From the NCBI GenBank assembly GCA_027493025.1, contig JAPUDQ010000035.1:1-42691 (forward strand): a stretch of DNA of 42,691 nucleotides. Direction: 5' to 3'. The notes beneath the pieces were generated by a model. The model saw nothing but the letters and a program-made list of their open reading frames with translations. It did not search any database and had not been told where the DNA came from. Shown here piece by piece: positions 1 to 42,691 of this stretch. This DNA is from Candidatus Saccharimonadota bacterium (GTDB lineage Bacteria > Patescibacteriota > Saccharimonadia > Saccharimonadales > Saccharimonadaceae). The position numbers and the translations under genes were made by a program. Within the stretch, counting starts at the first letter, position 1. The number at the start of each line of letters is the position of its first letter.

Positions 1-2
1 CC

Positions 3-1012
3 CACTGTCCGGCGTCGTTGTGGGGGGTGGGGAGGCGTGTCATGGGAGGCTCCTTAGTGGGTTATAGTATTGTAGATATGTATTTATTTAAGCATGAAAG
101 GTATGTCGGCACAAGATTCGCTATTTGTTTTAGCTACATTTTTTCTTCGCTTGCGACCGCACAGGCATACCTAGCACTTCCTTCTGATGCCTCATTTATA
201 ACCTGGAATCCAGCCTGGTCCGTTGATCGTGATCTTGAAGATATGTTTGCCAATGAGCTAACCGACAACGATATCCTGGTCCTGCCTGAACGTGACACAC
301 CCTATCTCATTGACTCTTCAGAGGGCTTTCGTGCGTCAGGAGTAAGCGCCGTGACTGGACGCAACGGTAATCTTCAGAACTAATCGGCGCTCAAGAGAAA
401 GTTATTGAGTCCATCCATAGTGATCCCTATTTTGGAAACTTCACCATGCAAGGACGAGATCTATGCGGCGTTGCATATACGGCAATAGCAACCTATTCTA
501 CAGGACGGCAAGTGTTTGAACATCTTGACTTATCTGGTGCTTGGCGTGTCGCGACCTCACCAATCATGATTAATGCATCTCTTGGTGGTAGCGGTGACGC
601 GATGGTTATGACAGAGTCAGTTGCCGGTATGCCGACAATTTGGAATTCTCGAGGTAAACATATATTTCGTAACGTCCATTCACGTTTTCACCGTGGATTT
701 GGTGTCAATCTTGAAAAATGCCAAGCTGGTTTTGAGTTTGAATGACATGGCGGTTCTATTTGGTGCGACTATGACGGCAATGGCGACCGCTTCCCTAAAC
801 TAACTGACCAAGGGGTATATACTATGATGCACATAGGATTATTCTCCGAGGTAGGATCAGCTAAGATAACCCTCCGGGGCGTTGATCTTGATCGTGGCTA
901 CACACCGGGGGCACTCAATATCCAAGGTTATGGCGCCACCCATCAACAAGCGAGTGATATTCAATGTTTCGACGTCAATGGCGTGCCTATTCCCGTAAAG
1001 CTTTATGCTTGA
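3..1012 (+). pseudogene. 3' part of an unrecognised membrane-anchored protein gene, broken by a frameshift and an in-frame TGA
   Basis: The reading frame is already open at the window edge, so the 5' part is missing. It shows one hydrophobic segment (about 109-174) followed by a polar, apparently extracytoplasmic region, and runs to a stop at 381. Coding then resumes one frame over: from 371 the other frame is open to 1012 apart from a single TGA at 743-745. Loss of one T near 369-372 would join the two parts smoothly, restoring Asn-Ser-Ser-Glu. After the TGA the frame continues with Gly-Gly-Ser-Ile-Trp-Cys and then an acidic DYDGNGD stretch that looks like a calcium-binding loop. The last bases overlap the 3' end of the DUF4868 gene on the other strand. 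I do not recognise the family. It is either a decaying gene or an intact one with two sequencing errors near a contig end; the sequence cannot separate these. Confidence 0.55.
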
Positions 1013-2037
1013 TTTTCATCTTGGCCGAGACGTTTCTTGCCTTTGATCTCATATTTATTCCCTGTCATAGGTGACTCCACATAATCGTCATTGAGTAAGT
1101 TGACGAATGTACTTGCATCACGACCATCCATGATGATAATTGCTTCCGCCTCATCTTGCATGAGGTTAAGCTCCATCTCATCCGACTGCTCCATGAGCTT
1201 ATCACTCGGGATAAAGTGCGTCGTATCAAACTTTTGTAATTTATTAACAAGTGTTGGCTTTTCTTTGATCAGACCCTCAAGCGTCATACCCTCAGGTAGA
1301 CTAAGCTTATATTGCGCTTCGATTGCCCGGATTTTTTCCTCAGCGATGGCATGTTTTTTGGCGCTATAGCCAAAGAGACGCTCGAATTTACTCTCCGAAA
1401 ATGCAAAGATTTCATCATCGATGATAAGGACTTGGTTATCTGGCGTCACCCGAAGACCCGCGTCAGCGCTAAATGGACGGAATGATCCCTCATCAAACAT
1501 CCACGCGGTCGCGCCTTTGAGTACCTGCGACTGCGGCAATAGTTTCACGACGTAAAACGGTGAACCATCTGGTATACTAAATTTCGCTACCATGCCTTTG
1601 ACGCGCTTGAACTCGTGATCTCCTTCGGAAAAAATCTCTAGGCTATCGCCGCCATGCATCACTTGTTCCATCACTTCTTGAGCGTGCTGAACATCGTCAA
1701 TATACGTACGAGCAAGGACGTTCTCTTCCGACTCCGCGGCTTCAAAATCTCGGACTTTTAGCCCCATCGCCGCACCTGTCTGTACCTCACTCAAGAGATC
1801 ATAGAGAAATAGTACTTTTAGTTGATTCTTCAGCTCAGCTTGATAATTGGTAGCGTATACCGTGTAGTTTTTGGTAAAAAGATAGAGATCAACCTCTAAT
1901 TTGTCTTTAAGTGCATCGTATTTATTTGCCCACAAAAATATATCAACGGGTTGTTTTTTTGAGTCAACGGACACGTCTTGAGAACTATTTAGTACGGATT
2001 TTTCTGACTGTTTTGGGTGTAAGGTGTTTTCTTCCAT
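1003..2037 (-). CDS. DUF4868 domain protein, KwaB-like (Kiwa anti-phage family)
   Basis: 344 aa, soluble, acidic, no signal peptide or membrane segment. From about residue 150 onward the pattern fits DUF4868: a beta-rich core (FSIPDGSPFYVVKLL), then a hydrophobic IIDDEIFAFSESKFERLF motif followed by a long helix, and a C-terminal LLNDDYVESPMTGNKYEI stretch. DUF4868 is the domain of KwaB, the cytoplasmic partner of the membrane protein KwaA in the Kiwa phage-defence system. The N-terminal 30 residues are polar and probably disordered. The ATG is preceded by a TACACT -10 box 7 nt away and an AGAAGG that could also act as ribosome binding site. The gene directly upstream on the same strand, 21 nt away, encodes a membrane protein, so a two-gene unit is likely. 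The family call is by motif recognition; a role in defence is inferred. Confidence 0.7.
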   Translation of the reverse strand: MEENTLHPKQSEKSVLNSSQDVSVDSKKQPVDIFLWANKYDALKDKLEVDLYLFTKNYTVYATNYQAELKNQLKVLFLYDLLSEVQTGAAMGLKVRDFEAAESEENVLARTYIDDVQHAQEVMEQVMHGGDSLEIFSEGDHEFKRVKGMVAKFSIPDGSPFYVVKLLPQSQVLKGATAWMFDEGSFRPFSADAGLRVTPDNQVLIIDDEIFAFSESKFERLFGYSAKKHAIAEEKIRAIEAQYKLSLPEGMTLEGLIKEKPTLVNKLQKFDTTHFIPSDKLMEQSDEMELNLMQDEAEAIIIMDGRDASTFVNLLNDDYVESPMTGNKYEIKGKKRLGQDENQA

Positions 2038-2044
2038 GCCTTCT

Positions 2045-2050
2045 AGTGTA
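2045..2050 (-). promoter_or_regulatory. -10 box (TACACT) 7 nt before the DUF4868 start
   Basis: On the minus strand TACACT ends 7 nt before the ATG at 2037, the spacing seen at other leaderless-type starts in this window. If active, it would let this gene be transcribed apart from the upstream Excalibur gene. No convincing -35 element was seen. Confidence 0.35.
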
Positions 2051-2058
2051 GCAGAAGA

Positions 2059-2652
2059 CTAGCGCTCACAGGCAACCCCATCCCCATCACGATCAAGTTT
2101 TGGATCATAGGCTGGATCAGTCTTCTCAATATCATAGATACCGGCATTGAAGACCTCCGTGCAATTAGCAAACGTACGCCCATAGGTTGGCTCACTTCGA
2201 GTACGATTCTTGACATTCTCCAAGCTCCCGCGCGTTACCTGACTATCCGTACTATCAACAGGTACCTGCGTATTGACGTAGCCTAGACCGGTGCCGAACC
2301 ATACGACCGTAATAATGCTCAAAACCGCAAACGCTGGACTTTTTTTGAACCCTTCAGGATCACGCACCCACATGATTGCCATAATTGCGAGTGGAATAAC
2401 AGGTAAAACGATGAGCCAAAGTACGTAGCCGATGACAATCCGTTTCACTTTTGACCACTGTTGGTACTTATATTTTGTAAACGGTAGACGTGATAGCAAA
2501 TAGTCTGCACCACGTAAAAACAAACTTTTTTTCTCGCCTGACGTTGTCACATAATTACGAGTACGGGTTGTATCTGCATTCTGCTCAACCGAAACAGCCA
2601 TTTGCGTTGGCTGACGACGGCGTTTCATGGTCTTATGGGTAGGACGATCCAT
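2059..2652 (-). CDS. Two-helix membrane protein with C-terminal Excalibur calcium-binding domain
   Basis: 197 aa. A basic, polar N-terminus of about 70 residues (rich in Arg/Lys/Thr) is followed by two hydrophobic segments, roughly residues 72-95 and 106-128. The C-terminal about 36 residues (CTEVFNAGIYDIEKTDPAYD followed by LDRDGDGVACE) match the Excalibur fold: two cysteines bracketing the region and the DxDxDGxxCE calcium-loop signature. With two membrane passes, N- and C-termini should lie on the same side; if the domain is outside, as is usual for Excalibur, an extra topology element or a signal-anchor/re-entrant arrangement is needed, so topology is unsettled. An AGGAG ribosome binding site precedes the ATG and a TATAAT lies further upstream. 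It is the first gene of a probable pair with the DUF4868 gene 21 nt downstream. Confidence 0.75.
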   Translation of the reverse strand: MDRPTHKTMKRRRQPTQMAVSVEQNADTTRTRNYVTTSGEKKSLFLRGADYLLSRLPFTKYKYQQWSKVKRIVIGYVLWLIVLPVIPLAIMAIMWVRDPEGFKKSPAFAVLSIITVVWFGTGLGYVNTQVPVDSTDSQVTRGSLENVKNRTRSEPTYGRTFANCTEVFNAGIYDIEKTDPAYDPKLDRDGDGVACER

Positions 2653-2719
2653 CTATAAACTCCTCATTATTTGTTGTAATTATAGCATATACAACCCAAA
2701 ATACGTGGTTTTTTCTCTG

Positions 2720-3367
2720 TTAGATATCACGAATCGGATGCATAAGTCGTAGTTCTTCAACCAAGTACGTACCGTTGTCGCTTTCATAGACATATTCCAC
2801 CATATGTCGGGCGCAAAAATAATCACCATTTTCAACAATCTTATAGTAAAGCTGTGCTTCGCGCGCATAATTATCATGAGGGATTGGTCCCGTAAAGACA
2901 CAAAACTCCCGCTCATTACCCGGTGTGAGACGATAATCTAACTCTTTTTTGCCGCCAATCATCGTAATCTTATCCAGCTCTATCTCGACCTCTGATTTGT
3001 TTTCAATATGTGCCCACACTTCACAATGATCACCGCTCACGTGTGTCTGACACCGAGTAACCTCAACTTCAGGGATGATTTTTTTGCCACGGTCATCATG
3101 GATTCCATCTGAAGCAGACTGTGTATTGACAGAAGACTCCTTGGGCGTAGACTTCGCCGACGAGTCCGATGGAAGTGTAATCCCGCCTAACGGCCGATAT
3201 TGCTTAGGATTTTCTGTCTGTATACCGGTATCATCTGGCAATACTGCGTCTTGCCACTCGCCAACATCAGCCCGTGAAGGATTAGGTGTATTTTTTTGTT
3301 CATCACCCGCCTGAAACACCGGCTCTCCGACGATCATCCGTTTTATTGTTGTCCAAAATCCTGCCAT
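2720..3367 (-). CDS. Hypothetical protein with disordered N-half and beta-rich C-half
   Basis: 215 aa; I do not recognise the family. Residues 1-100 are polar and low in hydrophobics (Ser/Asp/Pro-rich linker), while residues about 100-215 look like a compact beta domain with four or more alternating strands and three cysteines. There is no signal peptide or membrane segment. A GAGGTAGAGAA purine run sits just before the ATG and serves as ribosome binding site. It is the first of three minus-strand genes with the Excalibur and DUF4868 proteins, separated from the former by 67 nt holding a TATAAT-like promoter, so it may be its own transcript. Length and composition suggest a cytoplasmic accessory protein; no function can be assigned. 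Confidence 0.7.
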   Translation of the reverse strand: MAGFWTTIKRMIVGEPVFQAGDEQKNTPNPSRADVGEWQDAVLPDDTGIQTENPKQYRPLGGITLPSDSSAKSTPKESSVNTQSASDGIHDDRGKKIIPEVEVTRCQTHVSGDHCEVWAHIENKSEVEIELDKITMIGGKKELDYRLTPGNEREFCVFTGPIPHDNYAREAQLYYKIVENGDYFCARHMVEYVYESDNGTYLVEELRLMHPIRDI

Positions 3368-3419
3368 TTCTCTACCTCGTTTATAGGCTGATAATACGAT
3401 AAATCACCTGTCGGTGCAA

Positions 3420-3839
3420 TTATAGACGTTCACCCGTGCGTGCTCGATTCGCCCATTGATCAGCCAGTTCATTGCCCTCAAGCCCATCATGACCACGCAC
3501 CCATTTGAATGTTGCTCGAGATTGCTTATACTTCTCATAAGCTGCTTGAACGATATCAAGATTCTTAATCTCACCGCCCTTTTTCTTCCAACCGTTCGCC
3601 TCCCAAGCAATTGACCACTTTGTAAGAACATTGATCCAAAATTCACTATCAGTATAAATCTCACATGGCTTACCAGCCGCATACTCTAAAGCCGCAATTA
3701 ATGCCACTCCCTCCATACGGATGTTTGTCGTTACACCAACCTCAGAACCAAGCGCTACAGGTTTCTCCTCATGAATAACGGCATAACCACCTGGACCAGG
3801 GTTGGGGCTCGCACTACCATCCGTATAAAGCTGAATCAC
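3420..3839 (-). CDS. rnhA: Ribonuclease HI
   Basis: 139 aa. Hydrolyses the RNA strand of RNA-DNA hybrids (R-loops, Okazaki primers). The RNase H fold motifs are in order: YTDGSASPNPGPGG with catalytic Asp7, Glu43 in the RMEGVALIAAL helix, Asp64 in IYTDSEFWIN, the flexible-loop His near residue 117 (VRGHDG) and Asp127 in NELADQWA. All four acidic catalytic residues are present. The start codon is GTG at 3837-3839; an AGAGGAA sequence lies 13 nt upstream inside the end of the MMPL gene, whose stop is 5 nt away, so the two are probably co-transcribed. Length is slightly under the E. coli enzyme (155 aa). Confidence 0.95.
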   Translation of the reverse strand: MIQLYTDGSASPNPGPGGYAVIHEEKPVALGSEVGVTTNIRMEGVALIAALEYAAGKPCEIYTDSEFWINVLTKWSIAWEANGWKKKGGEIKNLDIVQAAYEKYKQSRATFKWVRGHDGLEGNELADQWANRARTGERL

Positions 3840-3844
3840 GATAC

Positions 3845-6169
3845 TTATTTTTTCCTCTGTAGCTTAGATGGCCACCAGATAATTGCACCAATATCTCGAA
3901 TAAACGCCGGCACAAGCAATGATCGGACTAGTATCGTATCGAGTAATACGCCGAACGCGACGATAAATGCTAGCTGGAACAAGAACAGAATCGGGATAAC
4001 CGCAAGAGCGGCAAACGTCGCCGCCAGAACAATCCCAGCGCTAGTAATAACACCTCCTGTAACAATGAGTCCGTGCAGTATTCCCTTTGCCGTACCAATA
4101 TTCATCGTTTCTTCACGAACTCGCGTCATCAGGAAAATATTATAATCAATCCCCAGTGCTACCAAGAAAACAAATGCATACAGGATAACCGCCGGATCCG
4201 CACCTGGAAAATGCCAGACATGATTAAATAGAAGTGCCGACACCCCAAGTGCCGCGCCAAACGACAGAACAGTCGTAAGCAGTAAAAATATTGGCGCTAA
4301 AATAGATCGTAGCAACAGCATCAAAATAATCGTAATCGCAGCCAAAATAACCGGAATAATAACCGCCCTGTCCCGAATAGAAGCATCGTTTGTATCAAGT
4401 TGGGCAGCGGTTGTTCCTCCAACTATCGCTGATGAATCTGCCTTATGTGCAGTAGAACGAAGTCGAAGAACCAAATCTTTCGCTTCTTTTGAATCCGGAG
4501 CATAATTTGTCGTCACATACAGCATCACTTTGCCATCAATATTTTTTGGCAAACTATCTTTAAAAGGATAGGCTGCATCAACAATGTTATCGATAGTCGG
4601 TATTTGCGCCCGCGCCTGCTGCATGATAGCTGCCGCAGCCTCAGAGCCATACAATTGTGTCAGTTCTTGTTCTTGTGCGGCAATTTTTTGTTGCGATATA
4701 TCGTATTCTTGCTGAACCTCACTGCGAATAGCATCTTTGACCTTAGACTCATTTTTTCCAACAGGCATCAAGGGTATTTTTTGATCGTCTGTCTGGATTG
4801 CGATTGAAGCAACGTCTTTGTCAGCGTCAAACTTTCGTACAAGCTCGTCGTATTTATAGAAGTTTGCAACTACAAGTACTGGGCTGCCTGAGCCAGCCGG
4901 AAAATGCCGATTGACTATCTCCTGTCCCTCTCTAGCTTCAGAATATCCTAATACAAATTGACTTTGAGCAACGCCATCGGCACGTAGCTGAGTTATACCC
5001 AAGGCCATGATTACCAACCCAAGCGTAGATGCCGTCCAGATTGCTCGAGGACGTTTTTTTACAAAATCCGCCACTTGCCGCCATACGCCACGTTCAATTT
5101 TGCGTTCATGCGCTTTGCGGCTTTTTACATCGGCCTTAGGTGTTACCGGCCAATAGCTCGCTCTGCCAAAAACATACAAAATCACAGGTAAAAATGTTAA
5201 AGCCGCCAGCATTGCCATGAGAATACCAACTGATCCGACAGGGCCTAAGGCCTTGTTAGACGCTAGATCGGACAACAGCATACACAGCAGTCCGACGATC
5301 ACCGTACTACCGCTTGCTAAGATTGGCTCAAAAACACCTTTTAGTGCTGATTGAGTTGCATCCCATTTCGATGATTGACGATAAAGCTCCTCTCGATAGC
5401 GAGCAACATACAAAAGTGAATAGTCAGTCGCCGCACCAATCACTAAGATAAACAAGATACCTTGAACTTGTCCGTTAAGCGTAACCATGCCCGCATTCGC
5501 AAGCTGCCAGACTATAAATATTGATGCCGTTAACGCCGCCATACTCGTAAGCAGTACGACCACTGGAAGCAACAAAGACCTATATACAAACAGCAATATA
5601 ACAAATACTACCGTGAGCGCTACGATGAGCAGGATACCATCAATCCCCGAAAAGGCCTTGTTGATATCTGCTGAGAATCCCGCCGGACCTGTTATTTTAT
5701 AGGTACTATTTTCAAGACCTGCTTTATCAAGTTGCGCCCTAATCTCAGTAAGCAAATCAGGAATATTCTTTTCACTATTGAGCTGAATGATGCCAAAAGC
5801 CGCCTTTGTATCATCTGATACAACTATCGTCGCTGGTTCATGCAAAATTCCAGAGATATCCCGCAATGACTTCAGCCGCTCGTTAGCTATATCCTTTTCC
5901 GTATCAAACACACCATCTTTTGGTGTCATCACAATAATAGCCGGGATTGTTTTCTGCGATTGAAACCGTTTTGCCTCGTCAGCTACTTTAGTGGCCTCGG
6001 CAGATTTCGGCAAAAAAGCGGTAAGATCAAGGTTTGACACTTCATCAATTCTGCCAAAATATGCGCCACCAAACCCCACAATTACTACCCAGCCCACCAT
6101 TAAAAGCGTAGGCACTATACCATGGAGCCATCTCGGTAACCGTTTTTTCATTTGTTTCACTGCCAGCAC
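3845..6169 (-). CDS. MMPL/RND-family membrane transporter
   Basis: 774 aa. MMPL proteins export lipids or hydrophobic compounds using the proton gradient and belong to the RND superfamily. The protein has the expected duplicated plan: one N-terminal helix, a large extracytoplasmic loop (about residues 50-185), a block of five helices (about 185-345), a connecting segment and helix near 375-395, a second large loop (about 400-600), and a final five-helix block (about 610-760). The helix repeat shows the family's GAATDYSLLYVARYREEL motif and its second-half equivalent, ALGIDYNIFLMTRVREE. A TATACT -10 lies 19 nt upstream. The start is ambiguous: GTG at 6169 has AAGAGG only 3 nt before it, GTG at 6160 has a 12-nt spacing, and ATG at 6151 gives a standard basic N-terminus. 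The substrate is unknown. Confidence 0.9.
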   Translation of the reverse strand: MLAVKQMKKRLPRWLHGIVPTLLMVGWVVIVGFGGAYFGRIDEVSNLDLTAFLPKSAEATKVADEAKRFQSQKTIPAIIVMTPKDGVFDTEKDIANERLKSLRDISGILHEPATIVVSDDTKAAFGIIQLNSEKNIPDLLTEIRAQLDKAGLENSTYKITGPAGFSADINKAFSGIDGILLIVALTVVFVILLFVYRSLLLPVVVLLTSMAALTASIFIVWQLANAGMVTLNGQVQGILFILVIGAATDYSLLYVARYREELYRQSSKWDATQSALKGVFEPILASGSTVIVGLLCMLLSDLASNKALGPVGSVGILMAMLAALTFLPVILYVFGRASYWPVTPKADVKSRKAHERKIERGVWRQVADFVKKRPRAIWTASTLGLVIMALGITQLRADGVAQSQFVLGYSEAREGQEIVNRHFPAGSGSPVLVVANFYKYDELVRKFDADKDVASIAIQTDDQKIPLMPVGKNESKVKDAIRSEVQQEYDISQQKIAAQEQELTQLYGSEAAAAIMQQARAQIPTIDNIVDAAYPFKDSLPKNIDGKVMLYVTTNYAPDSKEAKDLVLRLRSTAHKADSSAIVGGTTAAQLDTNDASIRDRAVIIPVILAAITIILMLLLRSILAPIFLLLTTVLSFGAALGVSALLFNHVWHFPGADPAVILYAFVFLVALGIDYNIFLMTRVREETMNIGTAKGILHGLIVTGGVITSAGIVLAATFAALAVIPILFLFQLAFIVAFGVLLDTILVRSLLVPAFIRDIGAIIWWPSKLQRKK

Positions 6170-6227
6170 TGACCTCTTTTCTGTTTAGAGTATAACCGTC
6201 TTACGACATGGTGTACAGCTAAACTAT

Positions 6228-6920
6228 TCAGTTAGGCTTTTCAAGATTCATACTCATCACGCTCAACTCAGGAATATCCGTATCATCAGTCTGCGTCACG
6301 AGATAGACCAGCGTACCAGCAACCCGGACTGGCTCGATTGCTCCAGACATGTCTCTCGTCACCCCGTTTTTTTCAAACAAGCCCGTTTTCATGAGTCCCG
6401 GATATACGCCCGTAACTGCAACACCATACGGCTTAAGTTCCTCGTGCATTGATTTTGTAAATCCTGCGACCGCCCATTTACTGGCGCTGTAAATTGATCG
6501 TTCTAAACGTACTGTTTTAACATCTTGAGAAATGATATTGATAATTCTCCCTTGCCGTCGCTCTTTCATACCGGCTATTACCGCTTTCGTTGCATATATT
6601 GTCCCAAGTACATTCACATCTAACACATCACGAATCGTTTCGGGCGTATTTTCTTCAAGGGTTCCTGATGTCCATGTGCCCGCACAGTTTATGAGGATAT
6701 CAATCGGCGCAACCTTTTCGACACGGGCAATCGCGCTACTGACTTGCTTCCAGCTCGTAACGTCAGCTACGGTACAAAGCGTATCGATTTCCTCCGCAAC
6801 TTCGTTCACCTCTTCTTCATTATTGCCGAGGATAGTTACTTCATGTCCGAGCTTACGCAACATTCGCGCTGTAATTTTGCCGAGTCCATCCGACCCGCCC
6901 GTAATAAGGATATGTTTCAT
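6228..6920 (-). CDS. Short-chain dehydrogenase/reductase (SDR)
   Basis: 230 aa, NAD(P)-dependent oxidoreductase of the classical SDR family. The Rossmann glycine motif TGGSDGLG is at residues 7-14, NCAG at 78-81, the active-site Ser at about 131 (IIS) and the YSASK motif with Tyr144 and Lys148. Two acidic residues follow the first beta-alpha unit rather than a basic one, which does not clearly favour NADPH. Substrate cannot be predicted. The ATG is 7 nt after a TACAAT box, a leaderless arrangement with no ribosome binding site. The gene ends 58 nt before the MMPL start, so the two may be transcribed in line. Confidence 0.92.
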   Translation of the reverse strand: MKHILITGGSDGLGKITARMLRKLGHEVTILGNNEEEVNEVAEEIDTLCTVADVTSWKQVSSAIARVEKVAPIDILINCAGTWTSGTLEENTPETIRDVLDVNVLGTIYATKAVIAGMKERRQGRIINIISQDVKTVRLERSIYSASKWAVAGFTKSMHEELKPYGVAVTGVYPGLMKTGLFEKNGVTRDMSGAIEPVRVAGTLVYLVTQTDDTDIPELSVMSMNLEKPN

Positions 6921-6927
6921 ACCGATT

Positions 6928-6933
6928 ATTGTA
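6928..6933 (-). promoter_or_regulatory. -10 box TACAAT, leaderless-type promoter of the SDR gene
   Basis: TACAAT on the minus strand ends 7 nt before the ATG at 6920. Transcription would start at or next to the A of ATG. No Shine-Dalgarno sequence is present in between. Confidence 0.5.
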
Positions 6934-7008
6934 CCAGCTTATGGTTAATTTGTGAGCAAAATAACGCTAGGTTATTACGTATATCAATTTTAGTCAATCA
7001 AAAATCTG

Positions 7009-8244
7009 TTATATACGATTATAGTTTTCTACGGCACGCAAAGTGGCAATATGATAAGCAGACTGGTCCTGCGGGGTCATTTCTGAAAGCGGTAATTGTT
7101 TATATATCTCAACAGCTTTTTTAGCAACATAGCCTGCGATATACCTTGCCTGAATACTATCATCAGGATTTTTCGTTGATTCTTTCACGATTTTGTAAAG
7201 AAGTTTATTTGTTTCATCCAGACTCCTGAGATCAGATGCGATTTCCAAGTTAGTTCGTACATCAAGCAGCGAACCAAACGCTCGTTCACCTTCGCGACTA
7301 TACGCCAATGATGCCACCGCACGCAATACTGAAAGCATGTCACCCGAACGTTCAAATTTACTGCCTTTTCTCAGTGCAAGATCAAGCGCCATAGCCGCCG
7401 GAACTGCACATTCAGCTGTATCGAGCTTACTAAGAGCCCCTATGAACAACTTTAGGCCATCATCGCTAAAATCATCCAGCGTTTCCAAAGTATATTTGAT
7501 AATACTCTTCGAGAATCTTGCGTCAAATGTCCCTTCTGGCAAATGTCGTACCGCGCTCAAAATATTCGTAACTTCAACAATGTTTGGCTCATCGCGCTCC
7601 GCGACGCGCACAAAGCCATCCATCATAGTAGTTACCACTTGCCGAACTTCAGTTTTTTCATCTGTATTTAATGGAGATTCATGTCTTATTACTTTATCGG
7701 TAAATAGCTTTAGGCCTGTTGCATAGTTTTCCGGACCCTCAAACTTACGACCGCCTTTCGCACGCCGATCACGTATTATAGCTTGAACTTCACCCAAAAA
7801 TTCAAGTGGATCTTCGATATCGCGACTTGCACTCACGATGCGACTATTTGTCGCTACAATATCACGCTCACCAGGTGGTAAATGTGAAACATCGCCTTTT
7901 GATGGCCGTACTTCTGCTCGTCGCCCATTCAATCTAGCGTCAAAGAAATAATCCGCGAATCTGCCAGTTGGTGTGTCATTAATTTCATCAAGCGCAATTT
8001 GACGCTGTTGCTCCCAAAATACCGTATCAACATCATTCCCCTTCAATCTCATAAGCTTAGCGGCAGATTCTCCAAGATGTCGCTCGATATTTTCCCGGCG
8101 CACTCCATACGCTTCGTGGGCATTATCGGCCTCATTAAAGGCATCGTTGCTCGCTTGTCGGAAGCCTGATGAGCATAACATCTCAGCCACTTGACCGGCA
8201 ATTTTACTGTCTTTTTCTGGTGTCTGTTTTAGTGCTTTAGACAT
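7009..8244 (-). CDS. Unrecognised all-helical protein
   Basis: 411 aa; not assigned to a family. It is predicted almost entirely helical, soluble, rich in Ala/Arg/Asp/Glu, with no signal peptide or membrane segment. From about residue 190 the hydrophobic spacing suggests stacked helical pairs of HEAT/ARM type, while residues 1-150 are more polar. There is no ribosome binding site; a TATAAT lies directly against the ATG, which is too close for it to promote this start, so the true promoter or start is uncertain. The C-terminal part (the NKLLYKIVKES region to AVEIYKQL) resembles the end of the unrecognised protein at 17055-17831. It is followed by AT-rich sequence and has its own transcription unit. 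Confidence 0.75.
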   Translation of the reverse strand: MSKALKQTPEKDSKIAGQVAEMLCSSGFRQASNDAFNEADNAHEAYGVRRENIERHLGESAAKLMRLKGNDVDTVFWEQQRQIALDEINDTPTGRFADYFFDARLNGRRAEVRPSKGDVSHLPPGERDIVATNSRIVSASRDIEDPLEFLGEVQAIIRDRRAKGGRKFEGPENYATGLKLFTDKVIRHESPLNTDEKTEVRQVVTTMMDGFVRVAERDEPNIVEVTNILSAVRHLPEGTFDARFSKSIIKYTLETLDDFSDDGLKLFIGALSKLDTAECAVPAAMALDLALRKGSKFERSGDMLSVLRAVASLAYSREGERAFGSLLDVRTNLEIASDLRSLDETNKLLYKIVKESTKNPDDSIQARYIAGYVAKKAVEIYKQLPLSEMTPQDQSAYHIATLRAVENYNRI

Positions 8245-8298
8245 ATTATAACATTAACATTATTTGTACAATAAGTCAATAATATTGATTTATGATAT

Positions 8299-8523
8299 TT
8301 ATATTATTTCTAGTATTTTTCGCGCGAGTTTCGATTCCCATGTTGCAAAACCATGATCATGGAATACATTATAAATCTCAGGTAAGGTTACCTCTGACAT
8401 ACGCTGTCCTGTTTCACGCGAGACAACCTGTCGCACTGCTCGAAGCGTACGACCGCCTAACTCTCTAGGTCGCGAAGTAGGTGGCAAGTGCTCAATGCCA
8501 AATAATAGCTTGTCCTTATCCAT
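8299..8523 (-). CDS. Small hypothetical protein
   Basis: 74 aa, soluble, Arg-rich; family not recognised. It carries a compact helical pattern with an RTLRAVRQVVSRETG stretch and an EIYNVFHDHGF segment, which could be a small DNA- or protein-binding domain, but no defined motif is visible. It has no ribosome binding site; TATAGT abuts the ATG and TAAAAT lies about 13 nt upstream, either of which could be part of its promoter. It sits 40 nt downstream of glyS and 54 nt upstream of the unknown helical protein, all on the minus strand. Confidence 0.6.
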   Translation of the reverse strand: MDKDKLLFGIEHLPPTSRPRELGGRTLRAVRQVVSRETGQRMSEVTLPEIYNVFHDHGFATWESKLARKILEII

Positions 8524-8563
8524 ACTATACCTATATTTTATCTTATTATTAGGCTTTTTACCT

Positions 8564-9940
8564 TTATCTAAGCTTGTCGGCAGTAGTCCGTTTCTGCTCC
8601 GTCGTATCCCGATCGCGCACGGTCACCGTGCCATCTTCAAGTGTCTGGAAATCGATCACAATACATTCGGGCGTGCCAATCTCGTCTTGGCGGCGGTAGC
8701 GTTTGCCGATATTACCATTGTCATCCCATTCACAGACGTATTTCTGAGATAATTGCCCATATATCTCGCGTGCTTTTGTTACCAGCTCAGGTTTATTTTT
8801 GAGTAGCGGGAAGACTGCATAACGGACCGGCGCAAGATCTTTATGGAGCTTCAGGACTGTCCGAGTGTCGCCATTTTCCATGGATTCGACCGTATAGGCA
8901 TCACAGAGAACCGTCATAAAGATACGCCCCATACCCATCGAGGTTTCCAAAATCCACGGAATGTACGTCTCGCCACTTTTCGGATCACGATAGTTGAGGT
9001 CAGTACCTGAGAACTTCATATGCTGCGACAGATCATAATCCGTCCGATCGTGAATTCCCTCCACCTCATCATAGCCAAGACTTGGAAAGTTGTACTCGAT
9101 GTCCCATGCATCTGATGCATAAAACACCAGGTTGTCATGTTGTTTCCATCGCAAATTCTCCTCTCGGATACCGAGCGAAAGATACCACTGCCACCGATCT
9201 TGTTTGATCGCTTCGTAAGCATCCTTATTCTGGTGCGGCGGCACGAAAAACTGCGTATCAGCCTGTTCCAGCTCCCGCGTACGAAACAAAAAATTCCGCG
9301 GACTAATCTCATTGCGAAAGGCTTTACCGATCTGTGCAATCCCAAATGGAATTTTCATCCGGGTGGTATCAACAATATTCTTAAAGTTCAGATATATGCC
9401 CTGACATGCCTCACCGGGCAGATAGACCGGTCGGTCATCTTTACCGGTAAAGTCACCAAGGTTGGACTTGACGAGCAGATTAAAGGCTTTGACATTTGAA
9501 AAGTTCTTTTTACCGCAACTTGGACATTTGATTTTGTCGCGGTTCCCATCAAACAAAGCGTTGAGGTCAGTTTCGCTCATTTTTTCATCAGCAGTCACAC
9601 CGACCGCCCCAAGCTCCTTATCGACCCGAATCCGTGTATGGCACTCCTTGCACTCGGCTAGAGGGTCCGAAAAACCGCTCGTATGACCTGATGCCTCCCA
9701 GACTTTTGGATGCTTAAACATTGCCGAGTCAAGGCCCACGTAATTTTCTTTACGGTGGACGTTCGTCTGCCACCATGATTTCTTGATATTATTCAACAGC
9801 TCCACACCATAGGGGCCAAAATCATACAGTCCCGCTTCGCCACCATATATTTCTGAGCCAGGATAAACAAATCCTCTCCGTTTGGCGAGCGAAACGATAT
9901 CATCTAATTTAATTTCTTGCGAATCCTGATTTGCCGCCAT
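8564..9940 (-). CDS. glyS: Glycyl-tRNA synthetase, dimeric class II type
   Basis: 458 aa. Charges tRNA-Gly with glycine. It is the single-chain alpha2 type found in Gram-positives and eukaryotes, not the alpha/beta heterotetramer. The N-terminal class II motif 1 region (RRGFVYPGSEIYGGEAGLYD) is typical; two CxxC pairs (Cys97/Cys100 and Cys139/Cys142) form a zinc-binding insertion; motif 2 is FRNEISPRNFLFRTREL and motif 3 is ETSMGMGR. A C-terminal anticodon-binding domain follows from about residue 365. The ATG is 7 nt after a GGGAG ribosome binding site. Immediately upstream sits a 15-nt palindrome (9959-9973) between the TATACT -10 and the start, which may be regulatory. Confidence 0.96.
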   Translation of the reverse strand: MAANQDSQEIKLDDIVSLAKRRGFVYPGSEIYGGEAGLYDFGPYGVELLNNIKKSWWQTNVHRKENYVGLDSAMFKHPKVWEASGHTSGFSDPLAECKECHTRIRVDKELGAVGVTADEKMSETDLNALFDGNRDKIKCPSCGKKNFSNVKAFNLLVKSNLGDFTGKDDRPVYLPGEACQGIYLNFKNIVDTTRMKIPFGIAQIGKAFRNEISPRNFLFRTRELEQADTQFFVPPHQNKDAYEAIKQDRWQWYLSLGIREENLRWKQHDNLVFYASDAWDIEYNFPSLGYDEVEGIHDRTDYDLSQHMKFSGTDLNYRDPKSGETYIPWILETSMGMGRIFMTVLCDAYTVESMENGDTRTVLKLHKDLAPVRYAVFPLLKNKPELVTKAREIYGQLSQKYVCEWDDNGNIGKRYRRQDEIGTPECIVIDFQTLEDGTVTVRDRDTTEQKRTTADKLR

Positions 9941-9958
9941 CCTACATCTCCCTTCTTT

Positions 9959-9973
9959 CGCATTGGCAATGCG
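9959..9973. promoter_or_regulatory. Palindrome in the glyS leader
   Basis: CGCATTGGCAATGCG is a perfect 7-bp inverted repeat around one base. It lies 6 nt upstream of the GGGAG ribosome binding site and about 20 nt downstream of the -10 at 9995-10000, so it would be within a short leader RNA and could act as an operator or a small hairpin. Function is inferred only from position. Confidence 0.35.
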
Positions 9974-9994
9974 ATATGCTTCTTAATGAATAGA

Positions 9995-10000
9995 AGTATA
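9995..10000 (-). promoter_or_regulatory. glyS: -10 box TATACT upstream of glyS
   Basis: TATACT on the minus strand lies 54 nt before the glyS ATG, predicting a leader RNA of about 48 nt. No strong -35 was found. Confidence 0.45.
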
Positions 10001-10104
10001 GCATACCTCAAGAATGTGCCTATGCGAGGCGCTGTCAGAACCTAGTTATAGGTAGGCCTTATGTTATAGCAGAGGATTCATTAAACTAAAACGGAACAGC
10101 CAGT

Positions 10105-10134
10105 ACAATTAGGTTTGTAACAACAACTAATTGT
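10105..10134. repeat. Inverted repeat (8-bp arms) between recO and glyS
   Basis: ACAATTAG (10105-10112) is the exact reverse complement of CTAATTGT (10127-10134), separated by 14 nt. It lies in the structured spacer between recO and glyS, and would form a hairpin in a read-through transcript. Confidence 0.4.
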
Positions 10135-10151
10135 TCACCCTCTCTCCTACC

Positions 10152-10178
10152 GAAAGAGGGTCGAGCGAGCCCTCTTTC
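10152..10178 (-). terminator. Hairpin just after recO, possible terminator or attenuator
   Basis: GAAAGAGGG (10152-10160) pairs perfectly with CCCTCTTTC (10170-10178), loop of 9 nt. It begins 6 nt past the recO stop. A second CCCTCT at 10138-10143 can pair with the same GAAAGAGGG arm, so two structures compete. There is no run of T after the stem on the minus strand, so this is not a standard intrinsic terminator. Confidence 0.4.
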
Positions 10179-10183
10179 ATTTG

Positions 10184-10858
10184 TCATTCGTGCGCGATAC
10201 GACCGATCTGCTGACATACCTTCAAAAAATCATCCACTCCTGTAATATGAGCAATGACCTGCGGGTTTTGCGCACTCGCTACCCGAAGAAACTTTATATG
10301 GTCACTCGTAAACTCGCCACGCTCGTCATATACAAATGCCATATCTTCAACATCAAACCGGTAGGTTGCATCCTCAACAAGCTTCATTCCATTGTGATCA
10401 GTAGCAAGGTTGATACCTACACCGAGGAGAATCGCCATTTGCATGCGATACCATAGCTCAGTCACCCCCAAGGGTATACGACCATTATCAAGGCTCTCAA
10501 GCAGAGTATGAGTCAGCACGTAAAAGGCTGGTTCGGTTAGTAACTCGGCTGCACGCGCGACATCTTTTAGAACAAAATAAGCAAATTGCAATCGATCATA
10601 ATCAGCTAAGATACTATTGTAAAATTTTTCCAATCTAGCAGATGTTACAATTGCTAGCTCGCCCTTTCCCTGATGAAGTGTCAAGGTACAAACAGCCAGC
10701 AACTCAATCCCTCCAGCTAGTTTACTCTTTTCGCGGCGAACAGCTTTGGCAATCACTCCTATTTTGCCATACTCCGGAGTGATAATTTGCATGATTCGAT
10801 CAGCCTCACCATAATTCACCCGGCTAAGGATAATTGCCTTTGTAACGAGACTACTCAT
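10184..10858 (-). CDS. recO: DNA repair protein RecO
   Basis: 224 aa. RecO binds single-stranded DNA and SSB and, with RecR/RecF, loads RecA. The N-terminal OB-fold signature is clear: AIILSRVNYGEADRIMQIIT, followed by GKIGVIAKAVRR and the GGIELLAVCTLTLHQGKGEL region; the rest is the helical domain. The zinc-finger cysteines present in some RecO proteins are absent. The ATG at 10858 is preferred over the in-frame GTG one codon earlier; either start overlaps the end of the response regulator gene, so RecO is translated from the same transcript as the upstream kinase-regulator pair. Confidence 0.92.
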   Translation of the reverse strand: MSSLVTKAIILSRVNYGEADRIMQIITPEYGKIGVIAKAVRREKSKLAGGIELLAVCTLTLHQGKGELAIVTSARLEKFYNSILADYDRLQFAYFVLKDVARAAELLTEPAFYVLTHTLLESLDNGRIPLGVTELWYRMQMAILLGVGINLATDHNGMKLVEDATYRFDVEDMAFVYDERGEFTSDHIKFLRVASAQNPQVIAHITGVDDFLKVCQQIGRIAHE

Positions 10859-11219
10859 CACGCAGATTACCTTCTACCGTTTCACGCAATAATTTTGGCG
10901 TGAGAGTGCTTTTATCCAGCACCGCCACAACCCCATAGGCCATTACATCTGCCAATCTAACATTCGCGGCAAGCGATGAACACAAAACGATCGGTATGGT
11001 TGCGGTATCATCATACGCCTGCAATTCATGGAGTAAATCAATCACAACTCCATATTCCAGCATGATATCAGCAATGATCAGATCATACTCATTGCTATCA
11101 ATCAAGTCTATCGCCTCCTGTCCGCTCATAGCAATGTCCGTATCATACTCATCTAACACATCGACATAACTATCGGCCAGCCAACGGTCGTCTTCAATAA
11201 GTAATATTCTCGGACTCAT
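10851..11219 (-). CDS. Single-domain response regulator (receiver only)
   Basis: 122 aa, only a CheY-like receiver domain with no output domain. The acidic pocket Glu9/Asp10/Asp11, phosphoacceptor Asp51 (LIIADIML) and Lys103 (LDKS) are in place; the conserved Ser/Thr is in LCSS (about residue 81). It overlaps the histidine kinase by 4 nt (ATGA) and recO by 8 nt, so it is almost certainly the kinase's partner. With no DNA-binding domain it probably works by protein contact, as Spo0F or DivK do. Confidence 0.92.
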   Translation of the reverse strand: MSPRILLIEDDRWLADSYVDVLDEYDTDIAMSGQEAIDLIDSNEYDLIIADIMLEYGVVIDLLHELQAYDDTATIPIVLCSSLAANVRLADVMAYGVVAVLDKSTLTPKLLRETVEGNLRDE

Positions 11220-11917
11220 ATCGCCAGTAATGAAAGTTGTTTTGAAGCGGGAAGCTCAAGCGCTAGTGTTACACCAGCGGTATGATGCCGTCTTAGCGTT
11301 AGCGTCGCATCCATATGTCGCGCAAATTGCTCAGCAATAAGCAAACCAAGCCCGCTACTTCGCGGACGCGACGCGATTGGTTGCGGTGTTCGACCAACCG
11401 ATCGTCGAATGGTTGTCAGACTTGAGGTCACGGGACCAAAATCACGGATACTACTCAAGACCCGATCCCCTCGCCGAGAGATGCGTAACTCGATAGGATA
11501 TTGCGGATTATTATGCGTCAAAGCATTATCGCATAGGCCCAATAAAACTGATCTCAGAAGAGAACGATTACCAACAACAACGACATGACGTTTTGAAGCT
11601 ACTGGTTGGATTTTTTGCCCTAAGGCGAGCGTTAAAGGTGTGAGTTCATGCACCACATCTTCATGCAGCTCAGAAAGATTTATCGGCTCACACTCGAATA
11701 ATGCATCTTCTAACCGAGCAACCCGAGTCAAACTCTCAACCAGCTGTAAACTACGTTCTGCCGTCATGCGTATGCGAGCGGCCTGTATACTTTCTTCACT
11801 CTTTTCCAGCTGAAGGGCCAGCTGTCGAATCAATACTAACGGTGATTTCAGCTCATGTGCCGCCGCAAGGACGGTTGGTATATCATTCCATAAAGCAGCG
11901 TTTCCCTCACTTTGCAT
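11216..11917 (-). CDS. Soluble histidine kinase without a sensor domain
   Basis: 233 aa from the ATG at 11917. The phospho-acceptor motif AHELKSPL (His21) starts almost at the N-terminus; the ATPase domain has CDNALTHN (N box), RDFGP (G1) and SSGLGLLIAEQF (G2). There are no membrane segments or PAS/GAF domain, so the input must come from a partner. A longer in-frame start at 11944 would lie inside a 14-bp hairpin, whereas the chosen ATG is 6 nt after a TACACT -10 box, giving a leaderless start. It ends in TGA overlapping the regulator's ATG. Confidence 0.88.
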   Translation of the reverse strand: MQSEGNAALWNDIPTVLAAAHELKSPLVLIRQLALQLEKSEESIQAARIRMTAERSLQLVESLTRVARLEDALFECEPINLSELHEDVVHELTPLTLALGQKIQPVASKRHVVVVGNRSLLRSVLLGLCDNALTHNNPQYPIELRISRRGDRVLSSIRDFGPVTSSLTTIRRSVGRTPQPIASRPRSSGLGLLIAEQFARHMDATLTLRRHHTAGVTLALELPASKQLSLLAI

Positions 11918-11923
11918 ACTCTT

Positions 11924-11929
11924 AGTGTA
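11924..11929 (-). promoter_or_regulatory. -10 box TACACT, leaderless-type promoter of the kinase operon
   Basis: TACACT on the minus strand ends 6 nt before the ATG at 11917. The adjacent hairpin (11929-11963) covers the stretch where a -35 region would lie, so the hairpin could also affect this promoter. Confidence 0.45.
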
Positions 11930-11963
11930 GCAAACACCATCCACGAAATGGATGGTGTTTGCT
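11929..11963 (-). terminator. Perfect 14-bp hairpin between two operons
   Basis: AGCAAACACCATCC (11929-11942) and GGATGGTGTTTGCT (11950-11963) are exact reverse complements with a 7-nt loop. It starts 20 nt after the stop of the anchored protein gene (11984) and is the strongest inverted repeat noticed in the window. There is no downstream T run, but the second arm in the transcribed strand is AT-rich at its end. Terminator function is the likeliest reading; it also abuts the kinase promoter. Confidence 0.6.
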
Positions 11964-11983
11964 CAAGAACACAACATTTTATG

Positions 11984-12631
11984 TTAAGGGTTAAATTTGA
12001 GAGACTTTAAAATCGTATTATCAAAATCATTTTTAAACGAAATCGAATCACTCGCAATCGTCAATGTCTTGTCGCGTACTTTAAATAGCACTACAGATCC
12101 TTCTCGATCTTTGCTGAACTTACCATCAAGTCGAATTCCCGAAAAACCTTCGATGGTTGCTGGATTGCTCCGGAGGTCTCCTTTTTTAACTAATCCGTCG
12201 TATGTTTTCACAACTACCTCATATGGACGATCTTCTACGAGAACTCGTGTTGCATATGGCTGGGTCGTCGATAGAGGCGGTACCACATCTGGCTGCAGGT
12301 AGGCCTCTAGGGCATTGACATTCCGCGCAATATGTACGCTCCATGTTTTCGGGTACTGAAAAGATACACTGCCGAGGTCTGCGGGCCCTTGGAATGTACG
12401 GGTTGGTAATTTCTCGCGCTCAAGCGCCTTTTGCTCATCTTCTTTTTGCTGTGCTGTTTTTGCTTTGTTAACCTCGGCTGCGACTATTTTACCTGTATCA
12501 TCTTTGTAATATGTATATTGACTGTAGAGCCAAATAGATAAGCCAGTCAATCCGATGACAAGCAGCGCCGTAATAATGTTAGAAATAAGGAGTGGGTTCA
12601 CTTGACCAGACTCATGAGGCGTTGTATCCAT
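11984..12631 (-). CDS. Membrane-anchored protein of unknown function
   Basis: 215 aa. One N-terminal hydrophobic helix (about residues 15-37) anchors the protein; residues 45-75 are charged and probably coiled (AEVNKAKTAQQKEDEQKALE), and residues 80-215 form a beta-rich extracytoplasmic domain beginning with VSFQYPKTWSVHI. That Y/FP-x-x-W opening resembles PsbP-like or similar small ligand-binding folds, but I cannot assign it. The ATG follows a TATAAT by 7 nt, without a ribosome binding site. It lies 24 nt downstream of the methyltransferase gene, but its own promoter suggests independent expression; the 14-bp hairpin ends its transcript. Confidence 0.75.
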   Translation of the reverse strand: MDTTPHESGQVNPLLISNIITALLVIGLTGLSIWLYSQYTYYKDDTGKIVAAEVNKAKTAQQKEDEQKALEREKLPTRTFQGPADLGSVSFQYPKTWSVHIARNVNALEAYLQPDVVPPLSTTQPYATRVLVEDRPYEVVVKTYDGLVKKGDLRSNPATIEGFSGIRLDGKFSKDREGSVVLFKVRDKTLTIASDSISFKNDFDNTILKSLKFNP

Positions 12632-12638
12632 AAGCAGT

Positions 12639-12644
12639 ATTATA
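12639..12644 (-). promoter_or_regulatory. -10 box TATAAT, leaderless-type promoter
   Basis: A consensus TATAAT on the minus strand ends 7 nt before the ATG at 12631; no Shine-Dalgarno sequence lies between. The box sits within the 24-nt gap to the methyltransferase gene. Confidence 0.55.
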
Positions 12645-12655
12645 AAGATATTTGG

Positions 12656-13159
12656 TTATTTGTAAAGATAGAGATGCATTGGACCAACTGATCGAAGCGC
12701 TTTTTTATCTGCTAACGTAAATCCGTAACTAATAAAATAAAGTGGCTCATTTCGAGCCTTGCGCCACTCTAGGCATTTATGATCAATCGCTTCAATACTG
12801 CGACTTGTCGTAAACGCATAGACAACTGTTGCCTCTGGAGATAACGTGCTAACCCGCAAATAATCTTTAACGAACACGCGTATCCGATTATCATTCCAGC
12901 TTAGTAATCGACTCACTCCTACTAAAATCGGATTTAGCTCATAGCCTATAGCACGCGCACCCTTGCGCCGCGCCTCACGCAGCACAATGCCATCTCCTGA
13001 CCCCAAGTCTACCAATGTATCTTTTGACGATAATGGATAGAGATCGCGAAATGCTTTCTTGAGTTGTTTCTTATGCGATGGTACATAGGGAGCGCCACGC
13101 AAAACAATCAGTCCAAAACAGACAATAAAAACCCCGCCTATCCACAAAACAACATTCAT
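12656..13159 (-). CDS. Membrane-anchored SAM-dependent methyltransferase-like protein
   Basis: 167 aa. A single N-terminal hydrophobic segment (about residues 4-22) precedes a short class I Rossmann methyltransferase core: motif I LVDLGSGDGIVL, followed by GARAIGYELNPIL (acidic residue binding the ribose) and a YAFTTS segment where motif IV usually is. The C-terminal substrate region is very short, so the target is unclear; the anchor suggests action at the membrane. The start overlaps the xseB stop by 4 nt, placing it in the xseA-xseB transcript. The substrate could equally be a lipid or protein. Confidence 0.8.
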   Translation of the reverse strand: MNVVLWIGGVFIVCFGLIVLRGAPYVPSHKKQLKKAFRDLYPLSSKDTLVDLGSGDGIVLREARRKGARAIGYELNPILVGVSRLLSWNDNRIRVFVKDYLRVSTLSPEATVVYAFTTSRSIEAIDHKCLEWRKARNEPLYFISYGFTLADKKALRSVGPMHLYLYK

Positions 13160-13362
13160 GTCTCAGTATCAAATTTGGTCTTAAGGACTGTTATGGTGTT
13201 TTCAAGATGCATTAATTTTTTCTTGATATCCTCCGCAAGAACTGCCGCCTCCTCGTATTTCTGAACCGCTTGTTCGATATCAAAATCGTCCTGCTCAAAC
13301 CACGCAGTTAACTCATTGAGCTTATCAAGCTGGGTATTTAGACTTTGGGATTTTGTCGACAT
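13156..13362 (-). CDS. xseB: Exodeoxyribonuclease VII small subunit
   Basis: 68 aa. XseB subunits bind the C-terminal helices of XseA to form the single-strand-specific exonuclease VII. The sequence has the family pattern: LNTQLDKLNELTAWFEQDDF, then FDIEQAVQKYEEAAVLAEDI and a final helix. A GGAG ribosome binding site lies 8 nt before the ATG, inside the 3' end of xseA, and the genes overlap by 25 nt. The next gene overlaps its stop by 4 nt. Confidence 0.93.
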   Translation of the reverse strand: MSTKSQSLNTQLDKLNELTAWFEQDDFDIEQAVQKYEEAAVLAEDIKKKLMHLENTITVLKTKFDTET

Positions 13363-14459
13363 GTTATTACTCCTGCTGTTATGATACTTGATTTTGTCTC
13401 CACGAGGATAGTATCGCCCGTATTTGCGCTGTCAACGACACTTCCCTGTGAATTTTTCAGGATACTATACCCGCGTCGAAGTACCGCTCGAGGATCCATC
13501 TGATATAACAAGGATAGCTTTAACGCATACTGTGTCTGAATTGAATGTAGTCTATTCCTTAAATACTGATAATGCAGTTCTTGCGCATGATCAAGGGCAT
13601 ACCGCACCGTTTTAAGACGCTGACCATACTGTTGACGTAGCTGTCGCATAACATGGCTAACCCTTGACTGAACCTCCTGTCGATCTGGTACGAGCAGTTG
13701 CGCCGCATTGCTAGGAGTCGCCGCTCGCACGTCAGCCGCAAGATCAGCTAAGCTTGTATCGATTTCATGTCCGATACCCGCGACAATAGGTACGCGGCTT
13801 CCCGCAATTGCCCGCACTAAGGGCTCATCATTGAAAGCACTTAGATCATCCAAACTACCCCCTCCGCGTAAAATTGCGATAACCTCCGGCGGATCGCTCA
13901 TCTGATTAAAATATTCTATCGCTTTAATAATTTGTGGCGGCGCAGATACCCCTTGTACAACCGTGTGCGCTACCATAACCTCCATTCCGCCCCAACGCGC
14001 TTGAAGTATTTTGATAAAATCCGCATACCCCGCAGCTTGCAGCGAACTAATCACTCCAATACGACGCGGCATACTCGGCAAAGTTCGCTTACGCTCCTCA
14101 GAAAAAAGCCCTTCTTTTTCAAGTTTTTGTTGTAAGAGCGAGAAAGCTCGTTTCAGGCTCCCCTCGCCAACGAGGTGAATTTCGCGAACGGTTAAGCTAA
14201 ATTTTCCCCACTGCGTAATTTTTGGTTGAGCGACAACACGTACCCGCATCCCATCTTCGATTGGCTGTCTGAGTGCAAATACCATCATAAAGCACCCCAG
14301 CGTTGCCGTATCATCTTTGATATCAAAAAAAACAAATTTTCCTTGATTAACCTTAAAGCTGGTAATCTCTCCTTCTACAACAATCGTTGGATACGCATAC
14401 TCAAGTGTTTGGTTGAGCAGCGCAATCGCATCACTGACCCGCAGAACGGTGTTTTCCAT
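13338..14459 (-). CDS. xseA: Exodeoxyribonuclease VII large subunit
   Basis: 373 aa from the ATG at 14459. It is the catalytic subunit of exonuclease VII, degrading single-stranded DNA to oligonucleotides. An N-terminal OB-fold (LRVSDAIALLNQTLE to about residue 85) binds DNA; the catalytic core carries RRIGVISS, ILRGGGSLDDLSAFNDEPL and GIGHEIDTSLADLAADVRAATPSNAA, all typical of the family. The following coiled-coil region is short; E. coli XseA is about 456 aa, so the XseB-binding helical arm is reduced. A longer in-frame start at 14510 would overlap the upstream gene by 80 nt; the chosen one overlaps by 29. No clear ribosome binding site precedes it. Confidence 0.93.
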   Translation of the reverse strand: MENTVLRVSDAIALLNQTLEYAYPTIVVEGEITSFKVNQGKFVFFDIKDDTATLGCFMMVFALRQPIEDGMRVRVVAQPKITQWGKFSLTVREIHLVGEGSLKRAFSLLQQKLEKEGLFSEERKRTLPSMPRRIGVISSLQAAGYADFIKILQARWGGMEVMVAHTVVQGVSAPPQIIKAIEYFNQMSDPPEVIAILRGGGSLDDLSAFNDEPLVRAIAGSRVPIVAGIGHEIDTSLADLAADVRAATPSNAAQLLVPDRQEVQSRVSHVMRQLRQQYGQRLKTVRYALDHAQELHYQYLRNRLHSIQTQYALKLSLLYQMDPRAVLRRGYSILKNSQGSVVDSANTGDTILVETKSSIITAGVITCRQNPKV

Positions 14460-15477
14460 ACCGATTGAGCGCTTTCTGATAAAAATAATATCCCGTAACA
14501 ACCGTGCCAAGAATCAGTAACACTCGAGTCATCAGAACGCCTGCAATAGCCGCTCCTTGAGAAAATCCTGTCGAAGCCAAAAACATTACCATCAACGCCT
14601 CAAAGCCACCGACCCCACCTGGCGTGAAGAAAAACGTCCCAGCCAAGACAGCCAGTCCGTATGCGACCAGCAGTGGCGCAGGATTGATCGGCGTACCAAG
14701 CGCTAGAAACGTCACCCAAAACATCGCCACATCAGCCACATTAAATACCAGCCCCCATAAAAACGGCTTTTTCAAGACACTTGGATTTCGGGCGAGCTCC
14801 CGGTAGTCGTGATGCATATCCATGAAAAACATCTCGATGTTTTCTTGATGGAGCAAGGGCCGTTTACGACGCAATATCCTGTGGCCGAATTGGTTGGCGC
14901 GGCGCGTGATAAACCGCGCAGCAACCGCAAGCCGCGTCTCACTTTTAATGATATAGATAAGCACGAGCGATCCAAAGATAATAGCTGACGCCAATCCGCT
15001 CGATACCAAAATCGTCAGACGATTAATACCCCCATCCAGCGTAATGAAAAAAACCGCGGCAACCATCAATACCAGGTAGGCCGCAAACGTCATCGTTAGA
15101 CGCACGACCTGCGCAAGCGTGGCACGACCTGCGCCAACACCCATGTGGTTTAACCGCCATGTCATATAGGACACGCCCGACACCCCGCCGCTCGGTAGAA
15201 TATGGTTCACGAAATTGAGCTCGAGAGCCATTTTTGCGGTTTCTATAGGCTGTACCCGCATACCGTATTTTTCTTTGAGATATGAAAAAATCATCGCTCC
15301 GGCCGCATAGTAGCTCACGGCTTGGATCGGCACGAGCAGTACCAAAACCCATATATTGACCGTAAAGAGCAGGCCCCAGGCACGCACTAACTCGTTTCGG
15401 GATAGATAAATCGCGAGCAACACAAGCACAAATGTCCCGATACTGATCCAGGTTTTTACTGAGACATTGCGCCGCAT
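14431..15477 (-). CDS. Flippase-like integral membrane protein (LPG synthase TM / UPF0104 family)
   Basis: 348 aa with about eight hydrophobic helices. The two family loops are plain: NHILPSGGVSGVSYMTWRL near residues 90-108 and FFTPGGVGGFEALMVMFLA near 285-305. This fold is shared by the membrane half of MprF and by AglD-type proteins and is thought to move lipid-linked substrates across the membrane. The soluble aminoacyl-transfer domain of MprF is absent, so it is a translocation-type member. The ATG at 15477 lies 8 nt after TATAAT, with AAGGGG as a possible ribosome binding site. It is divergent from the methyltransferase at 15527 and is first in the transcript with xseA. Confidence 0.9.
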   Translation of the reverse strand: MRRNVSVKTWISIGTFVLVLLAIYLSRNELVRAWGLLFTVNIWVLVLLVPIQAVSYYAAGAMIFSYLKEKYGMRVQPIETAKMALELNFVNHILPSGGVSGVSYMTWRLNHMGVGAGRATLAQVVRLTMTFAAYLVLMVAAVFFITLDGGINRLTILVSSGLASAIIFGSLVLIYIIKSETRLAVAARFITRRANQFGHRILRRKRPLLHQENIEMFFMDMHHDYRELARNPSVLKKPFLWGLVFNVADVAMFWVTFLALGTPINPAPLLVAYGLAVLAGTFFFTPGGVGGFEALMVMFLASTGFSQGAAIAGVLMTRVLLILGTVVTGYYFYQKALNRYGKHRSAGQ

Positions 15478-15485
15478 ACCCCTTC

Positions 15486-15491
15486 ATTATA
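15486..15491 (-). promoter_or_regulatory. -10 box TATAAT of the flippase-like/xseA transcript
   Basis: TATAAT on the minus strand ends 8 nt before the ATG at 15477. With the plus-strand -10 at 15515-15520 it forms a tight divergent promoter pair in a 49-nt gap, so expression of the two sides is probably linked or mutually exclusive. Confidence 0.5.
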
Positions 15492-15514
15492 CACACTTCG
15501 GCCTAAAAGGATTG

Positions 15515-15520
15515 TATACT
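15515..15520 (+). promoter_or_regulatory. -10 box TATACT, leaderless-type promoter
   Basis: TATACT is followed by 6 nt and then the ATG at 15527. There is no room for a ribosome binding site. Confidence 0.5.
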
Positions 15521-15526
15521 GGTTTC

Positions 15527-16705
15527 ATGGCATCTTTATGTATCCTTGGCCGTCAACCAGCAATTGGTCGAGCTGAGCTCGAGTCATTATATGGCGCAAT
15601 AAACCTTACCTTGCTTGGCGAAACAACCGTGATGGTTGAAGCAGAGGTTAATTTTGGGCGACTCGGCAGTGTCGTCAAAATGGCTGAATTGCTGGATATA
15701 CTTGATACAACAAATCCCCAAAAGGCTTTTGACTATTGTCGACATTCCTTACCCAAGTACCTCACTAATCTGCCTGACGGCAAGGTCAAACTCGGCGTCA
15801 GTTTATACGGTCTGTCAATGCCGCTGCATAAGATTAACGCCAACATGCTCAGTCTTAAAAAGGCAATCAAAACCACTGGCCGCTCCGTACGGGTCATCCC
15901 AAATACTGAGTCTGCGCTCAGCAGCGCCCAAACATATCACAACTCACTTGCCAGTGATCTCGGTTTTGAGCTTGTCTTTATCCAGCACGACGCCAAAACC
16001 TATCTCGGACGCATCACCCACGTCCAAGCTATCGACAGTTATACCCGTCGAGACCGAGAACGGCCAAAAAGAGACGCTTTCAACGGCATGTTGCCACCAA
16101 AGCTCGCCCAAACCATCATCAATTTGGCCACACCGGCCGGTCAGACTATCACGACAATACTCGATCCATTCTGTGGCACAGGCGTCATCCTACAAGAAGC
16201 CCAGCTAATGGGTTATGCCGTCTACGGAACAGATATTAGTCCCAAAATGGTCGACTTTAGCCGTCAAAACCTCGATTGGTTGTATAGCCGTTATCCGCAG
16301 CTTTCGTCATCGGCCACCATATCTCCCGCGGATGCGACATCCTACCAATGGACTATACCCGATACCGTCACTGTTGCCTGCGAAGGCTACCTCGGCCAAC
16401 CAATCGGCGGCCAAAACCCCACGCAGGAGAAATTGCAAGACATCATCCACGATTGCAATGCCGTTATGCGCGGTTTTTTGCGCAACATCCAGCCTCAGCT
16501 ACCAACCGGCACACACCTTTGTATCGCCGCCCCCGCCTGGCAGATTGGAGGGCAGCTTCATCACTTGCCCGTTATTAGCGAGCTCGCAACGCTCGGGTTT
16601 GAACGCATCTCTTTCCAGACTACGACAACAGAAGACCTCCTCTACCGCCGCGAAAACCAGCAAACAGCTCGAGAACTGCTCGTTCTACGTACTCACGATA
16701 ATTAA
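15527..16705 (+). CDS. TRM11-like RNA methyltransferase
   Basis: 392 aa. The N-terminal half (about residues 1-170) looks like a THUMP-containing RNA-binding region; the C-terminal half is a class I methyltransferase with RDRERPKRDAFNGMLPPKLA leading to the SAM motif DPFCGTGVILQEAQLMG. In TRM11 and related tRNA guanosine methyltransferases the catalytic motif IV reads DPPY; here the equivalent position reads ACEGYLGQPIGG, so substrate or chemistry may differ. The start at 15527 is favoured because of the leaderless-type TATACT and because the longer frame runs into the divergent promoter. Target is likely tRNA by family, not shown by the sequence. Confidence 0.82.
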   Translation: MASLCILGRQPAIGRAELESLYGAINLTLLGETTVMVEAEVNFGRLGSVVKMAELLDILDTTNPQKAFDYCRHSLPKYLTNLPDGKVKLGVSLYGLSMPLHKINANMLSLKKAIKTTGRSVRVIPNTESALSSAQTYHNSLASDLGFELVFIQHDAKTYLGRITHVQAIDSYTRRDRERPKRDAFNGMLPPKLAQTIINLATPAGQTITTILDPFCGTGVILQEAQLMGYAVYGTDISPKMVDFSRQNLDWLYSRYPQLSSSATISPADATSYQWTIPDTVTVACEGYLGQPIGGQNPTQEKLQDIIHDCNAVMRGFLRNIQPQLPTGTHLCIAAPAWQIGGQLHHLPVISELATLGFERISFQTTTTEDLLYRRENQQTARELLVLRTHDN

Positions 16706-16706
16706 T

Positions 16707-16735
16707 TTGCGTTTTATCTCTGTTTTTGCTATGAT
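16707..16735 (+). promoter_or_regulatory. rpmA: Sigma-70-type promoter of rpmA
   Basis: TTGCGT (16707-16712) and TATGAT (16730-16735) are separated by exactly 17 nt. It begins two bases after the upstream gene's stop codon and predicts a leader of about 38 nt. It is the best two-box promoter found in the window. Confidence 0.6.
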
Positions 16736-16779
16736 AGTCGTTAGTCTAATGTCAAAATCTTGAGGAGTTACTACGTTTT

Positions 16780-17052
16780 ATGTCACATGTTAAAGCTGGT
16801 GGATCAAGCAAAAACATCCACAATAATCCCGGCCAGCGTCTCGGCGTCAAACGATTTGGCGGTCAAAAAGTCAGTGCTGGCGAAGTTCTCGTCCGTCAGA
16901 CCGGTTCTACCAAACAAGCTGGTGACGGCACGTACATGAGTCGTAACTTTACGATTCACGCCGCCCGTGACGGCGTAGTCGGTTTCAAAGCCGTCAAAAC
17001 CCGTCGTTTTACCGGCAAAACCACCCGCCGCACGCAAGTTATTGTCGAATAA
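16780..17052 (+). CDS. rpmA: Large-subunit ribosomal protein L27
   Basis: 90 aa. L27 reaches towards the peptidyl-transferase centre of the 50S subunit. The family core QRLGVKRFGGQ is present, followed by VLVRQTGSTKQAG and a basic C-terminus. The N-terminus begins MSHVKAGGSSKN rather than the usual AHKKGGGS, keeping the flexible glycine/serine arm; there is no cleaved Firmicutes-type extension. A GAGGAG sequence precedes the ATG but at an unusually long spacing of 12 nt. The stop lies 2 nt from the end of the convergent hypothetical gene. Confidence 0.96.
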   Translation: MSHVKAGGSSKNIHNNPGQRLGVKRFGGQKVSAGEVLVRQTGSTKQAGDGTYMSRNFTIHAARDGVVGFKAVKTRRFTGKTTRRTQVIVE

Positions 17053-17054
17053 GT

Positions 17055-17831
17055 CTAGGTGTCTTGCCTACGATAACTATGACCAATCGCAAGGTCACCT
17101 AAGTGCTTGTTTTCTTTATAGATTCTTGCAAGATGTTCGGCGGTCCGAGAAACCACTCCTATGTCTACGCCAGCATCGCGAGCAATTCTCAATAAATCAT
17201 TGAACTCATTTCCCGATTGTCTAATACTCGATATCACTGAACCGCTTAGCTCACCTCGCTCTTTCCAGCGACGCGCAGAACCTTCGTTTCTCGCATACGT
17301 ATACACGCTATCAACCAGGTCTGCATCCCAAGGACGTGCGGCATCTGGACTGCCGTTACGTGTCTGAACATATTTCCCTGCCAACATATGAACATACCCC
17401 TCTAAGCCATCGAGGGACCTAAAGGTAATTTCGTCACCATTACTTGTCCTATCAATCAAAAAGGCATTGCCAAGCGCTTCAAGCTCAGGCTGCGTGCGAT
17501 AATCATCCATAAGACGAGAAACAGCACCTCGCAAGCCATCAGTGCGCGTAATCGCATTAGCACGTTCTTTGCCCGTCGCAACTGCTTGAATATATCGCAA
17601 TATCTCAAGTGGAGCCACCATACGACTACCAGATTCTTGTGACGTCGTAACCGTATCATTCGCAAAAACACTACCGACAAATCTATCGACTATAGCTTTG
17701 CCCTGATGAGACAATGGTATGTCTACAATGTCCTGTCCAAGTAAACCTTTGACATATTGCTCGACCATTCCGACAGTTTGGGGGCGATTGCCTGCATGTT
17801 GAGAAGGATCCGTTGAATTTATTTCGCTCAT
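17055..17831 (-). CDS. Unrecognised helical protein
   Basis: 258 aa; I do not recognise the family. It is soluble, mostly helical, with no membrane segment, and rich in Arg/Asp/Ser. Two stretches stand out: a DGLEGYVHMLAGKYVQTRNG segment and a C-terminal part (FNDLLRIARDAGVDIGVVSR to HLARIYKENK) that resembles the C-terminus of the unknown protein at 7009-8244. The start codon has no ribosome binding site; an AT-rich tract with TATTATATCTATATAA lies about 30 nt upstream. It is convergent with rpmA. Confidence 0.7.
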   Translation of the reverse strand: MSEINSTDPSQHAGNRPQTVGMVEQYVKGLLGQDIVDIPLSHQGKAIVDRFVGSVFANDTVTTSQESGSRMVAPLEILRYIQAVATGKERANAITRTDGLRGAVSRLMDDYRTQPELEALGNAFLIDRTSNGDEITFRSLDGLEGYVHMLAGKYVQTRNGSPDAARPWDADLVDSVYTYARNEGSARRWKERGELSGSVISSIRQSGNEFNDLLRIARDAGVDIGVVSRTAEHLARIYKENKHLGDLAIGHSYRRQDT

Positions 17832-17916
17832 TTTTATTTTTTTCGTATGTTACGTTATATAGATATAATAGCAAAAAAATGACTATATGTCAATATACTT
17901 TTGCTTATGGAATAGA

Positions 17917-18294
17917 TTACTGGGTTATTCCAAGATGATGCTTGATACGATCAACCACATCACTAATCACCACTTGAGACTTGACCAGATAATCATCCGC
18001 ACCAAGTTCTTCAGCGCGCTGTTTGTCCTTGGGCTGGGAAAGCGCCGTCAGCATAACCACATGAACATTGACAGTCTCTGGTGTGTTACGAAGGATATCA
18101 AGCACGTCAAAGCCGTTAATTTTCGGCATCATGGCGTCCAATACGATCAGATCAGGCTTGAACTCAATGACTTTGGAGAGAGCAAGCTCACCATTATCAA
18201 CATGCTCGACCACAAAGCCTTCCATTTCCAATCGCGCCCGATAAACTTGTGCCAGTGAATTGTCGTCTTCAACGAGGAGAATTTTTTTCTGCAT
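17917..18294 (-). CDS. Single-domain response regulator
   Basis: 125 aa, a stand-alone CheY-like receiver. The acidic pair in VEDDNSL, phosphoacceptor Asp53 (LIVLDAMMP), Thr in MLTA and Lys in YLVKSQ are all present, so it should be phosphorylated. There is no output domain and no adjacent kinase. It follows the Ctp protease gene by 42 nt, but a TATAGT lies 7 nt before its ATG, so it probably has its own leaderless transcript. The ATGs of this and the other minus-strand genes nearby suggest it may be co-ordinated with the division cluster, but this is inference. Confidence 0.93.
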   Translation of the reverse strand: MQKKILLVEDDNSLAQVYRARLEMEGFVVEHVDNGELALSKVIEFKPDLIVLDAMMPKINGFDVLDILRNTPETVNVHVVMLTALSQPKDKQRAEELGADDYLVKSQVVISDVVDRIKHHLGITQ

Positions 18295-18301
18295 ATACTT
18301 T

Positions 18302-18307
18302 ACTATA
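18302..18307 (-). promoter_or_regulatory. -10 box TATAGT, leaderless-type promoter
   Basis: TATAGT on the minus strand ends 7 nt before the ATG at 18294, with no ribosome binding site between. Confidence 0.45.
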
Positions 18308-18336
18308 CCAATATCTTTACCAGATAAGCAATAGCA

Positions 18337-19551
18337 CTATCGGCCCAGCAGCTCAAATGCTTTGTCTTTTTGCGGATCACGGCTCGCCGCAACGTCTTCT
18401 GCGGTGAGACCAACGATCGTTTCTGGCGTAATGCCTTCTTTGGAAATGTTTTTGCCATTGGGCGTAAACCAGCTAGCAATTGTTACCTTAAGACTGCCCC
18501 CATCATCTAACTGGACAATGTCTTGAACCACTCCCTTGCCAAAGGTTTTTTCACCAACCAGCTTTGCAGCACCATTATCATGTAGAGCACCGGCGAGAAT
18601 CTCACTAGCGCTCGCACTGCCGCCATTGACAAGAACTACTGTCGGTATACCCTCAAGAATCGCCTCGCCATTAGTCCGCAAGGTCTCTTTGACTTGACCG
18701 TGTGACCGTTCACTGACGACTACCTTGTCATTCATCCACAAACTCGCAATATCTTGGGCTGCCTGAAGATAACCGCCGCCATTGCCGCGCAAATCAAGCA
18801 CAATTCCCTTTACGCCTCTGTTTTTAAACTCTACTGCTGCTGATCTAGCGAGCTGGACTGTATCGCCCTGGCCAAAACGGGTAATTCGTATAATGCCTAT
18901 ATTTTCAGGAGTGATCTCTGTCTTCACACTTGGATCAGTGATCGTATCGCGCGTCACTGCAAAATCAAGCGGTTTATCCTGGTTTTTTCGGACAATAACC
19001 AGTTTTACACTGGTGCCTTTTTTGCCGCGAATTTTTTTAACTGCTTCTTCGACGGTCCAGCCACGGGTTTCTTCGTCATTAACCTTTGCGATAACATCAC
19101 CGGCCTGCAAACCCGTTTTTAACGCCGGACTGCCATCGATAGTACTGACGATCGTCAGCGCACCATCTTTTTTACTGAGCTCTGCTCCAATACCTTCAAA
19201 TGTCCCTTCCAGATCACTCAGAAACTCTTTGGCTTCATCAGCTGTAAAATACACCGTATATGGATCGCCTACCGCATCAACCATGCCTTTTTTTGCGCCA
19301 TCAATCAGTTTGCTGCTATCAAGATTTCCATCATAATTTGCCGCCAACTTCTTATAGAGATCTTGTACTTCACCAAAGTCAAGCGCGGCACTATTTTTAT
19401 TGGCTGATTGTTTAAATAAGGCCGCTCGTATCGTATCGACACGCGTACCCGCAATAAAAGCGACAATAACCATGACTAGTACTATTGCAATATGCCCCGG
19501 ACGAATAACCGCCCCACCGCGACCCGTAGGCTGATGTGATAACTGTTCCAA
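18337..19551 (-). CDS. ctp: Carboxy-terminal processing peptidase (S41 family)
   Basis: 404 aa. Ctp proteases cut C-terminal tails of envelope proteins and often control wall hydrolases. One membrane helix (about residues 18-36) anchors it; a PDZ domain spans roughly 118-195; the S41 catalytic core follows. The Ser-Lys dyad is Ser314 (in GGSASASEIL) and Lys339 (in GEKTFGKGVVQ), with the same 25-residue spacing as E. coli Prc. The start codon is TTG, chosen because AGGAGG precedes it by 4 nt; a TATACT lies upstream. It is 99 nt downstream of the PcsB-like hydrolase, suggesting a functional tie to cell-wall cutting. Confidence 0.93.
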   Translation of the reverse strand: MEQLSHQPTGRGGAVIRPGHIAIVLVMVIVAFIAGTRVDTIRAALFKQSANKNSAALDFGEVQDLYKKLAANYDGNLDSSKLIDGAKKGMVDAVGDPYTVYFTADEAKEFLSDLEGTFEGIGAELSKKDGALTIVSTIDGSPALKTGLQAGDVIAKVNDEETRGWTVEEAVKKIRGKKGTSVKLVIVRKNQDKPLDFAVTRDTITDPSVKTEITPENIGIIRITRFGQGDTVQLARSAAVEFKNRGVKGIVLDLRGNGGGYLQAAQDIASLWMNDKVVVSERSHGQVKETLRTNGEAILEGIPTVVLVNGGSASASEILAGALHDNGAAKLVGEKTFGKGVVQDIVQLDDGGSLKVTIASWFTPNGKNISKEGITPETIVGLTAEDVAASRDPQKDKAFELLGR

Positions 19552-19650
19552 TTTTCCTCCTAAGCGTTAGCACTAGTATATCACGAGCTTTGCGGCTCTC
19601 GCTACCTAAAATCCGCAATAGCTACGGAGTTGTATGCCTCATTGAATTTC

Positions 19651-20775
19651 TTAGAAATAGATGAAGGTTAGACCAGTTGGATTGATATCCATTTCTGAAT
19701 ATTCACCGGCCAATCCCCAGTTAAATTGACTAACATGTATCGTTCCATTACCGTTAATGCGCTCAACATACATGACATGTCCGTAGTAGCCTACATACAT
19801 AACTGCGGCTGAGCCAACCTTTGGGGTTGATCCTTGAGGGATTCCGGTTCGGGCTGTCGTAGCTGGCCACTGATTGGCATTTCCTTGACCACTAAAATGC
19901 GGAACATATCGACCGCTCGCTGCTACTTTCCAGGCTACATAGCTTACACACTCACGGTTATACAGGCCCCAGTTATCAACAAGTGAATCTTGTTCAGCAT
20001 TACACCAGATTGCTGGATAGCCCCCACAACCTGCCCCCCCAGCCGTCAAACCGCTAACTGAATACGTACGAGCGGCGGCGGCATTGGCTGCAGCCTGTTG
20101 GGCACGAAGACTCGATATCTCACTATTTTTAGAAGCAATCATATTTTGATAGGCCGCTTCTTCCCCGCGAGTTTGCTCGATAATTCGGCTTTGCTCGGCT
20201 TCTTTGGCAGCTAGAGAACTGCGCTGGCTATTCTGATCGGCCAAAACTCGCTCTACTTCTGTTTTTTGTTTCGTTAGTTCTGTCTTAATAATCTTTACCT
20301 GATCCATTGCTGTTTTCATTTGGTCACGCACAGAACCGCGCACCTCTTGAGAACTAATATACTCACCAACGTTCTTGGAGCTCGCCAACATCACGATCGG
20401 TGTTGTATCGCCATTTGCATAAATTTGTGCAACGGTTTTGTTAAGAGTCCGTTTTTGCCTATCGAGTTTTTCTTCATTGGCCTTAATATCCATCTTCAGC
20501 TTTTCTGATTTGGCTTGATTGAGATTGATCTGAGCTTGAAGGGCATTCTTTTCAGCGCTAATAGCACTTAGCGCATTTTGCAACGTATCGGCTTTGGCTC
20601 GCAAATCTGCGGCTTGCTGCTGAAAACCACCTATTTCATTCTGGAGACCATTGATAGCATCATCAAACCTATCGGCGGCAACTGGCACTGTTATTGATAA
20701 AACAGCCATCGTGATCAACCCTACGATGGGGACAATAAAATGATATTGATGGTATTTTGATTTTTGTTTTATCAT
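19651..20775 (-). CDS. PcsB-like peptidoglycan hydrolase: coiled coil plus CHAP domain
   Basis: 374 aa from the ATG at 20775. A signal peptide (basic start, hydrophobic core, VAAD cleavage-like site near residue 34) is followed by a long coiled coil (about residues 38-235), an Ala-rich linker, and a CHAP amidase/endopeptidase domain with catalytic Cys276 (NRECVSYVAW) and His333 (GHVMYVERI). This matches PcsB/RipC-type hydrolases that FtsEX activates at the septum; its gene lies directly after ftsX. A longer in-frame start at 20862 would add 29 residues before the signal sequence; AAGGAAAA just before the chosen ATG and a TTGACG-type upstream element favour the shorter form. Confidence 0.88.
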   Translation of the reverse strand: MIKQKSKYHQYHFIVPIVGLITMAVLSITVPVAADRFDDAINGLQNEIGGFQQQAADLRAKADTLQNALSAISAEKNALQAQINLNQAKSEKLKMDIKANEEKLDRQKRTLNKTVAQIYANGDTTPIVMLASSKNVGEYISSQEVRGSVRDQMKTAMDQVKIIKTELTKQKTEVERVLADQNSQRSSLAAKEAEQSRIIEQTRGEEAAYQNMIASKNSEISSLRAQQAAANAAAARTYSVSGLTAGGAGCGGYPAIWCNAEQDSLVDNWGLYNRECVSYVAWKVAASGRYVPHFSGQGNANQWPATTARTGIPQGSTPKVGSAAVMYVGYYGHVMYVERINGNGTIHVSQFNWGLAGEYSEMDINPTGLTFIYF

Positions 20776-20879
20776 GATTTTCCTTGATAGTACCATAGCA
20801 TTATCGCTTTCGTCAAGAGCGGTTCGGAAGTTACTACAGCTATACGAGGCCCGTTGTTTCATCGTACTCTCTCAGGTGC

Positions 20880-21860
20880 TTATACTTTTAGATATCGGCG
20901 AACAGCAAGTCTGGATGATATGATCCCAATAACCGCTCCTAGCATAATCATGCCAATTAATACAACCGGTGAAAATATCATTAGCGTATGAGCAAGATCG
21001 TTAACGGCAATACCGTACTCAGAGATCCTCCCCTTTAATGCATTGAACCCAAAATAGCCGATGCCCGTAGCAATAAGTGCTGCAATGAGGCCATACATCA
21101 CCGCCTCAACCACAAATGGTCCGCGAATAAAGCTTTTGTCAGCACCAATGAGTTTCATCATTTCAATTTCATCGCGACGGTTAAAGATTGCCATGCGAAT
21201 TGTATTAAAGACGATCAAAATAGAAATCGCCACGAACAGTACGGTAGCAAGAATACCGACTTTATCAGAGGTTTCCGCCCAACCGCTAATCGTTTTGATC
21301 GCTGAACGTTTGTCGCCGTCTAACTGTTTGGCACCACTAAACAAATTAGCCTTAAAATCTCGATCATTTGCAAGCAGCTTTTCTACTCGATCTAATTTAT
21401 CGGGATCGATAACATTGATGTCAAACTTAGCCGGAAAAGAAACTTCTGACTCGGCCAAAGTTTTTAATCCTTCAATGTCATTTGGATCAAGGTTCTCGGC
21501 AATGTATTTTTTGCGGCCTTCATCACTAGAAACAAACCGTACTTGCTTGACATTGTCATCGGCCGCAAGCTTATCTGACATGTATTTAACTTCTGTTTTC
21601 GTGACATCACTTTTTAAAAATATCGACATGTTGATATTCTGCCGCAGTTGTGTAACCGTATCATTAAGCATCGTACGAGCCGCCAACGACGAAAAAACAA
21701 TCAGCAATGTAATGGTCATCACCGCTGTAGCTGCAGTGGTTAGCCAGGCATTGCGCGTAAAGTTATTTGCGCCATAGCGAAACATACGCAACCACGTCAA
21801 ATACTTTCGCTGAAGCTTTTTGTTATCACGAAGTCGTGGTTTGGATGAAGGCTTTTGCAT
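20880..21860 (-). CDS. ftsX: Cell division ABC transporter permease FtsX
   Basis: 326 aa. Four membrane helices in the FtsX arrangement: one near residues 40-62, then a large extracytoplasmic loop (about 65-200), then three helices (about 205-225, 252-275, 290-315). FtsX transmits FtsE ATP hydrolysis through its outer loop to a coiled-coil hydrolase. The motif RRDEIEMMKLIGADKSFIRGPF after the second helix is typical. It begins 2 nt after ftsE and ends just before the PcsB-like gene, the classical ftsE-ftsX-hydrolase order. Confidence 0.95.
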   Translation of the reverse strand: MQKPSSKPRLRDNKKLQRKYLTWLRMFRYGANNFTRNAWLTTAATAVMTITLLIVFSSLAARTMLNDTVTQLRQNINMSIFLKSDVTKTEVKYMSDKLAADDNVKQVRFVSSDEGRKKYIAENLDPNDIEGLKTLAESEVSFPAKFDINVIDPDKLDRVEKLLANDRDFKANLFSGAKQLDGDKRSAIKTISGWAETSDKVGILATVLFVAISILIVFNTIRMAIFNRRDEIEMMKLIGADKSFIRGPFVVEAVMYGLIAALIATGIGYFGFNALKGRISEYGIAVNDLAHTLMIFSPVVLIGMIMLGAVIGIISSRLAVRRYLKV

Positions 21861-21862
21861 AG

Positions 21863-22546
21863 CTACTGCCGATAGGTCCCTTCTGATTGATCTGCCGTAA
21901 TCTTACCGTGATCCAACGTAATCACTCGCCGTTTCAGCCGATTAACGATGTCAACATTATGAGTCGTAAGAAGCACTGTCGTACCATACCGATTGATCTT
22001 TTCTAAAAGTCGAACAATATCCCAGCTGTGCTTCGGATCAAGGTTACCTGTTGGCTCATCTGCAATCAAAATCTTTGGCTGGCGGACAATTGCTCGAGCA
22101 ATCGCAACGCGCTGCCGTTCACCGCCGGAAAGTTCTCGCGGATAGTTATTTTCTTTGCCTTTTAACCCAACCAGCTCGATCACCTTTGGTACCGTTGACT
22201 TGATCTCGCGGTTCGTCATACCGGCAATTTCAAGCGCAAAGGCGATGTTTTCAAATACTGTACGGCGTGGCAGCAGTTTAAAGTCCTGAAACACCACTCC
22301 AATCTTGCGTCTGAGGAGTGGCACATGCTTGTCCTTGAGTGTGTCGTAGTCAATGCCGCCAACGACAATTTTGCCGCTTGTCGGTTTTTCTTCACGCGTT
22401 AACAGTTTGAGAAGGGTTGATTTACCAGCCCCACTCGTACCCACCAAAATAACAAATTCCTTTGGCTCAATATGAAGACTGATCCGACTGAGCGCCGGCA
22501 TGGAATCTTTGCTATATGCCTTTGTTACCCTATCAAGCAAAATCAT
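21863..22546 (-). CDS. ftsE: Cell division ATP-binding protein FtsE
   Basis: 227 aa ABC ATPase. Walker A GTSGAGKST, Q loop VFQDFKLLPRRTV, signature LSGGERQRVAIARA, Walker B ILIADEPTGNLD and the H loop TTHNVD are all intact. The DFKLLPRRTVFENIAFAL region is the usual FtsE form. Forms the cytoplasmic half of FtsEX. A TATACT lies 10 nt before the ATG; no ribosome binding site is evident beyond AAGG. First gene of a cluster with ftsX and the PcsB-like hydrolase. Confidence 0.96.
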   Translation of the reverse strand: MILLDRVTKAYSKDSMPALSRISLHIEPKEFVILVGTSGAGKSTLLKLLTREEKPTSGKIVVGGIDYDTLKDKHVPLLRRKIGVVFQDFKLLPRRTVFENIAFALEIAGMTNREIKSTVPKVIELVGLKGKENNYPRELSGGERQRVAIARAIVRQPKILIADEPTGNLDPKHSWDIVRLLEKINRYGTTVLLTTHNVDIVNRLKRRVITLDHGKITADQSEGTYRQ

Positions 22547-22556
22547 TACCTTATCT

Positions 22557-22562
22557 AGTATA
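22557..22562 (-). promoter_or_regulatory. ftsE: -10 box TATACT upstream of ftsE
   Basis: TATACT on the minus strand ends 10 nt before the ftsE ATG, so the leader would be about 3-4 nt. It is in the 135-nt gap after prfB, where I see nothing else that is clear. Confidence 0.45.
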
Positions 22563-22681
22563 CAGCATAGGCAAAATGATTTTTAGAGTTAGATCACATT
22601 ATGATACATACTTATACCAACCCCAGTGGGAAATCTGCAATCCTAGAGAGAGCTTTTGTAGATAGGGCAAAAGAAGATAAA

Positions 22682-23761
22682 TTATGACATTTTTTGTTCG
22701 AGGTAGGCCTCGATAAACCCATCAATCTGCCCATCAAGTACCGCCTGAGCATCACGATTTTCGTGCTTCGTGCGTGTGTCTTTGACCATCGTATACGGAT
22801 GAAGGACATAATTGCGGATTTGCGCACCCCAGCTGGCTGACTCGCCGGCCTGAAGATCCGATAATTGTTCGGTATGTTGCTCTACAAGCATCTGTGCTAG
22901 TTTGCCGCGCAAAATCTTCATAGCCGTTTCTTTGTTCTGAAGCTGTGAGCGCTCATTCTGGATAGCAACGACAATCCCGGTTGGTAGGTGTGTAATCCGC
23001 ACAGCGCTATCCGTCGTGTTAACGGACTGCCCACCTTTGCCGCCACTACGATATACATCAATCTTGAGATCTTTATCATCAATTACCACCTCGTCCGGTG
23101 CCTCAATCTCTGGCAAAACTTCAACAAGCGCAAAACTGGTCTGACGCAAATTATCGCTATTAAACGGACTCAAACGAACCAATCGATGAACGCCGTGTTC
23201 GGCCTGTAGCTTTCCGTAGGCATAGGGTCCAGCCACCGCAATCGTCGCACTCTTAATACCGGCTTCTTCGCCCGGACTTCGCTCGATCACCTCTGTTTTG
23301 AAACCCTGTTTTTCACCCCATCTAAGATACATGCGCTCCAGCATCTCACACCAGTCCTGTGCATCGGTTCCGCCAACCCCAGCGCTCAGCCGCAAAATTG
23401 CATCATGAGTATCATACTCACCCTGAAACAAAAGATCTTTCTTACGGGTAATAAATTCCTTTTCTAGAGATTCCAGCTGGGTCTCACACTCGGCGTTCAT
23501 ACTTGCATCATTCATGGCAAGCAGTTCAACGATGTCGCTTATTTGAGTTCGTAATGATTGCCACGGCTCTATTTGTGCTCTTAGGCTGGCAGATTGCTTA
23601 CTAAGCATCTGAGCACGTTCGTTATCATTCCATATCGAACTGTCGGCAAGCTGGACGTCAATCTGCGCAAGCTCCTCGGCTTTCGCAGATATCTGTAGGT
23701 GGTCATAGGCCTCAACAATCATCGATTTAAGTTCTTGGGCACGTTTCTGAAGAGGTTGCAT
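22682..23761 (-). CDS. prfB: Peptide chain release factor 2
   Basis: 359 aa, continuous frame. RF2 ends translation at UGA and UAA. The codon-recognition tripeptide SPF is at residues 198-200 and the catalytic GGQ at 243-245 (SGGKGGQSVNTTD). The frame needs no programmed +1 frameshift: there is no early in-frame TGA as found in many bacterial prfB genes. The start is the ATG at 23761, 7 nt after TATACT. Presence of RF2 supports the standard meaning of TGA as stop in this genome. Confidence 0.96.
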   Translation of the reverse strand: MQPLQKRAQELKSMIVEAYDHLQISAKAEELAQIDVQLADSSIWNDNERAQMLSKQSASLRAQIEPWQSLRTQISDIVELLAMNDASMNAECETQLESLEKEFITRKKDLLFQGEYDTHDAILRLSAGVGGTDAQDWCEMLERMYLRWGEKQGFKTEVIERSPGEEAGIKSATIAVAGPYAYGKLQAEHGVHRLVRLSPFNSDNLRQTSFALVEVLPEIEAPDEVVIDDKDLKIDVYRSGGKGGQSVNTTDSAVRITHLPTGIVVAIQNERSQLQNKETAMKILRGKLAQMLVEQHTEQLSDLQAGESASWGAQIRNYVLHPYTMVKDTRTKHENRDAQAVLDGQIDGFIEAYLEQKMS

Positions 23762-23768
23762 GCTATAC

Positions 23769-23774
23769 AGTATA
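23769..23774 (-). promoter_or_regulatory. prfB: -10 box TATACT, leaderless-type promoter of prfB
   Basis: TATACT on the minus strand ends 7 nt before the prfB ATG, at the very end of the upstream GSP-synthase gene's spacer. No ribosome binding site is present. Confidence 0.5.
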
Positions 23775-23784
23775 CCGTACTCAG

Positions 23785-24978
23785 TTAGATAGCGATGTAA
23801 TGAGGAACGAAAAAAGCCAAATCACCCGAAATCCGTGTTGACGTTTCGCGAAAATCAATTCCGGCTGGCTCGTCCCCTATTACCCAGCTCCCAAGTACTG
23901 CATGCATACCATCAAAAACGGGCAACGGGCAGTACTGCTGATACACAAATCCTTCTGCACCGTACGTGCCAGTAGTCTTTTCAAGACAAGTACCCGACGC
24001 ATCGACAATCGTCACATTACCTCCTTCGCGTCCAAATATAGGCTTTTTGACATACGAGCCGTCTGGAAAGGCTTCTGGCGTAGGGTACGTCGGCAAAAAA
24101 TTTGGATGATCGGGAAAGAGCTCCCAGAGAATGACAAGTAACTGTTTGTTACTAAGAAGTGCTTTCCATACTGGCTCTACCCACTGAATTCGTCGACCTG
24201 CCGATATGATATACGGGGCATAATCCTCACGCATCATCCATTCCCAAGGATACAACTTGAAAATATGCCGCAACGGATAGTTATTTTCATCCACAAAACA
24301 GCCTTGGCGCTCACTCCATTTTATGGTTTCAAGAAAAACATGTCTTGGCGCAAATCCAGCGGCACGCGCAGTCTCAGCCATATACTGTACCGTATCAAAA
24401 TCTTCTGTCATGAGGTTGCCGCTACCATCCGAATGCAACGATGTCGTTATCAACGGCGCTCCCTCCGGAAGATTCCATCGTTTTGTCCGTATATGATGCC
24501 ATTGCGCAATCAGTTTCTCGTGGATGCTATTGAACTGATCTGATGTCTCGCCCTGAACGTCCTTCATCCACCACCATTGAGCAGCGGCACTTTCAACCAA
24601 CGACGTTGGAGTATCGGCATTGAATTCTAAGACCTTTGCCGGCCGCCCTCCTGGTTGCCATGCCAAATCAAACCGCCCGTATACGGTGGGGTCATCCTCA
24701 TCCCATGAGCGAGTTATTTCATCCCAGAACTGCTCAGGTATATGAAATTCGTTAAATCGACGGTTACGAACAATGTGTTCTACGGCGTCCATGCAACGAT
24801 CAAAAATTTCTTGTGTCTCTCGCTCAAGCTGGAGAACCTCTTGATAGGTAATCTCGTACGCTACTGTTTCGCGCCAATATGATTCACCGCCTTCACTCGG
24901 GAGATCGTAAAAGCTAAATCCTACCGACTCACATTTGGCACGCCAATCATCCCGCGGGTTTTTTAACACCCGTTTCAT
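23785..24978 (-). CDS. Glutathionylspermidine-synthase-type ATP-grasp ligase
   Basis: 397 aa, family of E. coli YgiC/YjfC and the synthetase half of Gss. ATP-grasp enzymes form amide bonds through an acyl-phosphate. Recognisable regions are VLEFNADTPTSLVESAAAQW, the YPWEWMMRED segment, SYVKKPIFGREGGNV (nucleotide-binding strand and loop) and GSWVIGDEPAGIDFRE near the end. Members of this subfamily without the amidase domain have unknown substrates. It starts directly after the stop of the DUF1190-like gene (no gap), so the two are translationally coupled. The DUF350 gene is divergent 38 nt further on, repeating the E. coli yjfL/yjfM/yjfC grouping. Confidence 0.9.
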   Translation of the reverse strand: MKRVLKNPRDDWRAKCESVGFSFYDLPSEGGESYWRETVAYEITYQEVLQLERETQEIFDRCMDAVEHIVRNRRFNEFHIPEQFWDEITRSWDEDDPTVYGRFDLAWQPGGRPAKVLEFNADTPTSLVESAAAQWWWMKDVQGETSDQFNSIHEKLIAQWHHIRTKRWNLPEGAPLITTSLHSDGSGNLMTEDFDTVQYMAETARAAGFAPRHVFLETIKWSERQGCFVDENNYPLRHIFKLYPWEWMMREDYAPYIISAGRRIQWVEPVWKALLSNKQLLVILWELFPDHPNFLPTYPTPEAFPDGSYVKKPIFGREGGNVTIVDASGTCLEKTTGTYGAEGFVYQQYCPLPVFDGMHAVLGSWVIGDEPAGIDFRETSTRISGDLAFFVPHYIAI

Positions 24979-25434
24979 TTATCCGCCATGAGAACTATGG
25001 GGCGAGGCATACGCTTTACCGGTAGAGCCAAATCCATATTTACTAGCACTGCTCGGCAGATTTCCTTTGCCTACATTGTTTGCACCCGCAGGCTCAGACG
25101 GGTATTGAGATGAGGGTGTATATGGCGACGCCTCATTTGGATGATAAACGGGGCCATAATACCGTCCATAACTGCCTGATCCAGTGGTGTAGTTAGACAC
25201 AGGCTCACACTGATCACGCATCCGCAATGGCACCTCTCTGTAGCAGGTCTCTCTATCAGGGTACTGTACTCGTCTACTTCCATCACGGACATAATACTGC
25301 TGGCCACCATGATAGAACGGTATCCCATACAGTCCGTCTTCTTTCGGAGCAAAATAGGCCGCTCCCATCACCCCGACTGCACCGATAATTACTGCTGCTG
25401 ATGCATAGCGCTTCACTAAAGATGGGTCGTTCAT
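24979..25434 (-). CDS. DUF1190-like (YgiB/YjfM-type) secreted protein
   Basis: 151 aa from the ATG at 25434. A hydrophobic signal or anchor segment lies near residues 9-27 (VKRYASAAVIIGAVGVMGAA), followed by a short domain with RVQYPDRETCYREVP and a second cysteine (MRDQCEPV) typical of DUF1190, then a long Gly/Ser/Tyr/Pro-rich tail ending in SHGG. This tail looks like a flexible surface segment. A longer frame to 25521 has no ribosome binding site and starts inside the divergent gene. Its position immediately before the ATP-grasp ligase matches the ygiB-ygiC and yjfM-yjfC pairs of E. coli. The DUF1190 call rests on the context as well as the sequence. Confidence 0.75.
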   Translation of the reverse strand: MNDPSLVKRYASAAVIIGAVGVMGAAYFAPKEDGLYGIPFYHGGQQYYVRDGSRRVQYPDRETCYREVPLRMRDQCEPVSNYTTGSGSYGRYYGPVYHPNEASPYTPSSQYPSEPAGANNVGKGNLPSSASKYGFGSTGKAYASPHSSHGG

Positions 25435-25459
25435 TATAGATTTATGGTACCAGAATCGA

Positions 25460-25465
25460 TATACT
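25460..25465 (+). promoter_or_regulatory. -10 box TATACT, leaderless-type promoter of DUF350-murI
   Basis: TATACT ends 7 nt before the ATG at 25473. A TACCAT on the other strand, 9 nt before the DUF1190-like ATG, may be the divergent promoter, so the cassette could be switched as a unit from this 38-nt gap. Confidence 0.5.
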
Positions 25466-25472
25466 ATGCAAT

Positions 25473-25715
25473 ATGAATACACTTGCACTCCTCTCAACGG
25501 ATATAAACTATCAACTCTCACTCTTTGGACTGATTGCAGCCTATGCGTTTATCGGCGTTCTCCTGATGCTAGGATGTATACTGCTGTGCAACTGGGTACT
25601 CAAAGTTGATCTACGCAAAGAGCTAATTCACGATCAAAATCCAGCGATTGGCACCATGTTTGGCGGGTTATTTATTGCCATTGCCATCATTATTGCTGCC
25701 AGTATCGTTGGTTAG
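25473..25715 (+). CDS. DUF350 family membrane protein (YjfL-like)
   Basis: 80 aa with two hydrophobic helices (about residues 18-41 and 62-79). The loop between them, VDLRKELIHDQNPAIGTMFGG, is the DUF350 hallmark: an LRKE-like charged motif followed by an N-P/A-A-I-G turn into the second helix. E. coli YjfL is the family example, usually with two copies of this unit; here only one copy is present. It is leaderless-type and 3 nt upstream of murI. Its partners on the other strand are the DUF1190-like protein and the ATP-grasp ligase. Confidence 0.85.
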   Translation: MNTLALLSTDINYQLSLFGLIAAYAFIGVLLMLGCILLCNWVLKVDLRKELIHDQNPAIGTMFGGLFIAIAIIIAASIVG

Positions 25716-25718
25716 CCG

Positions 25719-26372
25719 ATGAAAATTGGGGTATTTGATAGCGGAATAGGCGGTGAAGCGGTCGCCCGTGACCTAAAGCAGCATTTTCCGCATGCGACGA
25801 TTATCTCTGTCAGCGATCGTGAGCATCTTCCCTATGGCTCTAAGGCCGAGCACGCGATCATCGCCTATACAGATACTGCTATTCAACCCCTTCTTGCAGC
25901 GGAATGCGACGTTATCGTAATCGCTTGCAACACCGCAACTACCATTGCACTACCTACATTGCGCAACCGTTATCCGAACCAAAACTTTGTAGGCGTTGAG
26001 CCAATGATACGAACTGCCGCCACTACCACCAAGAGCGGGATTGTGTGTGTTTGCGCAACTCCGGCAACACTCCAAAGCATGCGCTATCACAGCGTAAAAT
26101 CATCGATAGAAAAACCGATAACCATTATTGAGCCAGATTGCCATGATTGGGCGGATATGATTGAGCGTCATGAGGTTAATCAGACAATTATTACCAATCG
26201 ATTATTACCGGCATTAACAGCCGGATGTGACGTCATTGTTCTCGGCTGTACGCATTATCACTGGATTCAGGACTTAATTGCCTCATTGGCGGGTCCAGAA
26301 GTAGCTATCCTTGAACCAACAGCTACAATCGCCGATCGAATTAGTCGTTTAGTAGCTCAACCATCGAGATAA
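25719..26372 (+). CDS. murI: Glutamate racemase, short form
   Basis: 217 aa; makes D-glutamate for peptidoglycan from L-glutamate. The opening FDSGIGG contains Asp7-Ser8, the two catalytic cysteines are Cys70 (ACNTATT) and Cys177 (GCTHYH) each followed by the expected Asn-Thr or Thr-His. Typical MurI is 260-285 aa, so about 45-60 residues are missing, mostly between the two cysteine motifs. It is 3 nt after DUF350 on the same transcript. Its 3' end overlaps the 3' end of murD by 32 nt on the opposite strand. An Asp/hydantoin racemase is less likely because of the motifs. Confidence 0.9.
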   Translation: MKIGVFDSGIGGEAVARDLKQHFPHATIISVSDREHLPYGSKAEHAIIAYTDTAIQPLLAAECDVIVIACNTATTIALPTLRNRYPNQNFVGVEPMIRTAATTTKSGIVCVCATPATLQSMRYHSVKSSIEKPITIIEPDCHDWADMIERHEVNQTIITNRLLPALTAGCDVIVLGCTHYHWIQDLIASLAGPEVAILEPTATIADRISRLVAQPSR

Positions 26373-27630
26373 ACTGCTCGCCACGGTCGACATAACCGCG
26401 AAACATATCAAAACTGGCGCTGGCGGGGCTTAGGAGAACAACACTGCCTGGTTTGGCAACAGCGTAGGCTTTAGCGACGATATGAGTCATAGATGCTTCT
26501 GGTTCGTGAACTTCAACCCCTTGCTCACGGCAAAGCTTGGCAATCTGCTTGCCTGTTTCGCCGATTGCAATAACTTTTGTGTCAGTTTTTTTGCATACAT
26601 CGACCACCTCGTCATAGGTTGCGCCTTTCGCTGATCCGCCAAGAATAATCACTTTGGGCTCAGAAAATGATTTGAGTGCTGCAATAGCTGACCCTGGCGT
26701 CGTCGCAATGCTGTCATCGTAATATTTTACCCCGTTAACTTCACGTACCAGCTTCAGCCGATGCGGTAAACCGGTAAATGCTCGTATACCTCGGGCAATT
26801 GCATTCGTATCAACGGTAAAAACACGGGCGGCCGAGATAGCTGCGCAGGCATTTTCGATATTAAATTTTCCCGGTAACTGTAGCTCATCAGTGGCACAGA
26901 TATAATCACCGTGTACATAGAAATTACCAATCTCCGCATACACCCCATTTTCGTCACGAGCATCATAGCGCTCGGCATCACCAAGTACGGAACTCTTGGC
27001 GATTTTTTCGCTCCATGGATTACTTGGATGATAAAAACATACATCATTAGCTTTTTGGTTGCGGCGGATATTCATTTTGGCTCGCACATAGTCCTCAAAG
27101 TCCGCATGCACATCAAGATGATCTGGCTCAATCATTAATACGACCGCAACATGCGGACTTTTATGAAGATCCCAAAGTTGAAAACTACTGAGCTCATACA
27201 CTACCACATCCTCAGGAGTAATATTCGGTAGAACCGATAACGCTGGTATACCAATATTTCCGACAAGATGTACGTTCCAACCGGCCTCCTGCAGGATACT
27301 CGCAACAAGACTACAGGTCGTACCTTTACCTTTCGTACCTGTTACCCCAATAATTGGCGCTGGACATTCAGCAAAAAACTCGTTAGTACTTGACCATACC
27401 CTTCCCTCGGTCTTGATATGATGCGGTGGAAGACTCGCGGTCCGCACAACAAGATCAAAATCATGGAGTTGTTTAAATATTCTTTCTCCATGAACGAATT
27501 CGGCGCCGTCTGGTAGTGGACGTGCTGGTTTAGGAGACTCGTCAACAATCGTCACCTGGGCGCCTTTATCCCGCCAGTATCTGTAATTTGCTTCACCTTC
27601 TATGCCATAGCCAGCGATTGCAACATTCAT
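26341..27630 (-). CDS. murD: UDP-N-acetylmuramoylalanine--D-glutamate ligase
   Basis: 429 aa. Adds D-glutamate to UDP-MurNAc-L-Ala in the cytoplasm, using the product of the convergent MurI. An N-terminal Rossmann domain starts at VAIAGYGIEG; the P-loop is GVTGTKGKGTTCS; a central Mur motif AVVLMIEPDHLDVHADFEDY and the DDSIATTPGSAIAALKSF region follow; the C-terminal domain ends near ASFDMFRGYVDRGEQF. The ATG at 27630 gives the usual start; a GTG two codons earlier overlaps the stop of the M16 peptidase. No strong ribosome binding site is seen, suggesting coupling to the peptidase. Confidence 0.95.
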   Translation of the reverse strand: MNVAIAGYGIEGEANYRYWRDKGAQVTIVDESPKPARPLPDGAEFVHGERIFKQLHDFDLVVRTASLPPHHIKTEGRVWSSTNEFFAECPAPIIGVTGTKGKGTTCSLVASILQEAGWNVHLVGNIGIPALSVLPNITPEDVVVYELSSFQLWDLHKSPHVAVVLMIEPDHLDVHADFEDYVRAKMNIRRNQKANDVCFYHPSNPWSEKIAKSSVLGDAERYDARDENGVYAEIGNFYVHGDYICATDELQLPGKFNIENACAAISAARVFTVDTNAIARGIRAFTGLPHRLKLVREVNGVKYYDDSIATTPGSAIAALKSFSEPKVIILGGSAKGATYDEVVDVCKKTDTKVIAIGETGKQIAKLCREQGVEVHEPEASMTHIVAKAYAVAKPGSVVLLSPASASFDMFRGYVDRGEQFISMVELLND

Positions 27631-27632
27631 GA

Positions 27633-28916
27633 TCACCGCTCAAATAATGGGGTTAGTTTGCTATAAAGTCGGTCTACGAATGCTTTGTCAATATTACCAA
27701 TACCACCAAGTATCCAACAATCTGAAGCGATAAATTCGCGAGCTGTCTCAACGATTCGATCGCGTGTTACTGCTTCAATTTCTCCAGGACGCGAATCGTA
27801 GTCGTTGATCCGTCCATCAAAGAAATACCGATCAGCATACCATCGGTTGATTTGACCAGCCGTTTGAGCTCCCATCTGATGTCTTCCAAGTGCATATTGT
27901 CGAGCCGCTTCGACCTCCTCATCAGTAATCTCACCATGAGTGACTGCTTTTACCTCTTTCGAAATCAGGCTAAATAGTTCTTCGGCATTTTCCGGATCAA
28001 GCTCAGTGCCAAAATCCCACATGCTGCTATGTTCTTGTGCATTGGCACTTGACCACATCCCATAGGCTAAGCCTTTTTTGCGAGCACCGCCAAAGATACG
28101 CGATCGAAACGTTCCATTGAGGATATGGTCAGCAAACTGCATCGCATCAATCTCAGCATCACTCATCCGACGAGGTACCACCATTGACCAGCCAAAGGTA
28201 AAGTTTGTCGCTTCTTTACGCCGAATCAACAGTGGTTCCGCTCGATGAAGTTCATCTACCGGTACGCTTAGTCTCTCACCCGTCGGTAAGTCCCATGACT
28301 CAAGCATGTCAGTCAGCTTGTGCTCGCGTCCTTTGATATTACCCGCAATCACAAAACGCATGTTCTCGAGCGTGTGAGTCCGTCGATAATGCTCGCGAAT
28401 ATCGCCAAGTGACACACTGTTTATCGTTTTGATCCGTTCCTGCCATGTCAGGACGTCTTCGCCCAGCACCTGGGCCATTTTTGACCAGAGAACCCACATG
28501 TGGTTGTTGAGGTAACCATTAAGCTCATTACGGACATTGCCAGCCTCGGCTTTGAGTTCCTCTTCAATGAAACGTGGTTTTGTGATAGAAAGTTGTTGCA
28601 AATCCAGAATTCGGTCCCATTCAAAATCTGCACAATCAGTCATGTAAACCATACTATAATCAGCGGTTGTTGCATTAAAATAAGCGCCATTTTTTGTAAA
28701 TTCGCCATCAAATTCCGCCGCATCACGAAACCGCGCGTTGGCACCAAACGCCATATGCTCCATGATGTGAGCGGTTTCTTCGATGGATTTATCGCGAACA
28801 TAGCGCGTCCCAGCCCGAAAATGCACTCGGCTACTCATAACTTGGGCACCTGGCACGTGAATCAGGAGCCCACGTGCGCCATTTTTGAGCTGAAGTTCAG
28901 AAACAATGTGTTTCAT
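27633..28916 (-). CDS. M16 family zinc peptidase
   Basis: 427 aa, the size of a single-chain two-domain M16B (pitrilysin/insulinase-like) peptidase. The inverted zinc motif HIMEH is at about residues 49-53 (EETAHIMEHMAFGANARF) and the distal glutamate follows about 75 residues later in the NVRNELNG region. No signal peptide is seen, so it is likely cytoplasmic. It begins 3 nt after the secA stop and its TGA stop abuts murD, forming a secA-peptidase-murD transcript. Confidence 0.92.
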   Translation of the reverse strand: MKHIVSELQLKNGARGLLIHVPGAQVMSSRVHFRAGTRYVRDKSIEETAHIMEHMAFGANARFRDAAEFDGEFTKNGAYFNATTADYSMVYMTDCADFEWDRILDLQQLSITKPRFIEEELKAEAGNVRNELNGYLNNHMWVLWSKMAQVLGEDVLTWQERIKTINSVSLGDIREHYRRTHTLENMRFVIAGNIKGREHKLTDMLESWDLPTGERLSVPVDELHRAEPLLIRRKEATNFTFGWSMVVPRRMSDAEIDAMQFADHILNGTFRSRIFGGARKKGLAYGMWSSANAQEHSSMWDFGTELDPENAEELFSLISKEVKAVTHGEITDEEVEAARQYALGRHQMGAQTAGQINRWYADRYFFDGRINDYDSRPGEIEAVTRDRIVETAREFIASDCWILGGIGNIDKAFVDRLYSKLTPLFER

Positions 28917-28919
28917 GGC

Positions 28920-31532
28920 TTATTTTCGTTTCCGTGCCGCCCGAGCAGTTTTACGTTTCTTTTTGGCTGATTTTTTCTTGTCTGATTTTGTTTTTTCCGA
29001 AGCAGACTTTTTCATTTTGAAGTCATCGTCGCCATGATGCTCGGGATTACCAAGTTCATTAACACCCTGCTCGATAGCACCGGCAGCAGCTTTTGTGAGA
29101 TCCGTCTCGTACTCATCATCCTGAAGTTGCGCGGGTCGGAGCTCTTCTTTTTTGACATGAAAGATGGCGCGCAAGACCTCATCACGTAGCGTTCTCTGCA
29201 AACTCTCGAACATTTTTTGTGACTCTGAACGATATTCCACAAGAGGATCACGTTGGCCAACACTCCGCCAATGAATTCCTTCGCGCAAATGCTGCATGTT
29301 CTCAAGATGCTGCATCCATAAGACGTCAAGAACCTGCAAATACACATCGCGTTCCAGTCCACGCATTAACTCGACCCCAAGCTCTTTCTCGCGAACGTTA
29401 AATAACTTTTGCGAAGCTTCAACAGCCATTTTGAAACGTTTACGATCGTTTTTCTCGCGACCAATCATGTCAAGCGTTTGGTCTTCTATCGGTATAATCG
29501 CTGTGAATTCTTCAGCAAAGGTTGGGTTGTTTTTTGCAGGGACGATCGTACGATCACGAACCTCTTCACTTATGAGTCGATTAATCTCTTCACGGATATC
29601 TTCGCCTTCAAGAATCTGTCGACGAATTTTGTAGACAACTTTACGATGGCGATTAATCACGTTATCGTATTGGACGACGTTTTTGCGGGTATCGTAGTTG
29701 TAGCCTTCAACTCGTTTCTGAGCCGACTCCAACGTTTTCGAGACTGCTTTGTTTTCGATCGGCATATCCTCTTCTACACCGAGTCGATCCATCAGAGCAG
29801 CAATACGTTCGCCCTGGAAAATTCGCATCAAGTCATCTTCGGTACTGACATAAAATTGCGTCGAACCTGGGTCACCTTGACGTCCGCCACGACCACGAAG
29901 CTGATTATCGATACGTCGCGCTTCATGTCGCTCCGAGCCCAGGACAGCAAGTCCGCCCGCTTCTTTAACTCCTTCACCTAGAACAATATCGGTACCACGT
30001 CCCGCAATGTTGGTTGCAAGTGTCACCGCACCCTTTCGGCCAGCTTCGGCAATAATCGCTGCTTCACGCTCGTTGTTCTTGGCATTGAGCAGTTCGTGCT
30101 TGATACCGGCCTTGGACAGCGCCGACGAGATTAATTCATTTTTTTTAATACTAGCCGAGCCAATTAGCACCGGACGACCCTGCTCATGAAGCTCTTTGAC
30201 ATCAGCAACGAGTGCTTTGATCTTCCCCTTCTCGGATTTGAAAATTTTATCAACGTGATCTTTACGAACCATCGGACGATTCGGCGGAATCTGAATAACG
30301 TCCAGACCGTAGATCTGCTGAAACTCTTCGGCCTCAGTAAACGCTGTACCGGTCATACCACTGAGTTTTTCATAGAGACGAAAATAATTCTGAAATGAAA
30401 TCGTGGCCAACGTTCGACTTTCTTCGCGTACTTGAACGTGCTCTTTAGCTTCAATTGCCTGATGTAAACCCTCGTTGTACCGTCGTCCATGCATCAGGCG
30501 CCCAGTGAACTCGTCAACAATAATCACTTCACCATCGGTCGTAACCACATAGTCTTTATCGCGACGAAAGAGCGTCTGGGCTCGCAATGCCTGATCCATG
30601 TGATAAACGGAACGTACATGGTCAGGACTATACAAATTTTTAACGCCAAGTAATTTTTGTATTTTCTCAACGCCCTCATCTGTTAAACTTACGCTACGTC
30701 GTTTTTCATCAAGAATATAATGATCAGGTTTGAGCGTCGCTGCAACACTAGCAAAACGAATGTAATTTTCGGGATTTTCTGCCGCTGGCGCGCTAATAAT
30801 CAATGGGGTACGAGCTTCATCGATCAAAATCGAGTCAACCTCATCAACAATCGCAAAATTTAGCTCGCGCTGCCGCAGTAAATCAACTTCGTTCACCATG
30901 TTGTCGCGCAAATAGTCAAACCCAAACTCATTGTTTGTACCATAGGTAATATCAGCTGCATAGGCTTCTTTGCGGGTACAGGGTCGTAATTTTTTCATAC
31001 GCTCATCGGTATGGTCTGGATTGTCGTATTTTGCATCAAACAAAAATGATTGTTCGTTAATAATACAACCCGTCGTCAGACCAAGAGCATCATACAATTG
31101 TCCCATCCATCCAGCATCACGCTGCGCCAGATAATCATTTACCGTGACAACATGCACACCCTTACCACTCATTGCATTAAGGGTGACCGGCAAGGTTGCC
31201 ATCAACGTCTTGCCCTCGCCAGTTTTCATCTCAGCCACATTGCCCTCATGAAGCGCAATGCCTGCCATCAACTGAACGTCATAATGACGTTGCTTTAGAA
31301 CTCGATCAGCCGTTTCGCGCGTCAATGCAAATGCATCTGGCAAAATATCATCAAGCGTCGTCTTTTTTTTCGCTAAGCGGCCTTTTAGTATCTCCGTTTG
31401 CTTACGAAGCTCCGGCTTTGTCATCTTGCTGTATATTTCAGCACGCGCATTTACGAGAGCCACCTTTTTACTAATGCGCTTCAATGTTCGTGCTTGCGGG
31501 TCGCCAAAAATTTTGGCCAAGGCCTGTTTCAT
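28920..31532 (-). CDS. secA: Preprotein translocase ATPase SecA
   Basis: 870 aa. Drives secreted proteins through SecYEG. Walker A GEGKT is at residues 105-109, DEVD at 230-233 (VDEVDSILIDEARTPLIIS), and the second ATPase domain has LATNIAGRGTDIVLGEGV and RIDNQLRGRGGRQGDPGST. The helical wing and scaffold are full length. The extreme C-terminus lacks the usual zinc-binding CxCxSGxxxxxCH motif and instead is a 25-residue Lys/Arg run (from KKSASEKTKSDKKK). The ATG at 31532 has a weak GAGGGGAAAG ribosome binding site and two TATAAT-like boxes upstream. Confidence 0.97.
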   Translation of the reverse strand: MKQALAKIFGDPQARTLKRISKKVALVNARAEIYSKMTKPELRKQTEILKGRLAKKKTTLDDILPDAFALTRETADRVLKQRHYDVQLMAGIALHEGNVAEMKTGEGKTLMATLPVTLNAMSGKGVHVVTVNDYLAQRDAGWMGQLYDALGLTTGCIINEQSFLFDAKYDNPDHTDERMKKLRPCTRKEAYAADITYGTNNEFGFDYLRDNMVNEVDLLRQRELNFAIVDEVDSILIDEARTPLIISAPAAENPENYIRFASVAATLKPDHYILDEKRRSVSLTDEGVEKIQKLLGVKNLYSPDHVRSVYHMDQALRAQTLFRRDKDYVVTTDGEVIIVDEFTGRLMHGRRYNEGLHQAIEAKEHVQVREESRTLATISFQNYFRLYEKLSGMTGTAFTEAEEFQQIYGLDVIQIPPNRPMVRKDHVDKIFKSEKGKIKALVADVKELHEQGRPVLIGSASIKKNELISSALSKAGIKHELLNAKNNEREAAIIAEAGRKGAVTLATNIAGRGTDIVLGEGVKEAGGLAVLGSERHEARRIDNQLRGRGGRQGDPGSTQFYVSTEDDLMRIFQGERIAALMDRLGVEEDMPIENKAVSKTLESAQKRVEGYNYDTRKNVVQYDNVINRHRKVVYKIRRQILEGEDIREEINRLISEEVRDRTIVPAKNNPTFAEEFTAIIPIEDQTLDMIGREKNDRKRFKMAVEASQKLFNVREKELGVELMRGLERDVYLQVLDVLWMQHLENMQHLREGIHWRSVGQRDPLVEYRSESQKMFESLQRTLRDEVLRAIFHVKKEELRPAQLQDDEYETDLTKAAAGAIEQGVNELGNPEHHGDDDFKMKKSASEKTKSDKKKSAKKKRKTARAARKRK

Positions 31533-31617
31533 ATCTGTCTTTCCCCTCGGATTATATCATTCAAAACTAGTCTTGATTATACCCGATATCAGAGGAGATT
31601 GCCAACCCGTTACCCTA

Positions 31618-32013
31618 CTAGGCTTCAGCCACTTCCGGATCAGAACTGAGACGCATACGGCGTTTAAGAGAACGAATAAGATTCTGAGCACGTCCACCGC
31701 GATGGGAACGCTCATCATGATATTTTTTGAGCTGAGTCGCTAGTTTGGCTTCAACAATATCAACAGCGGCTAACATATTAAGCGTAGAGTCTTGAGCGGT
31801 GATAGATCGTTGCGGCAATGTTAGTTTAATACTGCATTCGTATTTGTTGCCATTCGCTCGATTAACTTCTTTTAAGACAACTTCAACCTTAACAGATTTT
31901 CGAGCATGACGTGGCAAATATCGATCAAGCCGACCAATCTTCTTACTGACATATTTGCGCGTTAGCTCGTCAACATCGTAGTGTACTCCGGTTATATCGA
32001 TATGTGCGATCAT
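31618..32013 (-). CDS. hpf: Ribosome hibernation-promoting factor, short form
   Basis: 131 aa. HPF/RaiA proteins sit in the 30S A and P sites in starved cells. The family start DITGVHYDVDELTRKYVSKK is clear, followed by the conserved DRYLPRHARKSVKVEVVL and, near residue 80, DSTLNMLAAVDIVEAKL. The dimerising C-terminal domain of the long form is missing; instead there is a short basic tail. A strong AGGAGG ribosome binding site precedes the ATG by 8 nt, the best in the window. Confidence 0.95.
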   Translation of the reverse strand: MIAHIDITGVHYDVDELTRKYVSKKIGRLDRYLPRHARKSVKVEVVLKEVNRANGNKYECSIKLTLPQRSITAQDSTLNMLAAVDIVEAKLATQLKKYHDERSHRGGRAQNLIRSLKRRMRLSSDPEVAEA

Positions 32014-32076
32014 GATGTGACCTCCTTTTTGATAGTACCGTTTGTACCCTCTAGTATACCATTTTTAAGCAAAAGT

Positions 32077-33219
32077 TTACGATTTATGGTCAAGAGCATC
32101 AACTCCTACTACATCGGCAATTGAGGTAAAGCCGTCCCGTTCCAAGAGCTTTAAGAGTGCAGCATTGATCTCTCCTACTATTTGCGGACCAACAAACATA
32201 AGCCCTGTTATCATGCCGACGAGTGAGGCGCCAAGTCGGATTTTAGTATAGGCGTCTTCCACACTAAATACGCCCCCTACCCCGATGATTGTCAGTTTGT
32301 CACCATAATGCAGGTAGGTTTGTCGAATCAGTTCATTGGAAATCGGCTGCGTGGGCATGCCGCTCAGCCCGCCTTTGATTGTATCGGGCAACTCATCCTT
32401 GAGGCCAGCCCGCGAGCGGTTCTTGAGAAGATTACCGATTGTTACTCCCCTGACATCATGACGAACGATAACTTCCAGTAACTCGCGAAATGCCCCCCAC
32501 TCTAGATCGATCGGCATCTTGATGATTACCGGTCGCGTTAACTCTAGGGCATCAATCCGTCTTAGTAACCTATCAAGCATCCCAGGTTCGGTAAATGGCT
32601 CGCCTCCATAGGCATTTGGACACGAAATATTAATTTCATAGACGGCCACTCGATCATTTCTTTCTAAATGCACAAGACTTGCACAATAATCATCAATCGC
32701 TACGCTTTCCTCGACAGTAAACTCAGCATTTGTTTTGGCGACCGACACAACAAGGGGGAAATCCTGGAATAACTGACGCGGATACTGCAAAATTCGCTTA
32801 GAAATGCGCTTCACGCCTTGATTCGGCAATCCCGCATACACGACCAACGAACGAGTACGCGGCAACCGATAGAACCAGGGACGAGGATTGCCGTCACAGG
32901 CAACTGCTGTCACCGATCCACCTATCATAAACCCGAAACCGATTCGTTTAAGCAGTGGTGCAAGCTGAATGTTTTTGTCAAAACCAGCCGATAATCCAAT
33001 CGGATTACTAAACGACACGCCCATCACGGTCTGCCGAAGTCGTTTATCACGCGGCTGCGCCCACAACCCAGGCAGCGCACCGAGCAAGGGCATACTTTGA
33101 ACTCGAGAACCAAGTTTAATCGTTTTACTATGAACACTATCAGGACTTTTGTGAAACAGTATAGGTTTTATGATCGAGCGATACGCGCCACCAGAAATCG
33201 AACGAACAAGTAACCTCAT
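32077..33219 (-). CDS. pyrD: Dihydroorotate dehydrogenase, class 2-like
   Basis: 380 aa. Oxidises dihydroorotate to orotate with FMN, a step of pyrimidine synthesis. The N-terminal extension (about 60 residues with amphipathic helices) and the C-terminal GVGGVFSVEDAYTKIRLGAS match the membrane-associated class 2 enzymes. The catalytic segment reads NISCPNAYGG: class 2 enzymes such as E. coli have Ser at the residue occupied here by Cys (NISSPNT), while class 1 has Cys. It overlaps serS by 4 nt (ATGA-type) and has no promoter of its own. Other pyrimidine genes are not in the window. Confidence 0.9.
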   Translation of the reverse strand: MRLLVRSISGGAYRSIIKPILFHKSPDSVHSKTIKLGSRVQSMPLLGALPGLWAQPRDKRLRQTVMGVSFSNPIGLSAGFDKNIQLAPLLKRIGFGFMIGGSVTAVACDGNPRPWFYRLPRTRSLVVYAGLPNQGVKRISKRILQYPRQLFQDFPLVVSVAKTNAEFTVEESVAIDDYCASLVHLERNDRVAVYEINISCPNAYGGEPFTEPGMLDRLLRRIDALELTRPVIIKMPIDLEWGAFRELLEVIVRHDVRGVTIGNLLKNRSRAGLKDELPDTIKGGLSGMPTQPISNELIRQTYLHYGDKLTIIGVGGVFSVEDAYTKIRLGASLVGMITGLMFVGPQIVGEINAALLKLLERDGFTSIADVVGVDALDHKS

Positions 33220-34463
33220 AACGTCGTACGGCCACCCATGTACGGCTGCAAGACTTCTGGTACGCGCAGCGTGCCATCATCATTCTGGAAGTTCTCCAAA
33301 ATAACGACCAGTGAACGCGCCAAGCTCACCGCCGTACCATTGAGCGTGTGGAGTATCTCGACCGATCCATTTTTGCGGCGAACACGGATATTGAGATTGC
33401 GAGCCTGATAGTCAGTACAATTACTACAGCTCGTCAGTTCTCGATAGGTTCCATCGACCGGCGACCAATACTCAATATCATATTTCTTGGCGGCCGGACT
33501 ACCAAGATCGCCAGCGGCAATATTGATAACGTGATACGAAATACCGATCGCTTGCCAGAGCTCTTCCTCAATCGCCAAAATCTGCTCATGCATCTCGATA
33601 GATTTTTCTGGCAACGTATACGCATACATTTCAAGTTTATTAAACTGGTGTACCCGGAAAAGACCCTTCGTATGTTTGCCATAGGTGCCCGCTTCTTTGC
33701 GGTAACAGGCACTAAGTCCCGCATACAAAATCGGCAGCTTATTCTCGTCGATGATTTCATCAGCGTGATAGCCGGTGAGTGGGATTTCGGCGGTCGCAAT
33801 CAGCGACAGGTCTTCGCCCTCAATACTATACTCATCGCTCTGATCACTGCTGCGCGGTGCAAAACCGGTACCAGTCATCGTGCGTTGATTTACCAGATGC
33901 GGTACCGTCATGAAGGTAAAGCCTTTTTTAACCAAATGATCAAGGGCGAACTGCGTAACGGCATTTTCGAGTAGAGCCAAATCACCTTTGAGATAGTAAA
34001 ATTTCGCTCCGGCCACTTTCGCCCCACGCTCAAAGTCCACCCAATCACGCGCTAACGCGAAGTCCAGATGATCTTTTGCGCCAGTCGGTTGATCGCCATG
34101 CTTTTTGATTTCGACACTATCTTCTTCCCCGCCGAGCGGTACATCATCTTGAATAATGTTTGGGACTGCCGCAAGCAGCTCATCGTATTCTTTGTCATAA
34201 CCACTGAGTTGCTCCTCACGGTCAGCAAGCTCGATTTTGATCTGCTTACCCTCATCGATCAAAGCCTGGTCAGGTTTTCCGTCTTTCATTTTTGCCGCAT
34301 TTTCATTGCGTTTCTGGCGAAGCTCATCAACTTGCTGTTGAAGATCACGCCGCTGTATGTCAATGTCCAGAAGTTTTTTGATATCGACGTTTTTGTAGCC
34401 TTTTTCCTCAGCCGATTTTTGGACAATATCGGCGTGTTCGCGAATAAATTTGATATCTATCAT
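33216..34463 (-). CDS. serS: Seryl-tRNA synthetase
   Basis: 415 aa. Attaches serine to tRNA-Ser. A long N-terminal coiled-coil arm (about residues 28-105, with QQQVDELRQKRNENAAKM) binds the tRNA long variable arm; the class II catalytic core carries the motif 2 region YRKEAGTYGKHTKGLFRVHQ and TSCSNCTDYQARNLNIR, and motif 3 near the end with NGTAVSLARSLVVILEN. Full family length. TATACT lies 10 nt before the ATG. pyrD overlaps its 3' end. Confidence 0.97.
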   Translation of the reverse strand: MIDIKFIREHADIVQKSAEEKGYKNVDIKKLLDIDIQRRDLQQQVDELRQKRNENAAKMKDGKPDQALIDEGKQIKIELADREEQLSGYDKEYDELLAAVPNIIQDDVPLGGEEDSVEIKKHGDQPTGAKDHLDFALARDWVDFERGAKVAGAKFYYLKGDLALLENAVTQFALDHLVKKGFTFMTVPHLVNQRTMTGTGFAPRSSDQSDEYSIEGEDLSLIATAEIPLTGYHADEIIDENKLPILYAGLSACYRKEAGTYGKHTKGLFRVHQFNKLEMYAYTLPEKSIEMHEQILAIEEELWQAIGISYHVINIAAGDLGSPAAKKYDIEYWSPVDGTYRELTSCSNCTDYQARNLNIRVRRKNGSVEILHTLNGTAVSLARSLVVILENFQNDDGTLRVPEVLQPYMGGRTTL

Positions 34464-34473
34464 AATACGAACC

Positions 34474-34479
34474 AGTATA
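34474..34479 (-). promoter_or_regulatory. serS: -10 box TATACT upstream of serS
   Basis: TATACT on the minus strand ends 10 nt before the serS ATG, predicting a leader of only 3-4 nt. Confidence 0.45.
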
Positions 34480-34503
34480 GCACTTCTCTATAAAAGTTGA
34501 GCA

Positions 34504-34525
34504 GCCCGCTCAAATTCGAGCGGGC
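34504..34525 (-). terminator. Hairpin downstream of the small ORF
   Basis: GCCCGCTC (34504-34511) pairs with GAGCGGGC (34518-34525), loop of 6 nt; on the minus strand it is followed by a CAACTTTTAT stretch. It is 35 nt past the stop of the small ORF at 34561, so it would end that transcript ahead of serS. Confidence 0.6.
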
Positions 34526-34560
34526 CGTGGCGTTCAGCCATCACACAGGACGAGTAGCGC

Positions 34561-34752
34561 CTAGCGCCGGAAGTCATGAACATCCTGGCCTACGTCACCC
34601 CAACCGGTGTCATCGTGAAGGTCTTTCGGCTTATGCTTCCTCACGCTCGTTGGCCTATTGGCTACATCGCCGAGGTCGACAGGGGTCGGAAAGCCCCTAA
34701 ACTTTGGCCGTGCCACACTAGTAGGGCGGGGGTTATTGCGTGAATGCTTCAT
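34561..34752 (-). CDS. Small basic protein of unknown function
   Basis: 63 aa from the ATG at 34752. It is rich in Arg, Lys, Pro and Asp and probably unstructured, ending in DDTGWGDVGQDVHDFRR. No family is recognised. Support for a real gene: a GGAG ribosome binding site 6 nt before the ATG, a TATAAT (34797-34802) upstream, and a hairpin terminator after the stop. A longer in-frame start at 34791 lies 5 nt after that TATAAT. It is the only gene seen in the 386-nt space between serS and the ABC permease. Confidence 0.5.
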   Translation of the reverse strand: MKHSRNNPRPTSVARPKFRGFPTPVDLGDVANRPTSVRKHKPKDLHDDTGWGDVGQDVHDFRR

Positions 34753-34796
34753 ATTACGCTCCTTCGGTACTCCAACGATCGGACTGGACATTCTAT

Positions 34797-34802
34797 ATTA
34801 TA
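34797..34802 (-). promoter_or_regulatory. -10 box TATAAT for the small ORF
   Basis: A consensus TATAAT on the minus strand, 44 nt before the ATG at 34752 and 5 nt before an alternative ATG at 34791. Confidence 0.4.
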
Positions 34803-34849
34803 GCATTTTACTTTGCTTAAAGCAATAGCAAGATGTGAGAAAGATATTT

Positions 34850-36211
34850 TTATTCTGTTCGTAACGCCTCAATCGGATCAAGCTTGGCGGCTTTACGTGC
34901 GGGGAACCAACCAGCTAGCATCGCAACAACCATCAACGCGACAATCAGTCCGGCAATCGGTAGTAGCTCAAATACCAAAATACGATTTTCACCAATACTC
35001 ATTATGGAGCTAAGCCAAGGATTGATAAGGGCTCCAATTCCCCACGCAAGCAACGCACCGATAACACCGCCTAGTAGGCCGATCCAGGCAGCTTCATACT
35101 GAAATAGTCGACGCACATGTCGTCCGCGCATACCAAGCGCTTTCATGAGACCAATCTCACGCGTTCTTTCTAAAACGGAGATGTACTGAGTATTGATAAT
35201 CCCGAAAACACTCGCAATCAGCGCAAGAACCCCAAACCCAGCTACAATACCCTGGAGGAGATTGACGATATTAAAAATCAATCCCTGAAGGTCTTTGGCG
35301 GTCATGGCAAACATATCGCGTTTTTCTATATCAGTCTTTACGGTAGCCGGGTCGACATCTTTTTTGGCCGTGACGGTTGCCGAGACATACTTTTTGTATT
35401 GTTCGGTACCTTTTGTAAGAAATTCAGACAATTCATCAGCTTTTTTGTCAGAAATAAACAGTGCTGAACTAGCCGAAAATGAAGTACTTGATTTGGCACT
35501 AACAGCCCGTATTTTAAGAGGCACATCTTTTGTTTCTGGGGTTAGCCGCTTCTCAATCTCGTCAAATCTACCCGACAACATGAGTGACTGAATTTCCGCC
35601 TCAGAGGGATTGTTGGCAACTTTTGAAAGTCGCAGAGTGATTGTTGTTCCAACCATATCCTTTGAAGCAATGCCTAATTTTTCGGCAAAAGACTCGGGCA
35701 TAACGATCTCATCCGTACCAATCTGTTGCCCCAGAGGTGGCAGTGTACCGGATGCTACTTGAGCCAATACCGTCGGATCATAGGTCGTCACATCGGCAGT
35801 AAATTTTTTGCCCGCAATCTTTTCAAAGCTGACATATTTTGCGGAAATAAAATAGGTTGGTAAAACTCGCTCTACCCCTGCTATACTTCGTACTTTGTTG
35901 ATATCCTCTTCATTGAGCGTCTTGTAGGTCATACCTCCATACTGAAGTGCATCCTCACGGTATTCTTTTAACCCACCAGGCCCCATTGTCGCTGACGAAT
36001 CATTCATTTTTTCTTTTGTAATATAAATCGATTGCGGGTCAACGTTACTTTTAATAAGCTTGTCTGCATACTGTCGCGCCCCTGTGCCCGCAGCAATCGA
36101 CATCGTCAGCGTAAAAGCACCGACAGCAATCGCGAGACTTGTGAGTAATGTTCGAGCTTTGGCATTACGCAGACTGCGTCCTGCCCGACGGAAAGAATCT
36201 CGTATTTTCAT
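34850..36211 (-). CDS. MacB-type ABC transporter permease
   Basis: 453 aa. One N-terminal membrane helix (about residues 18-42), a large extracytoplasmic region (about 45-320) of the MacB periplasmic-core type, then three helices (about 320-345, 375-400, 415-440) ending in the FtsX-like motif GWFPARKAAKLDPIEALR. The family works by mechanotransmission and exports peptides, lipoproteins or antibiotics. The gene overlaps the ATPase gene by 4 nt. No promoter is seen at its start, so it is translated from the ATPase transcript. Confidence 0.92.
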   Translation of the reverse strand: MKIRDSFRRAGRSLRNAKARTLLTSLAIAVGAFTLTMSIAAGTGARQYADKLIKSNVDPQSIYITKEKMNDSSATMGPGGLKEYREDALQYGGMTYKTLNEEDINKVRSIAGVERVLPTYFISAKYVSFEKIAGKKFTADVTTYDPTVLAQVASGTLPPLGQQIGTDEIVMPESFAEKLGIASKDMVGTTITLRLSKVANNPSEAEIQSLMLSGRFDEIEKRLTPETKDVPLKIRAVSAKSSTSFSASSALFISDKKADELSEFLTKGTEQYKKYVSATVTAKKDVDPATVKTDIEKRDMFAMTAKDLQGLIFNIVNLLQGIVAGFGVLALIASVFGIINTQYISVLERTREIGLMKALGMRGRHVRRLFQYEAAWIGLLGGVIGALLAWGIGALINPWLSSIMSIGENRILVFELLPIAGLIVALMVVAMLAGWFPARKAAKLDPIEALRTE

Positions 36212-36900
36212 TTTTTACCTGCCTTGCGATGAGTTATTTCGGTAATCCGACCATCTTTGATATGTACTTGCATATCGCATCGTGCTGCCAAGTCATCATC
36301 ATGGGTAACAATCACCAGAGTACTTCCTAGCTTGCGATTAAACCCAAAAAGGAGTTGCTCGATTTTTTCGCCCGTCACCGTATCAAGGTTGCCAGTTGGT
36401 TCATCAGCAAAAATAATCCGAGGTACATTGACAATCGCTCGCGCTATGGCGAGTCGCTGTTTCTGCCCACCCGACAAATTAGCGGCCTTTTGATTAACCT
36501 TGTCATCTAACTCAACTTGTTTGAGTGCTGTTAAGACACGTTGTTTGCGTTTAGCTCCACCAATTAACGCGATTTCAAGCGGTAACGCAACATTGTTGTA
36601 GCATGTTTCGTTGGCCTGCACAAAAAAGGATTGAAAAATAAAGCCAATCTTTTGAGCGCGGAAGCTATCGATTTCTTTGGCTTTCATAGATGAAATATCC
36701 TGTTCATCAACTACCACCGCTCCTGAGGTTGGTCGGTCAAGACCACTCATAATATGCATAAGAGTACTCTTGCCGCTTCCTGATTTACCGACGATCGCCA
36801 CACTGGCCCCCTCCGGTACGGTAAAGGTTACGTTATCAAGAGCAGTAAATGATTGCTCTTTCTTACCATACACTTTGCCTATTCCTGTAACTTGTATCAT
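36208..36900 (-). CDS. MacB/LolD-type ABC transporter ATPase
   Basis: 230 aa from the ATG at 36900. Walker A GKSGSGKST, Q loop IFQSFFVQ, signature LSGGQKQRLAIARA, Walker B IIFADEPTGNLD and H loop VTHDDD are intact, and the opening IQVTGIGKVYGKKEQSFTAL is normal for this family. The longer start at 36945 is rejected because TATAAT lies 7 nt before the chosen ATG. It pairs with the permease downstream. The histidine kinase transcribed in the opposite direction, 110 nt away, could sense the same substrate. Confidence 0.93.
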   Translation of the reverse strand: MIQVTGIGKVYGKKEQSFTALDNVTFTVPEGASVAIVGKSGSGKSTLMHIMSGLDRPTSGAVVVDEQDISSMKAKEIDSFRAQKIGFIFQSFFVQANETCYNNVALPLEIALIGGAKRKQRVLTALKQVELDDKVNQKAANLSGGQKQRLAIARAIVNVPRIIFADEPTGNLDTVTGEKIEQLLFGFNRKLGSTLVIVTHDDDLAARCDMQVHIKDGRITEITHRKAGKK

Positions 36901-36907
36901 CTTGCCC

Positions 36908-36913
36908 ATTATA
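36908..36913 (-). promoter_or_regulatory. -10 box TATAAT, leaderless-type promoter of the ABC exporter
   Basis: A consensus TATAAT on the minus strand ends 7 nt before the ATG at 36900; no ribosome binding site lies between. Confidence 0.55.
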
Positions 36914-37010
36914 TCAGGCTTTATGGCTCGAAAATACCCAGACAAACTGCTTGTGCCTGCTAGTACAAGATGCTATAATAGCACTACGTTTTATCAAAAG
37001 AGACAAAAAC

Positions 37011-39125
37011 ATGAAAAAATCGATGATGTGGCAAGAATTGTCTATAGGATTCACAGGAATCATTATTGCGCTTGTTATCGTGCCATTCGTAGCTGCTCAG
37101 ACAACAACGATACGCGTGACGGTCGGCGCGCCAACCCCACCTGATGTTTGTGCCAATATTGACGGTGTTCAAGCAGAGGTTCCTACTGGTATGGTGGTCG
37201 ATGGAAACGGAAACTGCACAACCCCTACGCCGCCGCCAGTTGATGTTTGTAAAAACATTGATGGGCTACAAACCACAATACCTTCTGGCTACTATCAAGA
37301 TAACTCAGGCAATTGCTTCGTTCAGCCCGCTCCCCCCGTTGATGTTTGCCCTAATCTCTTCGGACTACAGGTCGTTGTTCCTTCAAGTCTTATTATTGAC
37401 GCAAACGGTAACTGTGTCACCAAGCCGATTGATGAGTGTCCAAATATTGATGGCAATCAAGCCACTATTCCAGCTGGCATGGTTCGCGAAAATGGCCGTT
37501 GTTTTACGCCAACTGGCACTGTTTCACCACCTGACTATACTCCTCCGACCCCCGCACCAACCCCAACTAACCCTACACCTACACCGACAACACCTCCGTA
37601 CATCCCCGCTCCAACAAATCCTTCTACGTCAGGAGATGCCCCCGCTAAGACTTACTATTACACCCCGCCAGCAACAGCTGAACAACCACGACCTTTTCGT
37701 CAGATTATCGTAGAAGGACAAGATGGGTCCACATCATTCGGCCGAACAGATTACGAAAACGTCCCCGAACAACTTGACAGCGTCATTGACCCGCTTGTTA
37801 AAGCAATTCCGACTCCGGTGGTTACGGCGCTGCAATCTGTCTCCCCAACCGTTGCCCGAACCGTTCCTTATTATGTTTTTGGCGTGCTTGGACTCATGAT
37901 TACCATGATTGCCGTTCAGGCCGTCTTAGAGTTTCGCGCAGCACGAGAACTTATCGTTCTTCTAAAACGAGATAGGAACATTGCCGAGCAAAAAGATAAC
38001 TTCATTGCCCTAGCTTCCCATTATCTCCGTACACCTCTTACGTTAATGCGGAACGGGCTTGATACCATCGTTGCGCTGAAAGAACTACCTCCACAACACG
38101 TACAACGCCTCCGAAACACGGTCAGTACCCTTGATTTTAATATCAAAGATATACTAGCGGATGTCGAAAACAATGAAGCTCTTAAAGCCATCAAAGAACC
38201 CACAATTAAATCAGAAAAACCAAACATCTTTCGCTCTGGATTCTTCTGGACACCTCTTTTGTTCTCTGTTGTCATTACTGTAGCCGCAAACTTCCTCCTT
38301 GGTGTAGTTGGTAACGTCGACCTCGGCATTACGAACGTAACTATTCAGGTAATTATCTTTGCAGCCATCGCGACGATGTTATATACCGCCGTACGCAATA
38401 TTCACATTCGTCGTATTCAAAAAGCGCGCCAAGAAGAGTTGCTTGCCCATGAACGGGTTGTTGATGAAGCCCGCAACGCGTTCATTCAACGTTCCACCGC
38501 TGCGCTTCATAAGGGGCTTACTAGTCTTTACAATCATCGACCTGACATTAGCGGCGCTGCTTCGACGCGTTTCTTTGATGAGGGCTATAAGCGCTTCTTA
38601 GAAATTCTTGAGAAGTTTCTTCTACTTGGTACGATACAAACAGGTAGCACTCGTCAAACGGAACGCATAAACCTTCATGATTTCGTTGATGAAGTTACCA
38701 GCACCTACATACGACAGATTGATGAAAAACATCTCTCCGTTGTCAATAACATCCCTACGTCCATTTTTGTTGAGCAAAATCGTCCACTCTATACGTTCGT
38801 TATTCGGTCACTTATCGATAATGCCATCAAATTCAACAAAGATGGTGGCACCATCGACATCACTGCTGACCCATCACATCAAAGCCTGCGAGTCAGTGTA
38901 ACAGACACAGGTATTGGCATTCCCGAAGACAAAGTATCTCAGCTCTTCAAACCATTTTCACGGGCTGATTCGGCAATCGAGTTTAACTATGAAGGACTTG
39001 GCTTTAGTCTCTTCCTCGATAAAATCATCACTGATTACATGGGCGGCAATATAAAAGTGACGTCTCCTAACCAAGGTGGTACTTCAGTTAGTGTGACGTC
39101 ACCACATAGCTCTTTAGCTACTTAA
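37011..39125 (+). CDS. Membrane histidine kinase with cysteine repeats and a split dimerisation region
   Basis: 704 aa. Signal sequence or anchor (residues 10-29); four extracytoplasmic repeats of a DVCxNIDGxQ...GNC form with cysteine pairs 47/69, 80/102, 113/135 and 143/164; a Pro/Thr-rich linker (about 170-225); a membrane helix (286-307); an H-box helix FIALASHYLRTPLTLM with His337; then two more membrane helices (about 411-432 and 443-461); a second helix FIQRSTAALHKGLTSL (491-506); and an ATPase domain with IDNAIKFN (N604), DTGIGIPED and GLGFSLFLDKI. The start follows a TATAAT by about 30 nt and has only a weak AAGAGA. Separation of the phospho-His and ATPase by a membrane hairpin is unusual. 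It is divergent from the ABC exporter genes. Confidence 0.85.
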   Translation: MKKSMMWQELSIGFTGIIIALVIVPFVAAQTTTIRVTVGAPTPPDVCANIDGVQAEVPTGMVVDGNGNCTTPTPPPVDVCKNIDGLQTTIPSGYYQDNSGNCFVQPAPPVDVCPNLFGLQVVVPSSLIIDANGNCVTKPIDECPNIDGNQATIPAGMVRENGRCFTPTGTVSPPDYTPPTPAPTPTNPTPTPTTPPYIPAPTNPSTSGDAPAKTYYYTPPATAEQPRPFRQIIVEGQDGSTSFGRTDYENVPEQLDSVIDPLVKAIPTPVVTALQSVSPTVARTVPYYVFGVLGLMITMIAVQAVLEFRAARELIVLLKRDRNIAEQKDNFIALASHYLRTPLTLMRNGLDTIVALKELPPQHVQRLRNTVSTLDFNIKDILADVENNEALKAIKEPTIKSEKPNIFRSGFFWTPLLFSVVITVAANFLLGVVGNVDLGITNVTIQVIIFAAIATMLYTAVRNIHIRRIQKARQEELLAHERVVDEARNAFIQRSTAALHKGLTSLYNHRPDISGAASTRFFDEGYKRFLEILEKFLLLGTIQTGSTRQTERINLHDFVDEVTSTYIRQIDEKHLSVVNNIPTSIFVEQNRPLYTFVIRSLIDNAIKFNKDGGTIDITADPSHQSLRVSVTDTGIGIPEDKVSQLFKPFSRADSAIEFNYEGLGFSLFLDKIITDYMGGNIKVTSPNQGGTSVSVTSPHSSLAT

Positions 39126-40264
39126 TCGGCCAAGATTGTATAGGGTCGTTTACTAAACTGGTGTCGAATATGCATAGCCTGTAAGCCCATGCCTACACAA
39201 AGTGTAATGATGAAGACAAGTACATTAATACCAGGTATTAGCATCAACAGCCCTACTACCAAAGCGCCTACAAGAACAACGAGTAACGCATTTGTCGCTC
39301 GTTTTCGAAGAATCAATCCACCGATATAGTAAGCTGTAAACACACTAGACACACAGGCCATAATGAGCCATACAAGCATCCCAACCATACCAAGCGGTAT
39401 ACCAACAATGGTTGCCATTACTAAAATACTTGCAAATGGCAGTAGCAAAAGTGCAGCAAATCCCACGAGAAATGCCAGCATGACTGTTCGGACTGAAACC
39501 GATGAAGCTTCATGCAAATATTTTGGCACAAGCAGCGTCACACCGAGCGCGAGAACAATAAACGAAACAATCGTCCACAATGTCGCCTTAATCCATGAAC
39601 CATCAGCTGCTGTCTGATCCGTTCGCTCCGTAAAGTTTGTTTGACCCGCAACGACTCCTGCGGGCAGATTTTGTTGTTTTTCACTCTGATAGATAAAGTT
39701 GCCGCCTACCTTTGCTTCATTGCGAACTGAAAGACTACTGATACTAGCGTGCACATCCCTACCAACTGTTCCACCGAAATTCATTACCCCAGTTCCAAGC
39801 AACATGTCACGTTTGACCGTACCATCCAAATTTAGCGTAGAAGCCCCGCCGGTAATATCCCGCTGAACTATCGCTCCTTTATCAATCGTAACTGTATTCC
39901 CAGCCAAAGACGCACTGCCACCAACTTGCGCTTTGAGCGTCACAACATTGCCAGCTGCCCGAACATCACCATGTACGGTTCCACCTATAGTCAGATTAGT
40001 GCCCGCACAAAGAACATCGCCCTCAACCGTACCATTAACGACAATATCATTTCCGGCGCAAAAAAGATCGCCTTTGATCGTTCCGCCTACCACTACTCTC
40101 TCACCAGCCATGTAGGCCGTAGAATCAATAACTTGCGTAGCGTCAATCTTCACCTCACCTTTTTCGTTCGCAACAACATGTCCTAGAGCACCTACATGCG
40201 GTGCAACGAATCCTACTGCTGCCATTAAAACAGCTGCGATGACTAATTTGCTGTATTTTTTCAC
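39122..40264 (-). CDS. Bactofilin-like beta-solenoid protein with four membrane helices
   Basis: 380 aa from the GTG at 40264. A signal peptide (residues about 5-27) is followed by a right-handed beta-solenoid of the polymer-forming (bactofilin/DUF342) type, about residues 50-200, with repeats such as VVVGGTIKGDLFCAG and NLTIGGTVHGDVRAAG. Four hydrophobic helices follow (about 230-380). Unlike cytoplasmic bactofilins, the solenoid should face outside. The GTG is chosen because AAGGAG lies 6 nt upstream; the longer frame at 40297 has none. It is 1 nt after the stop of a 59-aa gene, and its stop overlaps the kinase stop by 4 nt on the other strand. Confidence 0.85.
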   Translation of the reverse strand: MKKYSKLVIAAVLMAAVGFVAPHVGALGHVVANEKGEVKIDATQVIDSTAYMAGERVVVGGTIKGDLFCAGNDIVVNGTVEGDVLCAGTNLTIGGTVHGDVRAAGNVVTLKAQVGGSASLAGNTVTIDKGAIVQRDITGGASTLNLDGTVKRDMLLGTGVMNFGGTVGRDVHASISSLSVRNEAKVGGNFIYQSEKQQNLPAGVVAGQTNFTERTDQTAADGSWIKATLWTIVSFIVLALGVTLLVPKYLHEASSVSVRTVMLAFLVGFAALLLLPFASILVMATIVGIPLGMVGMLVWLIMACVSSVFTAYYIGGLILRKRATNALLVVLVGALVVGLLMLIPGINVLVFIITLCVGMGLQAMHIRHQFSKRPYTILAD

Positions 40265-40265
40265 C

Positions 40266-40445
40266 TTACGCTCCTTCCGGGCGAACACCGATATCACTCA
40301 GCGCAAACCCATATTTTTCTAATGTATCGACGACTAACTCTTTGTCGCCGATTTTATATTCGTGTGCGAGTACATCAAGAAACTCGCCTTCTGACGTAAA
40401 CAACTCTCCACCAAACTCATAGGCTTGACCCATCGACGCCTCCAT
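40266..40445 (-). CDS. Small acidic protein of unknown function
   Basis: 59 aa, a continuous ATG-to-TAA frame: begins MEASMGQAYEFGGELF and ends DIGVRPEGA. It is soluble and acidic with an alpha-beta look; no family is recognised. It lies 1 nt upstream of the bactofilin-like GTG, whose AAGGAG ribosome binding site is within its last codons, a layout typical of coupled genes. A TATACT (40460-40465) is 14 nt before its ATG. The region is otherwise empty, so this is the likely first gene of the bactofilin-like transcript. Confidence 0.65.
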   Translation of the reverse strand: MEASMGQAYEFGGELFTSEGEFLDVLAHEYKIGDKELVVDTLEKYGFALSDIGVRPEGA

Positions 40446-40459
40446 TTCGTTACGCGTTT

Positions 40460-40465
40460 AGTATA
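40460..40465 (-). promoter_or_regulatory. -10 box TATACT of the small gene/bactofilin-like transcript
   Basis: TATACT on the minus strand lies 14 nt before the ATG at 40445. Confidence 0.45.
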
Positions 40466-40581
40466 CCGCGGTCATAAACCACTTGGCAATCTACCCTATC
40501 AACTAAAATGTGGGCTAATAGATTGCAGAAGTTCCGTATATATGCATAAATACCAGTACGATAGAATAATAAGGAGTTTTT

Positions 40582-40761
40582 ATGGCAAAGTTTGAAGTCT
40601 ACAAAAGCAAAAACGGTTATCGCTGGCGCCTCAAAGCCGGCAATGGCGAAGTTGTCGCTACGGGCGAAGAATACACCACGAAGGATGGTGCCATCAAGGG
40701 CTGTGAAGCAGTTATCCGTGCTGCAACTTCCGCTGAGATTGTCGAGATCAAAGAAGTATAA
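40582..40761 (+). CDS. DUF1508 (YegP-like) protein
   Basis: 59 aa, a single DUF1508 unit: FEVYKSKNGYRWRLKAGNGE, then a YTTKDGAIKGCEAVIRAA helix and a final strand. E. coli YegP has two such units; function of the fold is not settled. An AAGGAG ribosome binding site sits 6-7 nt before the ATG. It is convergent with the DUF2207 gene, 38 nt apart. It is divergent from the small gene at 40445, the 136-nt gap presumably holding its promoter. Confidence 0.9.
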   Translation: MAKFEVYKSKNGYRWRLKAGNGEVVATGEEYTTKDGAIKGCEAVIRAATSAEIVEIKEV

Positions 40762-40799
40762 CAACTGGCTGAAAGGCCGATTACCCCTCTATTTGTATA

Positions 40800-42584
40800 T
40801 TACGCACCACCGCCTCCACCACCGCCTCCACCGCCACCCGAAGAACCTCCTCCTCCCGAACCGCCAGAACTGGAGCTTGACGACGATGCATAGCTCGCCG
40901 CTTGGGATAGTCCGCTCATACCGCTGCTAAAAGCGACCGCATTAAAGGCTGTCGTACCACTATACCAATCTGGCTGCATACCTGATTTGTCATAGTAATC
41001 ACCAAGCTGCTTGCTCCATTCTTTCTCTTGTCCAAACAGTACCGCGTACGGCAAAACACGCTCATACAGCTTCACCAGTTTACTCGACTCCTGGATATCG
41101 CTTCCCTTTACGACAGAGGCGACCTTCTCAGCCCCCTCCGGGCTTTGTAGCATCTTGATACGCTCCTCCTCGGCAACTTTGATATACATCGAAAGTCCCT
41201 CAAGATACCGCCGCAGATCAAGTCCTTTATCAGTGAGACGCCAGGTATCAAACGACATCACAAACACCACGATAGTGATGATAAGCATAATTGGTGACAT
41301 ACCGAGCATCGTAAGCACCAGTAACACACCAGAAACTAATCTCAACCATTTCTTAAGCTTGAGGTCTTCCTCGCGCAGCGCATACTCACCTCGTACCAGT
41401 TTCTTTATGTGTTTGTCGTCATCCCTCGTGCGTTTAAGATACCCCATATTGTTTTGGAGCGATTTCAGCTTAAGCCGTTGACCAACCCGAGGCAGCGATC
41501 CATCGAACATGTCACTAAGAAATTCTTTTTCCTCTGACGACAAGGTCGTAAGGTCTTGGGTGATCTCTATATCATACTCACCAGATATATACCATTTTTT
41601 ACCTCTTGTCTCATAGATTTTGAGGTAATGCTTGACTGCCAGATCAATCAGTTGAGCTGTCATGATCGAGCCTTTTACGGTATAAGGTTTGGCGAGTGAT
41701 GCCGCCGTGATAACGCTTTGTTTCGGTGGCAAATACTCCGGCACAATCGTGCCAAGCTCTTTACTCCTATTGACGATGCGATAATAGCGCATACCTATCC
41801 AAGTCATCATAGCAGCACCGACCGCAAATAGCACGCCTTGCGCAATCCCCCACCACATGAACAATTTTTCGCTGAGCGTCATCACATACGGAGAAAATGT
41901 ACCTGACTGAAACCCTATAGCAACCGTAACATTTTCCCCTGGTTTTAGGTACTGTGCCTGCGTAGAAAACATTGCCTTGTCTTGCTGTAGTTCACATCGC
42001 CCAGTCGAGCCCTTCTCCCCCTGATAACACGCCGTCTGACCGGTCAGCTTTGTCGCGAGCACCTCATCGAGCATAACCTTTACTGATAGCTTTTCGATAG
42101 GCACTTTCCATTCCGTACCATTGGTATCCCAATAAAATTCATCCGCATTCGTATTTTGATAAAACCGCGTTACGTCATGCTGTATGTAGGTCAGTTTATA
42201 TGTTTGTGCGCCGTACACAAATTTGTCCATGTCAGCCATACGCACAATCAAATTATCGTTGCCATCCGTACTCGTGTCATATTTGCGTGACACGCCGTTT
42301 GCATCAGTCACCGACTGTACGTCTACACTTGTTTTATGACCATCATAACTCTTGGGAATTGCCCGTACGAGCCCATGATTTTGATCATAGTTCGGGAATT
42401 GTGCAGTGATAGTCTCCGTCGTCGTGAGCGTTGAACGACTTTCACCATCTCGCCCCAACGTCATTTCTATCTGATAGTCACTAATTGTAAAATCATTAAT
42501 ATTCGCCGCAAAGACTGGCTGTCCGTTGCCTATACCTACCACTACCCCAATAGCACTGATCCATGCAATTACAAACTTTTTCAT
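40800..42584 (-). CDS. DUF2207 membrane protein with Gly-rich tail
   Basis: 594 aa from the ATG at 42584. A signal sequence (about residues 1-27, ending VFAANINDF) precedes an extracytoplasmic beta domain (about 30-230) of DUF2207 type with INDFTISDYQIEMTLGRDGE; a membrane helix near residue 238-262; a cytoplasmic segment; two or more helices near 405-445; and a final domain. The C-terminus is a Ser- then Gly-rich run typical of this family (from SSSSSSGGSGGGG). Function is unknown. TATACT lies 6 nt before the chosen ATG; a longer start at 42602 would lie inside the promoter. Confidence 0.9.
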   Translation of the reverse strand: MKKFVIAWISAIGVVVGIGNGQPVFAANINDFTISDYQIEMTLGRDGESRSTLTTTETITAQFPNYDQNHGLVRAIPKSYDGHKTSVDVQSVTDANGVSRKYDTSTDGNDNLIVRMADMDKFVYGAQTYKLTYIQHDVTRFYQNTNADEFYWDTNGTEWKVPIEKLSVKVMLDEVLATKLTGQTACYQGEKGSTGRCELQQDKAMFSTQAQYLKPGENVTVAIGFQSGTFSPYVMTLSEKLFMWWGIAQGVLFAVGAAMMTWIGMRYYRIVNRSKELGTIVPEYLPPKQSVITAASLAKPYTVKGSIMTAQLIDLAVKHYLKIYETRGKKWYISGEYDIEITQDLTTLSSEEKEFLSDMFDGSLPRVGQRLKLKSLQNNMGYLKRTRDDDKHIKKLVRGEYALREEDLKLKKWLRLVSGVLLVLTMLGMSPIMLIITIVVFVMSFDTWRLTDKGLDLRRYLEGLSMYIKVAEEERIKMLQSPEGAEKVASVVKGSDIQESSKLVKLYERVLPYAVLFGQEKEWSKQLGDYYDKSGMQPDWYSGTTAFNAVAFSSGMSGLSQAASYASSSSSSSGGSGGGGSSGGGGGGGGGGGA

Positions 42585-42590
42585 ACCTTT

Positions 42591-42596
42591 AGTATA
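42591..42596 (-). promoter_or_regulatory. -10 box TATACT, leaderless-type promoter of the DUF2207 gene
   Basis: TATACT on the minus strand ends 6 nt before the ATG at 42584. The remaining bases to the window end show no gene. Confidence 0.5.
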
Positions 42597-42691
42597 CGAC
42601 AAACAAATAACTCATTGCGAACGACTTGGGAGATGAAGGGTTATCTTAACCTCTTGGTACAAGAATTAATGTTTTTTCACAATATAACTGA

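What the first reader, a model, noticed from the sequence alone, without database searches (positions are those of the whole stretch)
1003..2652. Possible Kiwa-like defence pair: DUF4868/KwaB-like protein with a membrane Excalibur protein
The 344-aa protein has the DUF4868 pattern (hydrophobic IIDDEIFAFSESKFERLF motif and the LLNDDYVESPMTG end). Known Kiwa systems pair KwaB (DUF4868) with KwaA, a small multi-helix membrane protein. Here the gene 21 nt upstream is also a small membrane protein, but with two helices and a calcium-binding Excalibur domain not present in KwaA. This could be a variant architecture in an episymbiotic lineage, where a surface sensor replaces KwaA, or a chance neighbour.
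Basis: partly seen in the sequence, partly recalled or inferred. Interest (0 to 1): 0.7.

Follow-up and report, generated by a model that had tools for sequence, protein, structure and literature searches.

The report
Core KwaB homologue paired with helicase
The gene is a real relative of the phage-defence protein KwaB, but in these tiny parasitic Saccharibacteria it is a near-universal, strongly conserved chromosomal gene usually sitting beside a DNA helicase gene, and the membrane-protein gene next to it here is a rare neighbour, so a two-gene Kiwa-like defence pair is unlikely.

Summary
The 344-aa protein is a full-length KwaB homologue: Pfam PF16162 47 bits (cut-off 26); predicted fold matches solved KwaB (Foldseek E 2e-12, Z 17) far above the next match. 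The upstream gene is a two-helix membrane protein with an Excalibur domain, 21 nt away. They are not a conserved pair. The KwaB homologue occurs in about 93% of sampled genomes of the window's family and 61% of its order (Candidatus Saccharibacteria), normally single-copy, and almost nowhere else in a phylum sample. It evolves under strong purifying selection (dN/dS about 0.02). Its recurring neighbour is a PIF1/RecD2-like helicase (71 of 80 named loci; same strand in 101 of 101), alongside RNase H, GlyRS, RecO and YvcK. The Excalibur protein is found in 22 of 392 genomes and directly precedes the KwaB homologue in only two loci seen; its closest relative lies in a genome without KwaB. KwaA is found in three genomes, each also carrying the core gene elsewhere. 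Most likely this is a domesticated or ancestral KwaB-family DNA-binding protein acting with a helicase in DNA maintenance or constitutive surveillance, without a membrane partner. Function is inferred, not shown.

The parts
1003..2037 (-). Core KwaB homologue (DUF4868/PF16162), 344 aa; N-terminal alpha/beta domain plus helical C-terminal domain; carries the KwaB-type LLNDDYxxS motif
2059..2652 (-). Two-helix membrane protein with C-terminal Excalibur domain, 197 aa; occasional neighbour, not a conserved partner
2720..3367 (-). 215-aa protein of unknown family (cluster c18) that sits next to the Excalibur gene in several relatives, including G088, which lacks the KwaB homologue
3420..3839 (-). 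RNase H, a recurrent upstream neighbour of the KwaB homologue in the order (immediately upstream in 25 of 80 named loci)
8564..9940 (-). GlyRS, 458 aa; recurrent member of the same neighbourhood (family identified on an orthologue; the window's copy belongs to the same cluster c5)
10184..10858 (-). RecO, 224 aa; recurrent member of the same neighbourhood (cluster c6)
1..1002 (+). Contig end with three short consecutive open frames, apparently a broken gene, between the KwaB homologue and the contig edge; the genome's PIF1 helicase gene lies on a separate 3.4-kb contig (G000:C6)

Best explanation
A lineage-wide, chromosomal KwaB-family protein of Saccharibacteria that works in the cytoplasm as a DNA-binding protein together with (or on the same substrates as) a PIF1/RecD2-like helicase, in DNA maintenance or as constitutive surveillance of damaged or incoming DNA. 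It needs no KwaA and no dedicated membrane partner. Shown here: KwaB fold and motifs; near-core single-copy distribution; strong purifying selection; lasting linkage to the helicase gene in both gene orders; absence of KwaA; rare, loose linkage to the Excalibur gene. Inferred: dimerisation and DNA binding (from homology to KwaB, which binds DNA without cutting it), and joint action with the helicase (from linkage).
For: Fold: AlphaFold pLDDT 87.7; Foldseek to KwaB 9mtn/9mrx/9nyu E 1.9e-12 to 3.7e-11, next hit 0.76; VIA-align Z 17.4, with the nucleoid protein YejK a distant next at Z 5.1. Distribution: 239/392 genomes of the order, 187/205 in the family by Pfam, three more recovered as contig-edge fragments by the orthologue profile, giving about 190/205; beyond the order only three sub-cut-off hits in a 379-genome phylum sample. 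Orthologues score 484-535 bits on their own profile against 132 and 21 bits for KwaA-linked KwaBs of the same group. dN/dS median 0.018, at or below PIF1 0.035 and YvcK 0.025. PIF1 helicase in 71/80 named loci, same strand 101/101, within 120 nt in 39, in both orders, with overlap or gaps of a few nt in several. In L173 the order is Excalibur, 20 nt, KwaB homologue, 1-nt overlap, PIF1. The helicase resembles RecD2/RecD, and Kiwa is reported to act through a RecBCD-dependent pathway with KwaB active without KwaA (PMC11514479).
Against: The link with the helicase is not obligatory: genus g3 keeps the KwaB homologue but shows no PIF1 match in the g3 genomes listed as lacking it, and many genomes (for example g6, g112, g124) keep PIF1 without the KwaB homologue. 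The gene has been lost repeatedly, so it is not essential across the order. Neighbourhood conservation in streamlined genomes can persist without joint function. The gene tree is not fully congruent with taxonomy (family held as one clade: p-AU 0.019). No biochemical evidence.
Confidence: 0.5

Rival explanations
1. Stand-alone constitutive anti-phage/anti-plasmid defence: a KwaB without KwaA that blocks foreign DNA replication, with the RecD2/PIF1-like helicase in the role RecBCD has in Kiwa.
For: KwaB reported to have anti-phage effect without KwaA and to act through RecBCD (PMC11514479); KwaB binds injected DNA and blocks replication and late transcription (PMC12904381); linkage to a RecD-like helicase; the gene can be lost.
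Against: About 93% presence in the family, very low dN/dS and housekeeping neighbours are unlike accessory defence genes; no clear defence genes among ten window neighbours scanned; no relative found on IMG/VR or phage records with core sequences.
Confidence: 0.27
2. Kiwa-like two-gene defence pair in which the Excalibur membrane protein replaces KwaA as surface sensor.
For: 21-nt spacing and same strand in the window; same arrangement with a 20-nt gap in L173; in four genomes of genus g110 the Excalibur gene lies one or two genes upstream; linkage within about 6 kb in 8 of 12 genomes having both (counted by eye).
Against: Excalibur found in 22/392 genomes against 239/392; no significant co-occurrence; Excalibur kept near PIF1 where the KwaB homologue is missing (G088, G311); elsewhere far away (G109, G386, G176, G079); no consistent membrane gene upstream in 80 loci.
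Confidence: 0.05
3. Regulatory or nucleoid-associated DNA-binding protein (YejK-like) with no link to the helicase; linkage only reflects a conserved locus.
For: YejK is the next structural match after KwaB (Z 5.1, 128 residues, 4.3 A); helicase and KwaB homologue are each found without the other.
Against: Z 5 may be only a shared arrangement (note); linkage in both orders with unchanged strand suggests selection to stay together.
Confidence: 0.15

Closest known systems
KwaB of Kiwa (PF16162/DUF4868; PDB 9mtn, 9nyu, 9mrx)
   Same: Full-length fold match, two-domain layout, conserved DDYxxS region
   Different: No KwaA; near-core distribution in Saccharibacteria; housekeeping locus; helicase neighbour; about 14-15% identity to the solved KwaB in the structural alignment
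KwaA-linked KwaB of Saccharibacterial genome G191 (L032)
   Same: 27% identity to the window protein, same motifs, same order
   Different: Preceded by a KwaA (NF041622, 88 bits); no PIF1 neighbour among the 13 genes listed around it; scores 132 bits on the core-orthologue profile, where core members score over 480
YejK nucleoid-associated protein (PDB 9be2)
   Same: Weak structural likeness of the N-terminal half (Z 5.1)
   Different: No sequence link found here; likeness may be only a common arrangement
RecD2/PIF1-like helicases (PF05970; TIGR01448)
   Same: Identity of the usual neighbour; a 64% identical copy is in the window's own genome on contig C6
   Different: A separate protein; 80 bits, under the 500-bit RecD2 equivalog cut-off

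Membership tests
KwaB (DUF4868) protein family | Match to the KwaB profile over its curated cut-off | tested here: met
   PF16162 47.3 bits over 26.3
KwaB (DUF4868) protein family | KwaB fold over the whole protein | tested here: met
   Foldseek E 1.9e-12 over 318 columns; Z 17.4 over 290 residues, with a 12 A rmsd that suggests different domain placement
KwaB (DUF4868) protein family | NCBIfam equivalog score for anti-phage KwaB (200 bits) | tested here: not met
   53 bits; a KwaA-linked KwaB of the same order also fails at 65 bits, so this bears on the equivalog name, not on family homology
Kiwa defence system | KwaA gene next to KwaB | tested here: not met
   No KwaA match in the window's genome; 3 of 392 in the order; the adjacent Excalibur gene has no KwaA hit in PADLOC or NCBIfam
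Kiwa defence system | KwaB-KwaA membrane supercomplex | not testable with these tools
   Needs protein-protein data
Kiwa defence system | Protection against phage | not testable with these tools
   Needs a phage challenge
Accessory defence gene | Patchy distribution, defence-island context | tested here: not met
   About 190/205 in the family; housekeeping neighbours; few PADLOC hits among 10 window neighbours, the hits being MTase-like

The most novel reading that the evidence does not exclude
A KwaB-family protein and a RecD2/PIF1-like helicase form a core, membrane-independent DNA surveillance or maintenance module of Saccharibacteria: either an ancestral function from which the Kiwa effector was recruited, or a domesticated defence effector.
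Probability: 0.35. Interest if true: 0.75.

Novelty: new variant of a known kind. Interest (0 to 1): 0.5.

Why it matters
Kiwa is reported as a rare accessory two-gene system (1.8% of genomes, PMC11514479). A KwaB relative that is near-universal and strongly constrained in a family of Saccharibacteria and common in its order, without KwaA and beside a RecD-like helicase, would separate KwaB's DNA role from membrane sensing and make its RecBCD link testable in a minimal, genetically tractable epibiont. It also warns that profile hits to KwaB in Saccharibacteria should not be counted as Kiwa defence systems.

Tried and rejected
Single-sequence scan of genome contigs with the window protein found nothing; the profile found 384 relatives. 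IMG/VR and phage searches with core sequences, and phage and plasmid searches with the G191 KwaB, found no relative. A structure match to a 217-aa fragment named Siphoviridae sp. ctQNW6 (45% identity) was not traced in the phage collection; a bacterial contig filed as viral is suspected, unproven. Distance correlation between the KwaB homologue and neighbour genes was weak to moderate (Pearson -0.07 to 0.57) on a set chosen for similarity to the window, so it was not used. The tree with KwaA-linked KwaBs had end branches of about 4-9 changes per site for most of them, so the branching order between the two kinds is unreliable. Joining window contig C35 to contig C6 was considered: no end overlap (longest shared word 9 nt), so it stays a guess. 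The Cell 2025 Kiwa structure paper was not held, so DNA-contact and KwaA-contact residues were not tested. One family scan failed for wrong coordinates and was repeated with others.

Full report
What is there. The 344-aa protein matches Pfam KwaB at 47.3 bits over a 26.3 cut-off, PADLOC KwaB over nearly its whole length, and the NCBIfam KwaB equivalog at 53 bits, far under its 200-bit cut-off. That last shortfall says little, because a KwaB directly behind a KwaA in related genome G191 scores 65 bits. The 197-aa protein has an Excalibur domain at 50 bits over 22 and two hydrophobic stretches.

Fold. AlphaFold2 on 39 orthologues gave mean pLDDT 87.7. Foldseek's first six PDB matches are all KwaB (E 1.9e-12 to 3.7e-11); the seventh is unrelated at E 0.76. 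VIA-align gives Z 16.4 to 17.4 over 282-290 residues; the 12 A rmsd suggests the two domains sit differently. Next comes YejK, a nucleoid-associated protein, at Z 5.1, which may be only a shared arrangement.

Distribution. In 392 genomes of the order the KwaB profile matches 239, and 187 of 205 in the window's family, nearly always once; none of 14 control genomes match (the family count is my tally of its rows). The orthologue profile recovers three more family genomes as contig-edge fragments and finds no match in the other fifteen, so about 190 of 205. In a 379-genome sample of the phylum, only three weak sub-cut-off hits fall outside the order. Named relatives are mostly labelled Candidatus Saccharibacteria, including oral TM7 taxa 348, 350 and 352; a few carry vaguer labels.

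No KwaA. The KwaA model finds three genomes of 392, none the window's. G191 has KwaA and KwaB at C1:156-158 kb and, separately, the core homologue beside PIF1 at C1:836-839 kb. G365 and G230 also have a KwaA-like gene followed by another gene (a Pfam KwaB match in G365; no Pfam hit in G230), on a contig apart from the core homologue. On the core profile the core copies score 484-535 bits and the KwaA-linked ones of G191 and G365 score 132 and 21. The two kinds therefore coexist and are separable.

Neighbourhood. In 80 named loci a PIF1/RecD2-like helicase lies in the fetched stretch in 71, RNase H in 52, YvcK in 52, RsmH in 40, GlyRS in 38 (identities). Over 119 loci from two overlapping sets (some genomes are in both), the helicase is on the same strand in 101 of 101, downstream in 85 and upstream in 16, and within 120 nt in 39. 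The chance figures treat loci as independent, which they are not. In the window the helicase cannot be seen, because the contig ends 1 kb past the KwaB homologue; the genome's copy is on 3.4-kb contig C6.

Not obligatory. Several genomes of genus g3 keep the KwaB homologue with no PIF1 match at E 0.001, while g6 and several others keep PIF1 without it. So the linkage points to a shared process rather than a fixed complex.

The Excalibur gene. It matches 22 of 392 genomes, about 15 of them across the membrane part. Counting by eye, 12 of those 15 have the KwaB homologue, against 227 of 377 elsewhere (p 0.18). It is directly upstream in the window and in L173 (20-nt gap), one or two genes upstream in four g110 genomes, several genes away in G150, G158 and G218, and elsewhere in the genome in G079, G109, G386 and G176. 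In G088, which has the closest Excalibur homologue (75% identity), there is no KwaB homologue and the Excalibur gene sits by c18 and PIF1. It reads as a member of a variable stretch in this locus.

Selection. Six close pairs give a median dN/dS of 0.018 (largest 0.024), at or below PIF1 and YvcK; the pairs are few and dS is high. The tree is structured by family but not perfectly: holding the family as one clade is rejected at p 0.019.

Reading. KwaB binds DNA and blocks its replication without cutting it (PMC12904381), has been reported to act without KwaA, and Kiwa is reported to depend on RecBCD (PMC11514479). A KwaB relative kept beside a RecD-like helicase in a near-core locus fits a DNA-handling role without a membrane sensor. 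Whether that is maintenance or always-on defence cannot be decided from sequence. The Excalibur-for-KwaA idea is unlikely (0.05).

Noticed in passing
window 1-1002: Three short consecutive + strand open frames at the contig end look like a broken gene; no Pfam match above cut-off.
   Followed up: partly
window 2720-3367; L084, L085, L088, L089, L090: Unknown protein c18 is repeatedly next to the Excalibur gene and may be its real companion.
   Followed up: partly
L087:4254-4838: In a g110 genome a DUF937 protein follows the Excalibur gene upstream of the KwaB homologue.
   Followed up: no
L042, L048-L050, L153, L155, L203 and others: Opposite-strand genes with one hydrophobic stretch (clusters c28, c29) are inserted between the KwaB homologue and PIF1 in many genomes, a possible hotspot for surface-protein genes.
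   Followed up: no
L032:5483-6983: A KwaA-KwaB operon in Saccharibacterial genome G191, a real Kiwa candidate in the lineage.
   Followed up: partly
BFVD A0A8S5QWK1 (not in the window): A 217-aa fragment filed under Siphoviridae sp. ctQNW6 is 45% identical to the window protein: phage-borne copy or misfiled bacterial contig.
   Followed up: partly
window 15527-16705 (+): Protein with weak methyltransferase-type PADLOC hits (mad2 E 1.7e-11, MTase_II), probably a housekeeping methyltransferase.
   Followed up: no

Follow-up and report, generated by a model that had tools for sequence, protein, structure and literature searches.

The window, as we call the whole stretch of 42,691 nucleotides that was analyzed, carries at positions 37011-39125 (+) a single open frame with an ATG at 37011 and a stop at 39125, encoding a protein of 704 amino acids. 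As listed in Table 1, a signal peptide, cysteine-bearing repeats, a membrane helix (TM2), a DHp hairpin with the H-box (DHp1), a hairpin of two further membrane helices (TM3 and TM4), a second DHp hairpin (DHp2) and an ATPase (CA) domain follow one another in this order. The ectodomain repeats contain two Cys each and also occur in three relatives (L006, L007 and L008). Downstream, the convergent gene at 39122-40297 (-), whose end runs 4 bases into that of the kinase gene, stop codon included, encodes a protein with hydrophobic stretches and a weak, below cut-off bactofilin-like match, and a DUF2207 membrane protein with a Ser/Gly-rich C-terminal tail is encoded at 40800-42602 (-).

Table 1. 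Features of the kinase gene; positions are those of the window, residue numbers (aa) those of the 704-aa protein.
Feature	Position	Strand	Basis
Signal peptide, aa 1-30, hydrophobic (about residues 11-29), then FVAAQ	37011..37100	+	sequence
Extracellular part, four repeats DVCxNIDGxQxxxPxGxxxDxxGNC, about aa 45-165	37143..37505	+	sequence, relatives
Pro/Thr-rich stalk, aa 166-225	37506..37685	+	sequence
TM2, aa 285-311, continuous with DHp1 helix a1	37863..37943	+	hydropathy of 40 members; AlphaFold2 helix 279-355
DHp1 H-box hairpin, aa 322-386	37974..38168	+	Pfam HisKA; profile match; AlphaFold2 helices 279-355, 361-386
His337 codon, predicted phosphoacceptor	38019..38021	+	family conservation
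TM3, aa 410-432	38238..38306	+	hydropathy peak in 40/40; AlphaFold2
TM4, aa 440-465, continuous with DHp2 helix a1'	38328..38405	+	hydropathy; AlphaFold2
DHp2, second DHp hairpin without His, aa 466-544	38406..38642	+	profile-profile; AlphaFold2 helices 440-513, 519-544
Ala497 codon, position matching His337	38499..38501	+	profile alignment, family conservation
ATPase (CA) domain, aa 555-700	38673..39110	+	Pfam HATPase_c; box statistics

The catalytic parts of a HisKA/HATPase_c kinase are present. Pfam HATPase_c matches residues 596-699 (E 1.6e-21), and the N, G1, F and G2 boxes are found, with N604, D632, G634, G636, G662 and G664 all in place; among the relatives N604 is kept in 38 of 39 and D632 in 34 of 37, and the ATP-binding boxes are retained in most members. 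Pfam HisKA matches residues 327-382 with E 4e-5, slightly below the 26.9-bit cut-off in the single protein and above it in the genome search. Furthermore, a profile of DHp1 matched ordinary kinases with 98.9% probability over 62 columns, and its His is kept in 39 of the 40 aligned members. The usual layout, in which the His-bearing DHp is directly followed by the CA domain, is not found here, as TM3, TM4 and DHp2 lie between. In line with this, the HMMER matches to known kinases fall into two stretches, of which the first surrounds the H-box and the second begins at about residue 525, the pattern expected of a core with an insertion.

The first-pass annotation had suggested looking for the same layout in other genomes of the phylum. 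Searches with the protein as query, and then with an alignment (A2) of the region without the ATPase domain, led to an alignment (A3) of 40 non-redundant modules, drawn from Saccharimonadia and a further class of the phylum, whose proteins are 18-46% identical to the 704-aa protein and conserve its layout. The layout recurs in 9 of the 101 relatives and, at E<=1e-20, in 27 genomes out of 393 in the order; it was detected in 7/7 genomes searched from one family and in 3/16 from another class of the same phylum. Within the taxonomic family to which the window itself belongs it is sparse (12/394 genomes). A contig scan of genomes gave no match with the single protein as query; with the alignment it returned 10 loci, all from Saccharibacteria except for one weak WWE3 match. 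Named records that contain the module are Candidatus Saccharibacteria MAGs. The open-access literature, to which our search was confined (subscription papers lay outside it), holds no description of a natural tandem DHp or of this kinase family. We conclude that the split-kinase layout is genuine and conserved and, to judge from open publications, undescribed.

Members close to the 704-aa protein have open frames 635-744 aa long. Those of other lineages are longer, about 1,100-3,500 aa, with the module at their C-terminus, and many of the 40 aligned proteins are surface proteins of 1,100-6,800 aa that end in it. The ectodomains of these giant members comprise NHL propellers and fn3, RCC1, TIG, GLUG and Ig-like domains, and some genomes hold three to five copies of the module. 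Genes for module-bearing surface proteins were observed in clusters on G113:C12 (194-227 kb, a 33-kb stretch), on G144:C81 and on G435:C14 (two side by side). One open frame of 6,781 aa (G056:C2; L013, L079) ends in a module with degenerate CA motifs, and one module copy (G123:C11:11803-12579; L073, L101) is broken by a single TAG stop.

Kyte-Doolittle hydropathy of the 40 members places TM2 at about residues 285-301, TM3 at about 414-431 and TM4 at about 445-457. A peak of >=1.6 was found in 38/40 members for TM2, in 40/40 for TM3 and in 38/40 for TM4, and between residues 470 and 695 no peak of this height occurs in the 40 members. Together with Pfam, these data confirm that His337 lies between TM2 and TM3 and the ATPase domain beyond TM4, as the first-pass annotation had described; residues 411-461, which it had read as membrane helices, are upheld as such by hydropathy and AlphaFold2. 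It had counted four membrane helices in total, of which TM2, TM3 and TM4 stand and the supposed first one is the hydrophobic part of the signal peptide. TM3 and TM4 are joined by a short loop of fixed length, with 31 residues from centre to centre in 39 of 40 members, and the linker from DHp1 to TM3 varies in length. The distance from the TM2 centre to the His amounts to 47 residues in all 40 members, and that from the TM4 centre to the DHp2 residue matching A497 to 45 residues in 39 of 40. The sole exception to the latter, L039 (46 residues), is also the member without the His, carrying Asn instead.

The claim that DHp2 is related to the H-box region had been based on a gap-free alignment of FIALASHYLRTPLTLM (residues 331-346, with H337) to FIQRSTAALHKGLTSL (residues 491-506); both sequences are located in the protein as claimed. 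For a profile-profile comparison, residues 464-556 of the 40 members were matched to the DHp part of 11 ordinary kinases. The match (score 41.5, 95% probability) extends over 74 columns and covers both helices; its register is free of gaps and places A497 under the kinase His (H337), thereby recovering the proposed pairing. For comparison, column shuffles scored at most 15.7 and heptad-preserving shuffles, in which the amphipathic pattern is retained, at most 17.7, so that 0/150 of each reached 41.5, and the reversed profile scored 9.5. Each DHp2 helix taken singly also outscored all of its own shuffles. The direct profile match of DHp1 to DHp2 is weak (22% probability, score 19.6, shuffles at most 17.0), and the case for homology is made by the match of both hairpins to ordinary DHps. 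Since the profile of each matches the DHps of ordinary kinases, DHp1 and DHp2, as judged from sequence, are both whole DHp domains. Consequently, the proposal of a duplicated dimerisation helix holds for the presence of a His-less DHp copy, and not for its extent, as both the profiles and AlphaFold2 find the whole two-helix hairpin twice. The conservation of the two copies is complementary: in none of the 40 members is the DHp2 residue that matches the His itself a His, the column being occupied by E, A, K, S, T, N and others. The start of DHp2 helix a2' carries a nearly invariant Gly (90% or more), which is as conserved as catalytic residues.

AlphaFold2, run on one chain with the 40-sequence alignment, yielded a model with mean pLDDT 85.4 and pTM 0.72, in which the helices listed in Table 1 are followed by the CA fold. 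Both DHp hairpins are predicted, with block pLDDT values mostly of 86-96, in agreement with the earlier reading of residues 465-545 as a DHp-like hairpin. The membrane and DHp part modeled without CA gave the same helices (pLDDT 85.4, pTM 0.72). For a multi-helix chain, a predicted pTM of 0.72 would be compatible with a defined arrangement of DHp1 and DHp2, and is not proof of it. A Foldseek search aligned the model with solved kinases (YycG/WalK, HK853, GacS and others) over about 215-280 columns, a length that fits DHp2 plus CA; the four-helix part alone gave no match at E<0.001, a common outcome with long helices. We also computed covariation from one arm to the other (APC-corrected mutual information, 40-45 sequences), which was rejected as evidence, because its positive controls failed. 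The diagonal score peaked at offset 159, with 160 expected for H337/A497 (bootstrap 85-97%); however, certain within-hairpin contacts were missed, a1/a1' alone peaks at 147, and the peak stems from the TM2-TM4 block, all TM-TM blocks scoring high.

The best sequence and fold matches of the 704-aa protein are WalK-type kinases and HK853. With these and with PnpS, all of them HisKA transmembrane kinases, it shares the H-box, the DHp hairpin and the N, G1, F and G2 boxes of HATPase_c. In WalK/YycG, PnpS and HK853, however, each chain has a single DHp-CA unit in which CA adjoins the His, whereas in the 704-aa protein a membrane hairpin and a His-less DHp are placed between them and a HAMP or PAS linker is absent. 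Hpt domains form a four-helix bundle with one active His from one chain, and have neither ATPase domain nor membrane helices. A comparable arrangement of domains is man-made: EnvZ[AAB], as cited in PMC8971529 from its reference 38 (Mol Microbiol 2000, 36:24-32), was engineered from the cytoplasmic part of EnvZ as a single chain with two DHp units and one CA. It is active, and a variant of it gave an output above that of wild-type EnvZ. The 704-aa protein likewise has two DHp hairpins and one CA per chain; in contrast to EnvZ[AAB], in which the same DHp is used twice, it is natural and membrane-anchored, and its second DHp lacks the His. A histidine kinase working as a monomer is known with EL346 of the HWE family (PMC10359499), a soluble LOV-HWE protein that is monomeric since its sensor covers the dimer face, and not via a second DHp.

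One His, one ATPase domain and two DHp hairpins at matched depth are most simply arranged as a pseudo-dimer. We estimate at roughly one half the probability that this membrane receptor histidine kinase is a natural pseudo-dimer formed by a single chain with two unequal kinase halves. Arm 1 (ectodomain, TM2 and DHp1) would offer His337 as phosphoacceptor, and arm 2 (TM3, TM4, DHp2 and CA), having lost its His, would contribute the sole ATPase domain. DHp1 and DHp2, each of which continues its membrane helix without a break and at nearly equal depth, would come together in a four-helix bundle resembling an ordinary kinase homodimer, and the CA domain of arm 2 would phosphorylate His337 of arm 1 within the same chain. 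A force or ligand acting on the ectodomain would shift TM2 against TM4 and thereby toggle the bundle from a kinase to a phosphatase state or back; a free-standing receiver protein would accept the phosphoryl group. EnvZ[AAB] is an engineered precedent in favour of this reading, while Tyr at H+1 in 34 of 40 members and the lack of an adjoining gene for a cognate response regulator speak against it. The wider proposal, that with His and ATPase on separate anchored arms the long surface proteins of parasitic Patescibacteria may report host contact as monomers, arm against arm, is put forward more tentatively.

Ordinary receptor kinases are symmetric dimers, and the roles of each kinase half are hard to tell for this reason. 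The present chain, with one half without His and the other without ATPase, seems to be evolution's own complementation experiment; if this is true, the direction of phosphorylation and the asymmetry in transmembrane signalling become directly testable. Furthermore, the module is found in tiny parasitic bacteria, Saccharibacteria and relatives, where it lies at the cytoplasmic end of many giant surface proteins; little has been learned of the machinery by which these episymbionts sense their hosts.

Four other readings were considered. Well-studied transmembrane histidine kinases are homodimers, and in an ordinary homodimer of the 704-aa protein DHp1 would pair with DHp1 and DHp2 with DHp2 across two chains, CA reaching across to the bundle with the His. 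Such contacts between chains are compatible with all data, the AlphaFold2 run having comprised one chain. The DHp2 bundle would, however, carry CA without a substrate His in any member, and the matched arm spacing of 47 and 45 residues suggests that the arms pack with each other; we regard this arrangement as unlikely.

With a slightly lower ranking, the module might act mainly as a phosphatase or phosphotransfer brake on a response regulator and not as an autokinase, which we consider doubtful. The residue following the His (H+1, Tyr338 in the 704-aa protein) is Tyr in 34 of 40 members, H, N or F in the rest and never acidic, and 37 of 40 retain the Thr at H+4. Work on CrdS and three further HisKA kinases showed that the acid at H+1 is needed for kinase activity (autophosphorylation) only and Thr/Asn at H+4 for phosphatase activity only (PMC3510030). 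Tyr at H+1 in combination with the kept Thr thus raises, and does not establish, a possible phosphatase-type role of the module, and because Tyr replaces the acidic residue in most members its autokinase activity is only putative. On the other hand, the acid at H+1 is not universal, since the ordinary kinases used for comparison sometimes carry Q, H or N there, and the retained ATP-binding boxes also speak against a mere brake.

A pseudokinase scaffold, whose DHp and CA parts only relay conformation, is a very improbable reading. A few members would fit it, as the His is lost in L039 (Asn), L107 (Ser) and L088 (Asp) and the CA motifs are lost in L013 and L008; by their sequences these five are likely pseudokinases of the same layout. 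In nearly all others, the 704-aa protein included, the His and the ATP boxes are conserved. An artefact, with residues 411-461 lying outside the membrane or two genes misassembled into one, is scarcely conceivable. We found nothing in its favour, and it is already contradicted by the recurrence of the layout in 40 proteins whose assemblies are independent, the strong TM3 hydropathy in 40/40 and the single open frame.

With respect to the origin of the pseudo-dimer layout, the repeated unit probably includes a membrane helix, as a continuous TM-a1-a2 element occurs twice with matched spacing: TM2-a1-a2 would be followed by TM4-a1'-a2', with TM3 as the connector. The first-pass annotation had suggested two membrane helices inserted into the catalytic core; TM3 and TM4 do part the two DHps, but since the repeat probably takes in the membrane helix, an inserted membrane hairpin is a less apt wording than a tandem fusion of two half-kinases, each lacking what the other keeps. 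Either tandem duplication or the joining of a truncated kinase to a standard kinase with two TMs could have given rise to such a protein; one half would then have lost the CA domain and the other the His. Among the relatives no intermediate form was found that would put duplication, insertion and His loss in order.

No cognate response regulator gene adjoins the kinase gene, and the relatives are mostly orphans, too. At the thresholds used, the genome contains five HisKA-type matches and five receiver-domain proteins; two receivers lie within the window, at 19 and 26 kb from the kinase gene. Two of the five receivers adjoin HisKA kinases and a third (window 10851-11219) adjoins a small kinase-like gene, which leaves those at window 17917-18294 (-) and C12:9064-9402 (-) free. 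The former, a CheY-like receiver (E 1e-24) that stands alone, with no kinase gene adjoining it, is by elimination a candidate for the partner of the kinase. A receiver gene is located 13-19 kb upstream in the same orientation in three genera (those of the window, G027 and G048); as partner evidence this synteny was given no weight. At window 10851-11944 (-), the kinase-like gene (242 aa) overlaps the stand-alone receiver gene (122 aa) by 4 bases, and its product has an H-box-like AAAHELKSPL and a weak HATPase_c match, HisKA being undetected by Pfam. In another genome, the gene of L107 (G138:C12) adjoins a divergent gene for a receiver protein of 240 aa.
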